Position numbers and translations under genes: made by a program
Assembly: GCA_949751835.1 (NCBI GenBank)
Contig: CATKHK010000105.1
Location: forward strand, 1-64,000
Source: Blepharisma japonicum
Taxonomy: Eukaryota; Ciliophora; Heterotrichea; Heterotrichida; Blepharismidae
Reading direction: 5' to 3'
DNA length: 64,000 nucleotides
In this document: positions 1 through 64,000 of the stretch, one piece after another
Layout of the letters: the number at the start of each line of letters is the position of its first letter
Numbering within the stretch: the first letter of the stretch is position 1
The notes under the pieces: model-generated
Databases searched by the model: none
What the model was told of the DNA's origin: nothing
What the model saw: the letters and a program-made list of their open reading frames with translations, nothing else

Positions 1-39
1 ATGGATATTTAATTTTCCTAATTAATAATTATTGAAACC

Positions 40-201
40 ATGACTAACAATTTGCAAGCTCATCATATTGAACTAAAAAAGCCTATTGAATCAAATAAAT
101 TGATTTATTTTGAAATAAACATCCTCACTTCCCCTCTGCACCAACTATTTAAATCAGACAGATTTTTTCTATTTGAAGTTAAACTATTTGATATTATATA
201 A
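40..201 (+). pseudogene. short ORF resembling the 5' end of the next gene
   Basis: A 53-codon ORF (ATG to TAA) carries the string KKPIESNKLIYFE. The following gene has KRPIESSKLFYF at almost the same distance from its start. The similarity stops after about 15 residues, and no 15-16 nt intron links the two frames. This looks like a truncated duplicate of the 5' end of the 222-728 gene, or a diverged mini-paralogue. No function can be assigned, and it may not be translated. Confidence 0.3.
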
Positions 202-221
202 TTATTATTATTAATTCAATT

Positions 222-728
222 ATGGTGGACAATATATTGACTTATCAAATCCACCCTAAAAGGCCTATTGAATCAAGTAAGCTATTTTATTTTAAGCAAG
301 GAGAACGCAGCAGAGATCTGATTTTAAAACTATCAAGCTATGATCTAGAAAGCGGCTTGTTCTCATATCATAATGATATTAAATGGCCAGCATGGATATT
401 TACACTTCCGAAAGATGAAAAGTTGTTATCATTATTATACAATGAAAAACGTGATAAAAAGCTTTTTCTGAATTTTTTAAGTAATAATGAAGATCAGAAA
501 TCATTAGTTTTAGTGCAAAATTGATCCCGAGATTCTTATCAAGTTTTATATTGTGATGGATATATTTATGCATTAGGTTTAACCGCATTTAGGTGCAAAA
601 TAGTTGATAAATCAGAAATATCAAAAAAGATCTTAATTGAATTAAAATGCCTCATCCAAAACATACAAATATGGCATCTTTTCAGCACGAATATTACTCA
701 TGCATATCGTATTATGCTAAAATGCTAA
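222..728 (+). CDS. hypothetical protein, 168 aa
   Basis: The ORF runs from ATG at 222 to TAA at 726-728, with one in-frame TGA (522-524) read as Trp. I do not recognise a family. The product is hydrophilic, has no signal peptide or membrane segment, and contains the stretch PIESSKLFYF, which is shared with the small ORF just upstream. Extension past the TGA keeps a plausible amino-acid mix (YCDGYIYALGL), which supports reading through. It may be a fragment of a larger lineage-specific family, since it sits beside a partial copy of itself. Function unknown. Confidence 0.5.
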
Positions 729-1480
729 TTACTGAAACTTGTTGAGATTCGCTTTATTTATATGATAGATTTATAAATAGCTATTCACAGTTTCCTGTAA
801 TTCTAAGGACAGGATGTAAAGTTTTGTCCATCCATGAATTAAAGATTTATGGAGTAGATTTATAAAAGAAGGAAAGCATATTTGCATATTGAAATTGCAA
901 ACAGCTATTCACTACTCTCTGGAATTCTTAGAATTTTATGCAATATTTTATCTGTTCATAAGTTAAAGATATTTTTATAGCTTTCAGGCTGATTTGTGAA
1001 ATTTAAGGAGGCTCGAATCTCATATCTTTAATTTTCTTTGATTTTGATCTTCATACTATGGCTAGCTTTCTGAATTATGGAAATAATTTTATATCGTAAT
1101 TAATAGGAATTTTTATCAATTCGATTTTGCCAAAGAAAGTTTGGAGAAATATAAGCCTTAAAATGGAAATAAGCTTTCTAAGTTAATAGCTTTATTAATT
1201 TATTTAAATTAGTTTGCATTAAGATTTTAGCGCAATTTATAGCATCTATTCCACATTATTATTGGCATTTACAAAAATAAATTTTCAACAAATTTTGGTT
1301 GTATCAATAGTTATTTATCCTTTCAAAAGTTTATTTATATTTTCTCACAGCCATCTTCTACAAATACAATATTTTTGTGATAATTGGTTTCTCATGATAA
1401 TTAATTAATTTTGTTTTTAAAATACACAAAAATTTTCTCTTTTTTAATTAAGCAAGCTACTTAATTTCTCTAAATCTTAA
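729..1480. other. intergenic, AT-rich, with a diverged direct repeat
   Basis: No convincing gene is visible. Two stretches (about 778-850 and 898-972) align imperfectly with each other. Both begin with AGCTATTCAC, continue through a GGAATTCT-like or TAATTCTA-like segment, and end with A(G/A)TTAAAGAT. The right end is the presumed promoter region of the RING gene. Confidence 0.5.
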
Positions 1481-2828
1481 ATGAATAGGAGAATAAATCT
1501 CATTATTGTTTATAAATTTCAAGACGAAACTATCTTTAATTTCCTTATTTTTTGCAGCTTGTTTTTCTCAAACAGCTGTGCCACTTCCCTTCAATCAAAA
1601 AATCGATGTAGAACAAACTAACTCTTGAAGCTATTTTAACTTAACAGAAAAAGCCGCTTATGAAGATTATATTTCAATATCTCTCACTCTTTCAAGTTCT
1701 GTTCAAGTCATATTTTGTGGTAATAAAAACAACTTACCTGAATATTGAAATTCTTACCCCATGGCTAGTTATGTTGATTATGATGGGTGGTATATGAGCT
1801 CCACTCAGCAAAATCTAATAATACCAAACAAAATTACCTATAAATATCTATATGTAGGAATTTATTCAGCTAGCTCAAAAAAAATTAGTTATTCATTATA
1901 CGCAACTACTTCTAGTGAAACTCCATGCTATAATGGCTGCTCAGGAAATGGCTCATGCAGCTCAGGGATTTGCAAGTGTACAGAAGGTTTTATTGGCCGA
2001 GATTGCAGTATTCAATCAACAAAATTAGCACTTGAGACGCAAGCTTCTCTATCATTAAGCTCTTGCTGCTGAAAATATGCAGATTTATCCTTATTAGATT
2101 ATTCTAAAGATTTACAAGTTAATATTACTAGTTCAACATATATAGATATCTACATGAAGCCTTATGACTTATACGAGTACGACAGTGTCCTCCCTAGTAA
2201 ACTAGAATCAGAAGACCACGAATCTGGCTACAACAAATTTTCATTCAAAATCAGCCTTAAAAACATCGGACCCTGATATTTTGCTTTTTACAACCCAAGT
2301 CACAGCACTTCTACATTTTCTTTGACTACAAGAACAGTCGACCCTTCCTCTTCCTCCAGCTCAAATATTATCTATATAATTGCTTCAGTTTCAGCAGCAG
2401 TTTTTCTTATAACCCTAATTTTTGCAATATATAAAATTAAAACTCATAAAAAAGCCAATACAATAGCAGAAGACTCAATAAGGCCAGAATTTATTGATAA
2501 AAATTTCCCGAAAATCGCATTTAAAAAACGAAAATATAAAACAGATTGTAAAGATTGTGCTATTTGTTTGGATAAGTTTAAGGATTCTGATATGATAAGA
2601 GAACTGGCTTGTTCTCATATTTATCATGCGAGGTGTATTGATTTGTGGTTTGAAAGAAATACGTTTTGCTGTCTGTGTAAGAGAGAAATCATGAGCGAAA
2701 ATATGGAAAATAGGCTGGGGTTAAGCGAGACTATTGGAAATATAAGTGAAATTGTGGTAGAGGATATGGAAAGCCCGACTGTGACGACCGAAAATCAAGA
2801 GCAAGTGATTTTGCAGAGGAGGTTTTAA
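1481..2828 (+). CDS. EGF-like / transmembrane / RING-H2 protein (putative surface or endosomal E3 ubiquitin ligase), 443 aa
   Basis: A type I membrane protein. From ATG 1481, after removing a 16-nt intron (1508-1523), the N-terminus is a clear signal peptide (core LSLISLFFAACFSQ). A beta-rich ectodomain resembling bacterial PPC domains follows (inference). Next come an EGF-like module (CYNGCSGNGSCSSGICKC, about residues 145-175), a second beta-rich segment, one TM helix (IIYIIASVSAAVFLITLIFA) and a cytosolic RING-H2 of C3H2C3 type (CAICLDKF...CSHIYHARC...CCLCKRE). RING-H2 domains recruit E2 enzymes, so this is probably a membrane E3 ligase. Several TGA codons are read as Trp. A paralogue of the same architecture lies at 52282-53679. 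The start was chosen because only splicing gives a signal peptide. The substrate is unknown. Confidence 0.8.
1508..1523 (+). other. 16-nt intron (EGF-RING gene 1)
   Basis: GTTTATAAATTTCAAG. Removing it joins the ATG at 1481 to the signal-peptide frame, which otherwise has an upstream stop and no ATG. It lacks an A at position -6, unlike the other introns here, so it is slightly less certain. Confidence 0.7.
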
Positions 2829-3036
2829 CAAATATAGTAGAAATAATGATTTATAATTAATAATGTTTAATCAGGTGGGAAATTATAAAACTGAATGAAA
2901 AAGTTGGTTTTAATTAGCATAAAAAGTTATTTTTACTATTTCCAAAATAAAATAATTATTTATTACCAATACTTAATGATAATTTTTATTTTAAAAATTT
3001 AATGAAGAAAGAATTTATCTCATAATTAAATTCACA

Positions 3037-6000
3037 TTAATTTTTATTACGTGATAACAAAGATGCATGCTGTGTGCTGTCTTCATTTCTCTGGATTATA
3101 TGAGAAGGCATCAATGAAGAAATTGTCTGAAGCCTGGCGAGTTTTTGCTTCTCCAAATATATATAAGGAATGTACAATAAAAAGTAAAGCCCAATGCAAA
3201 AAAAGCAATATCCAATTGTTATATAAACCATGGAATTCAACTCACTCTTTATTAAGTGGCTTGAGTCAGTATCAGCCTGATCTGTAACATTTTTAATCGA
3301 TTTTTGCAGTATGCTCATTCTGTTGTAATAAATCACTCTATCAGTCTGAGAGATTCCTCCAAATGAGTTAAAGAATGACTCAATCACCAGCACACTAGAC
3401 CCAGAATAAGATCCATAGCTAAAAAATAAATCTTCAGGATTTGCCTGTGACTCAAAAACATAATTTTTTAATCCATTAGAATACATTTCTCTGTATTTTT
3501 TGCTTGAAATATCTATATTTGTCTGGTCAAAGCTATTGATTTTAGCAATAATTTCATAATTCGGATCTCTAAAAGCATAATGAGAAGGCAGGATACTAGA
3601 TAAAGGATAAAATGATTTTGTGGTAACTTCTCTTGATCAAAGCGAAATTTCTGATATATACGCACTTCGGGTATACCAGCATTGCATAAAATCGTATCGC
3701 TTGATAACGTAATCTTGAAGGTAGGGATAAAGTCAATAGCTGATTAAAAAATAATAAAGAGAAGATATAGCTACAAATATAGCGCATAGCACAATCATCC
3801 TATATCCATTTTTATAATGAACTTTTACATTTTCTACTTTAAAATGATTCCCAAACTCGAATTCCATAGCAATATCATGGATTGCAGAAAGCCGGTTTAA
3901 GATGTTTTGATGAACTTCAAAATATGATGTTTGTGCCAAGGATTTCACAAAATTTAACAAGGCATCATAAGTTTTGACAAATTTTTTGGTTATAGGAATC
4001 AGTGCCATAAAGCAGAGGCTTACAATTATTACTCCAAGAATTGTTAGAGCGTCAATAATAGTGTTTGCTTCCTTTAAAGTGCTGATTTCGCAGTCTATGA
4101 AGCCTACAAAAGAGTTATTTAGTATTTGATAAATATTCCCATAAGTGTTGAGCATCAATTCAAATTCATAATACCCATAGTTTTGATTGTTTTCAATTAC
4201 TTCAATATATTTTTTCCCCTATATAAATATATACCGCTTCTCTAGACTTCGATATTGAATCATAAAGATTCAAGTACTCTGGGTCCCTTCCTGAATTTGG
4301 GTTTCAGTTTGGTATATCTTCATCTGCAATTTTTGATGATACTTTACAATTACTTCATCTTGAATAATCATTTATTAATTGATCTTGAATTAGGGTTAAA
4401 TCATCAAAGGTATCAAGAAACATTTCTTTATAATATGTGTAGTTGACTATTTTATATTTGATTCCTGCATCCATAGCTCGTGTTAAATAAGCGACTTTGC
4501 TTGACTCATACAAAATTTCAGCAATCCGCTTTATAACTCCAAGATTATTTGAATAACTTATTTGATTATAAATCAATGACATTATGATAATATTGGCTGC
4601 TATCACAATCAAAATCTAGATAAAAAATACCGATGCAAGAAGAGTCCACTTAAATAGCCTTAAAGCGCTTTCTGATTTAATTACCATATTATTTCCAAAT
4701 CCTATATAAACCTTACTTGACTGGCTCGCAGAGTAGCTACTCTGCGTTTGTGAGGTTTTTTCTAGCTCTTTTTGGCCTAATGTTTTAGTTTCATTAACTT
4801 CTTTATCATAAACTGCCATGCTTTCATACGAAATATTACTTATCGACAAATGTTTGGCTATTTTTTCTTCCTGTCACGATTTTGGATCCATTATAGACGG
4901 AGACAAAGTCGGTTCAGAAATAATTTGATAAGAAAGACAATTTTGAAAAAAATTAATTTGGTCATAATCCTCTCGTTTCTGCCACTGGGTCATTTCATTT
5001 CTTTCATGGATTAACAATAGAGCATGCATAACTGTCGATCCAGTTTTATGAATAATATGTGAAAATACAAGTGGATGCCCTTTAATTTTTACTGTTACAG
5101 GATCAAATGAGTCCATTATACTTATATCTATTTCTGGTATTAATTCAGAAATACGAAATCCTTTAAAGGAATTTATAGATTCATCTATATAATGCGTAAA
5201 AAGCTCACTGTGGCTTAAAATATATCCGTCCTCTGATAAAAGCGCAATTTGTCTGCTTTTGTGAATTTGCTTTAATGAGGTCATAAAATACAAATTCGAC
5301 TCCAACGCAACCAATCTTGTTTGGAATTTACACTCAACGAGATAACCTCGCTCAGTTTGAAGAAAAAATCCCATTGTCATGCTTATATCAGGATTGGTGC
5401 AGTTTTCTATGAATTTTTGCATATATGAATCATGATTTTGGTCATAAGGAGAAGGGATGTAGTTTACAATTTTTGTACCCATTAAATTAACTGTGGATTG
5501 CTTAAGGATCAGAGAAGCCTTGGGATTAGCAAATGTGATAACTCCAAAATTTTCTCTATTAGCAGATATTAATAAAAATCCATTAAATTCAGAAAATTGA
5601 AAAAATTTGTCTTCAGGCTGCTGATTTTCAAGTGCCATTAAATTTTCTTTTTTTGTTAGCATTTTTCCACCTGTTTCATAGTCTCCAAGCATATCTTGAA
5701 GCAGCGTCCCGTACAATTCGTGAGAATAAGCACTATAAGGAAATTTTGCTATTATGCTTGAATATTTTTTTTTTACCTTTATTAGCTTTTTTGATAGATT
5801 TTTCATAATAAAATGAAGTTTGTCTACTCTAGGATTTCTTGATGTAATTTCATCTCAGAAGCCTATTAAATAGTAACATAAAATCCTGTCGTCTTTTTTT
5901 ACTTTTTCTAGCTCTAATAAATAGATAAGGAGATTTATGTCTTCATAGAGGGCAGTATTAGAGTCCTCAAAGCATTTATATAAGAGCCACTCTTGGAAAT

Positions 6001-7300
6001 CGCCTTCTATGCTGTTTCTTTCATTTTTTGCTTTTGTTAGCTTTACACGTGCTAATCTTTCATCATTTAGGACATAAAAGCAGTAATTTGTTTCTCATAT
6101 GACTAATAACTTGTCCTTATAGAAGTGAGGGATCTTTTCGACCTTGGAAAATTTCAAAACTATAGTCCGGTGATCTTTTGGTGTAGCAGAAAGCTCGTCT
6201 CTGAACCTTATTTCAAACTCATATTGAGATTTAGGTATAACGTATCTCCTACCTACAATTTTTTCTGTTTTATTATAGATATGAAGCAATATAATAATCA
6301 TTAAAGGATCTACGATAAAAAATAAAAGCAAAATTACCCCAGAGTTGTCGATAATTTTTCCAAATATAAAAGCTAGGGTTGTTAATAAAATAGTTGCATT
6401 TCTTGATATAAGTATTCAATTCGCTTCAACATTGTAATATGGTCTGTCAAAAAATGCATTTATTATCACTCTGCTAGGAAAAAAAATTAAAATAAATTTG
6501 AAATAAGCGTTGCTGTAATCATTTAAAGTCACAAAAAATCCTACACTTAAATAAGTTATCCATAGCATTTGGACATTTAATCCTGAATGAGCTCTAGACT
6601 TAATATTCTCAGAACGCCGGGAATGTCTTAACTCTGCAGAAAATAATTCATTAAAGATGCTTAGACAAAAAAGAAATATTAAGCAAAGAATTGAAGCAAT
6701 AACCTGCAATGACCCTAAATTCAAATTGCAATTTTCGCAGTTTGTATATTCTGTAATTTCATTGCTACTTTTTGATGAATATTTTATTACTAATAAGAGC
6801 AGAGTAGATATAGGGACCAGCCCAATGGTAGAGAGAAAAACCACACACTTTTTTAGAAAAAATCTTGGGACTGTGCTGAGTTTTCTAGTTTTTGAAGATC
6901 ATAATACAGAAAGAAAAATCAATAAAGCAGTCATCGCTATCATTAATAAAAAACCATAATAGCATTGGATCAGTCAGTTTGAGTCTGCACAAATATTATC
7001 AAATCCTGCATATCCGAGCAATTGTCAATAAATTTCATATGACTTTAGGAAATCATGATCAGACTGTAGGTGTCAATTTAGCCCAATTATCTGTAAAGTG
7101 ATGATAGAATTTAAAATGACTTCGACAACTTTCTGTGTAGTTGTTTTCATTTCTGGCTCTTCTCGGTTGTTATAGAGATCAGAAAAAAAATTGAATAATT
7201 TATATATTGATTCTTTTTTGAACTTTTTATATGACTTCCAAACTCCTTTATAGTCATAAATAAAGCTTGAGTTTTGTCCTTCTAAACTTCCTTTTATCAT
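3037..7300 (-). CDS. multi-spanning membrane protein with central PAS domain (TmcB-like), 1410 aa
   Basis: One long gene assembled across many TGA=Trp codons and two introns (4616-4630, 15 nt; 4219-4234, 16 nt). About seven hydrophobic segments fill the first 400 residues (for example CVVFLSTIGLVPISTLLLLV and LLLFFIVDPLMIIILLHIY). A cytosolic region with a PAS domain follows at about residues 575-690 (FGVITFANPKASLILKQS, then NYIPSPYDQNHDSYMQKF). Several more TM segments lie in the C-terminal half, ending with VYITIGYCFFCIGLYFLL. This layout matches the large ciliate family related to Dictyostelium 'tiny macrocysts' TmcB, in which a PAS domain sits between two membrane blocks. The ligand and signal are not known. 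The start at 7300 is the first ATG in frame after an upstream stop. Confidence 0.75.
4219..4234 (-). other. 16-nt intron (PAS membrane protein)
   Basis: On the minus strand GTATATATTTATATAG. Without removal the frame after residues ...KSREA is out of phase with the downstream coding frame. Removal restores it exactly. An A lies 6 nt from the 3' end. Confidence 0.8.
4616..4630 (-). other. 15-nt intron (PAS membrane protein)
   Basis: On the minus strand GTATTTTTTATCTAG, ending in an in-frame TAG. Removal joins two halves of one TM helix (LLAS + ILIVIAANIIIM). A at position 10. Confidence 0.85.
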
Positions 7301-7929
7301 TATTAAATTGTAATATTATGAAAAAACCTTGGCATAAAATTTAATATGATCAGTATTATAATTTATTAGCTTATTGAGATACTCTTTACTCTTCTTAAAC
7401 TGCAAGTATTTGAATCTTCTGTTTTTACAATAAAAATTATAATTTATAATCTGAATGGTTTTAGGTTTATTTTGGGCTAAAAACTTATTTATTCGGATCA
7501 GATCTAACTTCTTAGTAAATTTATAATTACACACAATTCATTTATAAACAAATTTATTAAAAAATGCTTATTCTAGTTATCTTTAAAAATTTCTCCATCA
7601 ATTAATTATTCAGAATATTTCTTCATTGAAACCTTTAAACAAAATTTTTTAACTATCACAAATTTTCTATATTTTTAAAATATCATCTATATTGCATTCT
7701 GGTATTATTTAGCATAGAAAGAATTTGGGCTATAGTTTTCTTATTCAATTAACGAGTTATAAATTCAAAATAATCACAATTCTAAAATTACTAGAAAATT
7801 AAAATTACCTTCAACAAATAGAAAAATCTGAAAGCAAATATCTAAGTATTTAATATACTTTTAATGATAAACATAAAATTTCCACAAGTAGCATAAATTT
7901 GGATAAATTATTAATTTACTAATTACATT
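7301..7929. other. AT-rich intergenic region
   Basis: This lies between the start of the PAS gene and the 3' end of the next minus-strand gene. A 72-codon, Lys/Asn/Ile-rich frame (7316-7534, minus) ends in TAA 15 nt before the PAS-gene ATG. It has no family signature and is probably chance. Nothing else is visible. Confidence 0.5.
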
Positions 7930-9192
7930 TTAAACTGGAGACAATGGCATCAATATTAATTCCCCACCTGCTGTTTTTGTAGTCCTTGATGAAAAAATAT
8001 TTCTTGATGAAGCGGTGCTCGGTGTTCTTGCCATAACAGGACTTCTTGTAAGCGAAGACATTGTGCGGTTTCTTCTTGATTTCAATCTATCAGGATGCAA
8101 AGGCCCAATTCCACATAACGACTGACATCTAGGAACACTTTTAAGCACCCCACTAGACGGCAAGTTCCTAGAAAGTGACAAAAAGCAGTCAAAACACAAT
8201 GGAGCCTTTTTTTCCAAAAATTTTTCATGATTTTTCAGCCTTTTATAATCATTGATCTTAAGTCTAGGATGGATATTCCTAATTATAATCGGTATTTCTT
8301 CGTCTTTTAACAGCGAAATCACCATCCTATAGTCCATTTCAGCAATTTTATCATGCTCAAACATTGCTTCACACATAGAGCATCTAACACTTTTTATCAG
8401 AATTGCTGGATTTTTGAAATCCACTGTCAGCTTTTTTAGGTTGAAAATCTTAGGAATTCCCATTTCAGCATTTAAATCAATAGGAAGCATATGGGCATCA
8501 GTTGAAAATCGTAAGGAGGTTGCACAGAGAAGCCAGAGTCTCATTTTATTGTCGATTCGGAAGTGGACGACCATTCTGGCGATTTTTAGTTTTTCGAAAC
8601 TGACAGCTGATACGTGGGATACTATTGAGTCACAATTTTCTTGGAGCTTGCGGGGGATGTCGTTGCCTCTGAGAGGGATGGCTTCAACGAAGTACTCTTT
8701 GCCTTCAAAAGTCATAGCTCTTTCATAGAGATCGAAGCTTTGGTTAAATAAATCAAGCTTGTTTTCTTTTTTCTCGAACATGCAGAAATTAGGTGTTCAT
8801 ATAGCTGTTAATGCGAAATTTTTAGATCCGTAAGGATCTACAAATTTTTGAAGGATCCCATCATACTCGATTTTCCTTTTATACAAAAATTCATTGAAAG
8901 TTTTGGTAGTCAAATATTCAATAATTCTTTTATTTTTATAAATACAATAATACACAGCTATAATGCCTGATGGAGAAATAGCTTTCATAAACTCATGCTG
9001 AATTTGTTCTTTTGTTAGCTTTTCTTTAGATTTCCTTTTGATTGTCCCATCTTGTGATGTAAAAAATCAATGCCTCGGCTGATAATATTTGTAAATTATT
9101 GTCTGAGGAATAATCGCTTTTGGGCTAGAATCAAATACAGTATCTTTTACCCACAATAAATGGAATAGCATATCATTAAGTTCATCAGCCAT
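7930..9192 (-). CDS. hypothetical Cys-rich protein, 420 aa
   Basis: The frame is continuous from ATG (complement of 9190-9192) to TAA (7930-7932) once two or more TGA codons are read as Trp (for example ...QPRHW and ...ALTAIW). I do not recognise the family. Two CxxC pairs (CSMC near residue 290, CFDC near residue 345) could bind one zinc ion. The last 70 residues are Ser/Thr/Arg-rich and look disordered (SSLTRSPVMARTPSTASS). It has no signal peptide or TM helix. It is transcribed in the same direction as CCT4, which ends 98 nt upstream. Function unknown. Confidence 0.6.
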
Positions 9193-9290
9193 ATCTAAAT
9201 TTATAAAATAATCATTTTTAAGTAGTTTTTATTCATTTTTTAATTATTTTTGCATTAAAAATTCCTAGAACTCCGAATTATTAAAAGATT

Positions 9291-10877
9291 TTATCTAACC
9301 ATAACGACTTCATCAATCTTTAAAATCATCCTCACACACTCAGTAGCTAACCTTACTGCGCTCAGTGTGACCAATAAAGGCTGAATAACATTTTCATCCA
9401 TCATACTTGTAATTCCTCCTCTCCTTACATTAATCCCGGCATTTTTATCCCCCTCCATATGTTTGTTCCTTAGCTCTGTCACAAGTGAAATTGGGTTAAG
9501 CCCTGCATTTTCAGCCAAAGTATAAGGAATAATCTCAAAAGCCTCAGCAAACGCCCTCACACAGATTGCTTCAGCACCAATTAGCCCTCTTGCGTATTCC
9601 ATTAATTTAATAGAAATTTCAGTCTCAGCCGCCCCTCCACCAGGTAATAGAGCTTTTTTCTTAACAAGGCTTCTAATAACACAAAGGGCGTCATGTAAAG
9701 ATCTGTCGGCTTCGTCAATAATTAGCTGGTTAGACCCTCTGACTAAAATTGAGGAAGTTTTGCCACTAGGATGGTCATTTTGGACACCTGTAATTCTAAT
9801 AATTTTGCCTTCTCCGACTGTTTCTTCTTCACATAGCTCAGCTGTTCCTAATTTGTCTGGGGTAAATTGGTCAACATGAGCTGCAGGGGTTAAGCCTAAA
9901 GTCCTTGAAATAAAATCTACATCGTCTCGCTCAATGTCTCTAATGACCATAATTTTGTTTTTCGCTAAATAAAACAGGCTTAAATCATTAGTTGCGTCTC
10001 TCAGGACTGATTTTTGGATTAAAAGCACATTGCAGCCTGTCTGCACAATTTTTTGGCACAATCCTACAATATATTTTCTTTCTTCTCTTAAAATTCTGTC
10101 CATTGCTTGATAATCGTGCACAACAACGCTGTTTTCCATATCAGTCTTTGGAGATGACAGACAGAACTGAATTAATCCAATTTTTGGGTTCGCTACTCTT
10201 GTAGGGCCACCTGCTGCATGTGCTGCGTGATTTGTTGCAAAAACCAATCCATTGACTAATTCAGTATCATCTACAGTCCCTCCTAATTTTTTGCTGACTT
10301 TAATATTTCTCAAATCCACATTATCGTCGCCTGGCTTTACAATGTTCATCACTGCCCTTACTGCGATTGGGGCAAGTTCAGTTGAGTGCTGGGACACAAT
10401 TTTGCTTGCTAAACTTGTAGAGGCGATTTTTATCAGCGCTTCTTCATCATTTAGGTCAAGCTTATCGGACATTTCTTCAAGGACTTCTGAAGCTTTATTG
10501 ACAGCAAGCTTAAAGCTGTCTGAAATCAAGCTTGGATGGATTCCTTTATCAAGCAGCCCATTACAAGCACTGAGAAGAGACCCAGCCAATACCACGACTG
10601 ATGTAGTGCCGTCTCCAGCTTCGATATCTTGGGCTTTGGAAAGCTCTACAAGCATCTTGGCCGTGGGGTGAACGACTTCCATTTGTTTGAGGATTGTCGC
10701 ACCGTCATTTGTAATTGTGACCTCACCTTTGGAGTCCTTGATCATCTTGTCCATACCACGAGGGCCGAGAGAAGTTCTAATAGCGTCTGCAACGGCTTTG
10801 GCGGCTGTTATATTGGTGGAGCGGACACTTTTTGACTTTTCGGAGCCTGTGAAAGTTCGCTCTTTGGTGGCACTCAT
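9291..10877 (-). CDS. CCT4: T-complex protein 1 subunit delta (CCT4), 528 aa
   Basis: Group II cytosolic chaperonin subunit. Eight different CCT subunits form the TRiC double ring that folds actin and tubulin using ATP. Seen: the N-terminal [11 protein letters not shown] and NDGATIL motifs, the ATP-binding GDGTTSVV near residue 100, and GGGAAETE near residue 410. The length and the ATP-site motifs fit the family, and the pattern of the N-terminus ([20 protein letters not shown]) fits the delta subunit best. The reading frame also opens 3 nt earlier with TTG, but the first ATG is at 10877-10875. No intron and no TGA occur, so it decodes the same under the standard code. It diverges from the 11016 gene across a 138-nt spacer. 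Confidence 0.95.
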
Positions 10878-11015
10878 CAATTATAAACATGGATGCAAAG
10901 ATTTTTAGATTATTTGTATAGATTTAAAGCTCAAAAACCAGCAAAAATATTAATAGATGATGAGATATATAATGATGATTATTCATAAAAATAATTTATT
11001 AGGTTTTGATAGCCT

Positions 11016-12170
11016 ATGAGTGAATCACCTTTCAGTAAAGCTGTGATTGAAGAAGAAATAAGAAGACGAGAAATTGTGAGAGAAATAAGAGGAATTTCTC
11101 AATGCTTGATTAATGAAATCCAGAAATTTGAAGGTGGTAATGATAAATTTAAAATGTTGAAGAAAGAAGTATTAGCTGCTCTTAGCAGAGATATGAAAAT
11201 GCATAAAACACTAATGGACTATCTTAACCAGAATCATAAAGACAAAATTTCAAAGTCATTGCAAAGAAATCTTAATGCTGCTATTATCAGAGGAGCAAAG
11301 CAATTTTTAAAAGAAAATTTTGATAAAATTATTAGCGAGCCTATTGATAGTTATATAAGCCTAGATCCTGAAAGAAAAATTATTTTTGATGATACTGAGA
11401 ACCTATTGGGTACTTCAAACATCAATTTTATACAGGTAGGAATTATTAGAATATTATCTTTAATATTAGGATCAAATAAATTCAGTGACTTAGAACCTAT
11501 TTTCAGAAATTATAATATTTGAGATTTAAATTTCAGCCCATTGATTCAAACTTTTCAATTCCCTGAAGGATTTGACATCTTAAATCTTGAAGGCTTCGAA
11601 AACTGATTTTATTTCTATAAAGATGACTTAAGCCCTCCTCAAGGAGAATTACTTATATTTTCTCTAGGATATTCAGTTGGAGGATCAAGAAGTGATTGTC
11701 GGTATCAAAATAAATATTTAAGGACTGAAGACTGCTCATCTTCTATTTCTAAATGAATAAATTCTCCATGCTCTTTTACAACTAGACATATGCAATTTGC
11801 AGCTGAAGGAAATTTGAAAAACCCATCTATTAGAGCTGTGCTGGAAAATTTATCATTAAAAAATATTGACAAAATAAATATAGGGGATATTCTTCTTATA
11901 AGAAATGCTGAAGGAGGCCACACAGGATTTATTTCTTATATAAGTGAGGATAAAACTTGAATAGAAACTTTAAGCTATTCAAGAAAAATCCCTGAAAAAG
12001 AAGGACTTGGGTATTGTAGACTTGACATCACAGAATCTTACAATTTTTATTTTTTTGAATATATTACACGAGCATATCTCTCTCGGGAAGAGAATAAACC
12101 AATAGTAGATCTACAATATAAAGAGAATAGAGAGGCCAAGGAGCCTAATGAACATGATAATATTTATTAA
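11016..12170 (+). CDS. possible NlpC/P60-like papain-fold protein, 384 aa
   Basis: ATG 11016 to TAA 12168-12170, with TGA read as Trp at several sites. Residues 1-165 are helical and charged. Residues 170-380 carry features of the NlpC/P60-CHAP cysteine hydrolase fold: Cys240 in EDCSSSISKW (compare DCSG), then INIGDILLI and His302 in GGHTGFISYI, the usual GD...H(V/T)G order and spacing. Known members cleave peptidoglycan peptides or act on lipids and amides. In a eukaryote the substrate could be bacterial wall from food, or a lipid. No signal peptide is visible, which argues against simple secretion. The catalytic assignment is inference. Its stop codon lies 3 nt from the stop of the opposing gene. 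Confidence 0.55.
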
Positions 12171-12173
12171 TAA

Positions 12174-13631
12174 TTATTCAGAGAGTCTTTCAAGTGAATC
12201 ACTATAATGTGCACTCAGCAGCGGCAGCGTATTTGTTGGCTTTTTTGACTGTAAAAGTTTCCCTGTTTTGCTTGCAAAAGAAGTCGAATTCATAAAATCT
12301 GGAGTTATATTGACAGGCCTTTCGGTAGCTACAGGGTCACTTTTTATATTAAATTTCGTCAAAGTGGTTAAGTCGACTTTTAAAGGACTAATTGATTTAA
12401 ATCCTACAGTCATACTTAGCTGGCTTCCAAGGGCATTTTTTACTGTAGATTTTGCGTTCGGCAAAATCATAGGTAAAGATCATGACGCTGCTAAAGACCT
12501 AGCTGTTTTTTTCCTTGTTTTCAAATCTCTTGCCTTTTTAAGCTGCTTCATTTTATTTGACTTAAATTTAGTTCTTCTTAATTCATCTCTATATGATCCT
12601 ATTTTTTCAGCAATGCGACTTGCTTGGTTTTGATTTTTTTTAATATCATGAAAATGCAGTTTTATTTCTTTTTCCAGCCTGGATAAATCTTTTTGTTTTT
12701 TAATTTTCAGCTGGTTGATTGCTTCTGAATTTTTCATTAATAAATGCTCCATTTCTCTTTTCTGGACAACCAGCAATTTTTTCCGTTTTTTATCTTGTTC
12801 AGTTATTATAAGATTTTCCACTCTGTTTATTTCAGCAATCTCAAATGATTTTAGCTCATTTCTAATTACTTGGGCTTCGCCGTATCTTTCATTTACTGCG
12901 ACTATTTGTTCTCTATATTGTAATTCTTTCATAAGCATTTTTGGTTTGAATTTTAAAACATCAAGGCTTTCAAAGATTTCTTGGTTTAACTGCTCCATTT
13001 CTTTTTCATGCTTATTTTTCATTTCTTGTACTCTTTTTTCACATTCTTCTTCGCATTCTTGAAATTTTGCATCTCATTGCTCTTCAAATTCTTCTTTACG
13101 CTCCAGACCAATTTGCTGGTAAATGCCCATTTCTTTAATATGAGTTCTTTGTCGGAGACTTCTTTGATATTTAATAATATCAGTTTCTATGATTCTAATG
13201 GTTTTCATTAGCTCTTTGAAAAAGTTGTACTCATGGATTTCACATAGCTCGTTGGCACAGTTTTGCATTCGCTCTTTTATGATAGAAAACATCAAAATTT
13301 GTTCATCTTCATTAATGAAGCCGTCTTCATCTTGATCTAATAAGTCTATCATATCTTCTCACGTTTTTACCTGCAATAAATCATATAAATTTTTGCTTTG
13401 CTTCTCTAAGAGAACTTGAAGGGCTGCATCATTAAGGACCCCTTCTTTTTTGTAATCTGCTAATTGCAAAGCTTCTCATATTTCTCGACATTTTACGTGA
13501 GCATTAAGTAGGGGCTTAGCTTCCATAAGTATTCTGGCTCTTTTAGTAGCACTTATTGATGATGAGAAATTCGTATATGAAGAAGTTAGCTTTTTTCTTA
13601 TTGCATCATCAATCTCTGATAATCGATTCAT
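12174..13631 (-). CDS. EF-hand coiled-coil protein, 485 aa
   Basis: Continuous from ATG (complement 13629-13631) to TAA (12174-12176) with TGA as Trp. A canonical EF-hand loop, DQDEDGFINEDE, lies near residue 100, preceded by an EF-like helical region. A long charged coiled coil follows at about residues 125-375 (EKEMEQLNQEIFESL, KKRKKLLVVQKREMEHLL). The C-terminal 100 residues are Ser/Pro/Thr-rich. The architecture suits a calcium-responsive cytoskeletal or basal-body protein, but I cannot name an orthologue. The 3' end abuts the convergent neighbour. Confidence 0.65.
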
Positions 13632-13842
13632 TTATAAAATATAAAAAACGGCAATACCATAGTATCGATTAAGGTCATTAGTAATTGTAAATATCTTTAT
13701 TTTTGTTAGAAGACTAAAAATCATTTAATTTATTTTTAAAAAAATTAAATCAGCTCAAATTAAAGAGAAACCACATTAATTTTTCAATGCAATAGTCTAT
13801 AATCTAATCCGTTGTTAAAACGAAATTAATAAAAATTTAAAA

Positions 13843-14865
13843 ATGATCGATGTGCAGCTTGAAGACCCCATCAGTCCTCCTCACTCGCCTATAAATCCCC
13901 CACAAAATATCCCATCTCTATTTTCAACCCCCGATTTCCCAAAAGTGTCGTTATCTTCAAATCCAGGCCATCATCGATCATTTAGCCGTGAAAGTGCACT
14001 TATAAAAGAAACAATTGACCAGCTCTGCCGAGACAATAAAATTCTTCATCAAAAAATTTGCGATCTTGAAAAATCCAAAGACACCTTAGAAATCGATCAT
14101 CAAAAAGAAATCAGCCAAATTGAAAAAAATTCCAAAGTAAAAATTGAGAGTTTAGAAGCACTTTTAAAAGAAAAAGAAGCCCAATCTGAAGAATATTATA
14201 AACAAATGAAAATTTATGAAAAAGAAACCATCAAATTGAGGGAAGAAATTTCTATGCTAAAGGACCGAACTTTGAATTTAAGTTCAAAAAAATTTAACAA
14301 GGTCCAGATGTATGATCATAAAATGAAAAAACAGTTCGAAAATTTGATAAAAATAACCGATGAAAACGCAGAAATCCAAAGCGGGATTGAAGCAGAGCTG
14401 CTGACGTTAGACCATGATGAATCTTTAATGAGGAGTACTTTGATATATGAAGATACACCTAATATATCTGCAATTCAAGAAGAAGGAATAATACAGTCTT
14501 TAGGCCAAACCTGCTCTGATACCGCATTAATGCCAATTTCTCTTAATATAGGAACAAGAAGAAATATAAATAACACACGAGCGTCAGTTTCTACATTTGG
14601 AAGCATTCAAGACGATATAGATATATACAGCTTAATTTTGCCAGGAAACACCATTCAGCAAGATGAGCTTTCACTTATTAAGCGCCTTCGGAAAAAAGAA
14701 GATGAAATAGTTCAGCATAAAGATTTTATCAGGCAGCTTAAATCTTCTTTAGAGGCTATATTAGCTGAGCACTCAAAATCTAAAAAAGAAAACGAAATAA
14801 ATAAACAAGAAATAAAAGAACTTAGAGAGAAATTAGGACTCACAATCCCAAGGATATTGCAATAA
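13843..14865 (+). CDS. coiled-coil protein, 340 aa, unknown function
   Basis: A single exon without TGA. The N-terminal 45 residues are Pro/Ser-rich (SPPHSPINPPQNIPSLF). A Lys/Glu-rich coiled coil spans about residues 50-150, and a second short coiled coil lies at residues 275-330 (KRLRKKEDEIVQHKDFIRQL). The middle is acidic and Thr/Ser-rich. No enzyme motif, signal peptide or TM helix is visible. It is probably a structural or scaffold protein. Only 20 nt separate its stop from the convergent USP gene. Confidence 0.6.
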   Translation: MIDVQLEDPISPPHSPINPPQNIPSLFSTPDFPKVSLSSNPGHHRSFSRESALIKETIDQLCRDNKILHQKICDLEKSKDTLEIDHQKEISQIEKNSKVKIESLEALLKEKEAQSEEYYKQMKIYEKETIKLREEISMLKDRTLNLSSKKFNKVQMYDHKMKKQFENLIKITDENAEIQSGIEAELLTLDHDESLMRSTLIYEDTPNISAIQEEGIIQSLGQTCSDTALMPISLNIGTRRNINNTRASVSTFGSIQDDIDIYSLILPGNTIQQDELSLIKRLRKKEDEIVQHKDFIRQLKSSLEAILAEHSKSKKENEINKQEIKELREKLGLTIPRILQ

Positions 14866-14885
14866 TATTAAATTTATTCTAAATA

Positions 14886-17756
14886 TTATCTTTTCTGATA
14901 AAATAGCACATATGCAGATGATTTTATAAGGGTGCTTTCGACAGGCTCTGATATAGGGGATACATGAGAGTCATCAAATTCGTACCATCGGCCATTTTCG
15001 TGGTTTTTAGCATATGCAGTATAGTGGCCTCCATCCAAAGAACCATAATGATTTGAAATTGCATAAAGATCATATATTGAGGCTCCTCCAGTTATTGAAA
15101 ATCTCCCCATATCAAGACCTTCTATTGGGAATTCTACTAGCTTATCATTTTTTGAGTTATAAGAATATTGAGAATGCTTAAATCTCTTCAGGTGAATTAT
15201 CAAGATATTTGGCAGCTTGTAAATGTCCATTTTTTTAAGGCCTCTTTTATGGTCTTTACAATTGGAGCAATAAGTAGTGTTGTCTTGATCAAGCCTTTCT
15301 GGCTGTGAAAATTGGTTGAGACAATCATAAAGAGTAATGCGGGTTGATTTTGGCTTGATATTGTCTTGGCAGGATACATGAGTTTCGATTGAGCTTAGGG
15401 TTATTAACGAAAATCGAATATTTTTAGAAAATGTAACCTCAACCTTGAGTATTTTTTCGTTAGATTTTTCAAAATAATCAATTATAGGCTCTTCTGTATA
15501 GGGTAAAGGGCAATTATTGCACTTTACCTGCAAACAATAAGGACATTGCTTATTTTGGCCGGAATAATTTTTCTTTTGATTTGGGTTTATCAATTTCAAT
15601 GAATAAATATCAGAATCTCTTCCACTTACCAATGAAGGCATCAACTGATTAAACTTTTCACGTAAATTCGGGTAAAGCTCAATATTCCCTATATTTGCCA
15701 CAAACTCAAAAATCGCATAGTGGATAGTCTCTATAGTTGAATTTTTGTTGAGCACAATAAACCTTTGAAATCCTGCTGGAGAGCTAGATGAAGTAAAATA
15801 CCCACTAGATTCTTTAATAAAGCTAATTTGTATTACACAGTCATCATTTGATATATCAGGAGTCTGATATGCATACGGCTTGGAGTTTTTTGACACTCGT
15901 TCGTCATCATCAATAAATCTTTCAATTGCATATCCATGTGATACTTCTGCAAGAACTATACAATTAGGATCGATTGATAATAATCTGGAAACTTCTTGCT
16001 TAACTTCTTTGAAATAAGCATTTTCTTTGACTTGAATTCTGATTTTAATTGCAGATTGGGAGTTATAAGGGATGAAAACTAGATCTAGAGAAGTTTGCTG
16101 ATTAGATGGGATTGGAAGGGTTAGCATGAGGAATGGATCAAAAGCAAGTGATTTTCTTCTGCAGTCAGGGCATTCTACTTCTGAACGATATTGGCCATAC
16201 ATATGATCAACAATAATGCTTTGGTTTCTTGAAATGTGGGTAGACCAGAATAAGTGTGCAATTTCTGATTCTTGGAGTCCAGCTGTTTTAAGCTCACTTA
16301 TATAAGGCTTTTCTTGTACCCGATTTAGATCTTCATGAATCCCATCTAATAGAAATGATACCATTTCTTGAGAATCATGCTGATTGAAACCTGAAAACTG
16401 GGTCGCAAACCTACTAAAAGCTCTCTTAAAATTTCATGGTGATACAGAGCTGCTGTTCCCATACCACATTTCTTTAACTAGCGCTGCATATTCTTGGACT
16501 AAATCTCCTCCAGTCCCCATAGGATTTGACCTATTAATATCATTCAGATATTTATCAGATAATAAATGCTCAGTCAAAACATATGTATTAGAAACACACT
16601 GAAGCCCTGAATTCATAAAGCACGTATTTCCTAAATTCTGCAGTCCTGCAATTCCAAGCTTACTATAACTAGTTCTCTCCATAGCTCTTTTTTCAGTCTG
16701 ATTATAGCTATAAGCACTGCTAGAATAAGCACCACTAGAATAAGCACTGCTAGAATAAGCACTGCTAGAATAAGGATTTGAGTTATAAGAATAATAAGAG
16801 TTATTGCTTTGACTTTGGTTTTGGCTTTGATAAGAATACTGATTATTACTGATAGTTCCATTACACCAGTGGAATTTTGAGTCTTGCTTCATACATTTTT
16901 CATCGCAATATAAATATTTTTTGCATTTGCATTCTATTCATGCTGAAATTTCTGCTCTGCAGCTTTCGCATCTTTTAGCTGATGTTTCTTTGGCAAATGT
17001 CCATTCAAGGCCGAATTTTCTGACTTCTATCACTATAATGTCCTCGTCAGCAATTTCTGACTCTTCGATGACTTCATTTGTTTCAAGAGATTTTCCTGGA
17101 AATTTGATAGGTAGATTATCTGTTTTGGAGAGCTCTTTGAGATCTGTGAGGGAAACGGTAGGATCAAGCTTCCAGACTTTCATATCATCGTCGTCTATAA
17201 GTGAATTAATTTTTTGTCTCATGATTCTTCGAAATTTCGACCTAAAGTCTCTGATTCATGCTTTTCTGGAAATATATATAGTTACTGGGTTATCAGTTTC
17301 TCATTTCTTAGCTCTTCAAACTATAGTTTTAATAGGCTTATACTTAACTTCTATTTGAGTTTCCATGCCTGACATTTCTATGCTTTTTCTGGAGATTTCT
17401 GATCCGTCTTTACAACCGTATTTCTCAGCAAAATATTTTCATGCCTTTCTAGGTATAATTTCATAGTCAATCGCTAAAGCTAGAGTTTGTTTTACTATAA
17501 TTTCATCTGGTTCCTTTCATATGTCATTACTATTCTCAATTAAATCAGAATTATCAATTTCCCCAAGACTTTGGACATCTAAATCTTCCTGTAAAAAGCC
17601 TGCAAGCTTTTTTCACTTTTTAAGCCAAATATTGTCAATGATAAATCATTCTGTATTCGCAAAAGGCATTCCTCTATATCTTTGAACACCATCATCTTCA
17701 CCGTTTAATCATTTCATGACTTCCAATGCTTTGTCAGTGTCAAAATGGCTACTCAT
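14886..17756 (-). CDS. ubiquitin-specific protease with DUSP, Ubl and MYND domains, 956 aa
   Basis: Deubiquitinase of the USP/UBP family (cysteine protease cutting after ubiquitin Gly76). Read with TGA as Trp, the order is as follows. A DUSP domain (about 30-120; EWFIIDNIWLKKWKK, then RKAWKYFAEKYG). A ubiquitin-like region of the USP4/15 type (about 145-255). A MYND-like zinc finger (CESC...CKCKKYLYCDEKC...HWC, about 258-300). A Ser/Tyr-rich repeat. The catalytic domain follows with Cys379 in LGNTCFMNSG, a zinc-ribbon pair (CPDC and CSNC), and a His box with His911 in LDGGHYTAYAK. All catalytic elements are present. A MYND finger between the Ubl and catalytic parts is not the animal USP4/15 arrangement, though USP19 carries a MYND. 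The start is the first ATG before an upstream stop. Confidence 0.88.
16716..16775 (-). repeat. 4 x 15-bp tandem repeat inside the USP gene
   Basis: The unit ACTGCTAGAATAAGC (plus strand) is repeated four times with two substitutions. It encodes YSSSA-type pentapeptides in the linker before the catalytic domain. Confidence 0.85.
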
Positions 17757-18502
17757 TGAAATCTATAATAATAAATATGACATTAAGTGCAAGCGAACTA
17801 ATGATAGGGTATCTGAAACCAATCCTTCAAGATTTGGCAATCCAATAGAAAAAATTAGCTTTGAGCATTCACACTATTTTCATAGGTTTATATATGAATA
17901 ATCAAGTTTGAATTGAGATGGAAATATTTATGATAATCACATTTTGAGTCTGGAATCAAGATTTCTAGTTATATTCCTTCTTTATTATACGTGAAAAAAA
18001 ATGCCAAGAATAGTAAAATCTCTGAGTTTCTAATTATATTTGTTTTCAATAGATCACACTTATCCCTCTTTTACTTAGCAACTGTTAGTTTTTTGCTTCA
18101 AAATCTTGATTAAGCTTTTTATTGCTCTTCTGTATTGAGAATGAATTTAGCTCAAATTGATATAACTGACTTTAGCTTAAGCTTTTAAACTTATTTATAA
18201 TTTCTACTGTATTTATATTTATATAAATTATCTAAAAATTCCAAATATATATACAATAAACGCCTAAATTTTGCCTAAGTACCATTCACTTTCCCCTAAC
18301 TCTTTCATATTTCTTTTATGCTTTTATAAAAGAGGGAATAAGAGATTAATTCTTTTTTTTCGCATTAACTTACCTTTTTCTATATAAAAATGCAAATTGT
18401 CTCTCTATACTTTATCACCAATAATAGTACACTTATTGCTTATTTCCCAATTCTCTCCTCCATTCCTCATAAATTACTTCTGATTTAATTATACCATAAT
18501 AA
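17757..18502. other. divergent intergenic region
   Basis: AT-rich spacer between the USP and aconitase starts, presumably holding both promoters. Positions 17795-17901 read like protein in one frame (core ETNPSRFGNPIEKISFEHS) but have no clear start or family. They may be a gene remnant. Confidence 0.4.
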
Positions 18503-21178
18503 ATGTTGCGAAGGATTTCTTCTCTGACGAAAAACCCTTTTAAGCATACTCTCCAAGACCTTAACCTTCCTACACGTTTTCAATACTTCTCCTTAACCTC
18601 TTTACAAGATCCTCGCCTTCTCGAGCTCCCGTACTGTATCCGTATTCTTTTAGAATCTTCTGTTCGCAATTGTGATGAATTTTCAATTAAAGGGTCAGAC
18701 GTAGAGAATATTCTAGATTGAACCAATAAAAGCAAACAAGACGTGGAAATTCCTTTTAAGCCTGCCCGCGTCGTTTTACAAGATTTCACAGGAGTCCCAG
18801 CTGTTGTAGATCTCGCAGCTATGAGAGATGCGACTGTAAAATTAGGAAAAGAGCCAGGGCTGATTAACCCACTATGTCCTGTCGATTTGGTGATTGACCA
18901 CTCTGTACAAGTAGATGCGAGTAGATCGGCAGAAGCCTTGAGAATAAATGAAGAAATGGAGTTCAGGAGGAATCGGGATAGGTTTGAGTTCTTGAAATGG
19001 GGACAAAATGCTTTTAAAAACCTGCAGATTGTACCGCCGGGCTCTGGAATTGTGCATCAAGTCAATTTGGAGTATTTGGCAAGAGGAGTTTTTAATGATG
19101 ATGGAATTTTGTATCCAGATTCATTGGTAGGAACTGATAGCCATACTACCATGATAAATGGATTAGGAATTGTAGGATGGGGAGTTGGAGGTATTGAAGC
19201 TGAAGCTGTCATGCTAGGGCAGCCAATATCAATGGTTTTGCCTCAAGTTATAGGATTCAAACTGACTGGGAAATTACCTGAAGAAGCCACATCAACTGAT
19301 TTAGTTCTTACAATTACACAAATGTTAAGGAAAAAAGGAGTTGTCGGGAAATTTGTAGAGTTCTTTGGAGATGGCTGCAGAAAGCTAAGCTTAGCTGACA
19401 AAGCCACAGTAGCTAATATGGCTCCTGAGTATGGAGCTACCATGGGATTTTTCCCTGCAGATGACCAAACTTTGAAATACCTAGAACAAACTGGCAGAGA
19501 TCCAGAAAAAATAAAATACATCAGTGCATATTTAAAAGCACAAGGACTTTTTAGAGACTATACCGGAATTGATCCAAAATATTCAGATATCATGGAATTA
19601 GACCTCTCTGAAGTCCAACCTTGCATTGCAGGCCCAAAGAGGCCTCAAGACAAAGTTCCACTCTCCCTTGCCAAACAAAACTTCAAATCCTGCCTAACCA
19701 GTCCTGTCAGTTTTAAAGGTTTCGGCTTGAAATCTGCCTCAAACCCTCAAAATTTTACCTATAAAGGCCACGAATATTCCATAAATAACGGCTCAGTCGT
19801 TATAGCAGCCATTACATCTTGCACAAATACCTCGAACCCTGATGTTATGCTGGCAGCTGGAGTTCTCGCTAAAAATGCAGTCGAAAAAGGCTTAAAAGTA
19901 AAACCTTATATAAAAACCAGTCTTTCTCCAGGCTCAGGCGTAGTCAGTAAATACCTTGAAGCTGCAGGAGTCCAGCCTTATTTAAATGAGCTAGGATTTT
20001 ACCATGCAGGATACGGGTGTATGACTTGTATTGGCAACAGTGGGGATTTAGATGAAGAAGTAATCGATGCTATCACAAAAGGCGATTTAGTAGCTGCAGC
20101 TGTCTTATCAGGAAACAGAAATTTTGAAGGCAGGGTCAATCCTTTTACTCGGGCTAATTATTTAGCATCTCCTCCACTAGTAGTCGCATATGCACTAGCT
20201 GGAAGAATGGATATTGATTTTGAAAAAGAGCCATTAGGCACTGTAAATGGGACTGATGTATTTTTAAGAGACGTCTGGCCAAGCCGAAAAGATATGCAGG
20301 CTTTGACAAATACTGTGATAAAGCCACAAATGTTTAAAGAAATATATGGGAAAATCGCACAGGGCACTGAAAAATGGAACGAGCTACAAGCCCCAACAGG
20401 CGAAATGTATAATTGGACTGATAATACTTATATTCATAATCCTCCTTATTTCCAAAACTTAGCCCGAGAGCTGCCTATAATCCCTGATATATCTGATGCT
20501 TATTGTTTATTAAAATTAGGAGACTCTATTACTACTGACCACATTTCGCCTGCCGGAAATATTGGTAAAACATCTCCTGCCGCTAGATTTTTACAAGAAA
20601 AAGGGGTATCACAGCCTGATTTTAACACTTATGGGGCTAGAAGAGGAAATGATGAAATAATGAAACGAGGCACTTTTGCCAATATCAGGCTTATTAATCA
20701 GCTTGTCGAAAAACCTGGCCCAAGCACAGTTCATTTTCCATCAGGACAAGAAATGTCAGTTTTTGATGTCAGTGAAGAATACAGAAAAAATAATGAAAAT
20801 TTGGTAATTTTAGCTGGAAAAGAATACGGCAGCGGGTCTTCAAGGGACTGGGCTGCTAAAGGGACACTTTTGTTAGGAATTAGAGCTGTAATTGCAGAAA
20901 GCTATGAAAGGATACATAGGTCGAATTTGGTAGGGATGGGAGTTTTGCCTTTACAATATAAAGAAGGAGAAAATGCTGAGTCGCTTGGTTTGTCAGGAAA
21001 GGAAAAATTCACAATTAATTTAAAGGGAGGAGATATTAAGGTAAAGGAAGAATTGACTGTGAAAACTGATAAAGGGACTGAGTTTAATGTAATTGCGAGG
21101 ATTGATACAGATGTAGAAGTGGAGTATTTCAAGAATGGAGGAATTTTGCCATATGTGTTAAGAAAACTGTGTGCCTAA
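18503..21178 (+). CDS. aconitate hydratase, IRP1/ACO1 type, 891 aa
   Basis: Converts citrate to isocitrate with a [4Fe-4S] cluster. The sequence follows the IRP1/bacterial AcnA type rather than mitochondrial ACO2. Cluster ligands are Cys440 ([10 protein letters not shown]), Cys506 and Cys509 ([11 protein letters not shown]). Other active-site motifs include [11 protein letters not shown] and [12 protein letters not shown]. The swivel domain is complete, and total length matches IRP1 (about 889). One TGA (18719-18721) is Trp. The N-terminus [10 protein letters not shown] precedes the point where IRP1 proteins begin. It is basic and Ser-rich without acidic residues, like a mitochondrial presequence. 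The single enzyme could therefore serve the TCA cycle (inference). No intron. Confidence 0.93.
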
Positions 21179-21217
21179 TTAATAATAATCTTTTAAATTT
21201 TTTAAGTAAAAATGACT

Positions 21218-21248
<31 letters not shown>

Positions 21249-21587
21249 ATAGCGCCTAAAGCTACCGCCTTAGACCACTCGGCCAAACAGTCAGTTCAGT
21301 CTTGTCACGTTTAGAAAAGCTTTTTAACGCTTTAAGCATTTATTTTATAATCTTCATTGGCTTTACTCCTCATTATCTTTAATATCTGCCTAATCCTCTT
21401 CTTCCTCTGCTATCTTTTCTTATAAACATATACTGAATTTATAATTTTTCTTTCAATCTTCTCCTCTTCCTCTATTTCTCCTCAATTATATCATTATTTC
21501 CATCAGAGCCAGTTTACAAAATTTTCTATTTCGCCTCTTTTCGCTTTAGTTTTCTATCTTCCATTTTGATAATATTTAAGCCACAGA
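21179..21587. other. spacer with tRNA and S18 promoter region
   Basis: Apart from the tRNA-Leu, the segment 21360-21560 is pyrimidine-rich on the plus strand (repeated CTTCCTC and TCTCCTC runs) just before the S18 start. This may be promoter composition. No second RNA gene is visible. Confidence 0.4.
21214..21292 (-). tRNA. tRNA-Leu(UAG)
   Basis: Read on the minus strand, the 79 nt fold as a class II tRNA. The 7-bp acceptor is GACTGTT/AGCAGTC. The D arm is GCC...GGC with GAGTGGTCTAA. The anticodon stem GTAGC/GCTAT holds the loop TTTAGGC (anticodon TAG, reading CUA and, by wobble, other CUN). There is a short variable arm, and the T arm is GTGGG-TTCAAAT-CCCAC. No intron and no encoded CCA. 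It lies in the spacer between aconitase and S18. Confidence 0.95.
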
Positions 21588-22055
21588 ATGTCAAGCTTAG
21601 TTGTGACTCAAGAAAGTGAGTTTAACTTCATCTTGCGTATTCTCAACACAAACATCGACGGGCGTCGCAAAGTAATGTATGCTTTAACCGCAATCAAAGG
21701 AATTGGGCGTCGCTTCTCCAATTTGATCCTCAAAAGAGCTGGAGTTGACCTTACTAAAAGAGCTGGACAATTAACAGAAGAAGAAATTGAAAAAATCGTC
21801 ACAATTATTAACAAGCCTACAGAATACAATATCCCGACTTGGTTTTTAAATAGAAGAAGAGATATTGTTGTTGGAACTGACTCACAAATTGTTGCTAACT
21901 TTTTGGACGCCAAGATGAGAGAAGATCTTGAAAGAATGAAGAAAATGATGCTGCACAGAGGTCTAAGACATTGGTGGGGAGTCAAATGTAGAGGCCAAAA
22001 GACAAAGACCACTGGAAGAAGAGGAAAAACTGTTGGTGTCGCCAAGAAGAAGTAA
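21588..22055 (+). CDS. RPS18: 40S ribosomal protein S18 (uS13), 155 aa
   Basis: A small-subunit head protein that contacts the A- and P-site tRNA region and the intersubunit bridge. Seen: the eukaryotic start ([20 protein letters not shown]), the helix-hairpin-helix [15 protein letters not shown], and the basic tail ([12 protein letters not shown], then [16 protein letters not shown]). Full length for the family (about 152). It is a single exon, and Trp is encoded by TGG throughout, as might be expected in a highly expressed gene. It ends 42 nt from the convergent kinase gene. Confidence 0.98.
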
Positions 22056-22097
22056 AAATAACTTCGATTTCTTTAAGATAGAAGCAATAATTTATAA

Positions 22098-23777
22098 TTA
22101 TAAAAATGCAAAATTTCCAAGATTGGTGTGACGAGTGGATTGGGCATATTTTGAAGGCTCAAAAGGGGCTTGGAGGGCCCGGTTTGAGCTTACACGAGCT
22201 ATTTCGGCCCTTGGAGTGGAAACTGCTTGGATCCGAGAGAGACCGTCAAGAATTCAAGGGTCAGCTAGAGCTTCTTCAGGCGTCATCCTGGTGCTTGCAT
22301 TTCAATCTAAGCATTTTTCTATGAAAATTTGGAAATTAAGCTCGGTGCCTTTTAGAATTTCACTTAAAGCTTTGGTTCCTGGATATCGTATTTTCCCTCG
22401 AGAATTTGCTTGTAAAATAGGATTCCCAGAAGCATGGAAAAATACCTTCTGTCTTGTAGCTTTTTGCAAAATTTGATATGGAGGTAATCCTTTTAATTCC
22501 ATCATACATTGCAGCTGATCATTCTCATTTTCCCCTGGAAAAAGTGGATACCCTGTATAAAGCTCCACTAAAATACAGCCTAAGCTCCACATATCAATAG
22601 CAGGACTATAAGGAATCCCTAATATTATTTCAGGCGCCCTATAAAACCTGCTTTGTATATATGTATATAATTTTTGGTCCTCAAAACAAGCTGAGCCAAA
22701 ATCAATGACTTTTATGCTTGACCTATTGCTTTGTTTAAGTAGCACGTTTTCTGGCTTTAAATCACAATGGATTATATTGAGCCTTTTTGAAAGCTTTAAA
22801 CACTGCAGCATTTGGAAAGCAAATTTTCTGATTAATGGAACAGAAAGACCATGAAAATGGTTACTTTTCATGAAATCGTATAGGTTTGTGCTTAAAAGCT
22901 CAAAGACTATGCATAAGTGTTTTCGAAAAATAAAGCTCTCTAGCATGTGAACGACGTTGTACTTATTTTGAGGGTCGTTTTGCTTTAGGGTTTTTAAAAC
23001 TTTTACCTCTATAAAACCCTGCTGATGGAATCTTTTTTTGTTTTTAATTACTTTAAGCGCTGCGTATTGTTTATCTTTATGATCAAATACTTTGAAAACT
23101 TGCCCAAAAGATCCTTTTCCTATTTTTTGGACGATTTCATAGCGGTAATGCATATGGTCACCAATTTTTGCTTTGTAATCTCCTTTTTCATCATCGTATG
23201 AATAATTAGCTTCATTAAACTTCAGTTTGTTAGCAATACTGCCAATAAAATAAACTTCTTCATATGCTAAGATTTCACCTTGCTCATACTCAGTCAAGCT
23301 ATTTTTTAAATTTTTAAGTACCGCACCCGCCGAAAGTGGAGGTTTGAAATTTTCAAAATTCTGGTCAATGTTTTCTTTAGAAATGCTTGAAGCAATTTCA
23401 GAAGCTTTTGTTGGAAGCCTTGGGGATTGGTTAAAGGATTTAGGTGCTAATAAGGCCGAATTCACGATATTATTAGATTTTAATGTGCTAGTTGCATTTA
23501 ATGAAATATTTTCGCTTGCTATGTTTTTAGATGATGAGCGAGCTCTTGATGTCGTTAATAAGGCGTTGATACTGTTAAACTCGCTTTGGAAGTTTTCAAG
23601 TGCGAGGATAGGAACATTTGGTTTATTTTTGATTGGTTTTTGGATAGGCTTATTAGATGTTTCTAGTGGTCTTCTTGGTGTAGAATGAGCTGAATGTTTT
23701 TTAGTTAATCCAGAACTTTTATATTCTTTCTTTTCGAGACTTAAATTAAGTCTCAAATTTGGCTTGTACTTGCTCAT
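22098..23777 (-). CDS. DYRK-family dual-specificity protein kinase, 559 aa
   Basis: A kinase that autophosphorylates on its activation-loop tyrosine and then acts on Ser/Thr. The N-terminal 190 residues are Ser/Asn-rich and disordered. A DYRK-homology box precedes the kinase domain (DDEKGDYKAKIGDHMHYRYE). Catalytic motifs seen are IGKGSFGQV, ALKVI, HCDLKPENVLL, DFGSACF, and the YxY activation loop YTYIQSRFYRAPEIILG. Two TGA codons are Trp near the end (CLDWNASTRMTPEEAL and ADPWIL), which extends the frame 68 codons beyond the first TGA. The domain order is closest to DYRK2/3/4. The upstream in-frame TTG at 23819 is not used, because the first ATG is at 23777. Confidence 0.92.
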
Positions 23778-24054
23778 ATTTAAATATTCATAATGAATTT
23801 GGTTAGAATTTAATATCAATGTGCCATTTCAACAAAAGATTTGAAAGATATATAATGCTATTATAAATATTATATCTATTTAACAGTTTTTTCTGTTAAT
23901 TAAAAACTATCTCTTATGCATTTTGTGTATATTTTGTTAAAAAATATACTAATTATTAAAACATTTTGAGGTTTAATTTATATTTTCAGCATTTATTAAG
24001 AAGAAATAAAGATTACTAATAAATTTGATTTATTTTACATAAAAATTACATCTC

Positions 24055-25032
24055 CTATTTTGTTTCTGATTTTTTATTCTTCCAGCTATATACAATCTCT
24101 CTAGCCAAAATATTCGAATTTTCATCCCCATTGAATAATTTCAAATTTAACAAAGCGTCACATTTTTTCCAATAAACCGATATTTTTGACTCGTTTGCCA
24201 TTTCCCCCTCAAAAATTTCTTCTTCTGTCTCAAATGCATTAGCTTCTTCATCTGACTCAATTTGCAGTTCTTCTGTAAAAAGAACGCTAGAAATCGGCTT
24301 AAATCCAATCTCATTTTCATCATAAAAGCTCTCTGACTCAATCAAGGACAAAACTCGTATATTTTCTTTATTTTGGAATTTTTGAGATTTTTGGGATGTT
24401 TCTGTGCTTTGTAACGACTGATGTGATTTAAGAGGTTTTTGAGACTCTTTGAAATCCAGTTCGTCTCCAATAGAAACAAGCCTTGGTCTAATCCCTAACT
24501 GCTGAGGAGAAATCTTTGGCTTGACTGGGCTTCCTAAATACTCTACATGAACCTTTAAACTTCCATCTGGAAATTGTATCTCAATAGGGCTTTGTGGGAA
24601 TTTCAAAATTTCATTTCTAGAAATTGATAAATCCCATAAGCAGTTTCTTTGAAAAGATTGAGGATCACCAATTTTTATTGAGGTTTGAGCTGCATAAGCT
24701 GAAGGAAATAGTAGGCTTGCACTCATCAATGAATTCATCAGAATTTTGAAATCATAACTTAGTCCTTTTGAAGGGATTTTTAGGTGGTTTGTAGATAAAT
24801 GAATATCTATATACCACTTCTCAAGTAAAAGTGGTTCACATCCTTCAACTATTTCTGTAATCTCTGCTATAAGCAGCCTATTCGCTTCTGATTGCGCATT
24901 TTTCTTCTGATTAAGCTGGCTTTTTAGCTGCTCTGTTACATCTTCTAATATATGTACATTTCTATTGTATTTTTCAGAAGGCTTGCTTCTTTTTTCTAAA
25001 AATTCAATAAGCTCAACAATGAATTCCAGCAT
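24055..25032 (-). CDS. hypothetical protein, possibly Atg13/HORMA-like, 325 aa
   Basis: A single exon ending in TAG. Residues 1-130 are helical and then beta-rich. LLLEKWYIDIH followed by a hydrophobic helix (LMNSLMSASLLFPSAY) resembles the Atg13 HORMA pattern of an 'E-W' strand and a helix ending in P.AY. The rest (about 170-325) is acidic and Ser-rich, as expected of a disordered Atg13 tail. This is a weak, pattern-level resemblance. If right, it would be a regulator of the Atg1/ULK autophagy kinase. The frame opens with GTG at 25041, but the first ATG is at 25032. Confidence 0.4.
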   Translation of the reverse strand: MLEFIVELIEFLEKRSKPSEKYNRNVHILEDVTEQLKSQLNQKKNAQSEANRLLIAEITEIVEGCEPLLLEKWYIDIHLSTNHLKIPSKGLSYDFKILMNSLMSASLLFPSAYAAQTSIKIGDPQSFQRNCLWDLSISRNEILKFPQSPIEIQFPDGSLKVHVEYLGSPVKPKISPQQLGIRPRLVSIGDELDFKESQKPLKSHQSLQSTETSQKSQKFQNKENIRVLSLIESESFYDENEIGFKPISSVLFTEELQIESDEEANAFETEEEIFEGEMANESKISVYWKKCDALLNLKLFNGDENSNILAREIVYSWKNKKSETK

Positions 25033-25716
25033 ATAAATCACTCTTTTTAATTATAAAATGACGAAATTATAATAAAAAATAAAAGAATAATTTGAGGGAA
25101 ACAAACTATCAGATTTTATATATTATATAAGGGCAAATAAATTTTATGTAAGTATTTAATTAGAATAGCGCAATGCTATGAAAATAAAAAATAGCTGGAG
25201 CTTAAAATTAAAAGCAAAAAGCATATTAATTACTATTTTATCTATCTTGTTAATACTTCTTCAAATATAAAGTAGAATGTCTTTAGAACACCATGATTTT
25301 TAGTTAGAAAATTTGTTTCACCTAAATAATAAAAGCTTCAATTTCCTTGAGAAAATTTAGGCACATAGTGAATAGTAAACAAAATCATGTATAAAATCAT
25401 AATTTTGAAGCCTTTACAAACTTTCGAATATAACAACATAGTAAAATTGAAATTTGCATTAACAGCTATTGACTACACTGAAGTATTAAAGAATATTCTA
25501 TTATTCGAAAAAGTGGTCCGAGGTCTATGTTTACCAGAAAATGGGAATTTATAGCATTATTTAATTTTTAATAATTATTTTCTAGCTTGATTATAATTTA
25601 AAAATACGTGCTTCTCTACTAAAACCTTAAATAATCAGTAAAAGTTAGTTCCTGTTTTTTTATTATATCCTTGATGGCGAAATCAATAATTATTAAAATT
25701 TTCAAAACTAATTGAA
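25033..25716. other. divergent intergenic region with a small ORF
   Basis: AT-rich. A 55-codon ORF lies at 25387-25554 (listed separately). A 30-codon hydrophobic ORF starts near 25178. Neither has a recognised family. The rest is presumed promoter sequence. Confidence 0.4.
25387..25554 (+). CDS. small ORF, 55 aa, uncertain
   Basis: ATG to TAG. The composition looks protein-like (KFALTAIDYTEVLKNILLF, then VVRGLCLPENG), unlike the surrounding AT-rich spacer. No TGA, intron or known motif. It could be a small gene, an exon remnant or chance. Confidence 0.22.
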   Translation: MYKIIILKPLQTFEYNNIVKLKFALTAIDYTEVLKNILLFEKVVRGLCLPENGNL

Positions 25717-26892
25717 ATGCAGCATACAAAGCGCAATAGAAAATCAAACTCATATTCAGTATTTCCATTTCTAAAGACAAAAGGGGAGTTGTCTCCACTT
25801 CCCATTTCGCCAGTAGATTCTGTCAAAAAGACTACATTTTCACAGCTAGCTTCAGGTTATGATACTTTACGCTTACCAAAACTGAGTAATTTTAGACACA
25901 AAAGTGAAGATCACAGCCCAGTTGATACTTGCGGCTCAATAGAAATATCTATTCCAAGGCTTCTTCCATCAAACATATCTAACAATTCATGTGGAAAAGT
26001 TAAAGCTTATGCTGTTAATACCCATCAAGGAATTTCCCGTACTTATAACGAAGATAAAGCAGTTATTATACTAAAAATAAAAAATCAAGTTTTAAGCGGG
26101 GAACAAAAATGACCTGATTGTTCCTATTTTGGCTTATATGACGGGCATGGAGGCCATTTGTGTTCTAATTTTTTAAGAGACAACTTACACCATTATATTA
26201 TTGGTGACCCACATTTTCCATCCTTACCAAAGATAGCTATTCTTCATGGTCTTGCAAAAGCTGAGTCTGAATTTATAGATCTTGCAAAGTCCACAGGCGA
26301 TAAATCAGGCTCATGTGTTCTTATAGTTCTAATTATTGGGAAAATATGTTATATCGCTAATATAGGCGACTCTAGAGCAATTTTAAGCACAGAACGAGGT
26401 AAAGAGGCATATTCCCTATCTAGAGATCACATCCCCACTAATGAAATTGAACAAAGTCGAATTAAAAATGCAGGCGGACAAGTTTATTGCTCAACCAAAG
26501 ATTTTAAATCATGCCGTGTTATTCCAGGTGGGTTAAATGTAAGCAGAACAATTGGAGATGTAAATGCTAAGCTAACAGAATTTGGAGGGATTCCCAACGT
26601 TATCAGTTCACAGCCTGATATCAGGACTATAAAGATTAAAAAGGATCATGATTTTATTTTGATGGGCTGTGATGGAGTTTTTGACGTTTTGTCCACAAAA
26701 GATGCAATTGAAACAGTGTGAAAAAGCACAGTGGATGAAGAAAATGTATCGCAGGCTTGCAGAAAAGGAGTTGAAACGGTACTGTCTGAAAGTATGAGAA
26801 AAAGAAGTTCTGATAATTTGACTGCAATTATGATCGCTTTTTCAAGTTTTGAAATGCATTGCCAGAGCATTTTTACGTCTACAAGATTGTAA
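25717..26892 (+). CDS. PP2C-type protein phosphatase, 391 aa (copy 1)
   Basis: A metal-dependent Ser/Thr phosphatase (PPM family). After a Ser-rich N-terminus of about 95 residues come the family motifs: THQGISRTYNEDKA (the RxxNED metal-site motif), FGLYDGHGGH, SGSCVLIVLI, ANIGDSRAI, LNVSRTIGD, MGCDGVFDVLS and SSDNLTAIMI. All acidic metal ligands are visible (NED, DGHGG, CDG, SDN). Two TGA codons are Trp (...GEQKW, AIETVW). No intron. A paralogue in the same orientation follows 469 nt downstream, and two decayed 3' fragments of the family lie further on. Confidence 0.93.
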
Positions 26893-27361
26893 GTATAGAC
26901 AGTGAAATATTTAGATATAAATTGATAATTTAATCATTTTCTGATAAAAATGAAAATTAAGGAACCTTTTTCTGATTATCAAATTTTTCTCCTATAAATT
27001 AAAATTTATAAAATTTGTTATTTAATTAGTCAGATCTTTAATAAATTATGATTTCCTCACGAAATGATAGTTCATGGTATTATACAGAAAAAATTTTCAT
27101 GCTTGTTTATTTTCATTTCTGAAAGAATATTTACTTAACTAATATTTTAATAATTTTTTATCATAAAAGCCCTAATTTTAATATGATTTTCTTTAATTCA
27201 ATGAAATAATTTATATTATTTTGAAATATTTTAATGATTAGATCTTACTCAAGCGATAATATTATCCCATATAAAATTTTACACATTAATTTAACATTTT
27301 TTGTCAACTTTTTAATTGGAATGAAGCTTCTTGATTGAATCATAAAAATGGAAACATTAAA
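26893..27361. other. spacer between the tandem PP2C genes
   Basis: Very AT-rich. No RNA gene or ORF of note is visible. Confidence 0.5.
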
Positions 27362-28564
27362 ATGCAACTTTTTGAACTAAAGAGGAGATCAAAATCTTAT
27401 TCAAATTTTCCTATTATCAATAAAAAAGTAAAATCAAGCCCCGTCACTCCATTAGCGATGGACTTTTTCAGAAAAAATACCTTTAGTTTTAATATCCAGA
27501 ATGAAAATCAGTTTAATTTGCCCGAATTAGGGAGCTCAAAAGCCTCAAACTATAAATCCTCTAATTCAATGAGAGCCTTTAATTTTATAGAAAGGCCGAT
27601 CCCAAATCTTTTACCTTCTACTGTATCAACAGGCTCATTTGGAGTAGTAAGAAGCTATGCCGCAAATACCCATCAAGGGCTTGTACGTACTTATAATGAA
27701 GATAAAGCTTTAATTATCATGAGAATTCAGCACAAAAACATAAACGAAAAATTTCAGCATTGACCGGATTGCTCTTTTTTTGGACTCTATGATGGGCATG
27801 GAGGCCATTTGTGTTCTAATTTCTTAAAAGATAATCTGCACCATTTTATTCTTGATAATCATCATTTCCCTTTATCACCAAAGAAAGCCCTAATCTACGG
27901 TTTCGAAAAAGCAGAAGCAAAATTCATTGAGCTTGCTAAATTAAAAGAAGATAACTCAGGCTCATGTGCTCTTGTAGTCTTAATTGTAGGGAAAAAGTGC
28001 TACATCGCTAATGTTGGAGACTCAAGAGCTATTTTAAGTACACAAAAAGGGAATGAATCATATAATTTATCTAGAGATCATAGACCATCTGATGAATCTG
28101 AACTCAAAAGAATCCGAATTGCAGGCGGCCAAGTATATATTAGCTCTAAATTGGATGCTAAAGATCATAAAGCCTATAGAATCCTTCCTGGAGGATTAAA
28201 TGTCAGCAGGACTATTGGGGATTTAAATGCAAAGCTAGACGAATTTGGAGGAATACCGAACGTTATTAGTCCTGAGCCTGAAATAAGGACTTTAAAGATA
28301 AAAAATGATCACGATTTCATTGTGATGGGATGTGATGGGATTTTTGATGTTTTATCTACCAAAGAAGTAGTTGAAACAATATGAAAAAGCAGTGTTGAAG
28401 AGGAAAATATGGTCTCAAATGCGTGCCGTAAAGGAGTTGAAGCAGTAATTTCTGAAAGTATGAGGAAAAAAAGCTCAGATAATTTGACAGCAATTATCAT
28501 TGCTCTTGGAGGATTTGAGGTATTTTGTAGAAATTTTTTTACATCAAGAGTATTGCAAGAGTAA
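27362..28564 (+). CDS. PP2C-type protein phosphatase, 400 aa (copy 2)
   Basis: A tandem paralogue of the preceding phosphatase, with the same layout. The N-terminus MQLFELKRRSKSYSNFP aligns with MQHTKRNRKSNSYSVFP of copy 1, which fixes the start at 27362 rather than the in-frame TTG 27 nt upstream. Motifs: THQGLVRTYNEDKA, FGLYDGHGGH, ANVGDSRAI, LNVSRTIGD, MGCDGIFDVLS, SSDNLTAII. TGA is Trp at the same two alignment positions. It has a few extra residues before the PGGLNVSRTIGD motif (SSKLDAKDHKAYR in place of SSTKDFKSCR). All metal ligands are kept, so it should be active. The substrate is unknown. Confidence 0.93.
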
Positions 28565-29289
28565 ATTATTTTGATTAGTAAATAAAATAAATATTAAATC
28601 GATAATAAAATAGAGAAAAACTAAATTATTCTAAAATAAATCAATTTATGCTATTTTTTGCTGCAATTGTTTATTATCAAAATTAATATTTTTAATTTAG
28701 TAAGATGATAATTTGTACGGAATTTAAAGAACCCATAATCATTTATATAGGATTTAAAGATTAAAAAGAACATGATTCTATTTTGATTGCCTAAAATGGG
28801 ATTTTTATTTTTAAGCAAAAAATGATTCAATCGATGCCTGTAAAAGCGTAATTGATAAAGAAAAGTAATCAGAGCTTCTGGAAACAATCATAAGCGAAAT
28901 GATTATAAGCTTTTTCAAGTTTTAAAATGAGATTCAAGGAATATTTACTTCTATAAGAAAAAATCTATGCATATTCAGCAAAATGAGTTTATAAATATTG
29001 CATAAACTGATCATATAATAAATTCTAATAAAAATAGGGATTTAGTTAATATCGTCAATTAAATAGCTTATCCAAAAATAAAATTTGCATAATTAAATTT
29101 AAAATAATCATGATTTCTTCAATAAATGGGTACTTTTTGATGCTTCAAAATATGCTTTTGCTCATGGTTAGTTAAATATAATTCAAATTATTGAACTTTA
29201 ATTATCTTTAAATTGGCTAATTTAAAAAGCATTCGCAAGCCTAACTGACTCCTGACTATACAAAAGTTTTTATCTAATCAGCCTGTTAA
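28565..29289. other. spacer holding a PP2C remnant
   Basis: AT-rich, and it contains the decayed PP2C 3' fragment listed separately (about 28715-28960). The part next to the carbonic anhydrase 3' end shares blocks with 30840-31000 (AAAATAGGGATTTAGT and AAAATTTGCATAATTAAATT). Confidence 0.6.
28715..28960 (+). pseudogene. decayed PP2C 3' fragment (copy 3)
   Basis: The nucleotides follow the 3' third of the two intact PP2C genes. ATTTAAAGATTAAAAAGAA.CATGATT.TATTTTGAT matches the ...IKIKKDHDFILM region, then GGGATTTTTATTTTTA matches DGVFDVLS. TATAAGCTTTTTCAAGTTTT matches the ...IAFSSFE end, and ATATTTACTTCTATAAG matches the C-terminal FTSTR. The frame is broken repeatedly by small deletions and stops, and the 5' two thirds is missing. 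It is closer to the second fragment at 30550 than to either intact gene. Confidence 0.7.
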
Positions 29290-30060
29290 CTAAAATATTA
29301 ATAAATATACTGATAGCCCCAATATTAGTAGATTAGAGCTGTCATAATAAATTACCTCTCTTTCCTTCAGTTCCTGGACAGGTCTATTATTTCCATTCCC
29401 GCACCACAAACTTGCATTTCCTGCCCACTTAGAGTTGAAAAATTCAAACTGTTCTTGGCTTATTTCCTGGATTTTATCCCACAAAAGCCACTCAACACCT
29501 TCAGTGCATGGAGGTGTAGTTAGTGACCCTTCGTAATAAAAGAAATTCACCAAACCGAACCAATTAAAAACATCAGAAAGATCAATTTTAGTTTCCTCGG
29601 TTTCTGATTCAATAACTTTTTCAATAAATTCATTGCTGCTGTTACCAATTTTGAACAGAACTCCTACAACAAAAGCGACATGTCCAGAAGAATCTTTCTG
29701 GACGCTGTGCATTTCAAGGTCATAGCTGTTCCCGTCAATGTGATGCTCAGAAGGAGCATGGAAATGAAACTGGGCTCCATATCCGACCTTTTTGCTGCCA
29801 ACTTGTAGTGTTCCATTGATGAAATTCCCTTCTACTTCGAAGTTGTGGTCATTGAATTCGCCTTCTGCCTTATGAGTTTTATAGTCAAAATAAATGCCGT
29901 TTGAGATTGTTGTTTTGACATGAGAGGTATCAATATTTATTGGAGATTGAAAATTACCTGTAGCGCATGTGCCTGTCCAATCTTTATTTGGATCGCAATA
30001 ACTTATTGATCCTGAGACTATCAGCGGAATTGAAAGTAGAATTATTATCAAAGTGACCAT
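29290..30060 (-). CDS. alpha-carbonic anhydrase, secreted and probably GPI-anchored, 256 aa (copy 1)
   Basis: Interconverts CO2 and bicarbonate with a zinc ion. Signal peptide at residues 1-18 (LIIILLSIPLIVSGSIS). Alpha-class motifs: QSPINIDT, zinc ligands His99, His101 and His118 (FHFHAPSEHH, LEMHSVQ), and the YEGSLTTPPCTEGVEW loop with the catalytic Thr. A Cys pair is likely (TGTC...PPC). The C-terminus ends in a hydrophobic tail (SSNLLILGLSVYLLIF) with no cytosolic residues, as in GPI-anchored proteins, so it should sit on the cell surface. No intron. It is one of a tandem pair, each with a decayed PP2C piece at its 3' side. Confidence 0.93.
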   Translation of the reverse strand: MVTLIIILLSIPLIVSGSISYCDPNKDWTGTCATGNFQSPINIDTSHVKTTISNGIYFDYKTHKAEGEFNDHNFEVEGNFINGTLQVGSKKVGYGAQFHFHAPSEHHIDGNSYDLEMHSVQKDSSGHVAFVVGVLFKIGNSSNEFIEKVIESETEETKIDLSDVFNWFGLVNFFYYEGSLTTPPCTEGVEWLLWDKIQEISQEQFEFFNSKWAGNASLWCGNGNNRPVQELKEREVIYYDSSNLLILGLSVYLLIF

Positions 30061-31143
30061 TTATTTACCATGAACAATAAAAACTGGTAATTTAACTCTT
30101 TTACTAGCTTCCATTCATTAAAATAAAATATAAAAATCAAAATTACTTCCTTTTTGATATTTATTCATTCATTAAGTTTCACTCAAAATTTTCACTAGAT
30201 TTACCCTGTCCTTTGTTCAAGATGGTGGATATAATTGAATTTTAGCAATAAAATACATAAATTTCATCAAAATTATCATCTCTTTTATTTATTAATTAAC
30301 TGGCTAAATAATTTAGGTTTGTAAAATTCTTAAAAATAAACATGCCAAACAAGCTAAATAAAAGATGATTATGAAATGAGCTCTTTGTTTGTAATAGCTA
30401 TATTAGAATTTAATAAGTTGTGTCAGCTAACAGACTAAGGATCTTGAGCTTTGTTCTGATGAAGGCCTTTATGCTAATGCTATCATGTTTAAACAAAAAT
30501 ACGAAAATTGTATATTTGAGACTATTATAAAGTATATAATCATTCACATAAAGTATGATTTATATAAAAATTAAAAGAAAATTGTTTTATATTGATGGGA
30601 AAAATGCAATTTTTGATGTTTAAGTAAAAAAGATGCATTTGAGGTTGTTGGAAAATTCATTGATAAAGAAAATTCACCAGAGCCTATAGAAACTATCTGA
30701 AGCCCAATATATGAAAGAAGTTTATAAATTTAACTACAGCTATAAGCTTTTTCAAGTTTTGAAATAAGCTATCAAGGGGTATTTACTTCTATAAAGTAAG
30801 CATTTATATTTAATCATCAAGAATGTATTTATAAATATTTCTATGCTAATGCATAAATTGAGCAAATAATTAATTCTGATAAAAATAGGGATTTAGTGAA
30901 TATTTGGTTATTAAATTGCTTACAAAAACATAAAATTTGCATAATTAAATTTAAATAAATTAGATTTTTTTTAAAATTGGTGTTTTTGATGATTAAAAAT
31001 ATTCCTTATAAAATATATGAGTCCTTAGCTATCTAAAATACCCAGTTTCTTAAACTTTCTCAAATTTGGCACGTTTAATTAATTAATTTACTAAAATACC
31101 TCTGACCCTATTAAAGACTTTTAATAGATAATAAATCTGTTAT
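30061..31143. other. spacer between the carbonic anhydrase genes, with PP2C remnant
   Basis: The first about 60 nt upstream of the gene start resemble the same position upstream of copy 2 (ATGAACA.TAAAAACTG then TTTTACTAG), so the promoter was duplicated too. The PP2C remnant lies at 30550-30800. The rest is AT-rich without genes. Confidence 0.6.
30550..30800 (+). pseudogene. decayed PP2C 3' fragment (copy 4)
   Basis: It covers the same region as the fragment at 28715-28960: TATTGATGGGAAAAATGCAA then TTTTTGATGTTTAAGTAAAA (from DGVFDVLSTK), ATTGATAAAGAAAA, and TATAAGCTTTTTCAAGTTTT then TATTTACTTCTATAA. Both remnants share ATTGATAAAGAAAA, which the intact genes do not have in that form. They therefore descend from one already decaying copy that was duplicated together with the carbonic anhydrase gene. 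Confidence 0.7.
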
Positions 31144-31914
31144 CTAAAAGATTAATGCAAATATTGATAGTCCCATAATTAGAAGATTTGAGCTTTCATA
31201 GTAAGTAACCGTTCTTGAATTCAATGACTGGAGAGCTCTATTATTTCCTTTCCCGCCTGCAAAGTTCGTATTTCCAGCCCAGTGAGAGGTGAAAAACTCC
31301 AGCTGATCTTGGCTTATTTCCTGTATTTCTTCCCACACAAACCACTCAATCCCTTCAGTGCATGGAGGTGTAGTTAATGACCCTTCGTAATAATAGAAGT
31401 TTGCCAAATCGTCATCCAAAATGTCAGAAAGATCAATTTTAGTTTCCTCAGTTTCTGATTCAATGACTGTATCAATAAAGTCATTGCTGCTGCTACCAAC
31501 TTTAAAAAGAACTCCCACTACAAAAAGAGCATTTCCTGAAGAATCTTTCTGGACACTGTGCATTTCAAGGTCATAGCTGTTCCCGTCAATGTGATGCTCA
31601 GAAGGAGCATGGAAATGAAACTGGGCTCCATATCCTACTTTTAGGCTGCCAACCACTAAGGTCCCATTAACGAAATTCCCCTCGACTTCGAAGTTGTGGT
31701 CAGTGAATTCGCCTGTTTCCTTGCGGGTTGTGAAGTCAAAAAGAATGCCCTTTGAGAGTGTTTTTGTTGTGACACTAGTGGTGTCAATATTTATTGGAGA
31801 TTGATTTGTGCCTGTAGAGCAGGTGTCTGTCCAATCAGCTCCTGATTGTGAATAGCTTATTGACCCTGAAACTATAAGTGGAATCGAAAGAAGAATTGAA
31901 ACCAAAGTAATCAT
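31144..31914 (-). CDS. alpha-carbonic anhydrase, secreted and probably GPI-anchored, 256 aa (copy 2)
   Basis: Same length and plan as copy 1. It has a signal peptide (LVSILLSIPLIVSGSIS), QSPINIDT, the zinc-ligand segment FHFHAPSEHH...LEMHSVQ, YEGSLTTPPCTEGIEW, and a hydrophobic C-terminus (SSNLLIMGLSIFALIF) suited to a GPI anchor. The catalytic core is nearly identical to copy 1. Differences cluster in the N-terminal mature region and near the end (copy 1 has NASLWCGNGNN where copy 2 has NTNFAGGKGNN), so copy 2 lacks one Cys there. No intron or TGA is needed. Confidence 0.93.
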   Translation of the reverse strand: MITLVSILLSIPLIVSGSISYSQSGADWTDTCSTGTNQSPINIDTTSVTTKTLSKGILFDFTTRKETGEFTDHNFEVEGNFVNGTLVVGSLKVGYGAQFHFHAPSEHHIDGNSYDLEMHSVQKDSSGNALFVVGVLFKVGSSSNDFIDTVIESETEETKIDLSDILDDDLANFYYYEGSLTTPPCTEGIEWFVWEEIQEISQDQLEFFTSHWAGNTNFAGGKGNNRALQSLNSRTVTYYESSNLLIMGLSIFALIF

Positions 31915-33030
31915 TTATTTACTATGAACATAAAAAACTGACAATTAAACATTTTACTAGGAAAAATTATTTATCAAATCTTTCCATAAAAAACAATACA
32001 ATTAAACAGGAATACCTATTTTGGATGTAAATATCATTTTGATAAAGGACTCAAAATATAATTAGATATGCCAGATAGCTTTTTAAGGTTCTTTTATTAA
32101 ACTGCCTAATCTAAAAAAATTAAATCAAATTTAAAGAAATAGTAAAGATGCTAAGAAATTTCTCATTAATAGCACTTCTATTCTAATTAATTACCAACTT
32201 ATCATGCTATATTCTATATCTAAGTTTTCTTATCTTACAAATAAATTGGCTATTCCGGTTTGAGACGTTATCTCTGGGAGAGCTTAAACCCTATAGTTAT
32301 TTCGAATAAAATTTTGTTTAAGCTTGTCCTCTTTTGTTGATTAATTCTTGGAATTTTTCTGTTCCAAAAAAATTAATATATACAGTTAATTTATATGCTT
32401 TTTGGCATATTAATTAATGGTTTTTACAACCGCAGCTTCACATTCTATAAGCAATTAATATTATAATTTTCACTTTTTGAGGCTATTCTATGATATGGGA
32501 GCAACTTGATCTGTATAGAAAACTTGTTTTGATTTAATTTTGATTCTTTTATATCATTTGATTTTGGACTCTTTTCAGAGATAATTTGATGTCTTTAGAA
32601 AATTTGACTATATGCAGCAATTATCTATTACTTTTTCATTTCATGCAACGTGATTTAAACAAAAAGCAAGTATTAAGGGCCATTTAGAGTAAAAATGCAA
32701 AAATATGATATGTTTGCAAAAATTACTTTCTGTGTAAATATATAAATTATTCAATCAAATACTTGCTATTATGATTAAGTCTAAACTCATTACCTTAAGG
32801 GCTTGCAGAAATCTCTAAAGACATAATAAATTCTCTCTCAGGTGCGTTTGTTTCAAATTTGCCAGCACAAAAATGGGAATTCACCAATCCACTACAAATT
32901 CAAAATTTGCTGACTGTTTATTCCCTACCCCTCCATTTCCCAATCCATCTACATTTTTCTCTTAAAATTTCAATTTTCAGCATTCTCCCACATATTGCTT
33001 AAATTTTATCGGTTTTATAATAAAAGTAAA
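31915..33030. other. 1.1-kb AT-rich region without protein genes
   Basis: No coding frame of note on either strand with TGA as Trp. Positions 32257-32367 are richer in GC and can form two hairpins (listed separately). The segment 32440-32640 has loosely repeated TTTGATTTT-like runs. The last 150 nt are the presumed promoter of the PH-domain gene. Confidence 0.5.
32257..32367. ncRNA. candidate structured RNA (unassigned)
   Basis: GGTTTGAG (32257-32264) pairs with CTTAAACC (32283-32290), enclosing a second small stem CTCT/AGAG. Further on, TTGGAA (32348-32353) pairs with TTCCAA (32362-32367). Between them lies AAATTTTGTTT, loosely like an Sm site. Size and layout would suit an snRNA-like RNA, but I cannot match it to U1-U6 by eye. 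The strand is unknown. Confidence 0.2.
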
Positions 33031-35175
33031 ATGAGTTCCAGTTTTTACCTGAATCCTAATTACACTGTAACCAACATCTAGGGTCCCATGCTAATTCAAT
33101 CTTACCTAAAGAAACTAAAAAGTGCTAAAGCCAAAGCCCGATTTTTATCTAAATTCACCAAGAGATGGTTTACTTTGAATTTGACTTCAGGGATTTTTTT
33201 TTATACCAAGAAAGAAGGCGATAAAAAACCTGTGGAAACTCACAGTGTAAATGACTTAGTTGGCTTTGACCCTAACCCCCGAGTCACAATGGTTTCTGAT
33301 TGAAAATTCGTATTTTCAGTTGAATTCAATACAAGAACATATACATTGCATACAGATACATTATCTATACATAGTGAATGATGTATAGCATTTAAAGCCT
33401 TATTGACAAGAACGCTAGCAAATCTTCCTTCAGAAAATTTGACTGCGTTTTCTCGAGATGGGACAGGGCCACGTCAAAATCATCAAGAAGGGGCTGACTC
33501 GGCCCCAAGAAACTCTTATGAAAATCAAGGCAATGAGTATAACAATACAAATCCTGATGAAAATCAAGGAGAAGTAGAACCAAATTTAAAAATTAAGCAA
33601 AAAAATAGCATTGGATTTGCAAGAAGGTCGTCGACGACTGAAAAATCAAGCTTCCCGAGCCACCCTGATGAAGTTCTGTTTGAAGAAATCCCAAAACATC
33701 CTGTGGCAAAAGAAATTGCCCCTATTGCGCCAGCTCACCAGAAAAGGGATTCTCAGGCTTTTCAAGAAAATTACTCCAAAGACCCAGTGCCACAGCGAAA
33801 ATTATCAGATAACCCTATACGAGAGCAAGAGCCCCCAAAAGCTGACCCTAGACAATTTTATACTCAATCAAGTGAAGTGAATAGCCATAGAAATGAAAAT
33901 GAGTTTAGGTCTACAAATTATAATGAGAGAAATGAAAATCAGTTTAGACAGCCAGAAGTGGAAAGAGGAGAATACCATCAGAAGGGATACCCACAACAAT
34001 ATCAGCAAGAAGAAGATTTAAATATACCGCCACTTCAGCCATTAATTAGAACAGGATCTAAAAATCCTGATGAGTATGAACAAGGGAATCAAAACGAGCT
34101 GAGAAACCCTGAGTACTCTCAATATGAGCAAGCGCCTAGAAAAAGCAATGGAAGCAGGATTTCTCCTACCAGAACCCGTGATTCCCCCATCAGAGCAACT
34201 GAGCATTATCAAGTCCCTGAAGAAAAACACCCAAGAAAAAGCTTAAGCCCAGTTTCTCCATCTCGAAACACTCGGGCTCCAGAAAGATATCCAGAGCCTG
34301 ATTATATTTCCCAAAAGCCAAACGAGCCTTTAATTTCGCCTGTCAGAGTCCACGAAAAGTTATCTGGGCACAAAATCGACAGAACAGAGTACTCAACTAA
34401 TCCAGTAACCCAGCAAGACTACATAAACTCAGGAGGCATTTATGAAAAGAAAGTTATTTTAGACATAGAAAGACCTGAAGAGAGAAATGAAAGGCCATCA
34501 GAAAAAAACAGCCGAATTGACTATGTAGACCAATACAAATTGACAGTAGGAGTCAAAGAAGACGTAAAAAAAATCAGAAGAGACAGGCTTGAAGAAAAAA
34601 AGCCTGCCAGTAAGCTAAAATTTGATAATGAGTCTTCATCTCCACCAAGACCTGAAAGTACAGCAGATACAGAGCATATGATCCCTGCATTTGCTAGATC
34701 AGATTCTCTAAACAAAGACGTCAGTCCGAATCCAAGATTTATGGAGTCTTTTAAAACGCAGACTGGGATGATGGAACTTCTTGACGATTTCGATAAAATT
34801 GGGCTTAACGAAGTCCAAATCAAACCAAGAATGTCTGCCACAAATAAAGCAAGAAAACCAATCAATTTTCAAGCAAATGAAGAAATCAGTGCTCAGACGT
34901 TTAGTAATGAAAGACCTGCAACACAAGCGCAAAGGCCAGCAGAAATGAGACAGGAAGGACTGATCAGGAAAAATTTCAAAGCTCCGAACCAGAGTTTTGA
35001 ATCAGCAAATCAGGAACCAAAAACAAGCTTTAATATGAAAATTAAAAAAAATCCTGGGATGAGCAAGGCTGGCATGACTTTAAATTCATTTTCATTTAAA
35101 GGGCACTCCACTTATCAGGAGAAAACTAATATCCAGCCAACTAAAGAAGAAATCAATAACTGGGATTGGGATTAA
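33031..35175 (+). CDS. PH-domain protein with long disordered tail, 709 aa
   Basis: After a 15-nt intron (33067-33081) the N-terminal 120 residues form a pleckstrin-homology domain. KRWFTLNLTSGIFFYTKK matches the first strands, and the final helix with its conserved Trp is SIHSEWCIAFKALL, where that Trp is TGA. PH domains bind phosphoinositides or protein partners at membranes. The remaining about 590 residues are Pro/Glu/Arg/Ser/Gln-rich and disordered, with short basic SP motifs (GSRISPTRTRDSP) that could be phosphorylated. It ends in NNWDWD. No catalytic domain. Probably a membrane-associated scaffold; partners unknown. Confidence 0.75.
33067..33081 (+). other. 15-nt intron (PH gene)
   Basis: GTAACCAACATCTAG, with an in-frame TAG at its end. 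Removal joins ...PNYT to GPMLIQ. A at position 10. Confidence 0.85.
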
Positions 35176-35304
35176 AGATTGAATAAATATAAGCTTATAG
35201 AAGTTATAAAATATTTTAACCTACATGCTCCTTTTTAAATAATTCAAAATCCATCCATATAAATAATATTAACATAATGCCAAATTTATATACATAATAA
35301 TCAA

Positions 35305-36036
35305 ATGATGAATATCCCTCAAATTTACCATCTAGAAGGCGACGTTTGACTTGTCCCATGCATAGCTAATTATAACCAAAATGAATTCCAGCCACTTGCG
35401 ATCCCCATGGGAACAGGGATCTCTGATGATTCTTCTTCAAAAAAGCAAGGCTGAAGTGAAGCAGAAGACGAGATGCTTCTAAAAATAGTAGAATCTAAAG
35501 GAACCAAGGTCTGAAGCGCCATAGCTAGAGAACTTAATTCTATAATTTATGCAGGCAATAGCATAAGGCAAGGCCGACAATGCAGGGAAAGATGGTATAA
35601 CCATGTAGACCCAAATTTAAAAAAAGGTAACTGGACAGCGGAAGAAGACATTTTCATCCTGGAACAGCAGAGGGTGCATGGGAACAAGTGAAGCGAAATA
35701 GCAAAACAGCTCCCTGGAAGAACAGAAAATAGTGTGAAAAATAGATGAAAAAGCATGATTAAGAAAGCTATAAGAGAACACCCACAAGGAAGTGATGTGA
35801 TTACAATTTTGATACAGGAAAAGAAAGGAGGAGAAGTAGACATGGAAGAAAATTATGATGAAAGTGAGCTAGAAAACAAAGACGAAACTGATCATATTTT
35901 TAGTGCTTATGAGCTAGGTTCCAATCAGACGAATATAATACAGCAGCCTCAGCCTCAGCAGACTGCGATTAATTCAGTGAGAAATAAACTGTCAAGCATG
36001 GCATGTGAAACTGCATTTGGATCTGGAAAAGGGTAA
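35305..36036 (+). CDS. R2R3 Myb-like DNA-binding protein, 243 aa
   Basis: Two Myb/SANT repeats. R2 runs from GWSEAEDEMLLKIVESKG through KVWSAIARELN to RQCRERWYNHVDP. R3 runs from KKGNWTAEEDIFILEQQR through NKWSEIAKQLPGRTENSVKN to RW. Most of the spaced core tryptophans are TGA codons, so the gene is invisible under the standard code. The third helix (GRTENSVKNRW) is the DNA-recognition helix typical of R2R3 Mybs. The C-terminal about 80 residues are acidic, then Gln-rich, and could activate transcription. No intron, unlike the second Myb gene at 48966. Start is the first of two adjacent ATGs. Confidence 0.88.
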
Positions 36037-36113
36037 ACGTAAGATTATTCTTATTAATATATTTTATTCTCTAATAAAATACTTCGCTTTACTTTTTATT
36101 ATTTTATTAAATT

Positions 36114-37520
36114 TTATGTATGTTTTAGCATCATTTCAGTAAATTCTCTCAAATCAATAACCCCGTCTCCATTTAAATCTACTTCATTCACAATTTCCTG
36201 CCACATGTCCTCATCATACGTATTATGTTTTCCTAGAATTACCTTCAATTCTTCTGCAGTAATCGTGCCACTATTATCTAAATCAAATGCTCTAAACGCA
36301 GCCTCCAGTCTTTCTCTCGACAAAAGCCTATTTTTATTCAAAGTGGCTGCAATAAATTCAGTATAATCAATTTCCCCGGATTTATCAGTATCCACTTGAC
36401 TCATTATTCTTTCGACCTCTCCTTGAATATCATCAATTTGGTTGCCATAAAGCATAGTGTAGCCTTCAATTAACTCAGCTCTAGACAAAGTTCCACTGTT
36501 ATCAGTGTCTAGAGATTTAAATAGACTGAGCATTTCTTCTTTTTCCTCTTTAGTAGACAACTGTGAAGCTATAAAAGAAAAGGTAGCTTTTTGTAAACTT
36601 CTCCCAGCCCTGAAATTTTGAAGATTTGAAAAAATGGTCCTTGCAAGAGCTGGATTAATAGGCACTCTTGGAGCATTGCTCATCCAAGGATGTCGCAGTG
36701 CATCTCTTGCAGACGCTCTTCTTCCTGGCTCAATCGTCAGCATTTTTGAAATCAAATCTTTTGCTTCAAAACTTATCGAATCCCATTCCGGCGATGGAAA
36801 GGAAAACCTCCCAGTGCTGACTTTTCTCAATATCTGCTCATCAGTATTCCCTCCAAACGGCGGATACCCAGCCAAAAATATATATAAATTAACCCCAGCG
36901 CTCCAGATATCGCACTTTTCATCATAATGCTTCCTCAGCACCTCTGGAGCAATATAATATGGCGTCCCAAACTTCTGTGTCAAAATTTCCCCCGGCCTGA
37001 AAAACTGCGCAGTGCCAAAATCAATGACTTTTAAATTTGCGTCTGGATCTGTGGTATCCAAAAGGAAATTTTCAGGCTTCAGATCTCTATGAACTACATT
37101 TCTCTCATGACAATAAGCTAGGACTGACAGAATTTGTCTCAAGTATTCAGCTGCAGTTGCTTCTGAAAACGAGCCGTTATTGATGATTCTATCAAATAAC
37201 TCGCCGCCAGAGCAGAGCTCAGTTATCAAATAATAGTTCTTTTCGTCTTGGAAAAACTCATAGAGCTTCAGGATATTAGGGTGGTCTAAAGCACGGAGGA
37301 CTGAGACTTCGTTAAAAAAAGTCTGCCTTTCTTCTTCAGTTCGCAGGGTTTTTTTGTGGATTGTCTTGACTGCTCGGATTTCTCCAGTTACTCTGTGAGT
37401 GATCTTTCGGACACTGCCAAAAGCACCATCACCGAGCTTGGAGCCGATTCTATATGTGTCACGGAGCTTGCCTTGGTTTTCGACGACAAAGTCACTTTGA
37501 GATACTTTCAGCTCTTCCAT
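36114..37520 (-). CDS. calcium-dependent protein kinase (CDPK), 468 aa
   Basis: A Ser/Thr kinase with its own calmodulin-like domain, typical of ciliates, apicomplexans and plants. Kinase motifs: LGDGAFGSV, AVKTI, ELCSGGELFDRI, HRDLKPENFLL, DFGTAQFF, GTPYYIAPEVL and DIWSAGVNLYIFLAGYPPF (about residues 25-280). A junction helix follows, then four EF hands: DTDNSGTLSRAE, DTDKSGEIDYTE, DLDNSGTITAEE and DLNGDGVIDLRE, all with full ligand sets. No N-terminal Gly for myristoylation (MEELKVSQ), so it is probably soluble. Ca2+ binding should release the kinase. No intron or TGA. Convergent with the Myb gene. Confidence 0.96.
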   Translation of the reverse strand: MEELKVSQSDFVVENQGKLRDTYRIGSKLGDGAFGSVRKITHRVTGEIRAVKTIHKKTLRTEEERQTFFNEVSVLRALDHPNILKLYEFFQDEKNYYLITELCSGGELFDRIINNGSFSEATAAEYLRQILSVLAYCHERNVVHRDLKPENFLLDTTDPDANLKVIDFGTAQFFRPGEILTQKFGTPYYIAPEVLRKHYDEKCDIWSAGVNLYIFLAGYPPFGGNTDEQILRKVSTGRFSFPSPEWDSISFEAKDLISKMLTIEPGRRASARDALRHPWMSNAPRVPINPALARTIFSNLQNFRAGRSLQKATFSFIASQLSTKEEKEEMLSLFKSLDTDNSGTLSRAELIEGYTMLYGNQIDDIQGEVERIMSQVDTDKSGEIDYTEFIAATLNKNRLLSRERLEAAFRAFDLDNSGTITAEELKVILGKHNTYDEDMWQEIVNEVDLNGDGVIDLREFTEMMLKHT

Positions 37521-37612
37521 TGATATTTTTAAGTTATAAGAAACTGGAAAAATAGAATGCCCAATGATAAAGATATTAGATTAAAGGAAATGAGGAAAAA
37601 GAAAAGAATTAG

Positions 37613-38257
37613 TTAAAAGTTCTTAGTGTGGATGTTGGTAGCTAGACTCAGCATGCCGAGGAGGAAGCCGAGAAATGGAGTGAAGTAAGCTGTAGATATT
37701 GCGAGTAATCCTAGCCCTACAAATCTTGGACCCAAAAATCAAAGGCTCGTAAACTCTTCCATTCTCTGTGCAAATCTCGCCTCATTCAAATTTTCTCAGA
37801 CTTCTTCATTATTCTCACTAACCAATTCACTCAAAAAATAAAGCCTAAATCCACTCATCAGAATTGGGCACATAAAAAGTCCGCATCCCAAAATACCTGC
37901 TGCAGAAAAAAAGCCTCATGCTTTCCTTTTCTTTAAAAATCCTATTGAACAAGTCACTGTGCAGATCCATTGCAACGCAATGGCTCTTCGCATCATCTTA
38001 TTGTTGGTAAAAGTATCCATTATGACACTTTCTGCTGCTTGTGAGCCTCCTCTGTGATTAAATATAAACTTTTGGTCATCTAAAACAATGAGAACTTGAT
38101 CAGCGTACTCAGGTTTGTCGAGAAGGGTTGTTTTTTTGAAGTTTTCTTTGGCTAAGTTGGGAAGAAGGTCATAATATAAGTAGTTTTCGAGTGCACCAAA
38201 ACCAAGGGCTAAGCCGTTTATAGCAATAATTTTCTTCCCAATATTTGTAAACCTCAT
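37613..38257 (-). CDS. small multi-spanning membrane protein, 214 aa, unknown
   Basis: From ATG (complement 38255-38257) to TAA (37613-37615) with TGA read as Trp three times (KRKAW, EEVW, TSLW). The C-terminal half holds about three hydrophobic segments (AAGILGCGLFMCPILMSGF, then LGPRFVGLGLLAISTAYF, then FLGFLLGMLSLATNI). A weaker one lies at ALQWICTVTCSIGFL. The N-terminus is basic and amphipathic (MRFTNIGKKIIAINGLALGF), which could target mitochondria. I do not recognise the family. Read as TGA stops it would end at residue 113 and lose its membrane region. Confidence 0.6.
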
Positions 38258-38529
38258 AATTAATTTTATTATTTTTATTCAAAATCTTGTTATACCAAAG
38301 AAATTGGTTTATATGATATCTTTATTTCCATAAATTAAGGATTAATGTCTATTTTTATAGAAAATGAGATATTCTAAATAAGCTATCTACAATTAGTCAT
38401 TATTTAATGGCTATCCCGCCTACACTTAAGTGCCTGCTTAGACTATTTTATTCTCAAAAGTCTTTATAGAAACATCATTTTTATTTTTAAACCAAAAATT
38501 CATTAGTAATCGTTTTATGAGATGATAAT

Positions 38530-39408
38530 ATGGAAGCTCCTCAAGATAAAGAACAGCTAGTCCCTTCAGCTGATAACCCAAACTCCAACTCAAACCCTAA
38601 CGAAAATGCTGAGTCAGACCCTTTACTAGCTCCTCAAGACCGCAGCTCTTCTCGTTCTTTAGTCCGAGATACAGTCGAAGAGGCCATTCTGCGCAGTTTC
38701 AATGGCTCAAGAACTATCTTAACCATCTCTATGTTCTTTATTTTTGCCAAAATAATTACATCAATCCTTATCCTCGCCTTATGTGACACTGATACCGACA
38801 CCCCTTTAAAGACATTTATTATCGGCCTAATCGCAGTCGATATTTGCAATATTTTCTTAAATGGCTCTAAACATTATATGTACACAAATCCAGCCTCAGA
38901 TGGTTTTAAACGGTCTATTAGTATATTCAGCAATTTACTTGCACTGTAACCTATATATAGTTTTTACTTTGCCTGGCAAATTACAGGAAATGTGTGGTTC
39001 TATTCCTGTGATGACTGTTGGGACGATGCTGTAGAATTGACGACTTTGGCTTTGATTTATATAATTTTTGGGTACCTTCATTTTTGCTGGCCTGTACTGT
39101 TTTGCTGCTGTCTTTGTTTGTGTATTCCAGTACTTATATTAGGTTTAGCGGTATTTGGCCCAAGAACTCAAACCCCAGCTACCCAAGAAATGCTTGATAA
39201 ACTAAAAGTAGAAGAATACGACCCTTCAAAGCATACAGGCGATAAAACCTGTGCTATATGCGCTGAAGAATTCCAGATAAATGATAAAGTCTGTGCTTTG
39301 CCTTGTGATGATAGACACGTCTTTCACGAAAACTGCATTAAAAATTGGTTGAAATGTAATGCAATTTGTCCATTGTGCAGGATGCCACTAGTTCCTGAGA
39401 ATTCTTAG
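38530..39408 (+). CDS. membrane RING-H2 protein (putative E3 ubiquitin ligase), 287 aa
   Basis: Acidic, Asn/Ser-rich N-terminus (residues 1-45), then about four TM segments (ILTISMFFIFAKIITSILIL, LKTFIIGLIAVDICNIFL, LTTLALIYIIFGYLHFCWPV, CLCIPVLILGLAVFG). A cytosolic RING-H2 follows at the C-terminus (CAICAEEF...CDDRHVFHENC...CPLCRMPL; Cys/His spacing intact). The plan matches plant-type RIE1-like membrane E3 ligases. A 15-nt intron (38946-38960) lies in the second half of the membrane region and carries an in-frame TAA when unspliced. Substrate and compartment are unknown. Confidence 0.85.
38946..38960 (+). other. 15-nt intron (membrane RING gene)
   Basis: GTAACCTATATATAG. Unspliced, the frame stops at TAA. 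Spliced, it reads ...NLLALFYFAWQI. A at position 10. Confidence 0.92.
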
Positions 39409-39466
39409 ATTACTTCAAGCTTAAATCTAGGTTAATGATAATTCAAGTCTTAATTATTTAATTGCA

Positions 39467-42400
39467 TTACCAATTTAATGCTAATTTTTCCAGTTCTCCT
39501 TTTATATAGCACATATCTTTCCTCACTTTTTCCCTTCTATAAAAAATAGGGCAATCTCTATTCGTGCACAGTACTTCTTGATGTACAGACCCTTGGCATC
39601 TTTGGCATTCAGCCCAGAGCTCTTGGAAGTTTTTTTCATATTGGTTTGACTGTAAAATCCTCTCCAAATAAATCTCAGGGGCTCTTTCTTCGCAGCTGTG
39701 ACATAACGCCCCTGATTTTATTTGTGTTTTGCATGATATACAAGTGGTGGTGATTTTTATGAATTTTGATAAAGCACCAGTTGTAGACTTGGGCTGGTAT
39801 CTTTTTCTAGTATGCTCCCCTGCAAATAAAGAGTTCGGGTTAGTCAAAATAGCTTCAAAAAGACGGGAAAGAGGAAGTTTCAGCTGTTTTTCTAAATAAT
39901 AATCAAAATCAATTGATAAATCATTTTTCAGTGCATAAATTGGGTCTTCAGCAAGTTCATAGGCTTTTTGGCCTTTGACTCCTTTTATCATTACATATGC
40001 AACTCTATCTCCCACCCCTGGCGCTGTTGCTGCATCCCTATCATGCATTTTTTTGCTTAATTCCACATGTGCCTGCTTCGCTTGGTATATATTTTTATTG
40101 CTTTTCCCTTCTGCTTGTGTTTTTTTGCCCAAGGCTTTTGTAATCACCAGCATCGACAGATCAATTTTATTCTGCAGCAATGCAGAAACCACGCCTTTTA
40201 CAAAATCCACAGCATCTTCTACATTTCTTTCTATCAGGAGCTTATAAAGGCACGTATTAATCGTTTCTCTGACCAATGCGCAGTTGTCTCTTCTGACACT
40301 TTCTATCCCTTTCATATCAATTTTATCATATTTTTCTGCGTTTGTCCATAATAAACCTGCGTATCTTTTTTTATTCATAAGTAAATATGGGAAATAAACC
40401 TTTTCGAATTCCAGCCTTATAGGCTTTACGAACTGCTGGGAGACCATTTGGGCTGCTTCTTTGCCTAGTTTCATGACTTCTTCGAGGTTTTCGAGGCCGA
40501 ATTTGATCATGACAGAGTCAGTATCGCCATAAATTACTTGTGAGTCGTGGGGGAAACCGTTTGCGGTGGAATAGAATTCTTCAATTGTCCGCTTGGTGCC
40601 TTCTATCATCATTCTGCCATATGCAGTGACGCTAGAAGAGATCTGTAAACAAGGCAATTGGCCGACTTGGGCGCCTGTAAAGCCATATACAGAGTTTGCT
40701 GATATTTTTAAGGCAAGCTGTCTTCCATCCAGCACTTTTTTCATAAAAGGGTCTTCAGTCCTTTTAATCTCTTCTCGTGCCCTTTTTCTTGCATCTATTA
40801 GCTCTTCTAAGATAATTGGCAAAAGTCCTTTTCTTATATTGCTTTTTACAAAGTGATCACCTGACGGTGTAGTTATATAATCTTCTTCCTCTAACCTCCC
40901 CAGAATAGACGGTGGGACTAAAGTACAATAACAAAGATTATGAGCCATCATAATAGATGGATACAATGACGCAAAATCCAGCGTCGCTATAGGTACATTA
41001 TAAAAATCTTTTTTCGGCTCCAGCACAAAAGCACCTTCATATTTTTCTCCACCTTCATTTCTAGCCTGGGTAGGGATCAGCATATTATGCTCCTGGGCTT
41101 TTCTCAATAACTGCGAGGCCACTTTTATCTGTTGTCCTCTCGTCAAAAGGTAAGAAAATGGGACACCAGTGACTCTTGCCATTTCTGCATAATTAAAAAT
41201 ACACATCAGCTTCTCTAGCAGCCTTAAAGGTAAATAGCAGTCTTTTAAGCAATAAACCGCAATTCTTCGCCTGGTCTCGTCAGAGCCTTCTTGTAAATCT
41301 TTCATAGTGGTCCAATGGACATCTTCTTTTTGTTCTTTTAAAAAAGTAAGCGACACTGAGTTTAATGAATAATGGCTTAGCTTGTGCTCTCTTTGGATGT
41401 GCTGGAACATATCAAGCTGAATTCTTCCGTCCATGCCTACTTCTTTACTTTCCCTTAATCCTTGAGCTTTTGATTGAAAAGTGGTGTCTTTTATTTTTGT
41501 TTCTGTGTTTTTTACTCTGCCGAAAAATGGGAATTTTTTGAGTTTTAGCTTTTCTGCACGCTTAAAAATGTACCCGTAGTCGAAGTTTAAGATATTGTAT
41601 CCTGTAATAATGTCAGGGTCGACAGAGAGGACGAATTCTTTCCAGCCCATAAGCATATCTTCTTCTTTATCATAGCTGAACACTTTTGCATCTGCTATAT
41701 CAGCACAACCGCCTAAGGTAAAAATATTTCTCGCTATCACATTGTCAGTTCCTGGGATTTTGCAGACATTTCCGATCTGAATAATTTCGTTTTTGTCAGG
41801 GGTTGGGAAATTTTGTCCATTATTATTGCACTCAATGTCAAAAGAAAGGACTCTTAAGGGCGCAATTTTGCTCCATTCTCCTTCTGGCTTATGGACAATA
41901 ATATTTTGGTAGTTTATATCAATTTCTAATTGTGCAGTAGACACGTTGTCATCATATCGTAAATCGTATTGAAAAGCAGGGAGTTCAAGCCAACACATTC
42001 CTACAATTCCTACATCAATCATATATCTGAGGGCAAATGGGATATTTGACTCATAAGTTTGACAGTTAAAAGCATTTCCGTCTATAGTGATACCTCTTTC
42101 TACAATACCTCGGAGCTGGGAGACTGATTTAGGGACATAGGTATAAATTTTGAAATAGGGGAGTGCGCCATTATTGGTAAAAAACATGATTGATTCTTTT
42201 ACTTCAGTAGTAACTCGAGCGACTGTCCCTCTGCATTGAGGAAGGTTATTTAAGGCTTGCTTTAGTTTTTCACAGTAAAATTCGTTGTCCATGCCTTGTG
42301 GGCATTCTGCCCAGAAATAAGGAGCGAAAGAATGAACATGGACCATTACAGAATGGCCTTCTTCAGTCACGCCGTATATTCTTAGGATGGGGACGTCTTC

Positions 42401-42532
42401 GTTGGTGCCTGGAGAACGACCGGTGTAGTAATCTATATCAGTTTGCATAAAGCAAATCGAGCTTGAGTTGTCACTATAATTTGGCGCTAATTCAGGACGC
42501 TTGATTGCTCCGAATTTATTTCCCGCTTCCAT
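39467..42532 (-). CDS. POLD1: DNA polymerase delta catalytic subunit, 1021 aa
   Basis: Family B replicative polymerase acting on the lagging strand with PCNA. Seen in order: N-terminal domain; proofreading exonuclease (LSFDIECNNNG Exo I, GYNILNFDYGYIF Exo II, YCLKDCYLPLRLL Exo III); polymerase motif A (DFASLYPSIMMAHNLCY), motif B (KISANSVYGFTGAQ) and motif C (VIYGDTDSVMI); then two C-terminal cysteine clusters, CysA (CISC...CHSC) and CysB (CQRC...CTNRDC), CysB being the [4Fe-4S] site in known Pol delta. All metal-binding Asp residues are present and the length matches family members (about 1100). It is a single exon with TGG only. Start is the first ATG. Confidence 0.97.
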   Translation of the reverse strand: MEAGNKFGAIKRPELAPNYSDNSSSICFMQTDIDYYTGRSPGTNEDVPILRIYGVTEEGHSVMVHVHSFAPYFWAECPQGMDNEFYCEKLKQALNNLPQCRGTVARVTTEVKESIMFFTNNGALPYFKIYTYVPKSVSQLRGIVERGITIDGNAFNCQTYESNIPFALRYMIDVGIVGMCWLELPAFQYDLRYDDNVSTAQLEIDINYQNIIVHKPEGEWSKIAPLRVLSFDIECNNNGQNFPTPDKNEIIQIGNVCKIPGTDNVIARNIFTLGGCADIADAKVFSYDKEEDMLMGWKEFVLSVDPDIITGYNILNFDYGYIFKRAEKLKLKKFPFFGRVKNTETKIKDTTFQSKAQGLRESKEVGMDGRIQLDMFQHIQREHKLSHYSLNSVSLTFLKEQKEDVHWTTMKDLQEGSDETRRRIAVYCLKDCYLPLRLLEKLMCIFNYAEMARVTGVPFSYLLTRGQQIKVASQLLRKAQEHNMLIPTQARNEGGEKYEGAFVLEPKKDFYNVPIATLDFASLYPSIMMAHNLCYCTLVPPSILGRLEEEDYITTPSGDHFVKSNIRKGLLPIILEELIDARKRAREEIKRTEDPFMKKVLDGRQLALKISANSVYGFTGAQVGQLPCLQISSSVTAYGRMMIEGTKRTIEEFYSTANGFPHDSQVIYGDTDSVMIKFGLENLEEVMKLGKEAAQMVSQQFVKPIRLEFEKVYFPYLLMNKKRYAGLLWTNAEKYDKIDMKGIESVRRDNCALVRETINTCLYKLLIERNVEDAVDFVKGVVSALLQNKIDLSMLVITKALGKKTQAEGKSNKNIYQAKQAHVELSKKMHDRDAATAPGVGDRVAYVMIKGVKGQKAYELAEDPIYALKNDLSIDFDYYLEKQLKLPLSRLFEAILTNPNSLFAGEHTRKRYQPKSTTGALSKFIKITTTCISCKTQIKSGALCHSCEERAPEIYLERILQSNQYEKNFQELWAECQRCQGSVHQEVLCTNRDCPIFYRREKVRKDMCYIKGELEKLALNW

Positions 42533-42783
42533 TTTATTTGTTAAATTGTGAATTTGGGGGCAAACCTATCAAATTAATATCGTTTTATAATTTTTATAAA
42601 CCAGCTATTAAATTACCATTTTATAAAAATAATTTTACTATCAGTCTTTTTTCTTCTGGCTTTTCCATAAATTCCAAAAAATGATATCCCACAAAAATTG
42701 GTTTATTAGATATAAATATTGTAAAAACCAAGTATCATTTTAATATATTGTAGCCAAAATGATTTTTAAAGGTGAAGAAATTA

Positions 42784-45288
42784 ATGGAAGAATCGCTTGA
42801 AGTTGAAAACCCGTTGATAACAAATCAAAAGAAAGCAGATCTTAAATTAGCAAGAAATCATCAAGTAAAATAAATTCAGAAAGCAAGCAAAGCAAGAAAC
42901 CTAAGGTCTTATAAAGTCACTGAAAAAAGTAAACTATGCCCTTGCTGCAGTTTACCAATTGTAATTTATATATAGGACGCCCCGTATTATTCACTTTGTT
43001 GTTCAATAGAAAAGCTTGGGGATTTAGGGATCGGCGTTCCTTTATATTTTTACTTTGTTTCACGAGTCATTCTTTGGCTTCTTTGGAGTTTTATTTTTGC
43101 AGGGGCTTATTGTGCTTATCAAGACTACTACGCTGGACACTCTGGAGACTGGGGTAAAGGCTCTGAAAGCTGATATATCGATGCCTCCTTAGGTGGCTTT
43201 GGAAAAAATGAAGACATCCCAGAAATCCAGGGAATCCTCCATGCTGCAAATAGCGTCATTTTAGTAGTTTTTTTCTTGTTCCTCAGAAAAAGTCTCACAA
43301 AAATGATCCAAAAAATTGATAAAAACCATATAACTCCTTCAGATTACACAGTTTGGGTTAAAAACCTCAGGAACAGTTATAATAGTCAAGATCTCAAAGC
43401 ATTTTTTGAAAAACAGACCCAATATTTCGGTTTTCCTACTACTGTGGAAAGTGTAAGTGTTGCTTATGATATTAATCAATATGTAAAAGATACTAGAGAT
43501 CATGCAAAACTAAAAGGGTTATTATTGTTTGTTCAGGACTATCAGAAAAAGCATCATGGGAATTATCCGAAAAAAGGTGGATTTTGTTGTAAATGTAAAA
43601 AATATGTAGCTTTTTATCCGCAAGAAGGAATAATAAAGCAGAAAATTGACAATTTGGAGAAAAGGATAAACAAGTTTGAGCAGAAAGCAAAAGAAAGTTA
43701 TAATCAGACACACTATGCCTTTGTAACGTTTACGAAAGAAGAAGACGCTAAACTGGTAGCTGACTATTGGGCAATTAATCCATCAACAAGGATTTTCTGC
43801 TGCTTATGCATGCTATGCTATGATGGCCCTTTCACTTTTAAAAATGTTAGGCTTCACGTAGAGCATGCTCCAGAGCCATCAGACATCATATGGGAAAATC
43901 TCAGTGCAACTTCTTGTCAAAAATACTTAAGGAGGCTAATTACTACTTTATGGACACTTGCATTACTTATAGGCTGCTTTATTTTAGTTTATATTACTAA
44001 GCAATATCAAAGAAACTACTATAAAGACTATGAAAACAAGCCAAAAGATGAAAGAACTTATCAAGATCTCTTACAAGTTCGTTTATACTCCTTTGGATTA
44101 TCTGCTTGCATTCTTATCATAAATCGTTTTCTTGCTATCGTTGTCAGAATCTTTTCCAGTACTGAAAAGCATATAACCTGAACCCATTATCATAGAGCAG
44201 TTACTAACAAATTAGTGACTGCAATGGTGCTTAATTCTGTAGCTATCCTTATTTGGGTGAATTCAGCTAAAATAGATGACTGGTTTTTGCCATATGGCTT
44301 AGTCAATGATGTTTTATTTTTATTAATAGTCAGCGGGATTTCGTCCCCATTGACATATATTTTTTCTCCTTTGTATCTTTATAAAGTACATAAAAGACGA
44401 CAAGTAAAAAAACTTGCACGAAAAGGCATTATTGGGATAACTCAGATCCAGGCTAATAAATTGTGGGAAAACCCTGAAGTGGACATGGCTCAGCGGTATG
44501 CGAATATTTTGGTGACATTAATAATCTGCTTTATTTTTGCTCCATTATTCCCTCTTTGTTTTCTTATCGGTTTTATATCAGTTTTCTTGCAATACTGGAC
44601 TGACAAACTTATGCTGCTTCGTCGGCATTCGCGACCACGCAACTTCGGCAAAGGAATGTCTGACAACATGCTCAAATGGATCCCTCTCTTTATTTTGGCT
44701 TACTCAGTAACCTTTATATAGGCCTCAAACTGCATATTTTTATTTTTTTTAAAATCTGAAGACTATCACAACATTTTGATCCCAATCGCCGCCTTTTTAT
44801 TAGTCGCCTTATTTTTTGTTTCTCCTATAAGGTTTTTATGTGGAATTAAAGGAAAAATAAGAAGAAAAAATGAAGGCATTAACGTAGACGAAAGAAATGA
44901 GTATGAAGAGCATGCTGTGAATTTTAATGAAGATTATATGAGAAATAACCCACTATTAGCGAAAGAAGGCTGGAAAGACTGGTTAAAATTGGTAGAACAT
45001 AGAAAAGGAACAGCAGAAAAGAGGAAAATGGAGACAAGATTTTCGAATGTGATGAGTGCTGCTAATAATCCGAGAAATTATGCGTATCATATGGCGGATT
45101 TGGAAAGTGGACAGTATAGGACGATTGCAGAAAATCCGTTTTCAAGTGTGATGGGTGGAAGTGTAATTAATCCAGTGGCAGTAAATCCGTTTAGCGATGC
45201 ACCAATGGAAGATGAGTATAGTGAAGAAAGAAATATTTTAGAAAACCCAGGGAATTATTATCCATATCGTCAAAATGAGTTTAACTAA
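42784..45288 (+). CDS. OSCA/TMEM63-like membrane protein, 819 aa (copy 1)
   Basis: Assembled across three 15-nt introns and TGA=Trp. The N-terminus is cytosolic with a Cys cluster (KLCPCCSLPI). Two early TM segments follow, then a cytosolic domain with an RNA-recognition-like fold (DYTVWVKNL, AFVTFTKEEDAKLV) ending in HAPEPSDIIWENLS. That last motif is characteristic of the OSCA/TMEM63/CSC1 (DUF221) family. At least six more TM segments follow (LTYIFSPLYLYKV, FIFAPLFPLCFLIGFISVFL). Family members are mechanically or osmotically gated cation channels. I infer the same general role. The C-terminal about 150 residues are cytosolic, hydrophilic and Asn-rich. A tandem paralogue follows 170 nt downstream. 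Confidence 0.75.
42865..42879 (+). other. 15-nt intron 1 (channel copy 1)
   Basis: GTAAAATAAATTCAG, with an in-frame TAA when retained. The same position (after ...HQ, before KASKAR) carries an intron in the paralogue. A at position 10. Confidence 0.9.
42961..42975 (+). other. 15-nt intron 2 (channel copy 1)
   Basis: GTAATTTATATATAG, between LPI and DAPYY. Position conserved in the paralogue. A at position 10. Confidence 0.92.
44707..44721 (+). other. 15-nt intron 3 (channel copy 1)
   Basis: GTAACCTTTATATAG, after FILAYS. The paralogue has an intron at the equivalent place. A at position 10. Confidence 0.92.
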
Positions 45289-45458
45289 TGGTGAATTAAA
45301 TAAATATAATAAATATCATAATAATTTATAAAGAGTTGCATACTTCAACAATAATAGATAAACTTGCTTATTTAAATTAAAGAAAATAAATCTTATAGTT
45401 TTTAAAAAGTTAAGCTGCAATATGAGTATTTCCATTTATTCACCTGTAGAGATATTAA

Positions 45459-48371
45459 ATGGAGCAGCAGATTTTGGAAGTTGAGAGTGGCTTTATTGGG
45501 TCTGAAGAAAAAGCTGATCTAAAAATAGCTGAAATCCATCAAGTAATGCTTAATTAGAAAGCAAGCAAAGCAAGGGATATCAAATCTTATGTAGTTAATG
45601 ATAGCAGTGAGCTATGCCCATGCTGTAGTATGCCAGCTGTAACTTCTATATAGGATGCCCCCTTATACCCTATATGCTGCTCTGCCGAAGATCTAGGAGA
45701 TCTAGGAGTCGGCATTTCCTTGTATTACTTCTTCGTCCAAAGAGTTATGTTATGATTTATATGAAGTTTCCTATTTGCAGGTATATTTGCAATATACACC
45801 AATTCAGAAGCTGGAAACGCTGGAGAGTGGGGCAATGGAACTCACAGCTGATATATTGCCTCTTCTCTTGGAGGCTACGGAAAATATGAAGATCCAACAG
45901 TCGTCCAAGGCATTCTCCACGCAGCCAACTGCGGATTTTTGCTTATTTTTTACTATTTTCTAATTGTAGGTCTTTCAAAATTAACCAGAAATGTCGACAA
46001 AGACAATATCACCCCTGCTGATTTTACTATTTGGGTTCAAAATTTAAATCAAGATTTTATTGATAGAGATCTGAAAGCGTTTCTTGAAGAGAGATGTAGA
46101 AATTTTGGAATTCCTGGGAATATTTATAGCATAAGTATAGCCTATGACATAGGAAGATATGTTAGCAATACTAGACAGCAAGATAAACTGAAGGGTCAAC
46201 TTATTTATATAAAAGATTACCAAAAGAAAAATAAAGGCAAATACCCAAAAAAAATCTCAATATGCTGCTATTCTAGTAAAATTTATTCAGAAAAGTACCC
46301 GGCTGAAGGAAGAATTCAAGCTCAGATTGATGAATTAGACAGAAGGATTAAGCATTATGAAGAAAAAGCTGAAGAAAGATACCACCAAACCCAATTCGCA
46401 TTTGTTACTTTTACCAAGCAAGAAGACTCTAAACAACTTTTAGAGTTTTGACCAAATAGTTTTTGGTCGAATTTTTCACATATTTTGTCATCAATTTGCA
46501 TGAATACTAATCCCGTTCTTTTTAATGGGAGATTTCTTAGAATAGAAAAAGCCCCAGAGCCATCTGATATTATATGGGAAAATCTAAATGCAACAGCTTG
46601 CCAAAAGCACACAAAAAGAGCTGTGACTTTTGTTTTGACTATTTTTCTGCTTGGAGGGTGCTTTTTATTGGTATTTTTAACTAAAAAGGCTCAAAGAGAC
46701 CAGTATAGCACATATGAAAATAAATCTGAGGATCAGAGGACTTATTCTGAATTATTCCAGGTAAGGTTTTTCTCGTTTGGGCTATCACTTTGTATTGTGT
46801 TGATAAATAGGGCTATTGCTATTATAGTGAGGATTTTTACAGCTGATGAAAAACATTATACATGGTCAACTTATAATAAGTCAGTTACCAATAAGCTTGT
46901 ATTAGCGCTTGTTTTAAATACAGTAGGAATAGTTATTTGGATTAATTCTCAGTCAAGAAAAGATTTATTTTTGCCTTATGGGCTGGTTAATGATATACTT
47001 TTCTTGCTTTTGACTGATGCTATTGTATCTCCGCTTACTTATATTTTTTCACCTTTGTATTTATATAAAGTTTATTTAAGAAGTAAAATTAGATCTCAAG
47101 CCAAAAAAGGGATAATAGGCTTAACTCAAATCGAAGCGAACAAAATATGGGAAAACCCTCAAGTTGATATGGCTCAAAGATATTCACAAATATTGAAAAC
47201 TTTACTTGTCTGCTTTATCTTTGCCCCTTTATTCCCATTGGGACTAGCAATTGGTCTTGGCTCAGTTATTATTGAATATTGGACTGATAAAATAATCCTA
47301 TTAAGAAGACATTCAAGGCCTCGAACATATGGTGACGCGATGTCAAATAACATGCTCAGCTGAATTCCAATTCTAATCCTTGCTTATGCTGTAATCCTCA
47401 TTTAGACATCTAATTGTATTTTCCAATATATCATGTGCAAGGAAAATATGTACACACCTCTAGCTGGACTCTGCTCTTGCCTTGTTATTTTTCTAGCTCC
47501 ATGTAAATGCTTTTTGAAAAAGCGAAATACTACTTACGTTCCTATAGAAGATGGGGAAAATGACAATTATGAGGACAGCGCTATTAATTTTAATGAAGAT
47601 TATATAAGAAATAATCCGTTGACTGCAAAAGAAGGATGGAACGAGTGGCTTAATATTGTAGAAAGAAAAAGAGGAAAAGAAGAAAAAGAAAAATTAGCTG
47701 AAGTGTTGATGCCAAAGCTAAATTCGACGAATTTGCTTAGGAAATATGCAAGTCAACAAGCTGAAATAGAAGGAGGAGACAGGCGTATTTCTTCGAAACC
47801 AAATATATTGAATGTACTTTGAAATAACGTGAATTCAAGAGAAAAAGTGAATGATTTGCTAGTAGGGAGTAAAAATAGAGAAATTTCTAATCAAGTAACA
47901 AATTTAGTACAGGAAGTTTCTACGCAGATTTCTAGTCTATTTGGGAGTTCTAGAGATAAGCCGAATAATCAACAGTCTAATATACAGCAGTCTCCTAATT
48001 ACCAGCAGCCTCTTAACTATCAACAGCCTCCTAATTATCAGCAGCCTCCTAATTATCAGCAACCTCCAAATTATCTCCCGCCTAATTATCAGCAACCTAG
48101 TTTTCAGCAGCCTAACTATCAGCAGATTGGTTATCAGCATCCTAGTTATCAACAGCCTGCTAGTTATCAGCAGCCTCCTAATTATCAACAACCTGCTAAT
48201 TATCAGCAGCCTCCTAATTATCAGCAGCTTCCTAATTATCAGCAGCCTCCTAATTATCAGCAGCCCAATTATCCACAATCTAATTATCCGCAACCTAATT
48301 ATCAGCAGCCTAACTATCAGCAGTCCAATTACCAACTTCCTAACAATCAGCAGCCTCAAAGTCCTCAATAA
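45459..48371 (+). CDS. OSCA/TMEM63-like membrane protein with NYQQP-repeat tail, 955 aa (copy 2)
   Basis: A tandem paralogue of the preceding channel-like gene, with three 15-nt introns at the same protein positions (after IHQ, after MPA, after LAYA). Shared core: KASKAR, ELCPCCSMPADAP, DFTIWVQNL, AFVTFTKQEDS, KAPEPSDIIWENLN, the membrane block, and DMAQRYSQIL. TGA is Trp at several sites, including 46449-46451 and 47820-47822; the latter opens a 183-codon extension missing from copy 1. That extension has a short helical stretch, then about 125 residues of NYQQPP-type repeats to TAA 48371. The tail is cytosolic by analogy with copy 1. It could mediate multivalent contacts (inference). Confidence 0.78.
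45543..45557 (+). other. 15-nt intron 1 (channel copy 2)
   Basis: GTAATGCTTAATTAG, between IHQ and KASKAR, matching copy 1. A at position 10. Confidence 0.92.
45639..45653 (+). other. 15-nt intron 2 (channel copy 2)
   Basis: GTAACTTCTATATAG, between MPA and DAPLY, matching copy 1. A at position 10. Confidence 0.92.
47391..47405 (+). other. 15-nt intron 3 (channel copy 2)
   Basis: GTAATCCTCATTTAG, between LILAYA and TSNCIF, matching copy 1. A at position 10. Confidence 0.92.
47990..48365 (+). repeat. minisatellite coding for NYQQP repeats
   Basis: About twenty-five imperfect 12-18 bp units (core AATTATCAGCAGCCTCCT), all in frame in the channel gene. The reverse strand has a long chance frame through the same repeat. 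Confidence 0.9.
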
Positions 48372-48965
48372 CTATTTAATAGTTGCTATTAATTAAAGCA
48401 AATAACTATAATAAATAAAATATATATCCAATTTCCTAATAATATTCACATTTTAAGCCTGAAATTTTAAACCTTAAAAAACAGAAAAATTAAGCTATAA
48501 TTCTCAAATCAATACTTTATTTATCTTTTATAATTTTTTCTCTCTTTATTCATAAATAATTAATCGGGATTTCATTCTAACGTTTCTTAATTAGAATTCA
48601 TACATTTTTATTATTAACGGTTACACATGCAGTAAATCCGCCCAAAATTTCTTTATCCAAAACAAATCAGAGCCTATTTTTCTTTAAGTATTTTCACATC
48701 CAATTAATCTACTTTCTATCAAATTTATTCACAAAAACTCCAAATCTAAAGCTCAATTCCAAAAAGATAAATAAATACCCATGCTTTAATTTTTTTACTA
48801 TTCTTTTCTGTCTGACTTTTATTTCTTATTATTAAATCATTATCTTCCTTTACTTTCTCTATAAAATTTTTATTATCTTTTCTATCCTCTTCCTTATAAA
48901 ATAAAATCACCAAATTTCATTTATATTTTAACTCTCAGCGGTTATATAAAGCAATAATATCTAAA
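48372..48965. other. AT-rich spacer
   Basis: 3' flank of the channel gene and presumed promoter of the Myb gene. The last 150 nt are pyrimidine-rich (CTTTACTTTCTC, CTATCCTCTTCC), similar in composition to the spacer before S18. No RNA gene is visible. Confidence 0.5.
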
Positions 48966-50033
48966 ATGGCACAAAATGATAGAAAGCCCTGGAGCTCAGA
49001 GGTATGTGATAAGCAGGAAGATGAAGCTATTAGAAGTCTCGTTGAAGAATTTGGAGTCAAAAGATGAACGTTTTTAGCTCAGTTGCTATCTGAAAGATAT
49101 GGGATCATTGATAGGTAATAATTATTAAGAACTGGCAAACAGTGTAGGGAGAGGTGGCATAACCATTTAGACTCAGGAATTGTCAAAAAAGCATGGAGTA
49201 AAGACGAAGAAAGGAAGCTGTTTGAGTATCATAAAATTTATGGAAATAAATGATCTGAAATTGCCAAGCATTTGCCTGGGAGAACAGACAATTCTATTAA
49301 AAACCAATTTTATAGCACGATAAGGAGGAATCTTAGAAAAATCAATAGGCAAAGGCCAGAAGGAGAAAAGCTGACAGGCTCAGTTAAGACACTATTAAAA
49401 AATGCAGAAATTGCGAAATTACTTGTATTTCACCCATCACTTATTAAGGGGAAAAATTCTGCACAAAAAACTCAAAGGAAAAGAAGGCCAAAATCAAAGC
49501 CAGTTCCTAAAGAAAATCCAGTTAAAAATACTGAAAATATGGAAAAAAATCATCCAGTACCACAGTTGCTAATATCACCTGCTGAAGAGCTGCAAAAATC
49601 AGCTGAAAAAGAGCGACCCGCCCCTATTGTGTGTCCTTCACCTACTAAGGCTCAAGAAAACATAATAAATGGCCCTTCCACCTTAGAAAGCTTCAGCCCA
49701 TCAAAACTTTTGGCCACGATTACTCCTACTTCTACAGGAGGATTTTTAAGAAAATCACCTATGAGAAGCAGGTTTTTTAAGTTTCCAGATGATATTAATA
49801 CCAACCCTAATTGGGATACATATTTAAACCCTGCTACAGGAGAGCATGGACTTCCTTCACTTAACTATCAGTTTTCAGATTCTCTGTTAAGCTGTAAAAG
49901 CCCAGACTCCTTAAGCCTTAAGTACGATAAACTAAAAATCCCAGAAACCTCACCTTTAGCAAGGGATTATCTATTACCTCCTTATTCGCCACAAGACACA
50001 TTTCAGCATTATTACAGTCCACGAAATATATAA
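48966..50033 (+). CDS. R2R3 Myb-like DNA-binding protein, 345 aa
   Basis: Two 15-nt introns (49002-49016, 49115-49129) break the first repeat. Spliced, R2 reads PWSSEEDEAIRSLVEEFG, then KRWTFLAQLL, then RTGKQCRERWHNHLD. R3 reads KAWSKDEERKLFEYHK, then NKWSEIAKHLPGRTDNSIKN. Without splicing there are stops inside the repeat. The recognition helix is intact. The C-terminal 210 residues are basic, then Pro/Ser-rich (KRRPKSKPVPKENP, SPDSLSLKYDKLK), probably regulatory. It is related to the 35305 Myb in the DNA-binding part only, and the introns are not shared. Target genes are unknown. Confidence 0.88.
49002..49016 (+). other. 15-nt intron 1 (second Myb gene)
   Basis: GTATGTGATAAGCAG. Splicing joins PWSSE to EDEAIR, the conserved W..EED motif. 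A at position 10. Confidence 0.9.
49115..49129 (+). other. 15-nt intron 2 (second Myb gene)
   Basis: GTAATAATTATTAAG, splitting an Arg codon (AG|A). Splicing gives RTGKQCRERW. A at position 10. Confidence 0.92.
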
Positions 50034-50100
50034 TTATTGGAATTATAATAAAATTATAACTTTGATTAGTTTTTTATGAACAGCATTAATGAAAATCTCA

Positions 50101-50871
50101 TTATCTGCTTTTGGATAATGAAGAGTTATCGCCCCATCCCTGTAAGCCTTCAAAGTCACATTCAGTTTTTTTATTTCGGAGTCTAACTTTTACCTCAGAA
50201 TTACTCACAAGTCGATTTTTTATTTTTTTTGGTTTTTTTGCTGTCGAAACTTTTTGAGTGTATTCAGTATTTCTATAGGTAATCATATCAAAAATCGGCT
50301 GAGTCTCAAAATCGTGTGACATGTTTTTTATTTTCAAAACCTTCATATCGCTTCTATATGTTAACGGTGGGCTGCTACCGTCAATAGAGTCTGAGCTTGT
50401 AATTTCATTCGCATTTATGGGTTTTGTGTTTCCATATATGCATAATTTAGGGTTAAACCTTTTTTTCGGGTGCTTAACCTTGTTTGAAAATTGGTGGATT
50501 GGTCTTACTCTTGCTGTGTGAGCTTTATTTTCTGCAGGTTTCTGATTCTGTTTTATATTCGGTTTATTGATTTTTCCAAAATCAGTTGAAGAGCTGATCT
50601 TATTGAACACAATAGTAGAATTTGGGCCTATTGAGTCACATAGCCTATGCTTCACAATGCTTCTTAAAGAAGGCAGAGCGAATACTTTTTCATTGAGAGC
50701 TTGGTGTAATTTAGGGTAGCTTAGTATTCTTGATGATTTCAAAGGTGAAGCTTTCATCGCAAAATTTTCGTTTAAGTTTAAAAACTTGATTAATTTGGTT
50801 ATAGAACCTGTTGACCTAGAATTTGTGGGTTTTTTATTAATTTGCACTTTCACTGCTTCATTTTGCTCCAT
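50101..50871 (-). CDS. hypothetical basic protein, 256 aa
   Basis: A single ATG-to-stop frame without TGA or intron. Lys/Arg/Asn/Ser-rich, with no signal peptide, TM helix or enzyme motif (for example KHPKKRFNPKLCIYG, KKPKKIKNRLVSNS). It looks largely disordered. It is convergent with the Myb gene (67-nt gap) and divergent from VDAC. It could be a nucleic-acid- or cytoskeleton-associated protein, but nothing specific supports this. Confidence 0.55.
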   Translation of the reverse strand: MEQNEAVKVQINKKPTNSRSTGSITKLIKFLNLNENFAMKASPLKSSRILSYPKLHQALNEKVFALPSLRSIVKHRLCDSIGPNSTIVFNKISSSTDFGKINKPNIKQNQKPAENKAHTARVRPIHQFSNKVKHPKKRFNPKLCIYGNTKPINANEITSSDSIDGSSPPLTYRSDMKVLKIKNMSHDFETQPIFDMITYRNTEYTQKVSTAKKPKKIKNRLVSNSEVKVRLRNKKTECDFEGLQGWGDNSSLSKSR

Positions 50872-51033
50872 AACTATTCTAATTTATCTTAATTCTCATC
50901 CCATTTAACCTTTGTTTACTTGCTTTAGCTAATGTTTTTTTTATAGCCTAAATCACACTTTTATATCTCAAGTTAAAAATCCTTATACATCTGCATTATT
51001 AGATCTCAAAGCTCCATTTTACCAATAAATTCA

Positions 51034-51909
51034 ATGGCAAAGCTCGAAAGCTATTCTAACCTTACCAAGCTTCAAGAAGATCTTCTCAAGAAAGGTTACT
51101 GCTTTGGACAGCTCGCAGCACTTGCAGTCTACACCAAGCATGAAAGTGGACTTAACACAAAGACCTCCCTAAAACAAGTCAAATCAACTACAGACGCCCC
51201 TGACATCACTGGAACCACCTATTTTAAGTTCACCGATCCTAGGTTCGCACTTAAGCAAGAATTCCAGACTTCTCTTCTTTATAAGACCATTTTGGAGTTC
51301 ACCCCTGAAAAGTTCAAGAATGTTAAAGGAAAGATTGAGGTTGAAGCAAACAGAGCAACTGGTGCTTGCAAACAAACAGCCTCCATTGAGTGCAACAGTG
51401 ATAAAACCAAATCAAAAGTTGCATTAGGCAGTGACAACCTCTTCAAGACTAGCATTGTAAGGTCTTTTGGAAGCTTCGGAGCTGGAATAGATTTTGCTTT
51501 TGACTTGAATACCTGGAGATTCGGAACTTATAACGCAGCTGCTTACTATTTTGCTGATAAATATAGAGCTGTCTTAAAGCACGTCAGCACTGATAATAAG
51601 GCTTACACCTTTGGAAACTTAGTTGGGTCATTTTATTTCGTCCAAACTGCCCAAACCAAATTCGGAGCTGCAGCCACTGTCTCAAGCGCTGGATTAGCTG
51701 ATTTAACTGTAGGTTTCCAACACGCTTTGTCAGAAAATAAAACTTTGAAAGGAAGAATTAGCAAGAACGGAACTTTAGGGTGGAATCTTAGAGCTAAAGT
51801 TAACCAATATGTGAGTGTCACAACTGCAAACCAGTTCAACTTGAAGTCATTCTGCTCATCAGAAAACCCGAACTGGCAACTCGGGCTTAGAGTTAAAATT
51901 AACCAATAA
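51034..51909 (+). CDS. mitochondrial outer-membrane porin (VDAC), 291 aa
   Basis: A voltage-dependent anion channel: a 19-strand beta-barrel passing ADP, ATP and other metabolites through the outer mitochondrial membrane. Seen: the N-terminal helix region (YSNLTKLQEDLLKKGYCFG), alternating beta-strand pattern throughout (for example FGAGIDFAFDLNTWRFGTYN, FGAAATVSSAGLADLTVGF), and the C-terminal strand WQLGLRVKINQ, which fits the porin_3 family end. Length (291) is close to the usual 280-285. No presequence, as expected. A single exon that uses TGG for Trp. Confidence 0.88.
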   Translation: MAKLESYSNLTKLQEDLLKKGYCFGQLAALAVYTKHESGLNTKTSLKQVKSTTDAPDITGTTYFKFTDPRFALKQEFQTSLLYKTILEFTPEKFKNVKGKIEVEANRATGACKQTASIECNSDKTKSKVALGSDNLFKTSIVRSFGSFGAGIDFAFDLNTWRFGTYNAAAYYFADKYRAVLKHVSTDNKAYTFGNLVGSFYFVQTAQTKFGAAATVSSAGLADLTVGFQHALSENKTLKGRISKNGTLGWNLRAKVNQYVSVTTANQFNLKSFCSSENPNWQLGLRVKINQ

Positions 51910-52281
51910 GCTTTATTTCTTAGAATTTAAATAGCTTTAATTAAAAAAATATAAATATTCCAGAGAATTAGGCCTACGAATATTGAGCAATTGGGCTTAA
52001 TTTTAGACTTAAATAGAGAATTGCTCTATATTTCACAAAGGTTGTTTTAGGAACAAAGTTTAGCTAATAATTTTTATTTAAATAGAATTATTCTGATAGC
52101 TCAAAGCTGATTTTTGAGAACTAAGAGAGTTGAAAACACCATTTAAGCTGAAGAAAAGTTGGTATTGTTGATTTAATGAAAATAATTATTTCAACTGCCC
52201 AAATATTAACTTTGTAAACAGGATTTCTTTCAATTTTGCCATTAATTTATCTTCTGTGGAATTTTCTCAGAAAATTATTAT
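51910..52281. other. AT-rich spacer
   Basis: 3' flank of VDAC and presumed promoter of the second EGF-RING gene. Nothing else is visible. Confidence 0.5.
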
Positions 52282-53679
52282 ATGGCTGCCACGATTATGA
52301 AATATTTTGTAACCCTCTGGCTGTTCAATTGTTTAGCATTAGCTACTATTGAATTAAACAATTTTTATTATTATACCCAAACTACCCAATGAAACAATTT
52401 GAATGTTGATTTTAAAATAACCAACCAAAAATATATTCGGATTTGGGTTGAAATATTAGATAAACCCAAAGACTCTTTACCACTTCTTGCACTTAGTAAT
52501 ACCGTGCCTCATTTTGGCGCGAACTCCACTGATGTCCAAGCTGCTTATATTGACTATGAAGGCTGATTTTCAAATCTCAATTATCATTCGATAATATTGG
52601 AGAATTTTGGAACCCTTCCTAGTATTATCAGTGTCGGGAATTACGATTATAAAGAAGGTGCTATTCAGTACAAGCTTAGGGTCGATACAAGCGATAGCAT
52701 CCTTTGTCCACAAGACTGTAATAATAACGGGTTCTGCCAAGCCCTAAATCAATGCTCCTGCAATCCTGGCTACATAAAACCAACTTGCGGAATTCCCGCT
52801 GTTGAAATTTTAACTTCAAAAACTGATATAAAAAACCCTATAAATGGCTTCACCTATGGATATATAAGTCTAGCAAACAGTATTTTTTATATAGTATCCT
52901 CAAACTCGATCGTTTTAAGCGTAAACTGGGATGGCCCATACTGTAGATTACTATTAAACTATGATAGATCAGGGTAACTTTTATATAGGAATTTTTCCCT
53001 TCCTTCTTCCCATCATTTTTATTCATCGATATTTTTAAATGGTGTAAAGAATCCGACGACCACTACAATCGATATCAGCAATATGAACGATTTTCTATAT
53101 GTTGCAACATTTCCGTTGGATTCTTATAAGACTCCAGCTTCAAATTATACTATTTGGTACAAAGAAAAATCTTCAGAAGACGCAAGTGTATTTATTTTGA
53201 TATATATTATAATAAGTTGTGTAGGAGTGATCACTGTATTATTCGGGCTATTTTTAATCCTTAAAAAGAAATGCAAGGAGCACCATCTTGTTAAGGTTAC
53301 TGAAGAATCCCCTGGACTGTCTTCTTCACTTATTAATAAGAAATACCCAGCTTTTAGATTTTATGAGCTGAAATCTAAAGAAAAGGTAGAAGTTACGTGC
53401 GCTATCTGTTTTGATGCATTTAATCCGACTTCTTGGGTTCGGAAACTCCATTGCTCTCATTTGTTTCATTCTACTTGCATTGAGGAATGGTTTAAAGCTA
53501 ATACAGTAAGCGATATATAGACATGCTGCTTATGCAAAAGAGATTGCTCTGCACTAAATATGATTGTTCTAAGTAATTTTGGAGAGGATGAGAATCTTTT
53601 TAATAAAGTTAATCGGAGTGAGATAAATACAGCGACGAATATTACTGAAACTTTTGATGACTCTATAGAGCAAGTTTAA
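52282..53679 (+). CDS. EGF-like / transmembrane / RING-H2 protein (putative E3 ubiquitin ligase), 455 aa
   Basis: A paralogue of the gene at 1481. Signal peptide (MKYFVTLWLFNCLALA after MAATI), beta-rich ectodomain (AAYIDYEGWF, parallel to ASYVDYDGWY in copy 1), EGF-like module (CPQDCNNNGFCQALNQCSC), second beta-rich region, TM helix (FILIYIIISCVGVITVLFGL) and RING-H2 (CAICFDAF...CSHLFHSTC...CCLCKRD). The last Cys pair of the RING lies after the second intron; unspliced, the protein stops inside the RING. Introns: 52974-52988 and 53506-53520. Neither matches the 16-nt intron of copy 1. Several Trp are TGA. Confidence 0.82.
52974..52988 (+). other. 15-nt intron 1 (EGF-RING gene 2)
   Basis: GTAACTTTTATATAG, splitting a Gly codon (GG|G). 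Retention gives TAA. A at position 10. Confidence 0.92.
53506..53520 (+). other. 15-nt intron 2 (EGF-RING gene 2)
   Basis: GTAAGCGATATATAG, inside the RING domain. Splicing gives KANTTCCLCKRD, completing the C3H2C3 set. A at position 10. Confidence 0.93.
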
Positions 53680-53899
53680 TAATTTAAACTTTTGAATAAG
53701 TTTAAATGAATATTAAATAATTTACAAAAATATACAAACTTAATGCTCAGTTGTTTAAGGAAGAATAATCATTTTTGCATTTAATTTTATGACAGGATTT
53801 CTACCTCTTATTTTATATTTCAATATATTTTCCAAAAGAATTTTGTTGGCATCTCTAAAATGTTCCTTATTTTATCCTAGTTTATATTCTAAAAAGTCC

Positions 53900-54253
53900 T
53901 TAATTAAACTCTCCTTTGACAACAGCAGGGATTTCAATTCTTACATCATAAACTCTCTCTAACAAGAAATCAATTCCTCTTTGTTTATTTGATTGGAACT
54001 CTCTTTCAACTGCAGCTGCTTTGTCCTTAAACTCTTTCTGCATGCCACTCATATCATTTCCAAGTCCTTTATTAGCAGCTTCAATGGCAGCATTATACTC
54101 AGCTTCCAAGTCCTTTTTCATTTTTCCCAGCTCCTGTTCAGCATCAAACTTGGCTTCTTTCAGCCTTCTTTCTCTGGCTTCCTGGACTGCTCTTATGATT
54201 TCATTAGACTGTTGCTCAGCAGCTGTAAGCTCGCTCAAGTATGATTTGTCCAT
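53900..54253 (-). CDS. V-type proton ATPase subunit G, 117 aa
   Basis: Peripheral-stalk subunit of the V1 sector, which with subunit E forms the stator of the proton pump that acidifies food vacuoles and lysosomes. Seen: a fully helical, charged protein starting LSELTAAEQQSNEIIRAVQE and RERRLKEAKFDAEQE. This matches the conserved start of VMA10/ATP6V1G (QLL.AE..A...V..AR..K..RLK.AK.EA). Length matches (about 115). The frame continues upstream to a TTG at 54271, but the ATG at 54253 fits the family start. No intron or TGA. Confidence 0.9.
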   Translation of the reverse strand: MDKSYLSELTAAEQQSNEIIRAVQEARERRLKEAKFDAEQELGKMKKDLEAEYNAAIEAANKGLGNDMSGMQKEFKDKAAAVEREFQSNKQRGIDFLLERVYDVRIEIPAVVKGEFN

Positions 54254-54517
54254 ATATAAAATATGATCCAATAATTTTCAATCAACACATAGGACAGTTG
54301 AGAATTTGAAGAAAAGTTTAGAGAAAAAGAGAATTTTTTTACAATTTTCTAGGATTTTTATATTGAGAATAAAGAGTTAATGCTGTAAAAGCAATTATTT
54401 ACAAAAAAGATTATAAAATATATTTTTATTAATACTGGAATAATTTTAGGTTTTAAAACAGATAAGGATATTTTAATTCCTACTAAATTTGGTTTTATAT
54501 AATCTCTAAAAGCAAAA

Positions 54518-57175
54518 ATGGATTTATTCAAAAAACCAAACTTCGGTCCTCCCCCTCCAGGCTACGTCCCTGGCATAGGCCGTGGAATCGTCCCCATATT
54601 TACCCGCTCTGACATAGGTGATGCTGCCTCAGCAAATTCCAACATAAAGTATTTTTCATATAGCCCTACCAAAGGAACTCGAGGTCACGAGCATGATCGA
54701 GGTGACTACTCTGACACTTTATTCGACAAATGGTCAGGTTTTGATGACAAACCATTTGTTCAAGAAACCTATGATGAAGAAGACAAAGAAGCTGATAGAG
54801 CTTACAAATATGTTGATGACTATATGGACACTCGCAGAAAACGTCAACGAGAAACCACTGCAAAAGAAATTTTAGCCACGCACAAGCGAAAAGTTCCTGC
54901 TGAAATTTTTGCTGACTTGAAGCCAGATCTCTCTACAATTTCCAATGGTAAGTGTAATATTCATATAGAAGAGTGATTGAATTTGCCTGAAGCAAAATCT
55001 CATATGAAAACTAAAAAGAAAAAAGACCATCACATACCGATTTCAGATAGAGTTATACAAGAGTCTTATCAGGAGAGCCAGATATCCTCAGGAGTGGTTA
55101 CAACTCTAAATGAAGCGAAAGGACTTGTAATTTCGTCACAAATAAAAAAAGTGAATACAGAAAGTATAGTCCCATCTGTTGATCCAAAAGGATATATAAC
55201 ACAAATGGAATCAATGAAACCATTTTCTATTGATGAGGTTGAAGATTTAAAAAAAATCAGGACTATAGTTAAATCATTGATTACTACAAACCCACATCAG
55301 CCTCATGGGTGACTTTCTGCAAGCAGAATTGAGGAAAAAGATGGAAATATTGCAGCTGCACGAAAACTTCTGAGAGAAGGATGCGAGCAATGCCCGGACT
55401 CCGAAGATCTGTGAATTGAGTCAGCAAGACTTGAAAATAACGAAAATGCTAAAAAAATCCTTGCAAAAGCAGCTGCATTTTTGCCTAAATCAGTAAAAAT
55501 CTGGCTGACGGCGAGTGAAAAAGAGACAAATAATGAAAATAAAATTAGGGTATTGAAAAAAGGGTTGGAATTAAATCCAGATTCTGTGAGGCTGTGGAAA
55601 GAAATTGTATCTTTATGTGATGAGCAGCAAGCTAAGGTTTATTTACGAAGGGCGTCTCAGTGTATTCCTCATAATTTAGAGCTGTGGCTTGCATTTGCAA
55701 AAATTGAGAGCTATAAAAATGCTAGAGCAATTTTAAATGAAGCGAGAAAAAAAATGCCTTATGAACCACTTATATGGATAAATGCAGCAAAATTAGAAGA
55801 AGCTGAAGGGAATACCGACAATATACAAATTTTAATTGACAGAGGCATCAAAACTCTTTCTAAAAGTGGAGTCGAAATAGTCAGAAAATCTTGGCTTCAA
55901 GAAGCAATAAATGCTGAACAATCTGGAAGCTTTTTAACTGCAAAAGCAATCATTAAATCTACTATGAATGTAGGATTATCAGAAGACCAAAGAATTTTTG
56001 TGTGGATTGAAGAAATTGATATGATTTATAAAGAAAATTGTTTCACGTCAGTAAGATGTCTTATTGATGAAGCCTTAAAATATTGCCCAAGAGAAAAAAA
56101 GCTATGGAAAATTGCTATAAAATTAGAAAAGCAGCTGAGTGATCAAGAAAGACTATGAAAATTATTGAATTCTGGATGCAGAGCATGCTCAAGCTCTAAA
56201 AAACTGTGAAAAGATGCTTTATCGTTTGCAATTGTCCATTGTCCTGCAGAATTTACAGACTTAGCAATGGAAGCGCTTAAAATTCACGAAAATTCTGAAG
56301 ACTTGTATAGATTGATAGTAAGTCAAGAAATTTCACGAGGCAGGTTTTCTGAAGCACAAGACTTTTTAGCTATTGGAATGGCTAAATGTGAAGGTTGGGC
56401 TCTATGAAAAGAAGCCATAAAATTGCATATAGGCCTTGCAAATAATGAAAAAGCTATAGAAATTATCAATCAAGCTATTGAAAAATTCCCATCAATCCCT
56501 TCATTTTATATAGCTGGTGCAAAATTGCTTAAAGATACTAATAAAGACCTATCATTTGCATTGCTACAAAAAGGCCAAGAATTAATTCCTAATAATGGGA
56601 AACTATGAATTGAAGCAAGCAAAATCGAAGAGGAAAAAGGAAACGATATGAGGGCAAGATATTTTCTTGAAAAAGGAAGAAAATTAAGCAAAGATGCGTC
56701 AGTTTGGATTTATTCTGTAAATTTTGAAAATGAAAAAGGAAATTCAAAGGCAGCATCGTTTTTGTTGAGCCAAGGACTACAGGAGTTTTTAAAAGATGGG
56801 AAGCTGTGGTCTCTGGCTATTGAAATGGCAAATATTAAAGAAAGAAAAGCTAAAATATTGCAAGCTTTAGAGAGCTGTGGGGAATCCCCTTATCTTTTGT
56901 TAGCTATTGCAAGAACGTTTTTAAGTGATCAGAAGTATGAGAAAGCTAGAATTTGGTTCGAAAAAGCATTAAAAGAAGGAAGCTGGCTTGGGGATATATG
57001 GATTTTTTATTATTCAATGGAAGTGAAATTGGAGCAAAAATTGAATTTGGAAAATATTTTAGCGAAAAGCGAAAATTGTGAAATATTGAAGGGAGAGCTT
57101 TGGAGAAAGACCAAAAAAATAATGCCATTAAATGCAAAAAATAGTGAAATAATTAAAGCTAGCACTATTAGGTAA
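54518..57175 (+). CDS. pre-mRNA-splicing factor Prp6 (PRPF6), U5 / tri-snRNP, 878 or 885 aa
   Basis: A HAT-repeat protein bridging U5 and U4/U6 in the tri-snRNP. N-terminal PRP1 region: FGPPPPGYVPGIGRG, DKWSGFDDKP and ARDYMD-like YVDDYMDTRR. Then EEWLNLPEA and a C-terminal array of HAT repeats (WLSASRIEEKDGN, WIESARLENN, WLAFAKIESYKNAR, WIEASKIEEEKGN). Many HAT tryptophans are TGA. At 54948-54968, 21 nt without a stop interrupt the conserved TI(S/T).EEWL motif. Spliced out, the motif is perfect (ISNEEWLNLPEA, 878 aa). Retained, seven residues replace part of it (885 aa). Length is near the usual 900-940. Confidence 0.92.
54948..54968 (+). other. candidate 21-nt intron in the Prp6 gene, with a nested 15-nt intron-like sequence
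   Basis: GT...AG with an A 6 nt from the 3' end, like the other introns. Its last 15 nt (54954-54968, GTAATATTCATATAG) alone match the 15-nt consensus, including A10. Removing 21 nt restores EEWLNLPE. Removing only 15 nt creates an immediate TAA. Retention keeps the frame. Confidence 0.55.
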
Positions 57176-57579
57176 TTTTTTATCTGTTTTTATAATTTAA
57201 TGATAGAAATTATTAGATGATATTTGAATACTTTATTAGTTACAATTTTAAGAAGTTTGCAAGAAAAGCTTTAAATGCTGATTTATCATTTATAATAAAG
57301 ATGCATTTTACTTCTAAGAAATATAAAATTATGTATTCTCTAAATTTACCAAATAAATTATGATTAGTTTTTAAGATACATACAAATTGATTCCATTAGC
57401 CAGCCATGTCTATTATTAATTAATCAAATTTATTTATAAAAAATAATACAGATTTTTATAATTTACTCGAATTTCTTATCTTAATTAAAAAATGTTTTCA
57501 ACTTGATATGAATTTTCTCTCAAGTTTGCAATTTCCTTATATTTTTATCACAAGCTGCAAGCTGTGTTGAAATTAAAAA
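57176..57579. other. AT-rich spacer
   Basis: 3' flank of Prp6 and promoter region of the next gene. Nothing further is visible. Confidence 0.5.
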
Positions 57580-59812
57580 ATGGATATGGAAGACGATAGT
57601 TTTGGCGACACGCTGGAATATTGTCACAACATTAGGTTTATAAAACTGATGGATGTCGACTATTATTCTGACTCAAAAAAATTTTTTAAAGACATCTCCA
57701 CAAATAGCGTAAACAACTATTTAGAATCATCTTGAAAAAGTTATGACAGGAAAGGATAGCTACAATTGGCACGATTATGAAAAGGATTTAATAGACTTTG
57801 CGCTCCCTTGGCTGACAATTGCAGCAGTTGTTTTTGTAATTTGGGTCATTGCAATCCTTTATAGAATTTTCAACTGAAGTTTATGCAAAAATTTTCCCAC
57901 TCTTACATCGGTAAGAAGAACCTGCTTGGTATCCTCGATAATCTTTACACTAGGAGCTGTAGTGAGCTGTGCATTAGTTATATTATACGCTGACTACGCA
58001 TATCAGTCCTGGGAGCAAATTCAATGTGGGACATCACGAATGCCTCATTCTTTACTGAATGGGTATGAAGATTCTAATTGGATTGGACTTAACAGAGCAG
58101 TGATAAATACTGGAAATATTATATTAAACTTGGAAGAGCAATACTCTAATGCTACTAATCAGTTGTGGAATAACCAAGCATGGACAACTTTGAGCTTAGG
58201 AACTGCTCCAGTCACAACAACACTCAATAGTTACTATACTACATACTCGAATATGTAAGAGTTATATAGCCAAGTTGCAAACCCAAATCCACAGTATTCA
58301 GGGACAACAATAGCTACTGATTATACTTCAAATCTTGGGCCTCCAACGACAACTTATTCATATACAGGAGTGATCACCCTTCAGATTAATCAAAAAATAT
58401 CTCCTTTAATAAGTATTTATGATGATCTGCATGACACTACAACACTAGAGGTTACGAATGCTCCTGGAAATGTTAATGAGCTTAAACTTGCCTTAGAAAA
58501 ATTAACAGCATTTAAAAATGGGACAAAATTGATGGAAAAAAACGTTCACAAATGAATAAGAGAGCATGACGATGAGGTGAGAGACATTTGGCTTGCCACA
58601 AGCTTCTTAACTGTCCTTATCGGATGGACTTTACTTGGAGGAATTAGTTTGGTAGTCTACATAATAATGATGAACAGAAGAAGATACGCCAAAGCAATGT
58701 TTGGATTTTGGGGATTTATGGGGCTATTTTCTGTCATTGGGCTTCTTGGACTTTTATATGTGATCGCAGTTGGCATATCATCTAATGATTTTTGCAGATT
58801 TTCAGAAGACCTCCCTACAACTGAAGGATTGAGTAAAAATTATATAGATAAATATAATATCGCAGTGCCAAGAGACAGTGCAGGATCAGTAAATGAGTGC
58901 TTAAATGGTGACCCTAATCTTGCAAACTACACTGATATTACCAGCACCTTAATTTTGTTTACTCAAATGAAAGACGAATATAACACTTTTCTTGAGCTTA
59001 ACTCAAGTTTGGCTTATTTATCAAACCTCACTGCGGTAACAGCTAACCAAAATGCTGTATTTTTTAAATAGATAAACCAAGCCCTCAACTTCCAAAATGT
59101 TGCTGCAAAGACAGTAAAAAATAATCAAACCCCTGATTATTGCTTGTCTCAGCTGAACCTTTACAGTGATTATTCTAATTCTTCGTCATATCAGCGCACG
59201 AATGCATGCACCAGTACTGTTATGGACAGATTTGTAACTTCTCTAGCTAATTGCCCAGTAGGCTACGTCTATATTTCTGCGACGTCTCCAAATTCAAATG
59301 TAGGAACCCCATCCTGCTTAGTAATTCCAGAGTGGACTAGCAATCTTTTGACTGGCCGTTATGATGGGAAATTAGTGTGTGGAAATATTCCAGCACCATA
59401 CAACACAATCCCTAACGCCATTATTCAGTATCAAACCAGCTTTAATGCCTTTATGCAAGACACAACGACAAAGTTCAACAATATTAATACAGCATTTGGG
59501 GTAGTAACTGGCAAAATTACTGAACTTGCAGACAATACAGCTGCTTTTGCCCAAGCGGTAAATAATTATTTTGGAAAGGATATAGCAACTCTTATGGATG
59601 ACATTTTTGGAGAAAACCAAGGAGTTTATAACCATTTGGTGTGTGGGTATTTATATGAAGAGTATCAAGATATGAAAAGAGCAGTTTGCCATAATGCAAT
59701 GCCAAGTTTGATGATTGTATTTGCCATGATGCTGCTAGGGAGCTTTTTGACGTTTTTGTTGATGATTATAAATATCTGCTTGCATCAAGGATTTATTAAA
59801 ACTAATTTCTAA
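57580..59812 (+). CDS. five-TM membrane protein, prominin/tweety-like, 728 aa
   Basis: Three introns (57709-57724, 16 nt; 58255-58269 and 59057-59071, 15 nt) and TGA=Trp give a protein with five TM segments: ALPWLTIAAVVFVIWVIAIL, VSSIIFTLGAVVSCALVIL, FLTVLIGWTLLGGISLVVYI, FMGLFSVIGLLGLLYVIAV and LMIVFAMMLLGSFLTFLLMI. Two large extracellular loops are rich in Asn/Thr/Ser with paired Cys and N-glycosylation sequons (NATN, NNTD-like). The spacing TM1-TM2, loop, TM3-TM4, loop, TM5 is that of prominins and tweety proteins, which shape or sit on membrane protrusions and cilia. The resemblance is at topology level only. The N-terminal 65 residues are cytosolic and acidic. Confidence 0.65.
57709..57724 (+). 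other. 16-nt intron 1 (five-TM gene)
   Basis: GTAAACAACTATTTAG. Splicing shifts the acidic N-terminal frame into the membrane-protein frame (ISTNS|NHLEKV). A at -6. Confidence 0.85.
58255..58269 (+). other. 15-nt intron 2 (five-TM gene)
   Basis: GTAAGAGTTATATAG, splitting an Ile codon (AT|C). Retention gives TAA. A at position 10. Confidence 0.92.
59057..59071 (+). other. 15-nt intron 3 (five-TM gene)
   Basis: GTATTTTTTAAATAG. Retention gives an in-frame TAG; splicing gives QNAINQAL. A at position 10. Confidence 0.9.
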
Positions 59813-59920
59813 ATTAATAGGAAGAGATTGGCTTATATAAGATTTAAAATAAAATTAGGGAGCTTCAGTCTAATTTTTTCTTGATTTTTGGAATTATTTT
59901 GTAGTAAAATTTATAGTGAA

Positions 59921-62900
59921 TTATTGTCGGATAAGTTCTTGCTCATAAGGTGATATTTTTTTAAGTCTTTTGCTTAGTTTTTGTTTTTCAGGTTTTTTAT
60001 CAAAATAATCAGACCTATAATACAGCTGCTCTTCTTTAACAAAACTTGCTACAGTTTTGTTGCTAGCTCATTGCCCTTTTACAGGTTTCGCATTAATAAC
60101 TTCTCCATCTACTGAATCTCTGATTTTACTAACTTTTATTTCTTCTTTTTTCGCACTTATTTTTTCTTCAAAAAAATTTTCTGTAGTTTTTGATTTACTT
60201 TTCTGCTGAATTTCAGGGCCGTGCTTACCACTATAAAGCCTCTCTGAAGCTTTTATTGCTCTTGCTTCTTGTTCTTTTTTTATTTTTGCTAATCGTTTTC
60301 TTCTTTCAAGCTCTTGCTTCTGGATTCTTTTCATCATTTGGAATTTTCGTCGCGCCTTATAAGCTCTGTAATATTTTTGGATAATAATTGCAGATTTATT
60401 GACGAGTTTTAAGATTTTATAGTAGTCTCTTGCTTGGAAACCTCTTATGTATTTTTGGATTGTTGTGGCTGCTCTGTTTCTTATGATTTTTTCATGCTGC
60501 AAACGGGCTTTTTTGCCTCGAAGATGTTTTTGGATGTGCATAATAGCGTTTATGAGCATTTCTTTTTTGCTTTTAAGGTTTGCTAGTAATTTTTGGGCAA
60601 AAAATCGCCTGATGTGTTTTTGGATTGTTACAGCAGCTGAATTCGTTTTGTAATAAACCATGCATGACAGATTTTTTCGTTGAAATTCAAATTTAGAAAT
60701 AATTGAGGATGCTCTAGCGATTCTTTTGTTTTTTAAGTGATGCTTGGCTAATAAAGCTCTTATAGAAGTTTGTAGAGTAATAATTATAGACTGGAAATGT
60801 TTTTCTCGAATATAAATTTTTCTCCCTAAGTTCCCTCTATATAATTTTTGTATCATAGTTGCTTTTTTGTTTAATAAGCGAAATCTTCGCTTCCACATAC
60901 ATTGGATAAATGATATTTGCTGGAAATAATATTTAGCTCTGTTTACTTCTAAAAAGGCAAATTTCCTTCTTAATCCTCTTTGTAGCCGAAGAATTGCTTT
61001 GGCTGTTTTTCTTTCTTTAAAATTTTCTCTTGACTTCCAACCTCTCATCATAGCTTGGATGTGTCTTATAGCTTTTAATTTTCTTAATTCTTTTGCCGTT
61101 TTTTTGGCTTTATATCCTCTATAAATGCATTGTATTTTAATAGCAGAAACTAGTATAATTTGTTTAGCCAAATTCATATAAGCAAACTTTCTTCTAAGAA
61201 AATGCTGAATAATTAACGAGTTTTTTAACTCCATTGCTCTTTCAGCTCTCACCTTAATTAAAAATTTCCTCGATTCTCTCTGTATTACTAGTGTAGCCTT
61301 TTCTACCTGAATTCTTCTTTCGATTTTTCTTTCCCTTTTTACATTGAATTTCGTCCCACATACTTCTAAATTGCAATTCAATGGGTCAATATCAGAAGGA
61401 ATTTCTAATCCTTTATATATCAAAACTCACTCAAGTGAATTTCCATATATTTTTTTCTGAAATTTCAAATCCTGTGAATATAAAGGTTCATCATTTCCAG
61501 CTCCATCTATGACAATATCAAATAGTCCTTTTCCCATCGCGTTAAGCATATTTGTAAGTCACTCAGTTCTTTCTGCACAAGCTGGGCTTAAATTGGTTTC
61601 TAGTAGCCATGGGGTTAATTTTTCATCTAACATGACATCAAATCCATAGAGCTCAAAACACTCGGATCGTGTATCAATATTATCAGAAACTGCTTGAAGA
61701 GTTCTTATGATAATATTGTGAATTTTTGGTAAGACTGCTTGGTCTCATGAAATACCTTTAGAAAGCAAATATTCTATAAATTGAGAAAGTTTCCAAACAG
61801 TGTCTTCCTGGGCTTTTGCTACATTTTTTTGCAAAGAATAGTTGGCTAAATGAGTATATGCATCTAGTGTATCCAAATTATAGGCTTGCTGACATAATCT
61901 CAAATAACAAGAATTAAAAAAATATATAGTCAGAGGTGAAAAACTTGTAACTAATGCTCATTGTCTTATATCAAATTTGCATAGCCCTGAGCCAGTAGGG
62001 ACAAGAAATGGTTTTTCCACATATTTCTGTACTATACGTGATTGCATTTGTTTACCACAGTCCAAAATTTCTTGAAGCCCATGCATACATCTAACACCAG
62101 ACCCTCTTGCATTTTGCCCAGGTTTAATAATTCAAATATTTTTTACCCCTTCCATATCTGCTTGAGGCAAAATTTTCAAAATTGTGTTTTTCAGCTCAAT
62201 GCAAGTCTGAACAACTTCTTTATTAGGATAATCCCAATTCTCAGGCTGTACTTTTACGGGAAAATCTAAATCGCTATACTCTAGCAAGCTTTTCATGTCC
62301 TCATCCTTTATATAACCATTATAATTAAAATCCTCAATATTTATTGTATCATGAATTTTTTCACATTGGTCAAAAATATTGCTAACTATCACTTGTGTAT
62401 GCTGAATAGCCAAGCTTAACAACCTCAAATTAACAGGTTGCAGATCACAGTCCGACTGAAAAAAATCTGCATGCTTTTTAATAATGTTTATTATAGCCGT
62501 ATTTTGATAGTCCTGAATAAATTCTTTTATTTGGACGTTATCTCCTAAATCATAGCATCTTGGGAAAAAAGTATCAATATTTACATTATTTTCACAAAAA
62601 TTCCTCAAATTCTTTAGTAGCCCACTTTTTGTGGTCAGTTCTCGGTTGTTATTAAAATGGTTAATTAATTGTCCAGGTCTGAGCACTTTATAGTCATTAT
62701 CTGTGTCACTGTAAATTCATTTCAAATGAAATGCTTGCGACGTGCTTTGTTTGTTTTCTATTCAGCCCCTAGATTTTAGCTCTCTTCTAATAAATTCGAA
62801 TTGCCCTGTTACTATAAAAATTTTAGAGCCTTCAGGCAGGCCTTGTCGTCTGTTATATTCCTGCATAAATAGCTTGAGATCGTAATTATTTTTGTTCATA

Positions 62901-63766
62901 AGGAGAATGTCAAGGTTATTTTCTCTGTGCTTATCAGCTTTATCTGTTAAGGCACCACTCATTAAAGGTCGTCTTTTTTGATTAGGGTCAAAAATACCTG
63001 GAGCTTCTCTAGGTAAAGACTTTTTTTTTATAGTTGTCTGAGGGTTCGCTGGGATATTTGGGCTTTGTGAGCGAACCATGTTTTTTTCAAGATCTTTTAA
63101 AATTGGGCCAGATTTAATCTGTAAATCATTTGCAATAGATAAGGGTTCAGGCTTTGAGGGTGTATTCTTTGTAGCGATAGGGTGGCTTGAGCAAGGTCGA
63201 GCTTTCATTTTTCGCTTGCGAAGCACTGACTTGCAGCTTGAGTCGTTGAAGATTGGAGGTTTTGATTTTTCATTTAAACTATTTTTTGAAGTTGGCGATA
63301 TCTCTCTAGGTGAAGGATAAAATCAATTAGTTGCCGTTTTTGGTTTTATTTTGCTTATTTTTGAGTCAATAAGCGGTTCTATTTGATAAGGTTTATAAGA
63401 TGACTCAATAGCTTTCGGTTTCGCTGATTTCATGATCGGAATATCAGGGAGATATCGTTCTTCATATGATAATGACGCAAAAGATTCTCTATCAAAGCTA
63501 ATCATATCTGAGCATTTAAAGTATAATGAATCATCTTCATTACTATAATCATCAGGGATTGACTCTATAAAAGGTATCATCGGGGTGCTTTCAATCAATA
63601 ATTTCTTCAAAGGATTTTTATTGGATGTTCCAGCATATCTTAATTGATTCTTCTTGGGCAAAGAAATTACCAAGGGATATTGATATGCTGCATCAGGAAG
63701 TTTATTGTTGAGATATTCTAAAATCATAGGTAACTTTTCTTCAAAACTTGCTCTTTTCTTTTTCAT
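59921..63766 (-). CDS. TTLL3/8-type tubulin glycine ligase fused to an IQ-motif array, 1281 aa
   Basis: An ATP-grasp ligase predicted to add the first glycine to tubulin side chains in cilia. Residues 1-290 are disordered. The TTLL domain (about 300-760) has IFIVTGQFEFIRRELKSRGW, NHFNNNRELTTKSGLLKNLR, WIIKPGQNARGSGVRC (ATP site), VQKYVEKPFLVP, KFDIRQWALVTSFSPLTIYF, YSLQKNVAKA and ELYGFDVMLDEKLTPWLLETN. These match TTLL3/8 (glycylases) rather than glutamylases. Residues about 805-1180 hold roughly twelve IQ-like motifs (IQCIYRGYKAKK, IQKHIRRFFAQK, IQKYIRGFQARD), which bind calmodulin. Many essential Trp are TGA. No intron. The frame is unbroken between the two parts, so the fusion is real in the DNA. 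Confidence 0.88.
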
Positions 63767-64000
63767 TATTTTTAAATGAAGGGAAAGTTAAAATGAAATT
63801 ATCAAAATGAAAAGGAAGTGGAGGAATTAAATGGGACTAATTAAATAGAATTTAAAGGGCTGAAAAGCATTTGCTAACAAAAATTAAAAATCTAAGAAAC
63901 CGCTTTCATAGGGTTTTATTTTTTTAATAATTTTTCTATATTATAACGCGTTATTAAAGATGATTGCTATATTTTACTTGATAAAAATGATTTTAAATAT
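63767..64000. other. AT-rich end of window
   Basis: Upstream flank of the TTLL gene. No ORF, RNA gene or telomeric repeat is visible. Confidence 0.5.

What the first reader, a model, noticed from the sequence alone, without database searches (positions are those of the whole stretch)
54940..54980. Prp6 gene carries a 21-nt, stop-free intron candidate with a nested 15-nt intron: three splice outcomes in a splicing-factor gene
Sequence: GT(AAGT)GT...TATAG offers two 5' splice sites (54948, 54954) sharing one 3' site. Using the outer site (21 nt) restores the conserved Prp6 motif EEWLNLPE exactly. Using the inner site (15 nt, the length and A10 typical of this genome) gives an immediate TAA. Retention adds seven residues in frame. 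Knowledge: splicing factors often regulate their own mRNAs by alternative or unproductive splicing. Inference: a minimal switch for autoregulation could fit in 21 nt. A 21-nt intron would also be unusual beside the 15-16 nt norm.
Basis: partly seen in the sequence, partly recalled or inferred. Interest (0 to 1): 0.78.

Follow-up and report, generated by a model that had tools for sequence, protein, structure and literature searches.

The report
Oversized intron with two donors
A splicing-factor gene in a ciliate whose introns are nearly all 15-16 bases long probably carries a 21-base intron with a second start site that would cut the protein short; the sequence supports the intron, but nothing yet shows that the cell uses it as a switch.

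Summary
The described sequence is real: GTAAGTGTAATATTCATATAG (54948-54968) lies in frame in the only Prp6-type gene found in a Blepharisma-like ciliate genome (UGA=Trp). Retention adds seven residues; the outer donor removes 21 nt; the inner donor (54954) removes 15 nt and creates TAA.

For an intron: human and yeast Prp6 align with an exact seven-residue gap here; removal raises the PRP1_N score 12.7 bits, peaking at this placement; a 15-mer this intron-like is expected 0.125 times per 264 kb of coding sequence. Stop-free introns occur elsewhere here; a DYRK-like kinase gives an independent case.

Against: 21 nt lies outside the 15/16-nt norm, no other credible 21-nt intron appeared in 344 kb, and no RNA reads were available.

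The outer donor pairs with canonical U1 more strongly than 37 other intron candidates, which may let it beat the nested 15-nt donor.

Best reading: a 21-nt intron, probably born by a 6-nt donor duplication, with the inner donor as a nonsense by-product. The autoregulatory switch is untested. Correction: EEWLNLPE is intact in the retained form too; removal restores the spacing.

The parts
54518..57175 (+). Prp6 (PRPF6) gene, 885 codons plus stop if both intron candidates are retained; 7 in-frame TGA read as Trp
   Evidence: human Prp6 E=9.7e-149 and yeast Prp6 E=3.8e-69; PF06424 102.1 bits; only PF06424 match found in the genome
54948..54968 (+). candidate 21-nt intron GTAAGTGTAATATTCATATAG, phase 1, stop-free when retained
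   Evidence: exact 7-residue gap in human and yeast Prp6; PF06424 106.6 to 119.3 bits on removal, peak of a shift scan
54948..54953 (+). outer donor GTAAGT, preceded by G at 54947; 7 contiguous Watson-Crick pairs with canonical U1, -8.6 kcal/mol
   Evidence: canonical U1 end ACUUACCUGG in L033
54954..54968 (+). nested 15-nt alternative intron GTAATATTCATATAG, sharing the acceptor; excision creates TAA
   Evidence: 15.0 bits, 6 of 26 training candidates score lower
54963..54963 (+). predicted branch-point A (position 10 of the 15-mer, 16 of the 21-mer)
   Evidence: A10 was required by the search pattern, so the matrix is no independent proof; A10 in 8005 introns (90.90%) of Stentor (PMC9505925)
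54649..54663 (+). second stop-free 15-nt intron candidate of the Prp6 gene, GTATTTTTCATATAG, phase 2
   Evidence: 14.9 bits; PF06424 +2.8 bits on removal (106.6 to 109.4, 119.3 to 122.1); variable region, so weak

Best explanation
54948-54968 is a spliceosomal intron of 21 nt. Canonical U1 selects the outer donor ATG|GTAAGT through seven contiguous pairs; the branch A is 54963 and the acceptor TATAG is shared. Joining G to AA gives ...SNEEWLNLPE..., the productive Prp6 mRNA. The nested donor T|GTAATA, at the genome's standard 15-nt distance, is used at some level and yields ...SNGK-stop, an unproductive mRNA. It most likely arose when six bases at the donor of a standard 15-nt intron were duplicated (GTAAGT beside GTAATA), after which only the outer donor keeps the frame. 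Shown: sequence, frames, homology gap, motif rarity, U1 pairing. Inferred: actual splicing, isoform ratio, the duplication, decay of the TAA form.
For: Human and yeast Prp6 both align with a 7-residue gap at this point. PF06424 rises from 106.6 to 119.3 bits on removal; of eight other 7-residue deletions placed -21 to +7 residues away none reaches this (97.8-117.8). Intron-like 15-mers of this score are expected 0.125 times per 264 kb of coding sequence. Stop-free phase-1 introns appear to exist here: removing one in a DYRK-like kinase adds 11.0 bits to Pkinase and closes an exact 5-residue gap against DYRK2 and DYRK3. The outer donor pairs with U1 at -8.6 kcal/mol; 0 of 37 other intron candidates are as strong, although 2 of 37 also reach 7 pairs in all, not contiguous.
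Against: No RNA evidence. 21 nt is outside the published heterotrich range (about 95% 15 bp and the rest 16 bp, PMC11441545 passages). In 344 kb, 27 candidates of 15 nt and 4 of 16 nt but no credible one of 21 nt were found; GTA..A..TAG 21-mers in coding sequence show no excess (6 observed, 5.6 simulated). With both candidates retained the whole gene is one open frame, so the unspliced mRNA could be translated. Deletions shifted by 1-3 residues score within 1.5-3.4 bits on the N side and 2.6 bits at +1, so the protein comparison alone fixes the site only roughly. Only two Prp6 species were available for the gap test. The Prp6-type 21/15 double donor is not enriched in the genome: 2 sites against 6 for the reversed pattern.
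Confidence: 0.74

Rival explanations
1. The 21 nt are coding: a lineage-specific seven-residue insert GKCNIHI in a flexible part of the N-terminal domain, never or rarely removed; the splice-like ends are chance or the remains of a lost intron.
For: Open in frame; 21 nt is not an intron length seen in excess in this genome; EEWLNLPE is intact either way.
Against: Chance of so intron-like a 15-mer is low (0.125 per 264 kb); the gap position coincides with a GT..AG span in human and yeast Prp6 and in the Pfam profile.
Confidence: 0.14
2. Autoregulatory switch, the first reader's idea: the ratio of 21-nt excision, 15-nt excision and retention responds to Prp6 or spliceosome activity and sets Prp6 level through nonsense-mediated decay.
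For: All three outcomes are encoded; two UPF1-type loci are present, so decay is plausible; splicing-factor autoregulation is described in papers whose titles and abstract starts were listed.
Against: No isoform or conservation data. Of 150 papers that one search found, the 15 listed have no occurrence of the word Prp6. A simple duplication explains the structure.
Confidence: 0.08
3. The inner 15-nt intron is the one mainly spliced, so most Prp6 mRNA is nonsense and the protein made comes from retained or 21-nt-spliced mRNA.
For: 15 nt is the standard length and the inner 15-mer scores within the range of the training candidates.
Against: Only one PF06424 gene was found, its product is essential in other organisms (recalled), and its frame is otherwise intact; the inner donor has only 4 pairs with canonical U1 against 7 for the outer.
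Confidence: 0.04

Closest known systems
Tandem alternative 5' splice sites (GYNGYN and related donors; PMC1779574, listing and start of abstract only)
   Same: Two donors a few bases apart share one acceptor.
   Different: Here the spacing is 6 nt, the intron is 21 versus 15 nt, and the inner choice makes a stop codon although both excisions are multiples of three.
Tiny heterotrich introns (Stentor PMC9505925, parts 1-2 of 6 read; Blepharisma PMC9942806, passages)
   Same: GT-AG, A-T rich, A ten bases into the nested 15-mer, TAG end.
   Different: Total length 21 nt instead of 15 or 16. The Blepharisma text says predominantly 15 and 16 bp; its supplement, which may list exceptions, was not seen.
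Karyorelict (Loxodes) introns, mode 17 bp, 93% at most 25 bp (PMC11441545, passages)
   Same: 21 nt falls inside that range in the sister class.
   Different: Different class; here an isolated case in a genome with a tight 15/16 norm.
Stwintrons (nested introns; titles and abstract starts listed)
   Same: One intron-like span lies inside another.
   Different: No splice element is interrupted and no two-step removal is needed; the two share an acceptor and exclude each other.

Membership tests
Spliceosomal GT-AG intron of this genome | GTA start, A six bases from the end, TAG end | tested here: met
Spliceosomal GT-AG intron of this genome | removal restores alignment to orthologues | tested here: met
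Spliceosomal GT-AG intron of this genome | length 15 or 16 nt | tested here: not met
   outer is 21 nt; only the nested span is 15 nt
Spliceosomal GT-AG intron of this genome | removed from mRNA | not testable with these tools
   no RNA reads available
Tandem alternative 5' splice site | two plausible donors, one acceptor | tested here: met
   sequence only
Tandem alternative 5' splice site | both donors used in cells | not testable with these tools
   no RNA reads
Autoregulatory unproductive splicing | one outcome carries a premature stop | tested here: met
   TAA after 15-nt excision
Autoregulatory unproductive splicing | nonsense-mediated decay machinery | tested here: inconclusive
   two UPF1_Zn_bind loci, 206.3 and 133.8 bits; activity not tested
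Autoregulatory unproductive splicing | outcome responds to the gene's own product | not testable with these tools
   needs perturbation with RNA-seq
Autoregulatory unproductive splicing | conserved arrangement in relatives | not tested
Prp6/PRPF6 | PRP1_N domain plus HAT/TPR repeats, best match to Prp6 | tested here: met

The most novel reading that the evidence does not exclude
The two donors are read by two different U1 RNAs. The outer fits canonical U1 (7 contiguous pairs); the inner fits a second U1-like gene whose 5' end reads AAUUACAAU (6 contiguous pairs, 7 of 9, -4.3 kcal/mol; the outer donor also makes 7 of 9 with it, but only 4 contiguous and -2.0). The ratio of the two U1s would then set productive against nonsense Prp6, while retention still gives full-length Prp6 with a small insert, a splicing-independent fallback for a factor that splicing needs.
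Probability: 0.04. Interest if true: 0.85.

Novelty: new variant of a known kind. Interest (0 to 1): 0.43.

Why it matters
If spliced, it shows that a spliceosome tuned to 15-16 nt can remove 21 nt, and that strong U1 pairing may override the length norm at a competing donor: a natural test of what measures intron length where introns are shortest. It also warns that gene finders limited to 15-16 nt, or to introns that carry a stop, will miss or misread such sites. If regulated, it would be a very compact splicing switch in a core spliceosome gene.

Tried and rejected
Codon-only scoring of intron candidates was too weak; a 3-periodic Markov model replaced it. With loose GT..AG ends, (264 kb) gave 6 raw 21-nt hits against 9, 3, 8 and 4 for four control end pairs: no signal, and these six were not inspected singly. 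With GTA..A..TAG ends two raw 21-nt hits remained and were rejected on inspection: one overlaps a phase-0 15-nt candidate on the minus strand of C1, the other looks non-coding (C2 minus strand). One 15-nt row inside the Prp6 frame (56935 in window coordinates) was dropped as a false positive before the counts. A second 21/15 double-donor span in the window (43589-43609, GTAAATGTAAAAAATATGTAG) scores only 11.9 bits, had no homology test and was set aside. The only other GTAAGTGTA..A..TAG site in the genome (C19:398157-398177) looks intergenic; 2 sites against 6 for the reversed pattern, so no enriched class of such sites. The Sec24 site (C1, 19168) gave no verdict: no change in the Pfam domains and an ambiguous alignment. 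Two genome-wide totals were not used as evidence: GTAAGT..A..TAG 37 against 119 for the reversed pattern (the reversed pattern has other word frequencies), and GTAAN{3,23}TTATATAG 821 against 796 (only the lengths of the 100 listed rows are informative). Structure prediction was not run; it would not separate the isoforms. Stwintron and recursive splicing were rejected: after the inner excision only 9 nt would remain between GT and AG.

Full report
What is there. The window lies in a 45.19-Mb, 224-contig genome with no relatives held. TGA is read as tryptophan: in 264 kb, frames of at least 300 codons number 84 when only TAA and TAG stop, against 65 (TAA, TGA), 71 (TAG, TGA) and 60 (all three), and frames of at least 400 codons hold 170 TGA beside 331 TGG. 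Together with 15-nt introns this fits a heterotrich like Blepharisma (PMC9942806, passages); no call names the species. The gene at 54518-57175 encodes Prp6: human PRPF6 E=9.7e-149, yeast Prp6 E=3.8e-69, PF06424 102.1 bits. It is the only PF06424 match found in the genome, and that six-frame match ends at 54946, just before the G (54947) that precedes the donor.

The three outcomes are as described: retained +GKCNIHI, minus 21 nt in frame, minus 15 nt stop. One correction: EEWLNLPE is encoded in both the retained and the 21-nt-spliced form. What removal restores is the distance from FADLK to EEW. Human and yeast Prp6 both align with a seven-residue gap here. On a 185-residue N-terminal piece PF06424 scores 106.6 bits retained and 119.3 bits after removal. 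Eight other 7-residue deletions, placed -21, -14, -7, -3, -1, +1, +3 and +7 residues away, score 98.7, 97.8, 107.7, 115.9, 117.8, 116.7, 106.3 and 98.6 (of the ten variants printed, the unshifted one is that and +14 was not tested). The peak is at the GT-AG placement, though near neighbours are close, so the protein alone fixes the site only roughly; the GT-AG ends fix it exactly.

How introns look in this genome. I held 344 kb: the window, 100 kb each of C1 and C2, 80 kb of C3. Spans whose removal restores an open, coding-like frame were counted by length. For GTA..A..TAG with 20 and 30 codons of flank, 24 of 36 hits are 15 nt and 2 are 16 nt; five control motifs give 1, 0, 0, 0 and 4 at 15 nt. 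Pooling three settings and dropping one false row inside Prp6 leaves 27 of 15 nt (phase 0: 21; phase 2: 6; two pairs look like copies in duplicated genes) and 4 of 16 nt. Two raw 21-nt hits were rejected on inspection. Genome-wide, GTAAN{3,23}TTATATAG has 821 matches and its reversed control 796, so the total says nothing; but of the 100 rows listed (C1-C5), 47 are 15 nt, 7 are 16 nt and 2 are 21 nt, other lengths 1-10 each, the 10 at 34 nt including a six-member repeated block. So 21 nt is not a detectable class here. This agrees with the literature: 15 bp about 95%, the rest 16 (PMC11441545, passages), and 8173 of 8806 at 15 nt, the rest 16, in Stentor (PMC9505925, section 2.1). The Blepharisma paper says predominantly 15 and 16 bp; its supplement was not seen.

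Stop-free introns. The frame method cannot see a phase-1 intron without a stop. A position matrix from 26 unique 15-nt candidates was therefore run over 264,237 nt of open frames of at least 200 codons, some of which may be spurious frames. Six spans reach the inner Prp6 score of 15.0 bits, Prp6 itself included by construction; eight simulations of the same size average 0.125. All six are phase 1, where the consensus yields no in-frame stop. One, in a DYRK-like kinase (C2:41969-41983, minus strand), can be tested: removal lifts Pkinase from 110.8 to 121.8 bits, and DYRK2 and DYRK3 align with an exact 5-residue gap (the three alignments shown). A Sec24 site gave no verdict; the other three were not tested by homology. 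So stop-free introns look like an ordinary minority, and this property of the Prp6 site needs no special purpose.

A second candidate in the same gene, 54649-54663 (GTATTTTTCATATAG, phase 2, stop-free), scores 14.9 bits. Removal adds 2.8 bits to PF06424 in either background. It lies in a variable linker, so I call it likely but weak.

How it could work. Canonical U1 of this genome (L033, 87.3 bits) begins ACUUACCUGG. Against it the outer donor ATG|GTAAGT makes seven contiguous pairs, -8.6 kcal/mol; none of 37 other candidates (31 frame-restoring, 6 stop-free, one of these in Prp6) is as strong, though two also reach seven pairs in all. The inner donor AGT|GTAATA makes four. The simplest model is that strong U1 pairing wins for the outer donor despite the odd length. 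GTAAGT and GTAATA share their first four bases, which suggests a six-base duplication at the donor of a standard 15-nt intron (inference). The inner product ends after SNGK; two UPF1-type loci make its decay plausible but do not show it.

Regulation. Nothing here tests it. One search found 150 papers holding at least two of Prp6, unproductive splicing and autoregulation; the 15 listed had no occurrence of Prp6. In Paramecium bursaria, alternative 3' sites mostly abolish protein production and some retained introns are in frame (PMC12862383, passages), so such outcomes can be regulated in ciliates; the Stentor paper reports no SR proteins (PMC9505925). I give the switch 8%.

A side finding bears on the novel case. 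A second U1-like locus (L034, 61.8 bits, below the 69.5 gathering score) shares upstream blocks with L033 but begins AAUUACAAU and also differs in the first stem-loop. Of 1024 possible U1 ends with a UUAC core, this one ranks 34th in fit to the 37 donors and the canonical one 421st; A/T richness of the donors explains part of this, and no composition control was run. The inner Prp6 donor makes 7 of 9 pairs with it, 6 contiguous, -4.3 kcal/mol; the outer also makes 7 of 9, but 4 contiguous, -2.0. It may be a variant U1 or a decaying copy. Two searches (11 papers, 10 listed of 4,232) showed no title or opening abstract about such a variant in ciliates; that is a limited search.

Verdict. Observation confirmed; intron probable (0.74); switch untested. 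It is ordinary in being stop-free and unusual in length and in its double donor.

Noticed in passing
L034 (G000:C17:419159-419319, U1-like start near L034 position 1500): Second U1-like snRNA locus with an altered 5' end (AAUUACAAU in place of ACUUACCUG), complementary to AUU|GUAAUU donors, with upstream blocks shared with the canonical U1 locus; a variant U1 or a decaying copy.
   Followed up: partly
54649-54663: Second stop-free 15-nt intron candidate in the Prp6 gene, 14.9 bits.
   Followed up: partly
L017 1969-1983, minus strand (G000:C2:41969-41983): Stop-free phase-1 15-nt intron candidate in a DYRK-like kinase, supported by an exact 5-residue gap against DYRK2 and DYRK3.
   Followed up: yes
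43589-43609: Another 21/15 double-donor span in phase 1, in a gene not searched against any family library; may simply be coding.
   Followed up: partly
52880-52894 (+) and 4702-4716 (-): Two further high-scoring stop-free 15-nt intron candidates, 18.3 and 18.1 bits.
   Followed up: no
21213-21292 (-): tRNA gene, 58.6 bits against RF00005.
   Followed up: no
G000:C32:96935-97393 and C54:277779-278231: Two UPF1_Zn_bind matches, 206.3 and 133.8 bits, suggesting two UPF1-type genes.
   Followed up: no
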